Shown here one piece after another: positions 1-30,546 of a stretch of 30,546 bases of DNA (positions are counted from its first letter, which is position 1; every line of letters begins with the position of its first letter). The position numbers were made by a program, and so were the translations under genes. The DNA lies in the IMG/VR virus record IMGVR_UViG_3300020395_000061, positions 1 through 30,546 of that record; one strand, 5' to 3'. The notes under the pieces were generated by a model, which worked only from the letters and a program-made list of their open reading frames with translations, was not told the DNA's origin and searched no databases. This DNA comes from a virus.

Positions 1-96
1 ACCAACATAAATGCGGTTGTTTGTACTCGTAACCCACTCACAAAACTCGCTCCATCCTGACAATAAACCTTGCTCTTTTCTAGAAAGAGTTGTCAT
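1..96 (-). CDS. psbA: photosystem II D1 protein, N-terminus (gene runs off the left edge)
   Basis: Only the first 32 codons lie in the window, ending in the motif [10 protein letters not shown], which is characteristic of the N-terminus of cyanobacterial and cyanophage D1. D1 is the photodamage-prone reaction-centre subunit of photosystem II in the thylakoid membrane; phage copies replace the host protein as host expression declines, which sustains photosynthesis during infection. The ATG at 96 was chosen because the visible reading matches D1 from its MTT start. No good Shine-Dalgarno precedes it. A strong sigma70-like promoter about 100 bases upstream (199..227) and a leader of roughly 95 bases suggest separate control from the small genes before it. 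The membrane helices and cofactor ligands lie outside the window, so integrity cannot be judged. Confidence 0.93.
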
Positions 97-198
97 TGAA
101 ATTAAGAAAACATTTAGTGTGTGCGGTATGATAAAGACATTGTAACCCCATGGTCTTGGTTAGGGGGATGATGATTGTCTGTTTTTCAAGACACTAAT

Positions 199-227
199 AC
201 TATATATGAAGTTTTGTATCTTGTCAA
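199..227 (-). promoter_or_regulatory. sigma70-like promoter for psbA
   Basis: On the minus strand TTGACA (227-222) is followed after exactly 17 bases by TATAGT (204-199). Transcription would start near 192, giving psbA a leader of about 95 bases. The architecture is shared with the promoters at 711..739 and 1682..1710. It lies just downstream of the 59-aa gene stop, in non-coding sequence. Confidence 0.8.
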
Positions 228-244
228 GTAGAAGATGTGACACC

Positions 245-424
245 TTAGAAACTGGCATCAGGATCAGATGCATCTGCAACTTGTTGTATCTCATGGATAC
301 TTAAATCTACTGTTTTATTTTTTAATTTTTCTTCTAACTGATCAACTGTAAGGTTGTGTGCAATCACTATAGTTTGATCAGTATTCTTTTTATATACGTG
401 AAAATATTGCTGCTCTTTACTCAT
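245..424 (-). CDS. 59-aa hypothetical protein upstream of psbA
   Basis: Starts MSKEQQYFHVYKK and ends DASDPDASF. It is soluble, charged and mostly helical by eye (LTVDQLEEKLKNK), with no membrane segment. No family is recognised. Its ATG lies inside the end of the preceding 32-aa gene (shared ATGAGTAA), so it is probably translated by coupling as the last gene of a small-gene group starting at 686 or 637. It stands between that group and the psbA promoter. Lack of in-frame stops and the tight junction support it as a real gene; the function is unknown. Confidence 0.75.
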   Translation of the reverse strand: MSKEQQYFHVYKKNTDQTIVIAHNLTVDQLEEKLKNKTVDLSIHEIQQVADASDPDASF

Positions 425-515
425 CGTCCATCATATAATACATCATTGTCATCCACATAACTGTAAATGGAATTACAGCTCCAAGAATCATTAGTATCAT
501 CTTGAAGGTTTCCAT
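417..515 (-). CDS. 32-aa hydrophobic membrane peptide
   Basis: Short gene starting METFKMILMILGAV. Residues 5-28 form one methionine-rich membrane helix (9 Met in 32 residues), followed by an acidic tail DDE. Its ATG shares one base with the stop of the 40-aa gene upstream (TAATG), and its end overlaps the start of the 59-aa gene by 8 bases. These tight junctions are the main support for it being translated. Its size resembles small single-helix photosystem subunits, but it matches none I know; a photosynthetic role is inference from location only. Confidence 0.6.
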   Translation of the reverse strand: METFKMILMILGAVIPFTVMWMTMMYYMMDDE

Positions 516-637
516 TATATTATACCTAATGATCCAGCAGTAATTCCTACTGCCATAAAGAATCCGAACTCTAACAGACCATGTGCATCTGCTGGAGTAT
601 TTATTAGTATGTTATTGAAGAACGAGAGATCCGACAT
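515..637 (-). CDS. 40-aa small membrane protein
   Basis: Reads MSDLSFFNNILINTPADAHG, then a hydrophobic helix LLEFGFFMAVGITAGSLGII to the C-terminus. It begins with MSDL, as does the 64-aa membrane protein at 736..930. The TAATG junction with the next gene suggests coupled translation. No Shine-Dalgarno is obvious upstream of the ATG, so it may depend on ribosomes from the 24-residue frame that overlaps its start. No known family is recognised; it is probably an inner or thylakoid membrane peptide. Confidence 0.6.
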   Translation of the reverse strand: MSDLSFFNNILINTPADAHGLLEFGFFMAVGITAGSLGII

Positions 638-686
638 TGGTATATGCTACTAGGGCTAGAACCCCAATGAAGATAAGTTGTTGCAT
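612..686 (-). CDS. possible 24-aa hydrophobic leader peptide
   Basis: A very short frame starting MQQLIFIGVLALVAY that is nearly all one membrane helix. It is the first ATG after the promoter at 711..739, about 18 bases from the predicted transcript start, and it overlaps the start of the 40-aa gene in another frame. It could be a real tiny membrane peptide, a leader that feeds ribosomes to the next gene, or chance. No ribosome-binding site is visible. Confidence 0.3.
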   Translation of the reverse strand: MQQLIFIGVLALVAYTNVGSLVLQ

Positions 687-700
687 AACGCTAGGTAATA

Positions 701-715
701 ATACTCTAAGAGTAT
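701..715. repeat. palindrome at promoter -10 and start site
   Basis: ATACTCT-A-AGAGTAT is a perfect inverted repeat with 7-base arms and a 1-base spacer. It overlaps the -10 element (711-716) and the predicted transcript start (about 704) of the promoter for the small-gene group, a typical position for a repressor operator. The other two promoters of this type in the window have no such repeat. Confidence 0.45.
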
Positions 716-739
716 ATAGGTATTATTACTTCTTGTCAA
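711..739 (-). promoter_or_regulatory. sigma70-like promoter for the small membrane-gene group
   Basis: TTGACA (739-734) and TATACT (716-711) are separated by 17 bases on the minus strand. The -35 box overlaps the stop codon of the 64-aa gene. It would transcribe the frames at 612-686, 515-637, 417-515 and 245-424, and could read on toward psbA. The -10 lies within a palindrome. Confidence 0.75.
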
Positions 740-930
740 GCACCACTTGGTACAGGGGCATAAACAGGTTGATGTACACGTATTCCTTTCCCTCCATCAT
801 CATCGTCATCATCATTGTTAAACGCACGGAGGAGTAATTCAACCAACACTAAAGCAGTCATGGGATATAAAACCCAGAGGACTGCTGTTAGAGGTGATAT
901 ACTGTCTTGGGCGGCTAATAAGTCGCTCAT
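736..930 (-). CDS. 64-aa single-span membrane protein with a poly-aspartate stretch
   Basis: Starts MSDLLAAQDSISPLTAVLW; residues about 15-36 form one membrane helix, followed by NN, six consecutive Asp, GGKG and a Pro-rich tail. The run of Asp codons (GAT/GAC) is visible near 800-820. An AATAAATA late-promoter-like element at 957..964 would start a transcript about 20 bases before the ATG, the same geometry as the virion genes here, so it may be expressed late, unlike the hli genes upstream. No Shine-Dalgarno is clear. No family is recognised. The acidic cytoplasmic or lumenal tail could bind cations or a basic partner, but that is speculation. Confidence 0.65.
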   Translation of the reverse strand: MSDLLAAQDSISPLTAVLWVLYPMTALVLVELLLRAFNNDDDDDDGGKGIRVHQPVYAPVPSGA

Positions 931-956
931 TTTATTCTTGTGTACTTTTGTTACTA

Positions 957-964
957 TATTTATT
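957..964 (-). promoter_or_regulatory. putative T4-type late promoter
   Basis: AATAAATA on the minus strand within CTAAATAAATA, 27 bases before the ATG of the 64-aa gene. The same 11-mer CTAAATAAATA occurs on the plus strand at 1775-1785 before the exported-protein genes. T4 late promoters have the consensus TATAAATA and need no -35 box. Confidence 0.45.
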
Positions 965-979
965 TAGTTTTGTGAAGTA

Positions 980-1000
980 TTAAGATAAAAAAAATCTTAA
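980..1000. other. AT-rich stem-loop at the end of the hli operon
   Basis: TTAAGAT and ATCTTAA form a 7-bp stem around seven A (T on the minus strand), overlapping the stop codon of the last hli gene. The stem has only one G-C-type pair per arm and the U tract sits in the loop instead of after it, so it is a poor intrinsic terminator; it might protect the mRNA end. Confidence 0.35.
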
Positions 1001-1134
1001 ACTATACCAGGTATGAGTTGCCCAGTGAAGCTGTAACTAGCGAAGGCAGCAACGCAGCCAACGATAGCAGCAATACCATTCCACTTTTCAGCGATGGAGA
1101 AGTCAACTTTGTCTGTAGTGTTTTCATTTTTCAT
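997..1134 (-). CDS. hli: high-light-inducible protein (45 aa)
   Basis: Single-helix Hli-type protein: a polar N-terminus, then AEKWNGIAAIVG, one membrane helix and the C-terminal motif GQLIPGIV shared by all four Hli proteins here. Hli proteins bind chlorophyll and carotenoid as dimers in the thylakoid, protecting photosystem II or chlorophyll during stress. The motif ExxNGR is partly lost: Glu and Asn remain, Arg is Ile. Its ATG shares one base with the stop of the preceding hli gene (TAATG), so it is probably translated by coupling. It is the last gene of the operon starting at 1657. Placed in the family with good confidence; pigment binding is not assured. Confidence 0.85.
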   Translation of the reverse strand: MKNENTTDKVDFSIAEKWNGIAAIVGCVAAFASYSFTGQLIPGIV

Positions 1135-1247
1135 TAGTAGATGCCTGGGATTAAGTTACCTGTGATTGCATAGGATAGTCCAAAGAACCATACTCCTAGC
1201 ATTGCAGCACGTCCTTGTGCTTTAAGAAAGATTGCTTCGTTTTTCAT
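1134..1247 (-). CDS. hli: high-light-inducible protein, divergent (37 aa)
   Basis: Small single-helix protein containing LKAQGRAAMLG followed by a membrane helix and GNLIPGIY. Aligned with the Hli motif ExxNGR, the chlorophyll-ligating Glu is Leu and the Asn is Gln, while Arg is kept. This is the opposite of its two neighbours, which keep Glu and Asn but lack Arg. Both ends use TAATG stop-start junctions with neighbouring hli genes, implying coupled translation and fixed stoichiometry. It probably sits in the thylakoid membrane; whether it binds chlorophyll alone is doubtful. Confidence 0.8.
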   Translation of the reverse strand: MKNEAIFLKAQGRAAMLGVWFFGLSYAITGNLIPGIY

Positions 1248-1354
1248 TAGAATATACCTGGAATAATTTGTCCTGTAGTTGCGTAAGCACCGAATGCTGC
1301 TACGAAACCAATCATGGCCATCCAGCCATTAAACTTTTCTGCTTCTGGTGTCAT
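1247..1354 (-). CDS. hli: high-light-inducible protein (35 aa)
   Basis: Near-minimal Hli protein: MTPEAEKFNGWMAMIG, one membrane helix and GQIIPGIF. The ExxN half of the chlorophyll-binding motif is intact, but the Arg that normally pairs with the Glu of the partner helix is Trp. A strong ribosome-binding site (AAAGGAG, 8 bases before the ATG) marks it as the translation entry point for the three-gene coupled set 1354-997. The 87 bases between it and the 71-aa hli gene hold no other gene or clear promoter. It would act in the thylakoid membrane in photoprotection. Confidence 0.88.
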   Translation of the reverse strand: MTPEAEKFNGWMAMIGFVAAFGAYATTGQIIPGIF

Positions 1355-1441
1355 TGTTTTAAACTCCTTTCGTTAGATTTGTAATAGGATTAGAAAGTAA
1401 CCTCCACTGATTAGTTGAGGTGGTGTAAGAGACCTTAGTAT

Positions 1442-1657
1442 CTAAAAGATACCTGGTATAACTGCTCCGAATAGGATGTAGTTATGTACTAGTGCGAAGA
1501 AACCAATCATAGCTAAGCGACCATTGAGTTGCTCTGCATGTGGACCGTAGCCCTGATAGTCTTCTACGTACTGCATAGGTGGTTCAGAAGCAAAGATGTT
1601 CTGCTTACCATACTCAGTAGTTGTGTACCTCTTAACAGATTTTGATGTAGTTGTCAT
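1442..1657 (-). CDS. hli: high-light-inducible protein (71 aa)
   Basis: The full-length Hli of the cluster. A polar 40-residue N-terminal region with YGPHAEQ is followed by LNGRLAMIGFFALV, giving an intact ExxNGR chlorophyll-binding motif (E42, N45, R47), one membrane helix and the C-terminus GAVIPGIF. Phage Hli proteins are thought to protect photosystem II from excess light during infection. AAAGGC precedes the ATG closely, and a consensus promoter (1682..1710) lies directly upstream, so this is the first gene of the hli operon. Its longer N-terminus and intact motif contrast with the three shortened paralogues after it. Confidence 0.92.
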   Translation of the reverse strand: MTTTSKSVKRYTTTEYGKQNIFASEPPMQYVEDYQGYGPHAEQLNGRLAMIGFFALVHNYILFGAVIPGIF

Positions 1658-1681
1658 GCCTTTGTTAAGAAACGTTACAAT

Positions 1682-1710
1682 ACTATATAGGAAAGATTAA
1701 GTTTTGTCAA
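1682..1710 (-). promoter_or_regulatory. sigma70-like promoter for the hli operon
   Basis: TTGACA (1710-1705) and TATAGT (1687-1682) are 17 bases apart on the minus strand. The start site would be near 1675, giving a leader of about 18 bases to the ATG at 1657. It is the best consensus match in the window and nearly the same as the psbA promoter. Confidence 0.85.
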
Positions 1711-1777
1711 GGTACGGTTCAGATCAGTGTTACTTATGGTGAATATAAGTGAGTAATTATACAGAATTATATTGCTA

Positions 1778-1785
1778 AATAAATA
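1778..1785 (+). promoter_or_regulatory. putative T4-type late promoter for the exported-protein genes
   Basis: AATAAATA inside GCTAAATAAATAACGGG on the plus strand; predicted start near 1791, a leader of about 17 bases to the ATG at 1808. It is in the divergent region 1658-1807, which holds no gene. Confidence 0.5.
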
Positions 1786-1807
1786 ACGGGACTGGAATAG
1801 ACTCAAA

Positions 1808-2302
1808 ATGAAAAAGATTTTTCTACTTATTGGTATGACTTTATTGACGGCACCACTTAGTGCCCGTGCTGATATAACTACTAAAATGTCTAGCAGTGTT
1901 CAACTACAAGTGAATGCAGCTGCAACTCAAATGGAGCGTATAGGTAGTTCGTTCAGTATATCAGGAAATAATATAGATACCACCGATGGCACGACTGCTG
2001 GAACAGTGAGCGTTGGAACAATAACTTCAGGTGTATATGCCCCTGGAACCATTGCAGCAACACAGGATACAGCAGGTGCGGCTTTCAGCTTTAGCCAATC
2101 CTACACTCAAGGAGACGCTGTATCTACATCTGCTCCTACTGTAGGAACAGTTGGCAACTTCTCAAGTCAAGTGTCTACTGCTGCAGGTACTAAAGATACC
2201 TTGGCTGGAACCATCACATCTGCTGGTGTGACTACGATTACAGCAGGTGGAGCTGGCACTGTAGCTACTGGCCAATTCGTATCAGAAGTGACCGTAGAGT
2301 AG
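1808..2302 (+). CDS. exported 164-aa hypothetical protein
   Basis: Has a clear Sec signal peptide: MKKIFLLIGMTLLTAPLSARA with probable cleavage before DITTKM. The mature part is rich in Thr, Ser, Gly and Ala, low in charge, and predicted to be all beta, with a central motif DTAGAAFSFSQSYTQGD that resembles TTPGAAFQFTETYKG in the next gene, so the two may be distant paralogues. First of three plus-strand genes that all carry signal peptides. No family is recognised. Export to the periplasm or outer membrane of the infected cyanobacterium, or maturation of a virion part, are both possible. The ribosome-binding site is weak (GGA). Confidence 0.75.
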   Translation: MKKIFLLIGMTLLTAPLSARADITTKMSSSVQLQVNAAATQMERIGSSFSISGNNIDTTDGTTAGTVSVGTITSGVYAPGTIAATQDTAGAAFSFSQSYTQGDAVSTSAPTVGTVGNFSSQVSTAAGTKDTLAGTITSAGVTTITAGGAGTVATGQFVSEVTVE

Positions 2303-2308
2303 TAGACT

Positions 2309-2743
2309 ATGAAAATACGTCTCTTACTATGTACGTTGTGTGCAGGATGGGTAGCACCTGTCCTAGCAGTCCCTGTGGTCCCAAATTTTCAGCAAGGGTC
2401 TATGACGAGCCACACAGAAACAACGTCTAAAGTGACGGAGACGATAAACAGTATGGATTATTCTACAGGCTACCAGTATTCTGCAACAGGTACTGGTATT
2501 ACTGCATCAGGTGAATTAAATGTGGTCTCACCTGAAACATCAACTTCCACAGTAACTATAGATGGAGTGACTTCAACATGGACAGGAGTGGGTACAAAAC
2601 CAACATTCACACAGACAACACCAGGAGCAGCCTTTCAATTTACAGAAACATACAAAGGACCTGGGCTTCAGCAGCACACAATAATACAAAGAGTAACGGA
2701 GGTGACAAGTGTCACAGATACGACAAGCGTATTCAGTCAATAA
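2309..2743 (+). CDS. exported 144-aa hypothetical protein
   Basis: Signal peptide MKIRLLLCTLCAGWVAPVLA, then a Thr/Ser-rich beta-type region. Residues near 108-118 (PGAAFQFTETY) match a motif in the previous exported protein. It starts six bases after that gene ends, and its stop overlaps the presumed start of the next gene, so the three form an operon. There are no catalytic motifs or membrane helices beyond the signal. Function unknown; low charge and repeated TTSxVT strings suggest a structural or surface protein. Confidence 0.72.
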   Translation: MKIRLLLCTLCAGWVAPVLAVPVVPNFQQGSMTSHTETTSKVTETINSMDYSTGYQYSATGTGITASGELNVVSPETSTSTVTIDGVTSTWTGVGTKPTFTQTTPGAAFQFTETYKGPGLQQHTIIQRVTEVTSVTDTTSVFSQ

Positions 2744-3504
2744 AAGCAACATGTCTCGCTGCCCTGAGTGTGGTCATGACTGCCCCTGTGAATGCAGAGA
2801 CTGTAGGGGGTGTGAGTGCAACCGCCAGTCCCATTGCGAATAGTTCTGGCTCAGTAACCAACCAGGCAATACAGGTTTTACAAGGTCCTTACATAACTAA
2901 CACCTATGGTGGTGGAATACAGTGTCAAGGGGCTACGATGAACGTTACGCCCTATGTAACTGCTACTGCTGGTTCACAGAAACCATTTGAAGGTTGGTGG
3001 GATTCACCAGTGTATGACATGAGAGATTTAGATGAAGACGGTGCACCAGACAATCCAGGAGACATCCTCTACACAGTACCTACTAGAACAGGACAGAAGG
3101 ACACATACAATTTAGGAGTAGGTGTCTCTGCTACATGGTCTAAGCCATTGGATAAACAACTACAAGAACAGTGTAAAGAAGCTGCTGCAGTTCAAATTGA
3201 TATGCAAAGACAGTTGACTGCTAACAAAAGATTAGATTTTGAGATCGCAAGACTAAAAAATTGTGGTGAATTATACAAAGCTGGTATCATGTTCAAACCT
3301 GGTACGAGATATGCTTCTATATGTGCAGACGTTTTAGTTCAGGGAGTATCAGAAATCAAACCTCATACACACAACATTCCTGAAGTAGAAAAGAAAACAG
3401 TAGAGATTGATCTTACTCCTAAAGAAGACAAGAATGATAACATACCTACTGGTGATGCATCATCCTTAGGAACTCATTCTATTGGTACACTGAAAGAAGA
3501 ATAG
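2740..3504 (+). CDS. exported protein of about 254 aa, non-ATG start
   Basis: The open frame reaches back to an ATG at 2578, but that region overlaps the previous gene and reads as non-protein-like. A signal peptide (KATCLAALSVVMTAPVNA, cleavage before ETVGG) begins at about 2743, so the true start is probably ATA at 2740, overlapping the upstream stop as ATAA, or ATT at 2731. The mature part has a conserved-looking aromatic stretch (FEGWWDSPVYDMRDLDEDG), a coiled-coil-like Gln-rich helix (QLQEQCKEAAAVQIDMQRQL), four Cys after the signal and an acidic-basic tail. No known family. It ends immediately against the convergent gene. Confidence 0.7.
   Translation: MKATCLAALSVVMTAPVNAETVGGVSATASPIANSSGSVTNQAIQVLQGPYITNTYGGGIQCQGATMNVTPYVTATAGSQKPFEGWWDSPVYDMRDLDEDGAPDNPGDILYTVPTRTGQKDTYNLGVGVSATWSKPLDKQLQEQCKEAAAVQIDMQRQLTANKRLDFEIARLKNCGELYKAGIMFKPGTRYASICADVLVQGVSEIKPHTHNIPEVEKKTVEIDLTPKEDKNDNIPTGDASSLGTHSIGTLKEE
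2751..2843 (+). CDS. possible 30-aa cysteine-rich peptide overprinted on a signal sequence
   Basis: An ATG eight bases after the stop of the 144-aa gene opens a third frame reading MSRCPECGHDCPCECRDCRG and ending SHCE. It has 9 Cys and 2 His in 30 residues, like a tiny metal-binding peptide. It lies entirely within the signal-peptide region of the 254-aa protein. No ribosome-binding site is close. The composition may be a by-product of the GCN/CTG-rich signal codons in the other frame, so it is listed with low confidence. Confidence 0.2.
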   Translation: MSRCPECGHDCPCECRDCRGCECNRQSHCE

Positions 3505-4305
3505 TTATTTCTTTTTCTTAGGACGTTTGACAGGGGGTAGTCCTTTCTTTTCACGATACTTATCAGCTCTAATCTCACTAGCAGATAACTTGGGAGGTTC
3601 TTTACCTAATAGTTTCTGAACTTTCTTAAAGATCTGTTTGACTATAGGTTTGACAACCTTCAATAGGATAGGAGTTGCAGTAGCAGCTGCGGTTGCTACG
3701 ATAGCTATCCCTCCAGTAGTTGCTACCTGATTTGCAGATGGTATTCCTTTCACTACCTGATCTACAAAACCAATCTCTTCAGATATTGCTATACATTCTT
3801 TTCCAACCAATCTATACTCAATAATTTTTTCTCTTCCATCCTTAACTAACGTACCGATTGGTTCCTTTAATTGTTGTGCCTCTGTAGGACATTTTAATTC
3901 TTTAGTCTTAGCCGTATCACCTGGAATTTCTGGTGTATCTAGCTCTGGTGGATCTCCTGTGTTTACTGGTGGTATTGCTGCCTCACCAGTAAACTCAAGT
4001 TTCTCCTTATTAAAATCCATAGGATCAAACGCTGGCATTCCAGCATCACAAAAGACCCTCACACCTTTAGGGTCATCATCAGATAACTGTTCATTCTTAC
4101 CCTTGTCATCCTCTTGATGTGCTTCTACACATCCTGGCATGTCAATGATCGGTACCCCTACACCTCCTGTAACAGGAGGATATATTGGTATCGCTCGTGG
4201 TGGTTCAGATGTTAACCAATTAGGTAGGTTAGGTATCTGTCTAACTTCATTAATAATAATGTTAGTAGATCTAACCTGAATCGGTTTGATCTCTCTAATT
4301 TCCAA
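3505..4305 (-). CDS. 266-aa membrane protein with basic tail, unknown function
   Basis: Pro-rich N-terminal half with acidic stretches and a few Cys, then one hydrophobic helix (TTGGIAIVATAAATATPILL, near residues 197-216) and a basic C-terminal region ending RPKKKK. The reading starts with TTG three bases after the stop of the 77-aa gene and in the same frame; no better ATG exists until far inside, and no Shine-Dalgarno is evident, so the start is uncertain. It ends back-to-back with the plus-strand gene at 3504 with no spacer and no room for a terminator. Last gene of a three-gene membrane-protein set. Virion or envelope role is inference. Confidence 0.65.
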   Translation of the reverse strand: MEIREIKPIQVRSTNIIINEVRQIPNLPNWLTSEPPRAIPIYPPVTGGVGVPIIDMPGCVEAHQEDDKGKNEQLSDDDPKGVRVFCDAGMPAFDPMDFNKEKLEFTGEAAIPPVNTGDPPELDTPEIPGDTAKTKELKCPTEAQQLKEPIGTLVKDGREKIIEYRLVGKECIAISEEIGFVDQVVKGIPSANQVATTGGIAIVATAAATATPILLKVVKPIVKQIFKKVQKLLGKEPPKLSASEIRADKYREKKGLPPVKRPKKKK

Positions 4306-4308
4306 AGT

Positions 4309-4542
4309 TTATAAAGGAGAGTTTGGTACAGGTAATCCTGTTGATGTAGGTAACTCAGGCATAGCACCGTCTATAGCACCTGGAAGTGCTCCACCTACTG
4401 ATCCCATTACTGCTTCAGTAATCTTTCCTTTAACGCCATCTAAGAGGGCATCCTTGTTAAGATATACGTAACCAGCACCGCCAACAACGGCACCAGATAC
4501 AACAAAAGACGTAATAGCGAATACATTAATTATTTTTTGCAT
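4309..4542 (-). CDS. 77-aa membrane-anchored small protein
   Basis: N-terminal membrane anchor (IINVFAITSFVVSGAVVGGA, residues 4-23) followed by a Gly/Ala-rich amphipathic stretch (VKGKITEAVMGSVGGALPG) and a Pro-rich tail. It starts two bases after the stop of the 146-aa gene. A single TAA separates it in frame from the next gene, so stop read-through would fuse them. No family is recognised. The size and type II anchor topology recall accessory lysis or envelope proteins, but no diagnostic motif is present. Confidence 0.68.
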   Translation of the reverse strand: MQKIINVFAITSFVVSGAVVGGAGYVYLNKDALLDGVKGKITEAVMGSVGGALPGAIDGAMPELPTSTGLPVPNSPL

Positions 4543-4544
4543 GA

Positions 4545-4985
4545 TTATAACTCATATTTTTTGTTGTTTTCATCTGTAACTATCTTGATTGGTCCTTGCT
4601 CTACTCTAATAGTTTGAGCAGGTGCAGTTTGTTTTGCTGCTTCAATCAATCTTTCTAAGTCTGCTTTAGTGATACCACCACTACCAGGAGGTAGTGATTG
4701 AGATGCACCATTGTTCTTTTTATTTGCCGTTTGAACGCCAAACGTCGCTAAAACTCCTGTAAACACCGAAGCTATGAAGGTCGGATCTAGGTCTTGCTTA
4801 GGAATTTGTAGTTGTGGGGGCAAATCTACGTACGCTAAAGTTAAGATACCACCACTCCAAATGAGAATACCAAGTCTCACAAAAGTAGACAAGATTTCTA
4901 ACTGTTCTTCCTTATCATCCATTGCCTCCTTAAGTTTACCTAAGGGACCTTTCTTCTTGACTTCTTCTTCTTTTTTCTTTTCCAT
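4545..4985 (-). CDS. 146-aa membrane protein with holin-like topology
   Basis: A highly charged N-terminus (MEKKKEEEVKKK), then two membrane helices (about residues 34-54, FVRLGILIWSGGILTLAYVD, and 68-84, FIASVFTGVLATFGVQT) and a polar C-terminal region with a short helix. Two closely spaced helices with charged ends are compatible with a holin, but no family signature is certain. A TTG at 4997 extends the frame, but the late promoter CATAAATA at 5007..5014 puts the transcript start near 5001, so the ATG at 4985 is preferred. First gene of the 4985-3505 set, and likely expressed late. Confidence 0.7.
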   Translation of the reverse strand: MEKKKEEEVKKKGPLGKLKEAMDDKEEQLEILSTFVRLGILIWSGGILTLAYVDLPPQLQIPKQDLDPTFIASVFTGVLATFGVQTANKKNNGASQSLPPGSGGITKADLERLIEAAKQTAPAQTIRVEQGPIKIVTDENNKKYEL

Positions 4986-5006
4986 AATACAACTCAAAGG
5001 CTTCTT

Positions 5007-5014
5007 TATTTATG
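5007..5014 (-). promoter_or_regulatory. T4-type late promoter
   Basis: CATAAATA on the minus strand, overlapping the TAA stop of the 1097-aa gene (GCA TAA ATA). The predicted transcript start is about 15 bases before the ATG of the 146-aa membrane protein. Confidence 0.6.
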
Positions 5015-8000
5015 CCTGAGCCTCCTTCCAAGAGAAACGTGCATCAATTCCTTTCTGTGATCCTGTAATATTTGTAGCACGAATCGCTAGAACTTCAGGA
5101 CCATCTGGGAAGATACCAGTTGGGTTAGGTGTAGTTGATACATCATAATTAACACTACCACCACCTAATATACTATTAGATATTTCTTTAACTTCTGATA
5201 GGTTGTAACTGTTAACTCCATTATCAGAATAGAATCCAAAGATAACTTCTCCACCAGTGAACTCAGTAGCAGTATTCATAATGGCGTATTGTGCTAGAGA
5301 AGTACCTCCAACAGGAACCCATGTACCTTGAATATTAGGAATAGGATTCAACACCAACTCAACAAAGAACTTACCGTTAGATGAAATATCAACCTGAGAT
5401 AGAACCAACTGCATTCTATTAACAAGTTCTCTAGTTCCAAAGTTACCAGAAATACCATTGTCAACAGATGGTGCTACACGTAGAGCAATAATCGCTCTGG
5501 TTTGTCCTGATTGGATTCCACCTTGTCGTTTCGTAGCAGCAGTGTAAACATATGCTCGGTCATCGTCTAGTCTACCGTCCATAATAACTGATGAACCCCA
5601 GTGACTTATCTGTGGTACAGAAGTTGCACCAATCAATTCAACTCCAATAGGTTGTGTTGCACTGTAAGTAAATGACTGTGCTGAAGCTGCACCAAGAGGT
5701 GAGAAAATAACACCAGTTGGGTTAGCACTAGTAACTGCTTTACTCAATGCAATATTAGATCCTGAAATACTATGTACAAAAGTATCAGCAGGGATATTAG
5801 TACCTATAACTCTCTGTCCTTTTTGAATACCTGTTGCACTACTTACAGTACCACTAGAAGCACCACTAGCCATTGTTAAAGATACTCCTGTAGCACCTGC
5901 TTTTTCTCTAACACATCCTGTGAATGATCCAGCTTGAGCACGTGAAAGAGGAGACAATGGAGAACCAATAGCATTATCTAATGCAATACCAGTTGAACTA
6001 CCAATAGTATCAGTTATCTGGAATAAGGTAGTTGAAACTTTATTAGCAACATAATATATTTTATTAGCAACAATATTAGAGAATGGTGTATCAAATGTAA
6101 TAGTCTGATTACCACCAGCAGATAGACCATCAGTAGATGCAACTTCAATAGTATTTGAACTTACAGCGATAACATCTTGAACAACTGATGTCTTTCCTGT
6201 GTAATTAATATACTCTGTAATACCTGCAGTAGCACCAGAAGTTTGTCTAACTCTTAGAGTTCCACTAGTTGGGAAATGAGTTGGTGCATTATTAATATAC
6301 AATGTTCCATCACCAGAACTAAAACTTCTTGATGCAACTGTTGATGGTGGAAGAGTATTAACTTCGTAACGAGCTGGTAGGTTACCAGATCTCATGTATG
6401 CTTCAGTGTTCTGGTTGTTATTAGGAATCTTGTGAGCATAGATAACGTCACCATTCAATGCACGGAAACCCCAACGTACAAAACCTGCACCATACCAAGA
6501 GTAATCCATGTAGAACATCTGCATCTTGGTTGGGTCAAGAGTGTAACCAGTCTTACCAGATCCATCACAACGGTCAATGTTCCAGTCAGATTGATTCCAT
6601 TCTGTTTCTACAGTCTTGGTTACAGGAACACTGCTTGCTGTAGGTCCACGATAGTCTGGGAAGATAACCATCTGTGTATCAGAGATGATACCATCAACAC
6701 GGTATGAAGATCCACGAAGAACTACGTAATCACCTGGTTTTAATTGTTTTGAAAACTTTGTACCTTGTAAGTTTGGTCCTGTATAACTAGAAACCAATGT
6801 ACTTCCTTCAGTTACAGTTACTTTACCAGATAACTGGAAGGTAGATGTTCTACGAACCACACTTAAGTTACCACTAGCATAACGGAAGAAGATACCGTTC
6901 TGCTGATCCATCATACCAATCTCTAATCTAGTACCATAAGAACTAGTAGGAGTTACAGTATACTCACCTGATGCAGTTGAATCGGTAGGTGCACTAGGAA
7001 CAACATACTCAAAAGTATATGGGTCAATGACATTAGTAACAGCATAAGATCCATTGTAGTTATTATCATCACAAGTACGAACATCAACAACTGTATCTCT
7101 AGTAACGTTATGTGCATCAGATGATACTACAGTAACGGTAGTTCCAGATGAAGTAATACTATCAATGTTTGGAATTGCAGGTTCAAGAATAGAACCAGTA
7201 GAGAACGATACACCTTTACCAGATTGATAACGGAAGTAACGTTTTGTTTGTCTAATTGCTTGTTGGTTCTTAGAAGCAGAGTTTGTAGAGAACTTTACAC
7301 CACCATCAAATGCTCTATGAATTGAATTACCTTGTGGTCTTGGATATAATTTAATAGTACCAGTACCTACTGATCCACTAGGAGCAGCGTCTGGGAAGTA
7401 ATAAAAACGAGTGGGAGATTCTACTCTAGCAATTTCCCATGATCCATTAACATTAGTACCAGCAGAACCTGCAATAGCAACCTCATTACCTACTTCTAAA
7501 CCATGAGCTTGTGTTGTATCAACTTGAATTGCTCCTGCCATCGTACCAGATGCACTGGTAAGTGTAATAGTTCCACCAAGATCTGAACCAGTGAAATGTA
7601 TACCATTATAAATTGCTGTTCTTGCTGAGTCATAGATATCTGTTCCACCAGTACCACTTGGCCACTCATACTTAGCAGTGTATTTGAATCCAATAAAAGC
7701 ACCAACAGTGCTTATACTATCAATAATGAATACACCATTAGCACCAGGGAATGTTGTGTCTTGAACATAAATTGCAGATCCAGCAGCAGGTGGAGTAGAA
7801 CATGACACTGCCATCTCTCTACTACCAGATGTAGTTTGAATTTCTGTAATAGTAATTGCGTCCTGAGACTTATAAGCAAATGGGTTGTTGTTGATCATTG
7901 CCAACGCTTCCCACTTAGTATCCTGAGTACCATACTCAAAGTCAGTATCAATCTGTGACTCTGGTTGAGACATCTTTGACTTATTTACAGCGTCATTATA

Positions 8001-8303
8001 TGTCTCTGCTGGTTTTACAGTCTCTTCAAAGTCATCATAAATGATCTGCAGTTGATCATCATCTGCCATTGCAGTAGTATCATATGCCAGAACAACCCTA
8101 GTAGTTGTAACGTTTCTGATATCAGTCTGAATAGTGTAAGTAGTAGCAGTCAGTTCAGGATCTGAGAAATTATATACTATCTTATTATCCTTAACGTTTG
8201 TGATAAGGATTAAATTTTCTCTCTGTATACCACCAGGTATAATAACTTCTCTCGCTGAAGCATCAAAGAGATAGTAGTTACTTTGAATGGTTTTCCTTGC
8301 CAT
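5010..8303 (-). CDS. large virion structural protein (1097 aa), tail or baseplate-associated
   Basis: Long beta-rich protein with Thr/Ser/Gly/Asn bias typical of phage tail components. The N-terminal 100 residues (MARKTIQSNYYLFDASAREV) are followed by SQIDTDFEYGTQDTKWE, a motif I associate with cyanophage virion proteins. Two copies of a small beta module (AHxLxxGxxV, NGSW/Y, then FxY) lie near nucleotides 7400-7520 and 7000-7125; a related copy is in the next large protein. No enzyme motif was seen. Good ribosome-binding site (GAGGAA) and a late promoter (8339..8346) precede it. The exact position in the virion cannot be told from sequence alone. Confidence 0.75.
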   Translation of the reverse strand: MARKTIQSNYYLFDASAREVIIPGGIQRENLILITNVKDNKIVYNFSDPELTATTYTIQTDIRNVTTTRVVLAYDTTAMADDDQLQIIYDDFEETVKPAETYNDAVNKSKMSQPESQIDTDFEYGTQDTKWEALAMINNNPFAYKSQDAITITEIQTTSGSREMAVSCSTPPAAGSAIYVQDTTFPGANGVFIIDSISTVGAFIGFKYTAKYEWPSGTGGTDIYDSARTAIYNGIHFTGSDLGGTITLTSASGTMAGAIQVDTTQAHGLEVGNEVAIAGSAGTNVNGSWEIARVESPTRFYYFPDAAPSGSVGTGTIKLYPRPQGNSIHRAFDGGVKFSTNSASKNQQAIRQTKRYFRYQSGKGVSFSTGSILEPAIPNIDSITSSGTTVTVVSSDAHNVTRDTVVDVRTCDDNNYNGSYAVTNVIDPYTFEYVVPSAPTDSTASGEYTVTPTSSYGTRLEIGMMDQQNGIFFRYASGNLSVVRRTSTFQLSGKVTVTEGSTLVSSYTGPNLQGTKFSKQLKPGDYVVLRGSSYRVDGIISDTQMVIFPDYRGPTASSVPVTKTVETEWNQSDWNIDRCDGSGKTGYTLDPTKMQMFYMDYSWYGAGFVRWGFRALNGDVIYAHKIPNNNQNTEAYMRSGNLPARYEVNTLPPSTVASRSFSSGDGTLYINNAPTHFPTSGTLRVRQTSGATAGITEYINYTGKTSVVQDVIAVSSNTIEVASTDGLSAGGNQTITFDTPFSNIVANKIYYVANKVSTTLFQITDTIGSSTGIALDNAIGSPLSPLSRAQAGSFTGCVREKAGATGVSLTMASGASSGTVSSATGIQKGQRVIGTNIPADTFVHSISGSNIALSKAVTSANPTGVIFSPLGAASAQSFTYSATQPIGVELIGATSVPQISHWGSSVIMDGRLDDDRAYVYTAATKRQGGIQSGQTRAIIALRVAPSVDNGISGNFGTRELVNRMQLVLSQVDISSNGKFFVELVLNPIPNIQGTWVPVGGTSLAQYAIMNTATEFTGGEVIFGFYSDNGVNSYNLSEVKEISNSILGGGSVNYDVSTTPNPTGIFPDGPEVLAIRATNITGSQKGIDARFSWKEAQA

Positions 8304-8338
8304 TACCTAAATTCCTCAGTAATTATTATTGCTTTATG

Positions 8339-8346
8339 TATTTATC
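8339..8346 (-). promoter_or_regulatory. T4-type late promoter
   Basis: GATAAATA on the minus strand overlapping the TGA stop of the LamG-containing gene, 36 bases before the ATG at 8303. Confidence 0.55.
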
Positions 8347-11300
8347 AGACTCCGTACTTACTACGGGTAGCATTGAAGTTTTGAGATATCTCTCCAACAC
8401 TTAAACGTCTCTTATAAACACGAACTTCAGCTATCTGACCATCAAGATCACCAGTACCAACATTACTATTGTACGTATTTGTTCCAAGCATAATATTTCT
8501 ACCACTAGAGAAATCAATAGCAGAAGTATTGCCAGTGTTTATAGCAGTGTCTTGTTCTACGTCATTAATATACAATCGCATTGTACCATACCCTGCATCT
8601 TGATCATAAGTTCCAACCAAATGCTGCCAGTTATTAGTTTGGGTAAAGTGTTCACATTCTTCTTGATATGGATCAAGATAAAATCTCCAGTCAATACTAT
8701 TACCACCAGAAGTTCCAACACCAAGATAACAGCTTCTTGTTGTACCTAAATCACCAATAGTAATACCAGCTCCTGAGTTACTATAGGTGTCTACTTTCAT
8801 CCAACATTCTACTGTTAGACTACTTACAGAACCAGCATTCACTCCAGTGTCAATAAATGATGTGTTAACACCACTACCATCAAAATCCCAACAAGGAACA
8901 CCTGCATTTGGATCGTAATAAAATGCCCTGCCTGAATAACCAGTATGAGTGCTACTACCCAAATCATATGTGAAAGTATTAGCATCTACCACTGTGACAG
9001 TGTAATAAACATTCATATCATAATTGTAAATGACCATGCTTGGATTTTCTAATTGTAATTTTATACAAACCGAGTCACCAGTAGTCAAATTATGAGCATG
9101 TGTAACCGTTGCAATTGATCCAGAAACTGAAACGGGCATAGTAAAATTGCTACCAATTCGTAGAGCAGAAGGATTAGCAGAATCAGTGAATGAACATCCA
9201 GTAGGTTGTCCAAGACCTGAACCTTGGAAAACAATATTCTTTGGTTTAGATCGTGCTGTTTTTGCTTCTCCATAAGTTTGGAAATAATTATTCATATTAC
9301 CTCCTTCTTCCAGTTGAGCACCCCAAACTAATGCTTCACTACCATCAACTCCTCCAACATTACATATCATCGTAGTATTATTAGACTTAGTTCTAGCGGT
9401 GCAATGATAACGTTTCCAATTTTTCTCCAAAGCAAAGGTAGTTTCAGCAGAAATTGCATCTCCTGTAATACGTTTCCATCTTACCTTAAAGTTATTACCA
9501 ACTTGGTCTGGTGTACTTGCCTTAACCCAACAAGAAAAAGTATATTCCTTACCTCCTGTTATTGGTATCTGAGTAGAGGCACCTGCAGTTACTGGTCCAA
9601 GACTAGGACTGGTATCTATATCATTTGATGATATAGTTGCTTTGGTAGCAGTCATTGTTCCATCAGGAGCAATACCTGCATTTTCAACAAGTGCTCCATT
9701 GCTACCTGTATTCCAGTTTCCATTATGAGTGCTCCATGGAATTAAATTCTCAGCAGGTTCATAACATACTCTGTTTCCAAAATCATAGTGTAATATAAGA
9801 GTAGTATCAGTTACAGTATTGGTACTAATTTTAGCTGCAGTGTGAGGTAACTGATCTTTATACTTATACTTAGTAGCATGAAAATTCTGATAAACTTCTT
9901 CTTCTGATAGACATCTTGGATAGTAACGGAAATCTGACATACTTCCTTTAAAATAACCATTACCATTAGTAGGGTTACCATTATAACCAATATACCAATC
10001 ATTAGTAGCATTACCAATGTCTGTACTCATAACAGCACCAGCACCATCAGAGTCTCCATCTAAGTATACTGTACCAATACCACCAGTTCTTGTAAATACA
10101 GCATGATGCCAGTTATCATCATAACAATCAGTATTTCCATAAACTAATAGTTTAGTACCACCTGGTTCTTCTGTATAAAATCTTAGTGTACCATCATTGA
10201 CATGAAATCCTAGTCGTGTAAATGGTCCATCAAAATCATCTTTATTAGAAAATAAATATTGCCAAACACCTCCAGCACTTTGACCAGGAGTTTTAAACCA
10301 AACTTCAAATGAAAAATCATTAGTGCCTAAAGCTGCAACATTAGATGTTTGGAATCCATTATAAGCATTTCCAAGAAATAGCCATTCATGTTCGCTATTT
10401 GCAGCTCCTTTTACAGGAGTAGAACCACCAACAGGCACAAGTTTCCATGAAGAACCTGCAATACCTTTATCTTTTGCATAAACTGTTGTAGTACCACCAA
10501 CAGTAACACTTGTTGTTTCAGTTGTTAAATCAACCTGACTAAAATCAACAGGTCTAACTGATGGACTACCACTGTATAAAAATACATCTTTCTCTTCATG
10601 ACGTGTCTTCTTGTATGCAATGTTAGTAGCATAGTCATCAAATAAAGTTTTCAATCCATTATAAGGATAAGAAATCTGATCACTAGTATCATTTCTAACA
10701 GATCCATCAGACAATCTTCCAATTCTATCAACAGCAGAGTTAACAGAGTAAGTAATTGTTTTAGAATTTGTTGCATCATATGTGAACTCACCAAAACCAT
10801 TACCAGAAGCACTTACCTTACCAAAGTTATATGTTTTAGATGCACCAGTACCAACATTCTCTTGCTCATCTACGAAAAGAATATAATAGAAAGATGGATC
10901 TCCTTCTAATCCCATCACACCTTCATCAAAAACATTATTACCTTCAGCAAAATTTGTAGAAGATTGAATTCTTCTTTTAAAAACAACGTCACCATTCTTT
11001 GAATATTTAATTAAGGTCGGTCCTCTCTTAGTAGGAGATCCAGCAACTACCTCATGAGAAAGAACAATTGTTTGTTCAACTTCTGTGTCTGACCAAACTT
11101 TATAATAAGTATGTTCTTCTCCTACAGGAGATCTTTTCTGCCAGATTAAATTTCCTTCTGCAGTATATTTAAAAATAATTCCATTATTAATAACACCACT
11201 ATCGTAATCACTTTCTGCACCTACAATATAAATCTGATCTTTACCATCAATATAAACATCTTTTAATTCAACTGGATTTTTTGAACCAGCTTGATGTTCT

Positions 11301-12073
11301 TCACCACTATCAATTGTTAAATCCCAAAGAACTTCTCCAGTATTAGCATCTACCTTTACTACATATCCCTGTTCTTCTACTCCATCAATTGATCCAACTG
11401 CAACAACTTGATCTCTATCATTAGCTGCTATTGACCACAGATTAACATCACCACCTAAACGAGTTGATGCCTTACCCCATAAAGGATTTCCATCACCATC
11501 CCATTTTTCAATAAATGCCACCCATTCACCAGTAAGAGCAATATATTTGTGACCACAAGCATATATTTGATCTTCACTTGCAGTACCATTGCTCTTAATA
11601 GCAACATCAAAGTATTCTAGATCAGCAGTTGATGAAGTTGATGACCACACTTGCGTTCCATTAGAATTAACCTGTGAAATCCATGGCATTCCATCAGTTT
11701 TTCCACCAACATAAATTAAACCTCCATATGGCTGTTGCTGCTTCATGAAGTTTATTCTACATCCAGTTCCATTAGTAACAGTTTGATTAAATTTAGTTCT
11801 CCAGTCTTGTACATTAGTAGGATTTGCTGGATCAGTCTCAGCATCATAAGCTTGCTTTTCTACGAAACCAAAATGAATTGAATTAGAATCCCTTCCATTT
11901 CCAGATAAAAGATATTTCTGATCAACTTCACTATATCTAATATCACCTGTAGTATACCTATTATCTGATGATGTTGATCTATTAATATTATGAAAGAAAT
12001 TGGTGACAGCATCTTCGCCACCTGAACCTAGAAGAAAGAAATTCCTAGGAGGACTATTAAAACTTACAGGCAT
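8345..12073 (-). CDS. tail fibre/adhesin with beta-propeller and two LamG-like domains (1242 aa)
   Basis: Residues about 90-430 contain repeated blade-like units (for example GYVVKVDANTGEVLWDL and GIIFKYTAEGNLIWQKR) typical of a beta-propeller of the PQQ/SBBP kind. Residues about 578-730 and 1083-1242 are LamG/concanavalin A-like lectin domains (FSFEVWFKTP...WHHAVFTR...YLDG; LTVECWMKV...WQHLVGTYD...LYINDVEQ). Between them, around 785-930, is a jelly-roll-like carbohydrate-binding segment (YTFSCWVKAS...WKRYHCTA). Together these suggest a glycan-binding structural protein, probably at the tail or on the capsid surface. It begins 12 bases after the upstream fibre gene with AGAGGA before the ATG; no late promoter of its own is obvious, so it may be co-transcribed with that gene. 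Confidence 0.8.
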   Translation of the reverse strand: MPVSFNSPPRNFFLLGSGGEDAVTNFFHNINRSTSSDNRYTTGDIRYSEVDQKYLLSGNGRDSNSIHFGFVEKQAYDAETDPANPTNVQDWRTKFNQTVTNGTGCRINFMKQQQPYGGLIYVGGKTDGMPWISQVNSNGTQVWSSTSSTADLEYFDVAIKSNGTASEDQIYACGHKYIALTGEWVAFIEKWDGDGNPLWGKASTRLGGDVNLWSIAANDRDQVVAVGSIDGVEEQGYVVKVDANTGEVLWDLTIDSGEEHQAGSKNPVELKDVYIDGKDQIYIVGAESDYDSGVINNGIIFKYTAEGNLIWQKRSPVGEEHTYYKVWSDTEVEQTIVLSHEVVAGSPTKRGPTLIKYSKNGDVVFKRRIQSSTNFAEGNNVFDEGVMGLEGDPSFYYILFVDEQENVGTGASKTYNFGKVSASGNGFGEFTYDATNSKTITYSVNSAVDRIGRLSDGSVRNDTSDQISYPYNGLKTLFDDYATNIAYKKTRHEEKDVFLYSGSPSVRPVDFSQVDLTTETTSVTVGGTTTVYAKDKGIAGSSWKLVPVGGSTPVKGAANSEHEWLFLGNAYNGFQTSNVAALGTNDFSFEVWFKTPGQSAGGVWQYLFSNKDDFDGPFTRLGFHVNDGTLRFYTEEPGGTKLLVYGNTDCYDDNWHHAVFTRTGGIGTVYLDGDSDGAGAVMSTDIGNATNDWYIGYNGNPTNGNGYFKGSMSDFRYYPRCLSEEEVYQNFHATKYKYKDQLPHTAAKISTNTVTDTTLILHYDFGNRVCYEPAENLIPWSTHNGNWNTGSNGALVENAGIAPDGTMTATKATISSNDIDTSPSLGPVTAGASTQIPITGGKEYTFSCWVKASTPDQVGNNFKVRWKRITGDAISAETTFALEKNWKRYHCTARTKSNNTTMICNVGGVDGSEALVWGAQLEEGGNMNNYFQTYGEAKTARSKPKNIVFQGSGLGQPTGCSFTDSANPSALRIGSNFTMPVSVSGSIATVTHAHNLTTGDSVCIKLQLENPSMVIYNYDMNVYYTVTVVDANTFTYDLGSSTHTGYSGRAFYYDPNAGVPCWDFDGSGVNTSFIDTGVNAGSVSSLTVECWMKVDTYSNSGAGITIGDLGTTRSCYLGVGTSGGNSIDWRFYLDPYQEECEHFTQTNNWQHLVGTYDQDAGYGTMRLYINDVEQDTAINTGNTSAIDFSSGRNIMLGTNTYNSNVGTGDLDGQIAEVRVYKRRLSVGEISQNFNATRSKYGV

Positions 12074-12085
12074 TTATATATCCTC

Positions 12086-15000
12086 TTAACTGAAGTCGGT
12101 ATTACCCTGACCAAATACTTTAACGACACCAGAGTTATCTTTCATAACAATAAAAGAAAGTATATCTGTATTAGATGTAGCTAATGGTGGAGAACCTCCA
12201 GACCATTGAACACCATTTGAAACGTTGTTTCCATCAACAGTACAAGCATCACCATATGTAGCAGCAGCATTAGCATCAATAATTATTGTGACTGTAATGG
12301 ATTGACCATTCTGTAGTAGATTGCCATCAGGATCAGCAGTATTAAATGCCCATGTATTAATAGCAGTAGTTGGTGTAGTTCCACAAGTTGTGTTAGCACC
12401 TGCAGTTGTAACGTTTAATGTATTATTAGTAACAGTAAATGCAGAAGCGAAACTACTGAATACTTTTTCAATAACTCTACCACCAAGGACAGCAGCACCA
12501 TCAACTTCCAATGCTGGAGAACCAGTAGGACCAACAAGAACACCAACAGATGTTAGAGAAGAATTAACAACGGTTGCACCAAGAGTTGTAGTAGAAAGAG
12601 CTAACTGATTGTTAATAAGAAACTCTTTACCAAAAGCAAGTTCAAAGTTATCAGTACATGTGAAATACTTATTAGTTCTATTATCATATAGAATACTATG
12701 ATCTGTTGTACCCTTAACGATAACACCACCACCATCTGCAGCAGTATCAGAAGGACCAACAGCTTGGAAGGTTGCTGTTCCAGATCCACCTACAACAGCA
12801 GATAACTCTGCACTGTTTCCAGTAATAGAAACAATTGTAGTTCCAATAGGAACACTAATACCACCAGTCGTAGAAGTAACAACCATTCCTGGAATCAAGT
12901 TTGATGTAGGAGTGATTGCAGTTATTTCATCATCATTATTTACAGTTATTGCAGTAAATGTTGTGTTAACAACAGCAGCAAGTTCAAGGTTTTTATCGTC
13001 AACCTGTATGACGTTTGAATTAATTGATGTAACAGTTCCATTAACCGTTAGAGATCCTTGTATCAATGCATCTCCATCAACAGTTAAATTATTTCCTATT
13101 GTTACCTTAAAAGTATTATCACCACGTATCCATGCCTCAGTACCAGATCCAATAACGAGTTGGTTGTCACCATCAGGAACGATTGGAGTATGAGTAGCAT
13201 TAGTAGAGTTAGCATCAGCAGCTGGACCGATAATAACATTACCACTACCTGTTAAACCATAACCTGCATAGTATCCAATACAAACGTTCGCTTCACCTGC
13301 AAGGTTACTCTCCATTGCATTGTTACCAATGGCAATATTTTTATCCGCAGAAGTCGCTGATAGCAATGCATCTCGGCCAACAGCTATGTTATCATCTCCA
13401 ACACCAAGTTGGTTCAATGCCCTATTACCAAATGCAGTATTGCCAGCACCACTATTAACTGTTAGCAATGCTTTATAGCCCACCGCAGTATTCTGGGAAC
13501 CAGAAGAGATGTTATCTAAACAAGAAACTCCAAGTCTAGTGTTTGTTGCAACAGCACCAGCACCCCTACCAATACTCATTGGGTCTGACTTAGTACCACG
13601 AATCCATATATCTTTTTCTTCTGCGTTTAACTGACCATATACTTTGACATCACCATCAGTAATAACTCCATTAGTATCTAAACCAACCTCTAAACTTTCA
13701 TTGATCTTAACATCTTGATCTATTGTAGTTGTACCACCTGCTGCACCAATATTAATTGCAGTGGCAGCACCAAAGGCAGTAATAGAAGTAGCAGAACTAT
13801 TGAATAATGTCAACCCAGTAGAGGTTGTCGTCAATCCTTGAATTATATTTGGATTAGTTTGAAATACTAATCTATCTGTTCCTGTTGTATCACTTACCAA
13901 ACCTCTCATCTGTGTGGAAGTTGTTGAAGCAAACACAGCAAGAGTATCACTTGTGTATGCTGTACTACCACCGTTTCTAAAGTTTACTGATATAGATGCA
14001 GCATTATTATCAGAAGTAAATAATAAATCTCTCTTAACTTCTAATGTTTTTGCATCAGTCATTGTTAAGACTGCTGATGCAGTTGTTGTAATTTCTAAAC
14101 CATTAATAGAAGTTGCTGTTGCAGCACCAAGAACAGGAGTAGTTAAAGTAGGAGAATTTAAAGTCTTATTTTCAAGAATCTGAGTGTCTTGATCAGTTAT
14201 AATATTCTTATTAACTGATCCATCAGTAAATCTCCACAACTGTCCAGCTTCATACCATTCTAATCTTTGATAATTAGATATATTACCTTGTGCATCTGAT
14301 GTTCTGTTAACCTGTATACCACCATCAGCAGCAACCAAACTATTACCTTTTCTTAATTCAATAATATTATCTTCTACTATTAAAGTAGCAACCTCTAAAA
14401 TTGTTTGTGTTCCTGTAACTAAGAGGTCACCACCAATAGTAACAGTTGTTCCATCATCCTGAATGATACTATTAGAAAGTTGTGTATTACCACTATCCCA
14501 CTTAACTAATGTATTACCTACTAAGTTTGTACTATTCTTTAAAGATATATCAGATGAAGAAAATTGAAGACCACCACTAGCAGTAATAGCAGCACCACTG
14601 TCAGTGTTAACAGAACTAATTTCAATAGTAGTTATACCAGCATTTGTACTTTGTGTAATACTTGTAGCACCTGATGCAGTAAATTTAAAATCTCCAGAGT
14701 TTACAGCATTAGATCCACTAGCAAGTCTTGTAATTGTATCGTTGTCTGTGCTGTCAATATTAATTGTACTACCAGATTGTGAGACAGTAACATTACCACT
14801 ACTACCACCAACAAGAGTTAAATCTCCTGAAGTAAGTGTTCCTGTAGTACCACCTTTAAGTCTAGTAATAGTATCTAATGAACTAATTGTAATCTCTGGA
14901 TCTCCACTACCAGCATTAGTTCCTTGAGTTACAGTAGCTGCTCCTGCTTGAAGGAAAGTAAAGTTTGCAACAGTTCCATCTGCTGGTGCATAAACTCCAC

Positions 15001-15715
15001 CAGCACCAGCACGAATTTTGGTTTTTGTATCTGTGTCTGTTGCTGCAACATTAATAACTGAACCAGTCATGGTTACACTAGCAGAACCAGAGGAGGTAAA
15101 TGATAATGCTCCAGAGGTTGCACTTCCACCTGGTGCTATAAGACTAGTAACCGTATCAGTATCTGGTGCTTGTCCAGCTATTGTAATAGTGTCACCAGTT
15201 CTAGATATTTCTAATTGAAGAGCATTGTTACCAGCAGTAACAGATTGTGGAGATCCTACTCCAATTGTTACATCATCTGTAATACCAGCACCACTTCCAG
15301 CTGAAGTTAATCTAATAATTTTTTCTAAGTTTGATGTAGCATCTTCTGCAGAAACATTATAAGTTGTATTGTTATCAGCTACAGTAAGAGTACCACCTAG
15401 ATCAACTGTTGTTCCGTTAACTGTAATTCCTGAATTAAGAAGAGCACCATTAGGAATATTAGAAAGACTGTTGTTTGCACCGTCTATAGTACAAGACTCA
15501 AACACTTTATTCGTAACTGTTTGAGAAGTTGTTAAGTAAACATCACCAGGAGAATTCCAGAATACTGTCGTGCCATCACTGTACAAATATTTTCCAGCAC
15601 CTAAGTCACCGCCAATGGTAATCCCATTACCTGTTAGTTGCAGATTGTCACCTGATACAAGTTCTTCTATCTTCCTTGATACAGAGTTAACAATTAATGG
15701 ATAACGATCAGCCAT
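12086..15715 (-). CDS. long tail fibre-like protein with YadA-type repeats (1209 aa)
   Basis: Fibrous beta protein. Residues about 180-390 contain four imperfect units of roughly 45 residues beginning DTxT(K/R/S)L or DTKTKI. Residues 742-830 hold six units of a 17-residue repeat (NTAVGYKAL, NTAFGNRAL, NIAVGRDAL, NIAIGNNAM, NVCIGYYAG, NVIIG) like the head of trimeric autotransporter adhesins such as YadA, which form a left-handed parallel beta-roll trimer. Smaller elements such as GSLTVNGTVTSIN resemble other phage fibre shafts. Probably a trimeric fibre for host recognition. Preceded by GGAAG and a late promoter at 15748..15755. Confidence 0.78.
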   Translation of the reverse strand: MADRYPLIVNSVSRKIEELVSGDNLQLTGNGITIGGDLGAGKYLYSDGTTVFWNSPGDVYLTTSQTVTNKVFESCTIDGANNSLSNIPNGALLNSGITVNGTTVDLGGTLTVADNNTTYNVSAEDATSNLEKIIRLTSAGSGAGITDDVTIGVGSPQSVTAGNNALQLEISRTGDTITIAGQAPDTDTVTSLIAPGGSATSGALSFTSSGSASVTMTGSVINVAATDTDTKTKIRAGAGGVYAPADGTVANFTFLQAGAATVTQGTNAGSGDPEITISSLDTITRLKGGTTGTLTSGDLTLVGGSSGNVTVSQSGSTINIDSTDNDTITRLASGSNAVNSGDFKFTASGATSITQSTNAGITTIEISSVNTDSGAAITASGGLQFSSSDISLKNSTNLVGNTLVKWDSGNTQLSNSIIQDDGTTVTIGGDLLVTGTQTILEVATLIVEDNIIELRKGNSLVAADGGIQVNRTSDAQGNISNYQRLEWYEAGQLWRFTDGSVNKNIITDQDTQILENKTLNSPTLTTPVLGAATATSINGLEITTTASAVLTMTDAKTLEVKRDLLFTSDNNAASISVNFRNGGSTAYTSDTLAVFASTTSTQMRGLVSDTTGTDRLVFQTNPNIIQGLTTTSTGLTLFNSSATSITAFGAATAINIGAAGGTTTIDQDVKINESLEVGLDTNGVITDGDVKVYGQLNAEEKDIWIRGTKSDPMSIGRGAGAVATNTRLGVSCLDNISSGSQNTAVGYKALLTVNSGAGNTAFGNRALNQLGVGDDNIAVGRDALLSATSADKNIAIGNNAMESNLAGEANVCIGYYAGYGLTGSGNVIIGPAADANSTNATHTPIVPDGDNQLVIGSGTEAWIRGDNTFKVTIGNNLTVDGDALIQGSLTVNGTVTSINSNVIQVDDKNLELAAVVNTTFTAITVNNDDEITAITPTSNLIPGMVVTSTTGGISVPIGTTIVSITGNSAELSAVVGGSGTATFQAVGPSDTAADGGGVIVKGTTDHSILYDNRTNKYFTCTDNFELAFGKEFLINNQLALSTTTLGATVVNSSLTSVGVLVGPTGSPALEVDGAAVLGGRVIEKVFSSFASAFTVTNNTLNVTTAGANTTCGTTPTTAINTWAFNTADPDGNLLQNGQSITVTIIIDANAAATYGDACTVDGNNVSNGVQWSGGSPPLATSNTDILSFIVMKDNSGVVKVFGQGNTDFS
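13226..13492 (-). repeat. YadA-head-like 17-residue repeats (51 bp period)
   Basis: Six consecutive coding units with the pattern N-x-A-h-G-x-x-A-h, the first four exactly 17 residues apart and the fifth 16. The DNA copies are diverged, so the repeat is old and kept at protein level. Confidence 0.75.
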
Positions 15716-15747
15716 TCTTTCTTCCAGATGATACTAGTGCTCAGGTT

Positions 15748-15755
15748 TATTTATG
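15748..15755 (-). promoter_or_regulatory. T4-type late promoter
   Basis: CATAAATA on the minus strand, formed by the last codon and TAA stop of the subtilase gene (GCA TAA ATA). Lies 33 bases before the ATG of the fibre gene at 15715. Confidence 0.6.
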
Positions 15756-18657
15756 CTGCATTATTTGGAAAGGATCTACCATTACCCCAAATAATTCTAA
15801 CAGCACCACCAGCAGCATTTCCATTACCATCTGCACCTCCACCATAAGTACCAGCAGTAGAATGTCCACCAGGAGTACCACCTGATCCTCCTCCACCACC
15901 CATACTACTGTTACTTTGAGATTGAGATACATCATGAACACCAGTTCCAGCAGCACCACTTGCTCCTTCACCTTCTACACCAACTCCACCACCACAACCA
16001 GATTGAGTATTAACAACTCCTTGAATAGCCCATCCACCTCCAGCAGCACCACCAGTTCCTGCACTTACTTGTACACCCCACTCTGGAACGTTTGTACCAC
16101 CATCTCCACCATTACCTGAGTATCCACCTGCTCCACCGCCACCACCAAAATATCCTGGATTAGCAGAACCATTATAGTTACCACCTCTTCCACCATTTCC
16201 TCCACCATCTCCAGTCCAAGTTCCACCAGGAGAATTCTCTCCAGTTACAGGAATACTTACATGAGTCACACCACCTCCACCAGATACTGTTCCAGTTCCA
16301 ATAAAGTATGATGTTCCACCATCTGCACCACCAGCAACTCCAGCAGCACCAACGACTACTGTATAAGATTGCCCTTCTACTACAGAAATATTATTCTTCC
16401 AACCGAGACCTCCACCGCCTCCTCCTCCAGACCAACCAGTACCATCACCTTCTCCACCACCACCTATACATAAGGCAGATACAGATGATACTCCAGCAGG
16501 GCAAACCCAAGTATATGTTCCTGCTGTGTAATATCCCTGTTGTCCTGTAGGAGCAGAAGGATTAACTTGTATGGTTGAAACCATACTACCATGGTTTTGA
16601 CACTGGTAATAGAAGTATCCATTTGGACCTGTTCCTCCTCCAGCAAGTCCAACAGGGATATTCCAAACAATAGTACCATTATCTGTACCATTATTAGTTA
16701 CACTACTATCCAGTACACCAGTCTGTCCACTGTTAGCTCCTGTTCCAGCAGCATCTTTCAACCAAACAGGATGTCCAGAAGCATTTACGTTAAAGTAAAC
16801 TGTGTCTCCTTCATTGAATTCTAAAATAGGATCATTACCACTCACAGATCCATTTCTATCAGAACCTACTACAGTATAATTGTTATTCTGAGCACCAACA
16901 ACCGTTATAGTTAAGGTATACGTTTGTCCTCCAATTGGATTATCTGCTATTGTAGAACTCGTACGAGTTCTTGGAAACACCATTCCAGTATTTCTATTAC
17001 CTATTTGTTCAATGAGTTGTCCAGATTCTGGTCTAGGATTAATAGCTGCAAGATATCTGTCAGGACTATCTGCTTGACAAGTATTATCAGCAAAATCTCC
17101 ACCATTAGTATTCCAATTCATATCACCAGTAACACAATGGTCTTGAATATATCCTAAGACATCAGCATTTGTAAATCTAAATTTGCCTGTGGCAAGACAT
17201 GCTGCTACACCTGCTACTTGAGGTGATGCCATACTGGTTCCTTGAATAGGATAGAAATAATTACCTGTTCCTTGTGTATACTTACCATCTGCCAAACCAG
17301 TATTATCATACGCAGAAAGAATATTATTTCCAGGAGCAAAGACATCTACTGCTGGTCCGAAATTACTATACGTTGCTCTTAAAAAATTATGATGATTAGA
17401 TAGAGAACCTACTTTAATAACATTCTTTGCGTTAACAGGAGAACTTCCTCTATTAAAAAATATATTACCTAGTGTAGTAAATTTAATAAAGTTATCCCAG
17501 TTAGGATCAGTATCTGGAACCATATGAAAATTATCATTACCTGCTGCTCCTATAATAACTATACCCTCTGCTATTGCATCCTCAACATCAGCTCTTAATG
17601 CTGCATAGTCTGCAGGTATATCCATTTTGTTTGCACCTATTCCAAAGTCTGCTTCAACTCCTGCCATTGTCCACCCACTTGGATTAGCATTAACAGAACT
17701 GTAAGTTATACCACCATAAGTAATAGAAGATATCTCACCGATTGCAATTGGTGCAGCATGATTTAAAAGATTCTCAGATGTTAAATCATATCCATAACCC
17801 CAACTATGATTAGTGATAGTAGGATTCTTAAACCCTGTTGTAGTATTAACTGATTTGTTCCTATGAAATGCTCTAAGATAATCATAGATTAATAATGCTG
17901 GAACTGCAGTACCTGTACCAGAAAGATTACCAAGAACCTGCATACTATAAATGTTTGCTTCTCTAGCCCATCCATAGTGTTGTCCTGCTACTGTTCCACA
18001 TACATGGTTACCATGTGATTCTGTATTAGTATCGTTCTTAAAATAATTTGCATATGGTGCAGATGGTAATGTCTGTCCATCATCATCAATAGTTCCTACA
18101 AGAGTATTCAGTTCAGTATACCAATCATACTGTACATATCTTGTTGTATTTGTTGTAGGACTATACCATTCCTCATTGTCAGTTGATACTGGATCATCAC
18201 ATATAATTACATCAACATGCTCACCATCATTAAAAACAGTAACAGTATCTATTACCTGTTCATCTGTTGCACCTTGATTTATTAATCCATAAGTTCCCTT
18301 TCTTCTTTGTGCTGTATCTCCTGCACAATGTAAATGACCCCACTGTCTATCATTAGATGATACCTGTGCTGGTGGTTGTGTATCTCCTTTCCAAAAGTTA
18401 CCAGCAACAGGATAAGGATCGTAATTTTCTCCTGTCCTTCTAATCACCATACCCATTTCTTCAGGACGTAATTGAACATCCCAAATCCTAGAGTCTTTAC
18501 GTAATTCTATTGCCTGTTCTTCTGTCATCCAGTAGTGTGTATTCCTACTAGAAGGACGTTTCATATTTAAACGGAAACCTTTATCCGTCATCTCAGTATA
18601 AAAACTGTCTAAATCTTCATGCTTATGAAGAGTGACAACGTATATCTTTTCCGTCAT
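15751..18657 (-). CDS. subtilisin-like protease fused to cupredoxin-like and glycine-rich adhesin domains (968 aa)
   Basis: N-terminal 130 residues (MTEKIYVVTLHKHEDLDSF) look like a prodomain or attachment region. Residues about 140-510 are an S8 subtilase: Asp154 (VDVIICDD), His215 (SHGNHVCGTVAG), oxyanion Asn374 (GAAGND) and Ser475 (GTSMASP), so the triad appears complete. Residues about 578-698 resemble a cupredoxin: ASGHP (His629) and YYQCQNHGSM (Cys686, His689, Met692) could be a type 1 copper site. From about 705 to the end is a Gly-rich domain (TYTWVCPAGVSSVSALCIGG; ending RIIWGNGRSFPNNAA), as found at receptor-binding tips. It follows the previous gene by three bases with AGAGG before the ATG. 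Likely a virion protein acting on the host surface or processing itself. Confidence 0.85.
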   Translation of the reverse strand: MTEKIYVVTLHKHEDLDSFYTEMTDKGFRLNMKRPSSRNTHYWMTEEQAIELRKDSRIWDVQLRPEEMGMVIRRTGENYDPYPVAGNFWKGDTQPPAQVSSNDRQWGHLHCAGDTAQRRKGTYGLINQGATDEQVIDTVTVFNDGEHVDVIICDDPVSTDNEEWYSPTTNTTRYVQYDWYTELNTLVGTIDDDGQTLPSAPYANYFKNDTNTESHGNHVCGTVAGQHYGWAREANIYSMQVLGNLSGTGTAVPALLIYDYLRAFHRNKSVNTTTGFKNPTITNHSWGYGYDLTSENLLNHAAPIAIGEISSITYGGITYSSVNANPSGWTMAGVEADFGIGANKMDIPADYAALRADVEDAIAEGIVIIGAAGNDNFHMVPDTDPNWDNFIKFTTLGNIFFNRGSSPVNAKNVIKVGSLSNHHNFLRATYSNFGPAVDVFAPGNNILSAYDNTGLADGKYTQGTGNYFYPIQGTSMASPQVAGVAACLATGKFRFTNADVLGYIQDHCVTGDMNWNTNGGDFADNTCQADSPDRYLAAINPRPESGQLIEQIGNRNTGMVFPRTRTSSTIADNPIGGQTYTLTITVVGAQNNNYTVVGSDRNGSVSGNDPILEFNEGDTVYFNVNASGHPVWLKDAAGTGANSGQTGVLDSSVTNNGTDNGTIVWNIPVGLAGGGTGPNGYFYYQCQNHGSMVSTIQVNPSAPTGQQGYYTAGTYTWVCPAGVSSVSALCIGGGGEGDGTGWSGGGGGGGLGWKNNISVVEGQSYTVVVGAAGVAGGADGGTSYFIGTGTVSGGGGVTHVSIPVTGENSPGGTWTGDGGGNGGRGGNYNGSANPGYFGGGGGAGGYSGNGGDGGTNVPEWGVQVSAGTGGAAGGGWAIQGVVNTQSGCGGGVGVEGEGASGAAGTGVHDVSQSQSNSSMGGGGGSGGTPGGHSTAGTYGGGADGNGNAAGGAVRIIWGNGRSFPNNAA

Positions 18658-18660
18658 TTA

Positions 18661-19707
18661 TTAAGCCTCTAATTGTACGTAAGCAAAGTTTATTTGAACA
18701 TTACCAGTAGGACCATCATTAACAATCTTTGCATAACAAGTAGCACCTGATGTAGCGAATCCAATTACACCAGGAGTAAGCCATTGTGTTCCAGATGCAG
18801 TAAAGATAACTTCCGCAAGTACACCAGAACCTGGAGCAGGGGATGTGTTTCTATTTCTATTAGCATCAGCAGTTCTACTAGCAGTATCCATGTAAAGAGT
18901 TACCCATGCAGGAGAGTTTGAGGTAATGCTTAACAAGGCAAATGTTTTTGCCAAGTTTACACTATCGTTAAGAAGTGCTCCACCAGTTATTGTTGCAGAT
19001 TTTGTTATAAATTGTCTTACTTGTAATCCAGCTGGTACTCCCCATGTTACGTTACCAGCTCCATCACTAGTCAATATATCATTAGGATTCCCATTAGTAT
19101 TAGGGTATGTAAGACCACCAGCAGTTAACTGACCACTTATGGTAGCTCCAGATGCAGTTGTCTCAAATTTTTTACCTGCATTACTTGCCCCTTGCCAATA
19201 TAAATCTACTCCTCCAGTAGGTTTAAAAACAGCAAGTGGATCTGTATTATTTTTCTGAATTAAAGTATCATTTTGAGTATTAGTGATCTTTAACTTTGCT
19301 CCACTAAGATCTACAGTAAAATCTATGTCTGTATCATCAGATCTTAAATAAGCATCAGCATCAGTACCAAGATTTAATCTGGCATTGTCACTCATGTCAA
19401 TATTATTACCTGGCCCAGTAAGATTTCCTCTACTCAATACTAACTGTAGTGTATCTTGTTCTGAAGTTAAATAACCACTAAGATTTGGTGGAGTGTATTC
19501 AAATACACCAGTGTTCTGATCATAAGTTAATGCTGTACTACCTGGAGATGCAGTTGTTACACTGAATAAAGTTCTATCAGTAGCACTCGCACCAGCACCT
19601 GCTGCTGTCCAAGATTCACCATTCCAAGAATACGTTATACCAGCTACAGTATAAGTAAACGATCCATCCGTTGGTTGACCGCCAGTTGCGGGAAAATTTA
19701 TTGCCAT
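18661..19707 (-). CDS. tail fibre-like structural protein (348 aa)
   Basis: Beta-rich, low-charge protein. The N-terminus (MAINFPATGGQPTDGSFTYT then YSWNGESW) is a small domain common on phage fibre proteins. It shares the motif LTYDQNTGVFEYTPPNLSGY with two copies in the following 818-aa fibre (LSYNSVNGEFTYTPPNL, LAYNNALGVFTFTPPNL), and also NDILTSDGAGNVTWG with its NGQVLKYDGSNW type. The C-terminal 130 residues form a likely globular tip. GGAG precedes the ATG, and AATAAATA at 19729..19736 provides a late promoter. Probably a short fibre or adaptor that assembles with its neighbours; no enzymatic motif seen. Confidence 0.72.
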   Translation of the reverse strand: MAINFPATGGQPTDGSFTYTVAGITYSWNGESWTAAGAGASATDRTLFSVTTASPGSTALTYDQNTGVFEYTPPNLSGYLTSEQDTLQLVLSRGNLTGPGNNIDMSDNARLNLGTDADAYLRSDDTDIDFTVDLSGAKLKITNTQNDTLIQKNNTDPLAVFKPTGGVDLYWQGASNAGKKFETTASGATISGQLTAGGLTYPNTNGNPNDILTSDGAGNVTWGVPAGLQVRQFITKSATITGGALLNDSVNLAKTFALLSITSNSPAWVTLYMDTASRTADANRNRNTSPAPGSGVLAEVIFTASGTQWLTPGVIGFATSGATCYAKIVNDGPTGNVQINFAYVQLEA

Positions 19708-19728
19708 TTGTTGAGTGCTCCGTCTCTT

Positions 19729-19736
19729 TATTTATT
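19729..19736 (-). promoter_or_regulatory. T4-type late promoter
   Basis: AATAAATA on the minus strand, overlapping the TAA stop of the 818-aa fibre gene (AAA TAA ATA), 22 bases before the ATG at 19707. Confidence 0.5.
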
Positions 19737-22188
19737 TTCTATGTTCTAGTTCTTTGAAAAGATCATCTACACGAGCATTTAACTCCTGTATTGCATTAAC
19801 CAAAGCAGGTATTAGTTGTTTCTTATCAAGACCCTGATAAGAATCAGGATTTTCATTCCATAATCTATAAGATTCATAGTTAGATTTGTCTAAGGCATCC
19901 TTAACATTCTGAGCGATTAAACCTGTTTCTCTCTTACCTGCTTTAGTACCATTAAATTCCATATCTTTATAAGTGAAATTTACAACCTCCAAACTGTTAA
20001 TGAAATCTAATCCACCTATAAATTTTTCAAAGTCTTCTTTAATCCTTACATCAGATCCTTGATCCTCAAAGATATCACGAATCTTTCTTTCTGCACTACC
20101 AATATCATATGTAGCAGTAACTAATGGTAATATATGAGCGTCAACAACAATGGGTCCAACTGGATCCAATACTAAACAATTATCGGTACCAGGTCCACCA
20201 CTAGACAATTGAACAGCATCTTGGAAGTCAACCTTATTAGATCCAGATGCTATCTCAGTAGTGATCTGTGATAATGGTGGTGATACATCAACCCACTGAC
20301 TTGAATCTACATCTTGATAATATATTTTTAGTCTTCCTTTATCTGACTCCCACCAAAGGTCACCAGCAGTTGCTGCTGGAGCAGTGTCTGCGATAGTTAC
20401 ACTAGCTCCTCCACCTCCACCACCAGCACCCCATACAAGTTCTGTACCATCACTGGTTAATACCTGACCTGATGTTCCTTTACTTCCATTTTTATCTACA
20501 ATACTACCATTAATCTTTACACCATCTGCATGTGTTTCTAGCTTAGGAGATGAAGCATGATATAAAAGAACTTCTGCTCCTGGTTTACAATAAACAGCAT
20601 CACCACCTCCCATAAACCTCAACTGAATATCACCGTATGCTTGCAACTGTAATGCTTTATCCCAAGAATCAGTACCAGTCTGTTGATTGTTCTGAATAGC
20701 AAATACACCACTAGTGGATCTCAGAATACTATTACCATTACTACTATGGAATATTTCAAATTCTTCATTAGCACCAACAGTTATCTTAGAACCAGTACCA
20801 GTAGTACCACTATCTGCTATTACTTTTAAAGAAGCTTTAGTTTCAAGAGCACCAGTACCATCTATAGTAAGACATACTAGATCAGTAAAGTTTCCTATCT
20901 CAAGTGCGTTTATAGCAGTTCCATCACTATTAGGTCCATCAGCTCTACAATTTGCAAATCCATTTCCATCAAATTTCCATCCTATAGTATTAGTACCAGC
21001 AAAGTTTCCAAATCCACCAGGAAAATAACCAGTTGTTGTACCAATATTAGTATTTGTAATACCACCACCATTAGCTTGAATAATATGAGTACCCATGTCT
21101 AAATTACCACCAAGTTCAGGTGATCCATCATCCGCAAGATCAGACATATATCCACCACTAGCATGGTTACCCCACCCATATGCTGCATCCCAGTTAGAAA
21201 TATTAGAAGCAGTAATAGTAGCAGCATCTGATGCAGCAAATACTGGATCAGTTTCTGTTGTTAAATAACTTGTTAAATTTGGTGGTGTAAATGTAAATAC
21301 TCCAAGTGCATTGTTATAAGCAAGAGATCCACCACCACTTGCTGAAGCATTTGTTACTGAAAGATCAGATAATATAATACCTGAACCACCACTACCAACT
21401 AAGTCTGTAGTAGCAATCCAATTACTACCATCATACTTAAGAACCTGTCCATTAGAAGGTGCAGTAGCAAATACTACATCATTTAATGTTTCAATAGATG
21501 TAGCAGAAGATAAGTATCCAGCACTAGCATGATTACCCCAACCATGTGCTGTATCCCAATTATTAATCTTAGCTGTAGTAACTCCAGCAGCATCACCAAG
21601 TGATGTTAAGTATCCAGCAGAGCTGTGGTCACCCCAACCAAATGCTGTATTCCAATCAGAAGAGTTATCTGTAACTATTATATAAGTACCAGCACCAAGT
21701 CTTGCCATCAAACCATTGCTAGTAAAATCTCCATCTACAAGAGCAGTACCTAATGATGTCAAATAACCTTGCTCTCCAACCCATGCTTGTGTTGCATAAG
21801 AAGCAAGGTTAGGTGGTGTATAAGTAAACTCACCATTAACAGAATTATATGATAATGAAGGAGTAGTAGATGCAGCAGCAGTAACTATACTGGGAAGTGC
21901 AGGTACCACTGGTTTGTTTAAAATTGCAGAAACACCTCCAGTTGCATCCCAATCAGAATTAACTTGTGCTGCAGGTATAGATGGTTTGTTAGTTAAATTA
22001 AAATAATTGCCATCAAATACATCAACCCATTGGACTGATGAAGCAGTGGAACTCAAAACCTGACCAGATGTTCCTGCAACACCAGCAGCCTGAATCGGTT
22101 TACCAGCAGGGATATTAAGACCCTCTTTTATTTCAATAGGAGAATTATCTCCATAATTAGCAATTTGATTTGCAAGAATTTTTGACAT
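19732..22188 (-). CDS. tail fibre protein with C-terminal S74 intramolecular chaperone (818 aa)
   Basis: The last 110 residues (709-818) are a peptidase S74 chaperone: SDVRIKEDF with Ser712 and Lys717 as the self-cleavage pair, the helix FINSLEVVNFTYKD, TGLIAQNVKDAL, LIPALVNAIQEL and a terminal coiled coil. This domain trimerises the fibre and then cuts itself off. Upstream are three copies of W(D/N)xAxGWGxHxSxGY (residues 179, 211, 333) and two copies of YxPPNL-type modules shared with the 348-aa protein. The N-terminus (MSKILANQIANYGDNSPIEI) is probably the attachment end. AGGA precedes the ATG and a late promoter lies at 22226..22233. A receptor-binding fibre is the likely role. Confidence 0.88.
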   Translation of the reverse strand: MSKILANQIANYGDNSPIEIKEGLNIPAGKPIQAAGVAGTSGQVLSSTASSVQWVDVFDGNYFNLTNKPSIPAAQVNSDWDATGGVSAILNKPVVPALPSIVTAAASTTPSLSYNSVNGEFTYTPPNLASYATQAWVGEQGYLTSLGTALVDGDFTSNGLMARLGAGTYIIVTDNSSDWNTAFGWGDHSSAGYLTSLGDAAGVTTAKINNWDTAHGWGNHASAGYLSSATSIETLNDVVFATAPSNGQVLKYDGSNWIATTDLVGSGGSGIILSDLSVTNASASGGGSLAYNNALGVFTFTPPNLTSYLTTETDPVFAASDAATITASNISNWDAAYGWGNHASGGYMSDLADDGSPELGGNLDMGTHIIQANGGGITNTNIGTTTGYFPGGFGNFAGTNTIGWKFDGNGFANCRADGPNSDGTAINALEIGNFTDLVCLTIDGTGALETKASLKVIADSGTTGTGSKITVGANEEFEIFHSSNGNSILRSTSGVFAIQNNQQTGTDSWDKALQLQAYGDIQLRFMGGGDAVYCKPGAEVLLYHASSPKLETHADGVKINGSIVDKNGSKGTSGQVLTSDGTELVWGAGGGGGGASVTIADTAPAATAGDLWWESDKGRLKIYYQDVDSSQWVDVSPPLSQITTEIASGSNKVDFQDAVQLSSGGPGTDNCLVLDPVGPIVVDAHILPLVTATYDIGSAERKIRDIFEDQGSDVRIKEDFEKFIGGLDFINSLEVVNFTYKDMEFNGTKAGKRETGLIAQNVKDALDKSNYESYRLWNENPDSYQGLDKKQLIPALVNAIQELNARVDDLFKELEHRK
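21148..21654 (-). repeat. three GWGxHxSxGY fibre repeats
   Basis: Codons for W(D/N)xAxGWG(N/D)HxSxGY occur at 21610-21654, 21514-21558 and 21148-21192. The first two are 96 bases apart; the third is separated by an inserted module carrying the YTPPNL-type motif. Confidence 0.75.
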
Positions 22189-22225
22189 ACTTCTAGTCCT
22201 ACAGACACTTTTTCTAAGCTAGAAG

Positions 22226-22233
22226 TATTTATG
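22226..22233 (-). promoter_or_regulatory. T4-type late promoter
   Basis: CATAAATA on the minus strand, 38 bases before the ATG of the 818-aa fibre gene and just after the terminator of the metabolic block. It is the only late promoter here that does not overlap an upstream stop codon. Confidence 0.65.
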
Positions 22234-22237
22234 AATA

Positions 22238-22263
22238 TAAAAAAAGACCCCCGAAGGGGTCTT
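22238..22263 (-). terminator. intrinsic terminator ending the metabolic block
   Basis: On the minus strand AAGACCCC-TTCG-GGGGTCTT is followed by a T run: an 8-bp stem with the very stable UUCG loop and a U tract. It sits five bases after the stop of the 124-aa gene and separates metabolic from virion genes. Confidence 0.9.
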
Positions 22264-22267
22264 GATA

Positions 22268-22642
22268 TTATTGTGGATCTTCGTACCTATGTTCTTGCGA
22301 TTTATAGGCTCCAATTGTAGTGACACCTGGTGTTGTCAAATCATTTGTATCTATAGAGATATCTGATTCAAGATCAACGTTACCAGTAGAGTAATATGGT
22401 TCACCAGAAGGGAACTGTACTACTACATCATCAAGATTATCAAGATCTTTACCAGTTTTTGTGGTAAAAGTAAATTGATCATGTGGATGTGGAAATAACC
22501 CAATTACATCTTGGACGTTTCCAAGAAGACTGAACATGTCAGTAAGATTTCTATCATCTTTTTCTGTAAGAGAATTAATAAGTGCTTGACGCACTGCTTC
22601 TTCTGCTACTTCTAGATGAGAGAGTATGTTTTTGCAAGTCAT
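22268..22642 (-). CDS. 124-aa hypothetical protein
   Basis: The N-terminal half is helical (SHLEVAEEAVRQALINSL, then DMFSLLGNVQDVIGLF) and the C-terminal half acidic and beta-like (DLDNLDDVVVQFPSGEPYY). No membrane segment, no recognised family. It starts five bases after the 78-aa gene ends and is the last gene before the terminator. Co-transcription with talC and glutaredoxin suggests early or middle expression. Confidence 0.7.
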   Translation of the reverse strand: MTCKNILSHLEVAEEAVRQALINSLTEKDDRNLTDMFSLLGNVQDVIGLFPHPHDQFTFTTKTGKDLDNLDDVVVQFPSGEPYYSTGNVDLESDISIDTNDLTTPGVTTIGAYKSQEHRYEDPQ

Positions 22643-22647
22643 AACTT

Positions 22648-22884
22648 CTAAAATTTACGATAAGCACCCACTTCAGGGTCTGGGTCTAACCACTTTGTAT
22701 ATTCAACATCCTCAATAGCGAGGAGTAATTGATCTTCATTATCACAGTAATAAAAATCACTGTAACGTTTAGTCCAGTCATTAAATTTTTGAATACGGCA
22801 ATCAGGTTTACCGTTAATTTCTAATAGTCCACACTGGACATAACGATAAGGGTATCTCTCTAAAACTACAGTAGGTGCGGTCAT
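22648..22884 (-). CDS. 78-aa hypothetical protein
   Basis: Small soluble protein rich in Tyr and Asp, with VVLERYPYRYVQCGLLEING and a C-terminal WLDPDPEVGAYRKF. Its ATG overlaps the stop of the Phd-like gene (ATGA). Two Cys are present without a metal-site pattern, and no family is recognised. The alternating beta pattern in the first 30 residues suggests a compact fold. Confidence 0.7.
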   Translation of the reverse strand: MTAPTVVLERYPYRYVQCGLLEINGKPDCRIQKFNDWTKRYSDFYYCDNEDQLLLAIEDVEYTKWLDPDPEVGAYRKF

Positions 22885-23078
22885 GATGCATCAATGTGAC
22901 TGTTAATATCATACCATGCATCTGACCCAGTTGTGTCAGAAAGTTCCAGTTCTGAAGCTGGCACAGCAATAACTGCTCTACCATCTGGTTGCCTGATTAG
23001 AATTTTCTCACCATTTTCAATACGATCCATGTACTTGTCTGGATTCTTTTCAAATTCTTCTACTGTAAGTTCTGTCAT
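22881..23078 (-). CDS. Phd/YefM-like antitoxin-fold protein (65 aa)
   Basis: MTELTVEEFEKNPDKYMDR then IENGEKILIRQPDGRAVIAV matches the N-terminal fold of Phd/YefM (prevent-host-death) antitoxins: a strand, a helix, an ENGE turn and a hairpin with a GRAVAV-type strand. The frame opens upstream to 23129, but the ATG at 23078 is preferred because it overlaps the glutaredoxin stop as ATGA, like the other junctions in this operon. No toxin gene is adjacent: the next gene is a 78-aa protein of unknown type. It could be a DNA-binding autoregulator or a decoy antitoxin against a host toxin; both are inference. Confidence 0.65.
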   Translation of the reverse strand: MTELTVEEFEKNPDKYMDRIENGEKILIRQPDGRAVIAVPASELELSDTTGSDAWYDINSHIDAS

Positions 23079-23320
23079 AATACACAACAAATATTTTTGT
23101 CTTGCATATAGAGAAGAGATTCTTGACAACCACCTAACATGATGTCATCAAGAAGGATCTGTGGGAAAGTTGCACCTTCACCAAACTGTTCATAAAACTC
23201 TTCACGAGTGAAATCCTTATCTAATTCATATACTACATGATCTAGGTTCTCTAGTCTACACACTGATACAAACTTTTTACAAAATCTGCATCCTTTACGA
23301 GAGTATATGTTAAATGTCAT
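23075..23320 (-). CDS. grx: glutaredoxin
   Basis: 81-aa thioredoxin-fold protein with the dithiol active site CRFC (C11, C14) after the first strand (FNIYSRKGC), the cis-proline motif ATFPQIL and the GG signature (MLGGCQ) near residue 64. This is standard glutaredoxin architecture and length. It likely passes electrons from glutathione to the phage ribonucleotide reductase encoded in the same block, as NrdC does in T4. Start overlaps the talC stop as ATGA. The C-terminus has an extra CC pair (NICCVL), which is unusual and might be redox active. Confidence 0.88.
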   Translation of the reverse strand: MTFNIYSRKGCRFCKKFVSVCRLENLDHVVYELDKDFTREEFYEQFGEGATFPQILLDDIMLGGCQESLLYMQDKNICCVL

Positions 23321-23967
23321 TTACCCATAGTTTTAAAGTCTTGATCAAATATATCTAGTCCTTCACGAGTAAGAACATGATCATACATTTTATCAAATAC
23401 TTTAACTGGTAGAGTTGCTACCTTAGAACCAGCAGCAAAACAACGAGAAACATGATGTACATCCCTAAGACTAGCTGCTAGAACATTAGTCTTTATATTA
23501 TGTGTACAATAAAGGTTACTAATACCACGAACTAATTCAACTCCACTGAATGAATTATCATTGCAGCGACCAACAAACGGTGATATGTATGTTGCTCCAG
23601 CAAGACCTGTCATAACTGCTTGTGCTACAGAAAAGCATAGAGTTACGTTAGTTTTAACACCAGCATCAGTAAGATATCTACAAGCAATCAAACCTTCTTT
23701 AGTTAAAGGAAGTTTAATTGTAATTGCATCGCTAATGTCACGGTATTGTGCTGCATCATCTAGCATTTGATCAGCAGTATCACCATTAACTTCAGCAGAT
23801 ATACTTTCAAATTCTGGAAATTCACCAGCAATTCTCTTAATAAGATCTAGATAATCTACACCTTGTTTCCTGACTAGAGTTGGATTAGTTGTCACACCTG
23901 AAATTAATCCAGTACCATATCTTTCTTGAATAGCACTGAAATCAGCTGTGTCTAAAAATATTTTCAT
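23317..23967 (-). CDS. talC: transaldolase, short TalC type
   Basis: 216-aa TIM-barrel transaldolase of the short TalC/fructose-6-phosphate aldolase-like group. Visible motifs: FLDTADF (Asp6), SGVTTNPTLV (Asn28), ISAEV (Glu59), the Schiff-base lysine in ITIKLPLT (Lys85) and TYISPFVGR. Phage TalC is thought to shift host carbon flow from the Calvin cycle toward the pentose phosphate pathway, providing NADPH and ribose-5-phosphate for nucleotide synthesis; this fits its position with nrdA, nrdB and glutaredoxin. It begins one base after the 72-aa gene ends. A sigma70-like promoter at 24023..24052 inside that gene may give it extra transcription. Confidence 0.94.
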   Translation of the reverse strand: MKIFLDTADFSAIQERYGTGLISGVTTNPTLVRKQGVDYLDLIKRIAGEFPEFESISAEVNGDTADQMLDDAAQYRDISDAITIKLPLTKEGLIACRYLTDAGVKTNVTLCFSVAQAVMTGLAGATYISPFVGRCNDNSFSGVELVRGISNLYCTHNIKTNVLAASLRDVHHVSRCFAAGSKVATLPVKVFDKMYDHVLTREGLDIFDQDFKTMGK

Positions 23968-23968
23968 A

Positions 23969-24187
23969 TTATATGGTACTTAGTTCATTCAAAGGTTCCA
24001 TTTTTAGGAACTGTTCGTTCATATTATAGAACAATTTATAGTTTGTTGTCAATACGTAGTACCCTTTGATCTCGTTACCGTCACAATGATAACCATACCC
24101 TTTAAGAGGTTCATTAACTCCATCAATTCTAAAGCACTTAGATCCATTTTCTAAGTAGTTGTGAAATTTCTCGTCTAGGTTGATCAT
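23969..24187 (-). CDS. 72-aa hypothetical protein
   Basis: Small soluble protein (MINLDEKFHNYLENGSKCFR) rich in Asn, Tyr and Gly, with GYGYHCDGNEIKGYYVLTTN in the middle. No family recognised. It starts with an ATGA overlap on the zinc-ribbon gene stop and ends one base before talC. A strong promoter-like sequence lies inside it, so its codons also appear to carry regulatory signal. Confidence 0.7.
   Translation of the reverse strand: MINLDEKFHNYLENGSKCFRIDGVNEPLKGYGYHCDGNEIKGYYVLTTNYKLFYNMNEQFLKMEPLNELSTI
24023..24052 (-). promoter_or_regulatory. internal sigma70-like promoter upstream of talC
   Basis: TTGACA (24052-24047) and TATAAT (24028-24023), both perfect consensus, separated by 18 bases on the minus strand. 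Start predicted near 24016, giving talC a leader of about 49 bases. It lies wholly inside the 72-aa coding sequence. Confidence 0.65.
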
Positions 24188-24441
24188 CTTTCTTCGTAGT
24201 ACAGTTTACGGACTTTACGTTTGCGTCTGTCCTCTTGGTATTTTAGGTCAGCATCTGACAATAATTGCGATTTCTTAACACTATTTTCATTATTCAGTAA
24301 CACAACCAACGATAAATTATTTGCACTAATTTGTTCACCAGTAACAGTTGTTAGGTTAGAACACCCACAGCATCTAGTTTTAGATGGATGTGATACTAGC
24401 TCTACTCCACATGCTTCACATCTAATTATTAATTTTTCCAT
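24184..24441 (-). CDS. zinc-ribbon small protein (85 aa)
   Basis: The N-terminal 30 residues hold CEAC (C8, C11) and CCGC (C24, C25, C27), a Cys-rich knuckle pair likely to bind one zinc. The rest is polar and ends in a basic helix (RRKRKVRKLYYEER). Such small phage zinc-ribbon proteins often bind nucleic acid or a host protein such as RNA polymerase, but no specific family is recognised. It overlaps the end of the 2OG oxygenase gene by 13 bases and meets the 72-aa gene with an ATGA overlap. Confidence 0.72.
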   Translation of the reverse strand: MEKLIIRCEACGVELVSHPSKTRCCGCSNLTTVTGEQISANNLSLVVLLNNENSVKKSQLLSDADLKYQEDRRKRKVRKLYYEER

Positions 24442-25040
24442 GGTATCTGTGATGAACTCACATATAAATTGAAATTAATCACTGCTCTATAATAAGTATC
24501 TGTTTGTGACACTCCTCTATGTCTACCCTTTGGATTATCATTAGGAAATTCTATTAAACGATTCTCTAAGGAAGCAACCTTAGTACCATCTTCAAACTCA
24601 GTGTAACCATTATTAGTATTAACGTAGTAAATTAATGTAGTTAATGCAGGTTCAGGAATCTCTTTTCTATCACTATGATGTGAATAGAAATAATCATGAT
24701 GGAAATCAGATACAATGGGTTCTTTATTAGCAAGTTGTAAGTTTGCTTTTATTCTAGCAATAGAAATGCATCTATACTTATTCAAAATAGGTTGAAGTAT
24801 TTTAGAGTGCACTGAGTTCCTTTGCAATCTAGAATCAACAAAGAAATGATTCAACTGAGTATTATATGGGTCTGCTTCTCCACCATTATTATCAATAAAC
24901 TGTCTCTTATTTCTATAAAAATTAGAGTTCTCAATTGGAGTAGTTTTTTGGGAGAATGTCCAAGGAAAATCACTATCATGTAAAGTATACTGAATAGTTT
25001 TCCAATCATTATCACTAAGAAAGTTATCGTATATCTTCAT
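24429..25040 (-). CDS. 2OG-Fe(II) dioxygenase (203 aa)
   Basis: Double-stranded beta-helix oxygenase pattern. The iron ligands are the HxD motif in FHHDYF (His114, Asp116) and distal His174 in GRHRGV; Arg185 (YYRAVINFNLY) would bind 2-oxoglutarate. LTTLIYYVNTNNGYTEFEDG is the usual strand between them. These enzymes are common in marine cyanophages; the substrate is unknown and could be a nucleotide, protein or small molecule. It starts 17 bases inside the end of the GIY-YIG gene. It is one of two such enzymes in this operon; the other is at 27271..27789. Confidence 0.87.
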   Translation of the reverse strand: MKIYDNFLSDNDWKTIQYTLHDSDFPWTFSQKTTPIENSNFYRNKRQFIDNNGGEADPYNTQLNHFFVDSRLQRNSVHSKILQPILNKYRCISIARIKANLQLANKEPIVSDFHHDYFYSHHSDRKEIPEPALTTLIYYVNTNNGYTEFEDGTKVASLENRLIEFPNDNPKGRHRGVSQTDTYYRAVINFNLYVSSSQIPWKN

Positions 25041-25473
25041 GGTTAAAATAGTCCTTACGATAGTAACGACCTAATATATTGCTGTTATAAAATGCAGGTG
25101 TTCCGTCTTCTAAAGATTCAGTTAGAACTCCTCTTGCGAAGAGCTGTCTAGTCTCTTCATAATTGACTCTACCTGCGGTGGGATGGACTGAGAGGATTTC
25201 TCTTTTGAAATTCTCTCTGCCCACTCTTCTAATGTCTTGTTTAAGGTCTTCAGAGCTTCCGTAGTATCGTTTCCAGTCTGATTCGCTTGTGACCCTACGC
25301 TTGCCACCTTTAGGTTTTCGTTTCTGGTAGAAATATTTTCTTCCGATGTATTGTTGACCTGTCTGGATATTAGTAATCCTGTAGACAAAACCGAACTGGT
25401 CGCCAATATCATCAGAAGTGAAAGGTTTACCCTCATATATCCAGGGGTTTTCATAAACTCCCTCTTCAGCCAT
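25024..25473 (-). CDS. GIY-YIG endonuclease, SegE-like (149 aa)
   Basis: GIY-YIG nuclease signature: GFVYRITN (Phe29-Tyr31) and QYIGRK (Tyr42-Gly44, Arg45), with the probable metal-binding Glu in NYEETRQLF (about Glu107) and a late Asn. The region SDWKRYYGSSEDLKQDI and ENFKREIL matches the style of phage SegE-like free-standing homing nucleases. It may cut related phage DNA to favour its own inheritance, or process DNA. The DNA segment 25122-25454 is also open in another frame, and third-position GC in the shared part is about 40 percent against about 22 percent after the overlap ends (hand count). Confidence 0.82.
   Translation of the reverse strand: MAEEGVYENPWIYEGKPFTSDDIGDQFGFVYRITNIQTGQQYIGRKYFYQKRKPKGGKRRVTSESDWKRYYGSSEDLKQDIRRVGRENFKREILSVHPTAGRVNYEETRQLFARGVLTESLEDGTPAFYNSNILGRYYRKDYFNHEDIR
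25122..25454 (-). CDS. possible overprinted membrane-anchored coiled-coil protein (110 aa)
   Basis: A second frame on the same strand, almost fully overlapping the GIY-YIG gene. From the ATG at 25454 (GAAGAGG about six bases before it) it reads MKTPGYMRVNLSLLMILATS, one membrane helix (about residues 10-30), then a polar, helix-prone region (TEALKTLNKTLEEWAERISK). An earlier ATG at 25496 would add 14 residues. The topology of one N-terminal anchor and an external helical region resembles an i-spanin, but no relationship can be shown. Support is the frame length, ribosome-binding site and raised third-position GC in the main frame. It could still be a shadow of the nuclease gene. Confidence 0.35.
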   Translation of the reverse strand: MKTPGYMRVNLSLLMILATSSVLSTGLLISRQVNNTSEENISTRNENLKVASVGSQANQTGNDTTEALKTLNKTLEEWAERISKEKSSQSIPPQVESIMKRLDSSSQEEF

Positions 25474-25497
25474 TTCATAATTTTATTATCACTCATA

Positions 25498-25505
25498 TAT
25501 TTATG
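25498..25505 (-). promoter_or_regulatory. T4-late-promoter-like element
   Basis: CATAAATA on the minus strand, formed at the pcyA stop (CCA TAA ATA). The predicted start near 25492 excludes the ATG at 25496 but would give short leaders to the ATGs at 25473 and 25454. This is the only such motif I noticed inside the metabolic block. Confidence 0.4.
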
Positions 25506-26193
25506 GTTCGCTGAATAGTATCTCATTCATGTAAGTATCAGCCCATTCCTTACCAAAAAATTTAATTAATATATTTCTAGTTTTATCATTTAACTTCTGT
25601 TCCTTACAATAATCAACCTGACCATCATATCTCTCATCTGCTCCATCCAAATCTTCATCTTCATTCCAAACAGATCCTACAAATATTTCTAGGTACTGAT
25701 CTACTACCTCATTAAACTTACTAATATCCTTTGCATTATCTAATCTAGTAAATTTACAGTAAGGAGAAAACATTTCACCCCAAGCAGGAAGTTTTCTTTT
25801 TCCAGAAAAATTATAGTAACTACTTACCTGTGCAATGTCATCAAATATAGGTAAATCTAGACCATTTACTGGTGTTATATCAACTATAGCAGCAGTAATT
25901 AAATCTTTTGTTGGAGCGACAAGATCAACTCCAAAAATAGGTAGATTGTAATTAGGATCTGGCCAAAATACTGAATGTAATATCTCTAAACTACCAAGTT
26001 TTGCAGTCTCTAAATGTATCTTACGTAATCCATGACACTTAAACATTTCATTCTTAATGTATAAGTCTTCATCTTCAAAACTACTATGAACTGAAGCAAG
26101 TTCTGGCTTGACAGGTAGTGGTTCTATGCCTGGAAAATTTTCCCATGCAGAACGTATAAGTTTTGATAGTTCTTCTATTGCTGGATTAGGCAT
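25501..26193 (-). CDS. pcyA: phycocyanobilin:ferredoxin oxidoreductase
   Basis: 230-aa ferredoxin-dependent bilin reductase. The PcyA catalytic residues are visible: Glu62 in HLETAKLG (Glu76 of Synechocystis PcyA), His73 in ILHSVFWP (His88) and Asp90 in PIFGVDLV (Asp105). AAIVDITPV, LPAWGEMFS and YCKEQKLNDKTR with the C-terminal KEWADTYMNEILF are also family features. PcyA reduces biliverdin IXalpha to phycocyanobilin in two 2-electron steps using ferredoxin. The gene overlaps the end of pebS by 8 bases, so the two reductases are co-expressed. In a host with few phycobiliproteins the product may serve another purpose. No heme oxygenase gene is seen in the window to supply biliverdin. Confidence 0.93.
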   Translation of the reverse strand: MPNPAIEELSKLIRSAWENFPGIEPLPVKPELASVHSSFEDEDLYIKNEMFKCHGLRKIHLETAKLGSLEILHSVFWPDPNYNLPIFGVDLVAPTKDLITAAIVDITPVNGLDLPIFDDIAQVSSYYNFSGKRKLPAWGEMFSPYCKFTRLDNAKDISKFNEVVDQYLEIFVGSVWNEDEDLDGADERYDGQVDYCKEQKLNDKTRNILIKFFGKEWADTYMNEILFSEP

Positions 26194-26827
26194 AACTAAA
26201 AAAGAATTCCTTTATCAATGTTTCAGATTTTTCTTTACCAAATCTACTAGCCAAATAACCTGAAATTGGGTCTAGTCTTATCATATACTTATCAAAATCA
26301 TTATACTGTGTAGTGTCAGTACCAACTGGTTTATGTTCTTCTATCATTTCTTTATAAAATTCTAGATATTTTCTGAACATAGGTAGATGTTCATCAACCT
26401 CACTAGGAAGACAGTATCTGACGTATATATTTTCAGAGAAATGATTTCCTGGTTCAAAGAATCTATAAGTTCCCTCTGCTTTTGGTAATTTATCAGTTGA
26501 GAACAAATAATTTTCTACTGGGTGTTGAAAATCAAATACCAAGACTACTCTTTTCTCATTCATACCCATAAGATCCATACCAAAACAAGGAAGGTTACTT
26601 CCTGTCTTAGGATATATTATATTGTTATGAATATTGCAAGATTTATTATCCCAGATTTCTACCTGTCTTGATTTAATAAAGTATTCACCAGAATATAAAT
26701 CTGCTGTCAGATTTACACCCTTATCATTAGTCCATTCAGCATGACGCTGAACGTACTCTATATCTGGAAAAATTTCAGCAACGACTGCTTTATAATTTAC
26801 CCATAAATCATGGTTTTTTGGATTCAT
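26186..26827 (-). CDS. pebS: ferredoxin-dependent bilin reductase, phycoerythrobilin synthase type
   Basis: About 213 aa, resembling cyanophage PebS through NIIYPKTGSNLPCFGMDLM, VVLVFDFQHPVENYLFS, YRFFEPGNHFSENIYVRYC and DFDKYMIRLDPISGY. Asp85 (CFGMD) and Asp186 (RLDP) correspond to the two catalytic Asp residues of PebS (105 and 206 in the P-SSM2 enzyme). PebS converts biliverdin to phycoerythrobilin with four electrons from ferredoxin. A TTG start at 26866 is possible, but the ATG at 26827 aligns better with the N-terminus of the family and overlaps the coiled-coil gene by only 20 bases. PebA or PebB cannot be fully excluded from sequence alone. It is followed directly by pcyA. Confidence 0.87.
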   Translation of the reverse strand: MNPKNHDLWVNYKAVVAEIFPDIEYVQRHAEWTNDKGVNLTADLYSGEYFIKSRQVEIWDNKSCNIHNNIIYPKTGSNLPCFGMDLMGMNEKRVVLVFDFQHPVENYLFSTDKLPKAEGTYRFFEPGNHFSENIYVRYCLPSEVDEHLPMFRKYLEFYKEMIEEHKPVGTDTTQYNDFDKYMIRLDPISGYLASRFGKEKSETLIKEFFFSYA

Positions 26828-26996
26828 TGTGTAATACTTCAGGTAATCCCATAGTTTTATATTCAAGTTGTTCTTTTAAGAACTCAACTTGAGTCTTTAA
26901 CACTTCATTTTCTATCTCTAACTGATCTATATGTTCTTGGTATACAATAATCATACTTTCTAGCTCTTGATTTTTTAATTCTAAATCCCAATCCAT
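26808..26996 (-). CDS. 62-aa coiled-coil protein
   Basis: Almost all one helix with heptad-like spacing: MDWDLELKNQELESMIIVYQ, then HIDQLEIENEVLKTQVEFLK. The Leu/Ile/Val positions fit a parallel coiled coil of roughly 45 residues. No enzymatic motif. It begins three bases after the stop of the 113-aa frame at 27000 and overlaps the start of pebS. Third-position GC is about 23 percent by hand count, typical of this operon and useful as a control for the unusual neighbouring region. Partner unknown. Confidence 0.68.
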   Translation of the reverse strand: MDWDLELKNQELESMIIVYQEHIDQLEIENEVLKTQVEFLKEQLEYKTMGLPEVLHNESKKP

Positions 26997-26999
26997 TAG

Positions 27000-27341
27000 T
27001 TATAACCATGGATCTGGTATTATATCCCTTGGTCTTTCTGTTGTTGGAAAAACTCTTTGAGACTTGACTGACAATTGGGAGGTTCTGGGTCTTTGATACC
27101 CTTCTTCCTCTTCCAGTCGTTGTGCATCGCTTGCATCAACCAACTCTGGGCAAGACTCTTCGGTCCATTCATCAGCAATTCTCTGTTGAGTTTGCCGTGA
27201 ACTTTCATACCGAGGTACTCCTCTCTCCACGACTCGTCTCGTGGTTCTGATTCTGTACTCGCTGCCATTATTAATTTCCGATAGAATTGAAGTTGAGGTT
27301 GAGAGTAATCCTCTGACCGCCTTGCGGATAAGAGCACGCAT
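27000..27341 (-). CDS. 113-aa hypothetical protein overlapping two other frames
   Basis: Starts MRALIRKAVRGLLSTSTSIL with a strong AAGGAGGA ribosome-binding site before the ATG at 27341, inside the end of the 2OG oxygenase gene. It runs through Arg- and Glu-rich sequence (RRVVERGVPRYESSRQ, RIADEWTEESCPELVD) to PDPWL, stopping three bases before the coiled-coil gene. No family is recognised. It overlaps the 82-aa frame completely. Base use by codon position (about 35 percent GC at its third position) looks more like a normal coding frame than the overlapping one (about 55 percent). An upstream frame extension to 27392 is not supported by a start site. Confidence 0.55.
   Translation of the reverse strand: MRALIRKAVRGLLSTSTSILSEINNGSEYRIRTTRRVVERGVPRYESSRQTQQRIADEWTEESCPELVDASDAQRLEEEEGYQRPRTSQLSVKSQRVFPTTERPRDIIPDPWL
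27020..27268 (-). CDS. 82-aa hypothetical protein nested in another frame
   Basis: Starts MAASTESEPRDESWREEYLG two bases after the oxygenase stop (TAA TA ATG), which is typical spacing for this operon. It continues with MKVHGKLNRELLMNGPKSLA and AQSWLMQAMHNDWKRKKG, a convincing small helical, basic protein. It lies wholly within the 113-aa frame at 27000..27341. Its third-position GC of about 55 percent (45 of 82 codons, hand count) is far above its neighbour's 23 percent, as expected when another frame constrains the bases. Either this, the other frame or both may be expressed. No family recognised. Confidence 0.55.
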   Translation of the reverse strand: MAASTESEPRDESWREEYLGMKVHGKLNRELLMNGPKSLAQSWLMQAMHNDWKRKKGIKDPEPPNCQSSLKEFFQQQKDQGI

Positions 27342-27789
27342 GTGATATTCCTCCTTCAAATACAACGAGCCTATTTTTCTTAGGTGTAACACTATCTATA
27401 ACCTCTAACTTATCATCAAAGAAATAAGTGTCACCAGTGGAATCATTTACATAATAAATGACAACAGTATGTTTATCATGTTGCTCAATATGAGGAGCTT
27501 GATGGAGATCTTCAAAAGGCATTGGTACATTCATACCAAATTTTACCCTAGTTATATATGATTTCTTATCAATACTAGCTTTCTCACCCAAAAGATTAAC
27601 AATTGATTCAAATCTAACAAAATTTGCTTCATCAATAATTGATTGTTTATTATGATAATCATATAAAGGTTTAATAAATGATGGAAAGTTTCTATCAACT
27701 TGATAAGACCATTGAAAGTCAAATCTAGTAGTCATATCTTCAACAAAATCAGCAGTTGATTCTGGAAGAACATTATCAATAATTTTCAT
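27271..27789 (-). CDS. 2OG-Fe(II) dioxygenase with HxE-type iron site (172 aa)
   Basis: Double-stranded beta-helix oxygenase: FEDLHQAPHIEQHDKHTV gives the first ligand pair, probably His100 and Glu102 (HxE in place of the usual HxD), then VVIYYVNDSTGDTYFFDD, the distal His150 (GGISHACSYP) and the 2-oxoglutarate-binding Arg160 (QRITLNLNFN). The arrangement resembles small phage prolyl-hydroxylase-like enzymes; the substrate is unknown. It overlaps the nrdB stop as ATGA and lies next to the ribonucleotide reductase genes. Its last 71 bases are also read in the 113-aa frame. His104-Asp105 nearby is an alternative ligand choice. Confidence 0.82.
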   Translation of the reverse strand: MKIIDNVLPESTADFVEDMTTRFDFQWSYQVDRNFPSFIKPLYDYHNKQSIIDEANFVRFESIVNLLGEKASIDKKSYITRVKFGMNVPMPFEDLHQAPHIEQHDKHTVVIYYVNDSTGDTYFFDDKLEVIDSVTPKKNRLVVFEGGISHACSYPQGGQRITLNLNFNSIGN

Positions 27790-28934
27790 AGTTTAAATCC
27801 AGCGAATGTGTCTTTTTTAACGTCTTGTTTAATACTACCTATCATATAGGACTCTACTTCTGTCTCTTGTGGTGCTACCTGTAGTCCTTTAGAAGACAAC
27901 CAGTGTGCAGTCCAAGGTAATGGGTTGTTTGCAAGTGGTACATCAAAGATAGGTTTCAATCCTATAGATTTTAACCTACGATTAGCAGTCCACTCAACAT
28001 AGTTCTGTAGTAATTTATCATTCAAACCAATGATAGATCCATCCTTAAAGAGATACTCTGCCCATTCTTTTTCTTCTTGGACACAAGACTTAAACATTTC
28101 GTAAATAAAGTCTTCTTCTTCCTTAATGATATCCATCATCTCTGGGTCATCACCTTCCTTCCACTTGTTTAATATATTATTGGTGACTGCCATGTGTTGT
28201 GATTCATCCCTAGCAATAAGGGAGATGATCTTGGCACTTCCTTCAAGTAACTTAAGCTCACCAAATGCAAAGGAGCAAGCGAAAGAGACATAAAAGCGAA
28301 TACCTTCAAGAATGTATACATTAGCAACTGCCCTATATAAATGTCGTTTTAAATCTTTACGTGTCCATTCAGAATTAGGATGATCTCTCATACCATCTGT
28401 CCAAGCAGTACTCTGACCATACTCATTAGCATAGTTAATGAACTCATCGTATGCTTTAGTCACTGACTCAGCACGTGCAAGTATCTTCTCATCATCTAGT
28501 ATAGTATCAAAGACCTCTGATGGATCTGGGTATACATTCTTAATGATGTGAGTATATGATCTGCTATGAATCATCTCCATAGTCTGCCATATATTCATGC
28601 AACCTTCAAGCTCAGGTAGTGAACAGTATGGAGCAAAAGCCATACCAGGAGCACGACCTTGTACACTGTCCAAGAGGATTTGATACTTGAGATTGCTAGT
28701 AAATATGTGTTTCTGTGCTGCATTTAAAGTCTGATAATCTGCCCGATCTTTCTGGAGTGATACCTCTTCAGGTCTCCAGAAAAATCCTAATTGTGTCTGT
28801 GTTAGCTTATCAAAAATAGGATACTTAAACTTATCATAACGTTGTACTCCTAATGGAGGACCAAAGAACATTTGTCCTTTGGTGGTATCTACTTGATCAG
28901 TATTGAATACTGTCATGTGATTTACACTAGTCAT
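27786..28934 (-). CDS. nrdB: ribonucleoside-diphosphate reductase, beta (radical) subunit
   Basis: 382-aa class Ia NrdB. The di-iron and tyrosyl radical motifs are present: LLDSVQGR (Asp89), MEMIHSRSYTHI (Glu120, His123, radical Tyr127), LEGIRFYVSFA and ARDESQHMA. It forms the complex with NrdA that makes deoxynucleotides for phage replication. A longer TTG-initiated reading to 28982 overlaps nrdA; the ATG at 28934, eight bases after the nrdA stop, was chosen because it follows the upstream gene and fits family length. The C-terminal tail (VKKDTFAGFKL) should contact NrdA. Confidence 0.95.
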   Translation of the reverse strand: MTSVNHMTVFNTDQVDTTKGQMFFGPPLGVQRYDKFKYPIFDKLTQTQLGFFWRPEEVSLQKDRADYQTLNAAQKHIFTSNLKYQILLDSVQGRAPGMAFAPYCSLPELEGCMNIWQTMEMIHSRSYTHIIKNVYPDPSEVFDTILDDEKILARAESVTKAYDEFINYANEYGQSTAWTDGMRDHPNSEWTRKDLKRHLYRAVANVYILEGIRFYVSFACSFAFGELKLLEGSAKIISLIARDESQHMAVTNNILNKWKEGDDPEMMDIIKEEEDFIYEMFKSCVQEEKEWAEYLFKDGSIIGLNDKLLQNYVEWTANRRLKSIGLKPIFDVPLANNPLPWTAHWLSSKGLQVAPQETEVESYMIGSIKQDVKKDTFAGFKL

Positions 28935-28941
28935 GTTAGTT

Positions 28942-30546
28942 CTAAATTTTACAGCTGTCACAATCTTCTTCCTCCGTATCAAATATGTCTTCTAACAAAT
29001 CTTCTATACTTTGTTTCTTATCTTCTGTTAAAAGTGGCTCATCATCACTCTTAGTATCATATGTATTCTGATAGTAAGAGGTCTTCCAACCATACTTATA
29101 TGTTGTTAAAAAATCCTGTGCCATAACACTAACAGGTACCTCATTATCAGGATAATTCTCTGGATTATAACTCCAGTTACCACTAATTGCTTGGTCAAAG
29201 AACTTTTGCATAGCAGATACTATTTTTATGTATCCTTCATTATCTTTCATATCCCAGAGCAAAGTATAATTGTTCTTCAATGTTGTATATTGTGGAACAA
29301 TTTGCTTAAGTGGTCCCTTCTTGGACTTCTTAGTTGACAAATAACCTCTAGGTGGTTCTATACCATTTGTGGCATTAGAAACCACTGAGGATGATTCTGA
29401 AGGCATCTGAGCAGACAATGTAGAATGCCTTAAACCATGTTCTTTTATATCTTCTCTAAGTGATTCCCAATCATTAGTTAATTCTGTTCCACAGAACTCA
29501 TCAATATCACGCTTGTACGTATCAATTGGGAGGATACCGTCTGAATACTTGGTGCGATGGAAATATTCACATGCTCCTTTTTCTTTTGCGATTTCGTTAC
29601 TGGACTTGAGTAGATAGAACTGGAAAGATTCAGACAAGTCGTGTACGAGTTTCCATGCTTCTGGGTCTCCATAGGATTTTCCTTGTTTTGCTAGGTAATG
29701 TGCTAGTCCGATATAACCAATACCAAGAGAACGACGTGCTAAAGTAGAAACTTTAGCAGCTTCAACAGGATAATTTTGATAATCAATAAGTTCCTCTAGA
29801 CCACGGACAGATAGGTCACAGAGATTTTCAAGTTCTTCTAACTTATTGATTTTACCTATGTTAATAGCAGAGAGAATACACAATGCAATCTCACCCTCAC
29901 CATCAATGTGTTGTAATGGTGTAGTAGGTAAGGTAATTTCTTGACAAAGGTTACTCATGCTCACTTTATCTTTAAAAGATGAGTGAACATTACAATGGTC
30001 AATATTCATTAGATAAAGACGACCAGTTTCTGCTCTCTCTTTTAATATATCAAGAATTAATTCTTGAGCATTAACTTTTATTTTTTTAACAGATGTATCA
30101 TTCTCATACTTTACGTATAAGTCATTAAAACTTTCTGTACCAAAACTATCATAAAGCCCTGGAACATCATGAGGAGAAAAAAGACTAATCTCCTCGTTGT
30201 CAATAAATCTCTGGTAGAATAATTCACTAATTTGTATACTATAATCTAACTTTCTGACTCTGTTGTCTTCTGTTCCTTTGTTGTTTTTGAGGACGATGAT
30301 GTCTTGGATTTCTTGATGCCAGATAGGAAAGTGGACAGTAGCCGATCCTCCTCTAATACCGTTTTGCGTACAGCATCTGACAGTTGACTCAAATTTTTTA
30401 AGGAAGGGGACCACACCTGTGTGCTGAACTTCTCCACCCCTGATTTTAGAATTGATTCCCCTGATTCTACCTGCGTTAATACCGATACCAGCCCTCTGTG
30501 CGACATATTTGCCAATAGCCATATCACTGCTAAAGATACTATCGAG
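28942..30546 (-). CDS. nrdA: ribonucleoside-diphosphate reductase, alpha (catalytic) subunit, 5' end outside window
   Basis: The window holds the last 534 codons; the frame stays open to the right edge (LDSIFSSDMAIGKYVAQRAG), so the start and the N-terminal ATP-cone and first active-site Cys are missing. Visible class Ia features: SNLCQEITL (Asn, Cys, Glu of the active site), ALCILSA (redox-partner Cys), MPSESSS, NGIEPPRGY and the radical-transfer pair in TSYYQNT. The C-terminal tail ends DCDSCKI with Cys in a CxxC spacing, shorter than the CxxxxC of E. coli NrdA. It reduces ribonucleotides with NrdB, and the operon glutaredoxin may be its reductant. It ends eight bases before nrdB. Confidence 0.95.
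   Translation of the reverse strand, partial: LDSIFSSDMAIGKYVAQRAGIGINAGRIRGINSKIRGGEVQHTGVVPFLKKFESTVRCCTQNGIRGGSATVHFPIWHQEIQDIIVLKNNKGTEDNRVRKLDYSIQISELFYQRFIDNEEISLFSPHDVPGLYDSFGTESFNDLYVKYENDTSVKKIKVNAQELILDILKERAETGRLYLMNIDHCNVHSSFKDKVSMSNLCQEITLPTTPLQHIDGEGEIALCILSAINIGKINKLEELENLCDLSVRGLEELIDYQNYPVEAAKVSTLARRSLGIGYIGLAHYLAKQGKSYGDPEAWKLVHDLSESFQFYLLKSSNEIAKEKGACEYFHRTKYSDGILPIDTYKRDIDEFCGTELTNDWESLREDIKEHGLRHSTLSAQMPSESSSVVSNATNGIEPPRGYLSTKKSKKGPLKQIVPQYTTLKNNYTLLWDMKDNEGYIKIVSAMQKFFDQAISGNWSYNPENYPDNEVPVSVMAQDFLTTYKYGWKTSYYQNTYDTKSDDEPLLTEDKKQSIEDLLEDIFDTEEEDCDSCKI

Follow-up and report, generated by a model that had tools for sequence, protein, structure and literature searches.

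The gene and its domains

The window, by which we mean the whole stretch of DNA analyzed (30,546 nucleotides), is a 30.5-kb virus record whose gene content is that of a marine T4-like cyanophage, with genes for transaldolase (talC), ribonucleotide reductase, and tail fiber and virion structural proteins, and its nucleotide matches are to S-RSM4 and other Synechococcus phages. The gene considered here encodes a protein of 968 residues in which an I9-like propeptide, a subtilase, a cupredoxin domain and a glycine-rich C-terminus follow one another, with these coordinates for the gene, its parts and its neighbors:

15751..18657, minus strand: subtilase-cupredoxin-glycine-rich tail-locus protein, ORF of 968 aa with an ATG start
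18424..18657, minus strand: I9-like propeptide, aa 1-78 (AlphaFold2 secondary structure; PF05922 weak in relatives)
17023..18423, minus strand: subtilase (S8, proteinase K-like) catalytic domain, aa 79-545 (PF00082; VIA)
18196..18198, minus strand: catalytic Asp154 (sequence; invariant in family alignments)
18013..18015, minus strand: catalytic His215 (sequence; invariant in family alignments)
17536..17538, minus strand: oxyanion Asn374 (sequence; invariant in family alignments)
17233..17235, minus strand: catalytic Ser475 (sequence; invariant in family alignments)
16933..17022, minus strand: linker and module-swap boundary, aa 546-575 (pLDDT<50 at 543-575; identity drop to the relative L003)
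16555..16932, minus strand: cupredoxin (blue-copper-type) domain, aa 576-701 (profile search, AlphaFold2 model, Foldseek/VIA)
16771..16773, minus strand: His629, first putative ligand (sequence and conservation)
16600..16602, minus strand: Cys686, putative ligand (sequence and conservation)
16591..16593, minus strand: His689, putative ligand (sequence and conservation)
16582..16584, minus strand: Met692, putative axial ligand (sequence and conservation)
15754..16554, minus strand: glycine-rich C-terminal domain, probable adhesin tip, aa 702-968 (Gly content, phrog_4474, fast evolution)
19732..22188, minus strand: neighboring tail-fiber protein with an S74 chaperone end (PF13884 E=6e-11; phrog_9729 tail fiber)
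12086..15715, minus strand: neighboring virion structural protein (phrog_6002 virion structural protein)

The gene as a whole matches phrog_9158 over aa 3-698 (E=5e-224) and phrog_4474 over aa 691-967 (E=6e-38). Its neighbors are, by their phrog matches, fiber and virion proteins, and the virion-type setting proposed in an earlier note on this DNA is borne out to the extent that the gene lies in a tail-fiber locus. Further along the window, at 8345-12073, another virion structural protein carries LamG/ConA-like domains and a weak match to a BamB/PQQ-like propeller. An assembly chimera was considered as the source of the four-part architecture and rejected, since the IMG/VR contig L001 encodes a protein of 968 aa that has all four parts and is 94% identical to that of the window.

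The PF00082 match of the protease part (E=7.5e-25) reaches 88.3 bits, where the cut-off is 21.8. The model of the catalytic domain (aa 82-545) can be overlaid on keratinase, aqualysin and proteinase K with a VIA Z of about 34-35; for keratinase 5wsl the values are Z 34.9 and 2.4 Å over 279 residues. Equivalents of D154, H215, N374 and S475 are present in 57/57 family members in which all four positions are readable, the remaining members being incomplete or unaligned at those columns and left out of the count. The complete S8 triad that had been read from the letters (Asp154, His215 and Ser475) stands with its residue numbers exact, and the active site is intact at the level of sequence, from which we infer proteolysis. 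Ahead of the catalytic domain, aa 4-63 are predicted by AlphaFold2 to run beta-alpha-beta-beta-alpha-beta, which is the topology of I9 propeptides; matches to PF05922 (I9) in relatives are weak and below the cut-off (E 0.05-0.13). No signal peptide was seen by eye at the protein start, which reads MTEKIYVVTL.

At the other end, residues 705-968 are 36% glycine, in agreement with the glycine-rich C-terminal domain described earlier. PF21722 (Gly_rich_2) matches this end of the window protein over positions 2-219 of 226 with E=0.07 and 13.5 bits, below the cut-off of 24.3 bits, and scores 20.3 bits in the relative L070. Between the window and L001, 40 changes in the glycine-rich domain fall in nonsynonymous and 5 in synonymous codons, as against 27 and 25 in the propeptide and protease part (Fisher p=1e-4 between the two regions). 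Such fast change is as expected of a host-contact tip, and the glycine-rich end is probably an adhesin tip.

The cupredoxin domain and its putative metal site

The motif in the window copy reads H629 ... C686-QN-H689-GS-M692, and the positions noted earlier, His629 and Cys686-x2-His689-x2-Met692, are exact in the translated ORF. The likeness to type 1 copper proteins that had been claimed for this beta domain is supported by both profile and predicted structure. A profile of relatives, compared with all PDB sequences, matches almost only blue-copper proteins, with plastocyanin, nitrite reductase, rusticyanin, amicyanin and auracyanin at the top, and while the E-values are modest (plastocyanin E=1e-4) the match list is nearly pure. 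In the printed profile alignments the H, C, H and M columns pair with the plastocyanin ligands, and the C-x2-H-x2-M spacing of nitrite reductase 6hbe is identical and ungapped.

The AlphaFold2 model of the domain, built with 87 sequences, has a pLDDT of 89.2 and a pTM of 0.85, and its Foldseek and VIA matches are copper nitrite reductase, rusticyanin and small laccases with Z of 8.7-10.0 (VIA Z 10.0 for nitrite reductase, 9.9 for rusticyanin and about 9.4 for laccase, the highest value corresponding to 2.4 Å over 96 residues). The Cys ends one strand in the model, the second His and Met lie in the loop to the last strand, and the first His stands just before an earlier strand, which is how these residues are placed in type 1 sites. 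Structure prediction had been put forward earlier as a check on the site, and topology together with alignment to solved copper proteins gives a predicted arrangement that is type-1-like.

PF00127 finds no match in the window copy alone, for which Pfam returns a weak I-set match, and the relatives L084, L070 and L029 pass the PF00127 gathering cut-off. Since the profile, the model and these relatives agree, the domain is taken as a predicted cupredoxin fold with a complete 2His-Cys-Met set, one that would be expected to bind metal. The residue directly after the first His is usually Asn in plastocyanins; in the window it is Pro630, with Pro found there in 85% of copies, and the domain is therefore classed as a cupredoxin domain and not as a plastocyanin.

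The residues of the putative site are well kept among relatives. Nine positions are invariant in 15 aligned phage copies, including the first His, the Cys, the second His and the Met, and the quartet belongs to a handful of positions that hardly vary between copies about 30-40% identical. HCHM is read in 119/146 distinct viral copies with readable columns, a count in which the Cys and second His are biased within the IMG/VR set, as that sample was drawn with a pattern containing C-x2-H, and in which the first His and the Met are unbiased. Another 5 copies read HCHQ, Gln being the axial residue of stellacyanins, and the others mostly lack several ligands at once (e.g., YCYY). Among named phage records searched with tblastn, HCHM is present in all 21 of the 21 copies read, which include gp9 connectors of several genera, proximal fibers, the podoviruses P-GSP1 and P-SCSP2, and P-SSM2. 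Relatives lacking these residues had been named in the earlier note as what would speak against a metal site, and most copies keep them.

The near relative L003 has a protease 91% identical to that of the window and a cupredoxin module 39% identical, with amino acid identity at 0.92-1.00 over codons 476-525, 0.33 in the linker and 0.33-0.53 after residue 550. Its module still reads HPF...CQVHTNM; by these alignments the whole cupredoxin module is swapped in L003 with the quartet retained. A chance motif was also considered and rejected on the profile matches, fold and conservation.

Occurrence of the domain in tail and baseplate proteins

The cupredoxin domain is found in 165/50,697 phage records, nearly all of them cyanophages, and in at least 456 IMG/VR stretches. 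The earlier note had called a copper center in a tail protein very unusual; by these counts the copper-site module is no one-off, and a unique oddity is rejected. The domain occurs widely among the tail and baseplate proteins of cyanophages, its ligands conserved, and as judged from sequence it spans unrelated tail proteins (the gp9 connector, the proximal fiber and the subtilases). Within the 80 loci kept, S8 lies in the same ORF in 42/80 and within the fetched stretch in 47/80. The arrangements comprise S8 alone (S-RSM4), S8-cupredoxin (S-CAM4), S8-cupredoxin-Gly (window, L001), S8-Gly-cupredoxin (L011, L070) and S8-esterase-like-cupredoxin (L008, L012).

In L008:4194-7157, L012:5959-8907 and L013, an esterase/alpha-beta-hydrolase-like domain, matching Abhydrolase_2/Esterase just below the cut-off, lies between subtilase and cupredoxin and gives, as predicted, three surface-acting modules in one protein. 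The cupredoxin of L075/L084 and L087/L091 is placed inside S8, or between the propeptide and the catalytic domain, and this close contact of inserted cupredoxin and subtilase may be functional. Phage proteins of ~3000 aa with 6-7 cupredoxin copies also occur (L029, L024, L030 and similar; YHYH domains as well in L029), and in several of these one like-placed copy has His, His and Met changed to Tyr with the Cys kept (YCYY).

A GTDB scan with the single domain as query gave no relatives, and a scan with a narrow alignment gave proteins of marine Bacteroidetes together with one contig from a Prochlorococcus single cell. The marine Flavobacteriales/Bacteroidetes proteins (in the set L101-L116) have lipoprotein-like starts and a C-terminal cupredoxin with the ligands kept; a route of exchange between phages and bacteria is possible, and the presence of the domain on such proteins suggests a surface module shared generally by phages and microbes of the sea. 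L103 (QCLS01000003.1, Prochlorococcus AG-418-C09, 189,106 bases), a contig as large as a cyanomyovirus genome, encodes a 2078-aa protein in which the cupredoxin recurs several times; the contig may represent a phage genome inside a cyanobacterial single-cell assembly.

The gp9/baseplate wedge connectors of many cyanomyoviruses end in a cupredoxin with all four ligands (L018 from S-WAM1, L117-L123, L128 and L132:18114-19613), and ACG-2014b (L117) has a second, divergent copy in the adjacent baseplate wedge protein. S-SZBM1_206, which has a C-terminal cupredoxin with the four ligands present, was identified in purified virions by LC-MS (9 peptides, 24.9% coverage; PMC9146016 Table 1). For S-SCSM1, from which MS identified 45 virion proteins (PMC9602691), the record tags gp144 (S8) and gp141 (cupredoxin) with “(virion protein)”. 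In the similarly annotated record of S-CREM2, whose baseplate region has no cupredoxin domain, this note matches the published MS table, and both S-SCSM1 proteins were probably detected in virions. The S8 protein gp144 is a distant relative of the window protein (27%). The direct virion evidence is that of relatives, and the window protein itself is a putative virion protein. The four putative metal ligands are conserved in relatives of the domain across many marine phage tail proteins, so that these virus tails may carry metal.

Proposed role, alternatives and known systems

The reading that we favor, with a probability of roughly 0.55, is that the window protein is a tail-associated zymogen protease with exchangeable C-terminal modules, one of them metal-competent, where metal and activity are predicted from sequence and model. 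The propeptide would fold the protease and inhibit it until assembly or release. The protein would sit on the tail fiber or baseplate with its glycine-rich end in contact with the host, and the protease would trim a host surface protein (or a phage fiber) on contact. The cupredoxin would bind one metal ion, most likely copper, which would lock the ligand loop and stabilize the beta-sandwich, making it a rigid module that serves as a linker or in contact with the host. Redox chemistry would be possible and is no requirement. More tentatively, and with the odds leaning somewhat against it, marine cyanophage virions may hold genuine type 1 copper centers in baseplate and fiber that are used in host contact, one of which the window would couple to a tail-borne protease.

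The alternatives are not mutually exclusive and our confidences in them need not sum to one. Close to an even chance is given to the view that zinc or copper acts as a structural clamp in a protein that is purely adhesin and protease, with no redox role. In its favor, the domain recurs as a building block in fibers, in collagen-like and YHYH proteins and in lipoprotein-like proteins of marine Bacteroidetes, settings that offer no partner for electron transfer; against it, type 1 copper sites use just this set of Cys, two His and Met, and copper proteins are the sole strong relatives of the profile. It is also conceivable, if distinctly less probable than its opposite, that the protease matures the fibers of the phage itself during assembly and does not act on the host. 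The gene is located between fiber genes, its neighbor ends in an S74 self-cleaving chaperone, and the protease stands alone in some relatives such as S-RSM4, whereas in many relatives it is covalently joined to surface-type modules, in some to the esterase-like domain, and a relative fused to the baseplate bears a virion-protein tag, in keeping with extracellular action.

We consider it unlikely that the domain is a metal-free, Ig-like structural decoration whose four residues persist only because of packing or history, the structural relic raised as an option in the earlier note. The quartet is lost in about 15-18% of copies, so the cupredoxin fold can serve without metal; some tandem copies have lost His, His and Met together and still persist, and the I-set match is all that Pfam gives for the window copy. 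Against such a relic, the quartet is conserved across unrelated tail proteins, is near-invariant at the low identity given above and outlasts a full module swap, and Met is replaced by Gln in 5 copies. The losses also mostly remove several ligands at once, but on a tree built without the ligand columns they amount to about 6 independent events, and a concerted-loss test on that tree ran in the expected direction with only 3 supported independent pairs and was not significant, so that co-loss is a suggestive and not a statistically decisive argument.

Cupredoxins bury their metal site, and the domain has no known link to an outer-membrane copper receptor, which makes it very improbable that host copper- or metal-uptake surface proteins recognize tail copper in the way that the “Trojan horse” idea for phage tails proposes for iron, even if the domain does occur in host-contact proteins. 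The precedent for such a route is the report of iron in T4 fiber tips and of HxH motifs in marine phages (PMC11705849).

Both S8 and cupredoxin are known kinds in a new setting, the subtilase part by itself being of an already known kind. A search of the open-access literature found no paper that links the tails of cyanophages to cupredoxin or to type 1 copper, and a widespread virion cupredoxin appears to be undescribed in the literature searched. If copper does occupy the sites, the particles of viruses abundant in the ocean would be copper proteins. Tails would then have a metal cofactor new to them, one that might take part in host contact through redox chemistry or by adding stability, and viruses would hold a small pool of the copper in the sea. 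Many “hypothetical” tail proteins, from 165 phage records and at least 456 IMG/VR stretches, can now be grouped as a single domain family open to testing. The presence of S8 beside the domain suggests that a protease is carried to the surface of the cell by some cyanophages.

Among known systems, the PF00127 plastocyanin/azurin family (amicyanin, rusticyanin, nitrite-reductase cupredoxin domains) shares with the window domain the Greek-key beta-sandwich, the His...Cys-x2-His-x2-Met order, a ligand-for-ligand profile alignment and a VIA Z of 9-10. The window domain differs in being joined to a protease within a protein from a phage tail locus, in the Pro after the first His, in lying below Pfam detection and in that its copper is putative. 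Proteinase K-type subtilases (S8) have in common with the window protein the triad, the oxyanion Asn, the fold (Z about 34) and, by predicted topology, an I9-like propeptide, whereas the window protein is phage-borne, without a visible signal peptide, and has insertions and the C-terminal cupredoxin and glycine-rich modules.

Also among the closest counterparts are the cyanophage proteins of phrog_9158 (S-CAM4, ACG-2014j/e/i, S-H9-1), annotated “hypothetical protein” or “subtilisin-like serine protease”, which match S8 and cupredoxin over aa 3-698 with 47-52% identity. The S-CAM4 protein ends after the cupredoxin, to which the window adds a glycine-rich tail that is common to the window and L001 and stands in another order in L011/L060/L070. 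The gp9 baseplate wedge-tail fiber connector of cyanomyoviruses likewise has a C-terminal cupredoxin with HCHM, but has no protease and a different N-terminal part. Iron-binding HxH fiber sites (T4 gp37; Alteromonas phage R22Y, PMC11705849) resemble the present case as metal sites in a tail fiber, putative here, and are octahedral paired-His sites as opposed to a cupredoxin fold.

Follow-up and report, generated by a model that had tools for sequence, protein, structure and literature searches.

The locus described here is very probably a pair of same-strand overlapping genes, one encoding a PHROG 16908 protein and the other a shortened relative of the PHROG 6464 proteins, as judged by comparison with related viral sequences. 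It lies in a 30,546-nucleotide stretch of viral DNA (the window), in which an 82-aa and a 113-aa frame have 249 bases in common, the latter being in the +2 frame relative to the former (Table 1). The sequence-only reading from which this analysis started had given both frames with exact coordinates and had counted their third-position GC content (GC3) by hand at about 35 percent (113-aa frame) and 55 percent (82-aa frame), with 23 percent in the next gene; the computed values are 0.354, 0.549, and 0.226. Its observation that the 113-aa stop lies 3 bases ahead of the next gene was confirmed as well (next ATG at position 26996). It had, however, placed the 113-aa frame between the oxygenase and the coiled-coil gene, missing that the final 71 bases of the oxygenase gene are likewise covered by this frame. 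The strong ribosome-binding site it had noted for the 113-aa frame, AAGGAGGA, is present, but the same bases, like the ATG, serve as the oxygenase codons F-E-G-G-I-S-H-A, so that the site by itself proves little; close relatives show identical or similar bases ahead of the ATG. The oxygenase-like gene matched PHROG 274 at 2.6e-29 (named DNA endonuclease V in the PHROG library) and Pfam PF13640 at 1.9e-5 with 25.9 bits, i.e., below the cut-off of 27.

Table 1. Features of the overlapping locus, its neighbors, and a second overlapping pair in the window
Feature	Position	Strand	Remarks
113-aa frame	27341..27000	-	Arginine-rich, ends in IPDPWL; shortened PHROG 6464 / T4-GC 410 relative
82-aa frame	27268..27020	-	PHROG 16908 / T4-GC 284 member, predicted small helical protein
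IPDPW codons of 113-aa frame	27006..27020	-	Shares its first base with the end of the 82-aa stop
Overlap of 113-aa frame with oxygenase 3' end	27271..27341	-	71 bases
AAGGAGGA, candidate ribosome-binding site of 113-aa frame	27349..27356	-	Also encodes oxygenase FEGG
2OG-Fe(II)-oxygenase-like gene	27271..27789	-	Directly upstream of the pair; PHROG 274 and Pfam PF13640
62-aa coiled-coil-like next gene	26808..26996	-	Begins 3 bases past the 113-aa stop
nrdB (ribonucleotide reductase beta)	27786..28982	-	Upstream of the oxygenase
GIY-YIG gene	25024-25473	-	PHROG 447
134-aa frame	25122-25526	-	PHROG 8965; hydrophobic N-terminal stretch

The database search proposed for both proteins identified one of them directly. 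The 82-aa protein matched PHROG 16908 at 1.7e-32 with residues 6 to 82 of 82 aligned to profile positions 3 to 78 of 78, i.e., it is a near full-length member of this family (T4-GC 284; a shorter profile is PHROG 869). In tblastn searches (E up to 10), it matched 210 phage records, 39 of them at a coverage of at least 80%, and all but two of the 210 are cyanophages or marine viruses. The 113-aa protein gave no PHROG or Pfam match at an E value of 1 or better, the PHROG 6464 whole-protein profile included, and its tblastn search returned nine cyanophage or marine-virus records whose matched sites are also hit, in a different frame, by the 82-aa frame, because annotated cyanophages read PHROG 6464 over PHROG 16908. 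Specifically, P-SSM4, P-HM1, P-RSM4, and S-SSM7 annotate a protein of 128 to 178 aa, assigned to T4-GC 410 in the record notes and to PHROG 6464 by profile, whose C-terminal part runs in +2 over an intact but unannotated PHROG 16908 frame. In P-SSM2, P-SSM7, and S-SSM5, the sole annotated gene is that of PHROG 16908 (T4-GC 284), and the other frame is full of stops.

The predicted 113-aa protein corresponds to the C-terminal part of the PHROG 6464 / T4-GC 410 family. It shares with the annotated members (e.g., PSSM4_112 of P-SSM4 and PHM1_175 of P-HM1) the +2 frame over PHROG 16908, a homologous overlapped part, and the PDPW tail, although many PHROG 6464 members stop before PDPW. Unlike the family, it lacks the approximately 75-aa N-terminal helical domain; no match to this domain (FGxGxDPWYxK...) was found within the window. 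The putative 113-aa protein is accordingly classed as a derived PHROG 6464 relative and not as a member.

Related loci were taken from six viral-contig scans and from phage records, and all contig-derived counts refer to the matches listed. Collapsing identical 82-type genes and excluding loci that had no in-locus stop or no W motif reduced 499 sequences to 277. Among these at least 277 distinct PHROG 16908 genes, 70 were window-type (PDPW tail and a second frame open throughout, without a PHROG 6464 N-domain), 16 belonged to a long PHROG 6464 class (N-domain, open second frame, PDPW), 98 to a short class (N-domain present, second frame stopping near codon 48), and 88 had no second gene, with five others; the four classes are defined by openness, so that "open" within a class is not itself a result. 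Removal of gaps and identical rows left 67 of 70, 13 of 16, 85 of 98, and 87 of 88 sequences, respectively. The N-domain is absent from the 70 window-type loci by definition of the class, and 62 of them have at least 300 bases upstream. Where an N-domain was present among the listed loci it lay in the second frame (116/116), and it was found in none of the 88 loci without a second gene, which carry 4 to 16 stops in that frame (mean, 9.7). Among loci whose 82-aa protein is at least 80% identical to that of the window, each of the 37 distinct ones has an open second frame; at 70 to 80% identity, the second gene was present in 31 of 40 loci and missing in 9. A few loci sit at the borders of these classes: L329, counted as window-type, is a truncated long PHROG 6464 form; L560, L561, L562, L571, and L574, labeled window-type for the start codon test, show no N-domain pattern and may be variant PHROG 6464 loci; in L138 and L147, the second frame is fully open and ends in LDYSMKEHFFSPLNP rather than PDPW.

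Selection on the second frame was most clearly visible as avoidance of stop codons. The tree of 67 distinct window-type loci carried 320 silent substitutions in the 82-type frame, among which 32.6 stop-creating changes in the second frame were expected and none was observed, zero being partly a product of selecting open loci. Since the window-type class is chosen by openness, the test was repeated on unconditioned sets. In 73 distinct loci chosen by 82-aa protein identity alone (at least 70%), nine of which have no second gene, silent changes created 4.5 stops in the second frame where 33.7 were expected (P = 1.4e-10); for the clade including members that lack the second gene or differ in it, 6.4 were observed and 36.9 expected (P = 3.8e-10); Fisher and Poisson values here ignore part of the shared ancestry. 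Depletion was seen neither in the third frame (8.7 expected and 23.6 observed in the 73-locus set, 9.0 and 20.5 in the 67 window-type loci) nor in 87 relatives without a second gene (19.9 and 40.1). It was modest in short PHROG 6464 loci (10.2 expected versus 3.0 observed), and for the 13 distinct long loci, the numbers are small (3.2 versus 0). For these values, ties were resolved at random and each change was scored on the actual child codon; a variant that resolved ties to A and scored changes in a different way gave 33.6 expected and 6 observed for window-type loci and 12.7 and 8 for short PHROG 6464 loci.

Constraint at individual silent sites points in the same direction. The silent divergence of the overlapped part of PHROG 16908 genes relative to the later part was 0.42 (0.28 to 0.58) in short PHROG 6464 loci, compared with 0.94 (0.74 to 1.15) for the same gene parts in loci without a second gene, and in the GVFGDEGW region several silent sites are identical in 98 of 98 short loci. 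At one four-fold degenerate proline codon of the 82-type frame, all 86 window-type and long loci use CCG, which reads as glutamate in the other frame; of the 88 loci lacking a second gene, 1 does so. Stop avoidance would rule out CCT alone at this codon. The 82-aa PHROG 16908 protein is under strong purifying selection (dNN/dSN = 0.13), whereas the dN/dS-type ratio of the second frame across the overlap in window-type loci was 1.15 (0.61 to 2.50), with no amino acid constraint visible over the 44 codons used; the second protein is free to change apart from stops, its tail, and a few sites. Selection is seen in both frames, in the second one as stop depletion but not in its amino acid ratio for window-type loci. 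Loci with one frame broken and the other intact, which the sequence-only reading had named as a refutation, do occur, namely in 88 of the 277 distinct listed relatives, but 77 of the 81 that were placed on the tree cluster together in a group of their own, which lacks the second gene. Double coding constraint, which had been proposed from codon-position composition, is upheld by the depletion of stop-creating silent changes, the conserved C-terminal motif, and a start codon conserved in nrdB-linked relatives, and on these sequence patterns the double-coding reading is well supported.

The C-terminal motif I[PS]DPW occurs at or near the end of the second frame in 86 of the 90 listed distinct loci that are open to the end. 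It changes almost solely at silent positions (CCA 49, CCC 34, and CCT 1; GAC 57 and GAT 29; CCG 40, CCT 25, CCC 17, and CCA 4), apart from two P-to-S changes. It is located past the 82-type stop in 45 loci; in 41 the 82-type frame runs through it, reading KYQ[TI][RPHL]G and varying where the second frame is silent. Three relatives (L563, L564, and L565) combine the N-domain motif and PDPW without a PHROG 16908 frame, so the motif belongs to the PHROG 6464-type protein. This codon pattern indicates a motif conserved at the protein level.

The putative start of the second frame was examined through nrdB. In many window-type relatives the pair is situated directly 3' of nrdB, and the ATG of the second frame falls within the 3' end of nrdB. 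Full PHROG 6464 genes begin at this position in the S-H9-1 and S-RIM32 records, so that S-H9-1-type genes share this ATG with the window's nrdB-linked relatives. An nrdB end was recognized by pattern in 28 of 70 window-type loci, and about 22 more have the same bases before the ATG. The conserved N-terminus MLRKILS was dropped as independent evidence, since it turned out to be a translation of the nrdB 3' end in another frame, and nrdB codon choice was tested instead: the internal ATG requires one nrdB aspartate codon to be GAT. This codon was GAT in 49 of 49 distinct nrdB ends with a long second frame, which were picked by the frame running on irrespective of the ATG, and in 11 of 32 elsewhere (Fisher, 9e-12, a value too small given shared ancestry). 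The window's own nrdB, one gene further off and not the start site, has GAC. The conservation pattern supports use of the nrdB-internal ATG as a putative start.

Several other readings of the locus were weighed against double coding. If the 82-aa frame were the sole gene and the other frame open through composition or chance, the high GC3 of 0.549, which lowers the number of stops, would be part of the explanation: when the synonymous codons of the gene itself were permuted, 0.64% of 100,000 trials gave an open second frame, and the amino acid ratio of the second frame is not under 1. None of 200,000 back-translations of the 82-aa protein based on window codon usage, however, was free of stops in the other frame (mean, 9.0 stops), a high GC3 accompanies the presence of the second gene (mean, 0.57 in window-type loci versus 0.35 in loci without it, and 0.182 in 13 window genes pooled), stops are depleted even without conditioning on openness, and the motif is conserved past the end of the 82-aa frame. 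A chance open frame was rejected on the basis of the codon simulations, the conserved tail, and the unconditioned stop depletion, and the sole-gene reading as a whole is very improbable. A conserved RNA or DNA element in place of protein coding is less probable still, as the motif varies in the third positions of its second-frame codons (CCN, GAY, CCN), which is a coding pattern. That most residues vary, and that selection is clearest against stops, would also fit a second frame in which translation alone matters, e.g., ribosome passage controlling the 82-aa gene, the peptide being functionless; conservation of PDPW and of the internal glutamate as amino acids, and the occurrence of PDPW without an overlap, argue against this and leave it improbable. 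Somewhat less credit still is due to -1 frameshifting from the 82-aa frame, which the frame relation permits and which would yield a fusion rather than an independently started protein, given that an N-domain of their own leads PHROG 6464 genes into the same frame in 116 of the 277 distinct listed loci and that the nrdB-internal ATG is kept in 49 of 49 nrdB ends.

Which of the two frames is the older one is a separate matter. Breadth, predicted fold, and disorder suggest that the 82-type gene came first: at E values up to 10, PHROG 16908 is found in 210 records and the PHROG 6464 N-domain in 63; PHROG 16908 is predicted to be folded and stands alone in P-SSM2, P-SSM7, and S-SSM5; and an arginine-rich, basic, and predicted disordered +2 frame fits the published de novo frames, as far as described in the part of PMC8227390 available to us. 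Presence and absence of the second gene required 4 changes on the tree compared with at least 58 in 200 shuffles, and the parsimony root state is absence, the tree being rooted by midpoint. Codon usage suggests the reverse: in each of the three overlapping classes, that of the second frame is nearer to the window genes than that of the 82-type frame (0.30 versus 0.14, 0.32 versus 0.15, and 0.48 versus 0.29, compared without a significance test), and PDPW tails exist without PHROG 16908. The opposite history, in which PHROG 6464 is older and PHROG 16908 was overprinted on it and later spread alone, is a serious possibility, but we consider it doubtful; an older 82-type gene is the probable order of events. 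The second gene is missing in L237, L074, and L078, which lie inside a clade that has it, and in P-RSM6 the families are apart, the PHROG 6464-type gene lying at 60 kb and the PHROG 16908 gene at 171 kb.

The AlphaFold model of the 82-aa protein consists of helices (mean pLDDT, 74). A fold search against the PDB gave no match (best E value, 9.4), and the best matches in BFVD were uncharacterized cyanophage proteins of the same kind, two at an E value of 0.001 or better. By sequence, no solved structure was found for PHROG 16908, and hits for PHROG 6464 were at E values of 0.87 or worse. For the long PHROG 6464 form, AlphaFold predicted two moderately confident helices and nothing else, with low confidence across the overlapped part; the model suggests that most of the second protein, variable in sequence, is probably disordered. 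Taken as an overlapping pair, one frame of the locus would thus yield the small, helical 82-aa PHROG 16908 protein, and the +2 frame a 113-aa protein that would do without the PHROG 6464 N-terminal helical domain and retain the overlapped, arginine-rich, probably disordered part with the PDPW motif at its end. Such a disordered protein might conceivably present PDPW as a short binding motif to a phage or host partner.

The Rz and Rz1 spanin genes of phage lambda are a nested same-strand pair in a dsDNA phage. There, too, two proteins are read from one stretch in two frames, but the sequences are unrelated to the window pair; inspection by eye of the 82-aa and 113-aa sequences revealed no membrane or lipoprotein signal, i.e., no spanin traits. 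The de novo overprinted viral proteins treated in the accessible part of PMC8227390 are likewise in +2, arginine-rich, predicted to be disordered, and of restricted range, but the window pair, unlike them, is located in a large dsDNA phage. Among PHROG 16908 genes, 88 of the 277 distinct listed members are without a second gene; the window member has one read through it. Literature listings for overlapping genes in phages and cyanophages, for gene clusters and proteomics of cyanophages, and for six of the locus tags show nothing on the pair, and the main text of PMC3037559, as far as available, lacks 410 and 284 as whole words. The suggestion of a new overprinted cyanophage pair therefore needs qualification: both frames are related to annotated families, so it is the pair that is new rather than the proteins.

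Of 13 fetched annotated phage records with the overlap, 10 annotate the PHROG 6464 gene alone, S-TIM4 has the PHROG 6464 gene and a fragment in the other gene's place, and P-RSM3 and S-WAM2 annotate neither; with most records annotating one frame alone, a gene is hidden in well-known marine phages. Individual records also show irregularities. S-RIM8 A.HR5 (L501) has an internal stop in the unannotated PHROG 16908-type frame, with the PHROG 6464 frame intact, and both frames are intact in the other S-RIM8 record (L529); in P-RSM3 (L254), the PHROG 6464 N-domain and the overlapped part are in different frames, as after a one-base shift. In S-WAM2, an overlapping pair of annotated genes, one of them GIY-YIG, lies next to the PHROG 6464 frame.

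A second same-strand pair in the window, formed by the GIY-YIG and PHROG 8965 frames, overlaps by 352 bases. Relatives were selected solely on the GIY-YIG protein, and in all 71 distinct ones the second frame was free of stops over 84 codons; in these sequences, 0.7 silent changes created a stop in it, compared with an expectation of 21.3 (control frame, 50.1 observed and 51.9 expected). Shorter overlaps on the same strand occur between tandem PHROG 7278 (ferredoxin oxidoreductase) genes at 25501-26193 and 26186-26866 (8 bases), which are of the phycocyanobilin type in a related record, and between a Phd-like antitoxin match (PHROG 375) at 22881-23129 and a short PHROG 22 frame at 23075-23320 (55 bases), the latter matching the C-terminal half of a thioredoxin-domain family.

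With modest confidence, we are inclined to the view that one cyanophage lineage lost the PHROG 6464 N-domain and that the overlapped tail took its start codon from the upstream gene (nrdB or the oxygenase gene) and became a stand-alone gene ending in a putative PDPW binding motif; together with the GIY-YIG pair 1.5 kb away, this would mean that cyanophages may hold a class of long overlaps hidden from annotation. The same two genes are found fully overlapped, partly overlapped, apart, and with one missing, which makes the locus a well-sampled natural case; as all of these arrangements have been sampled, the formation and dissolution of overlaps in large DNA phages become directly testable.
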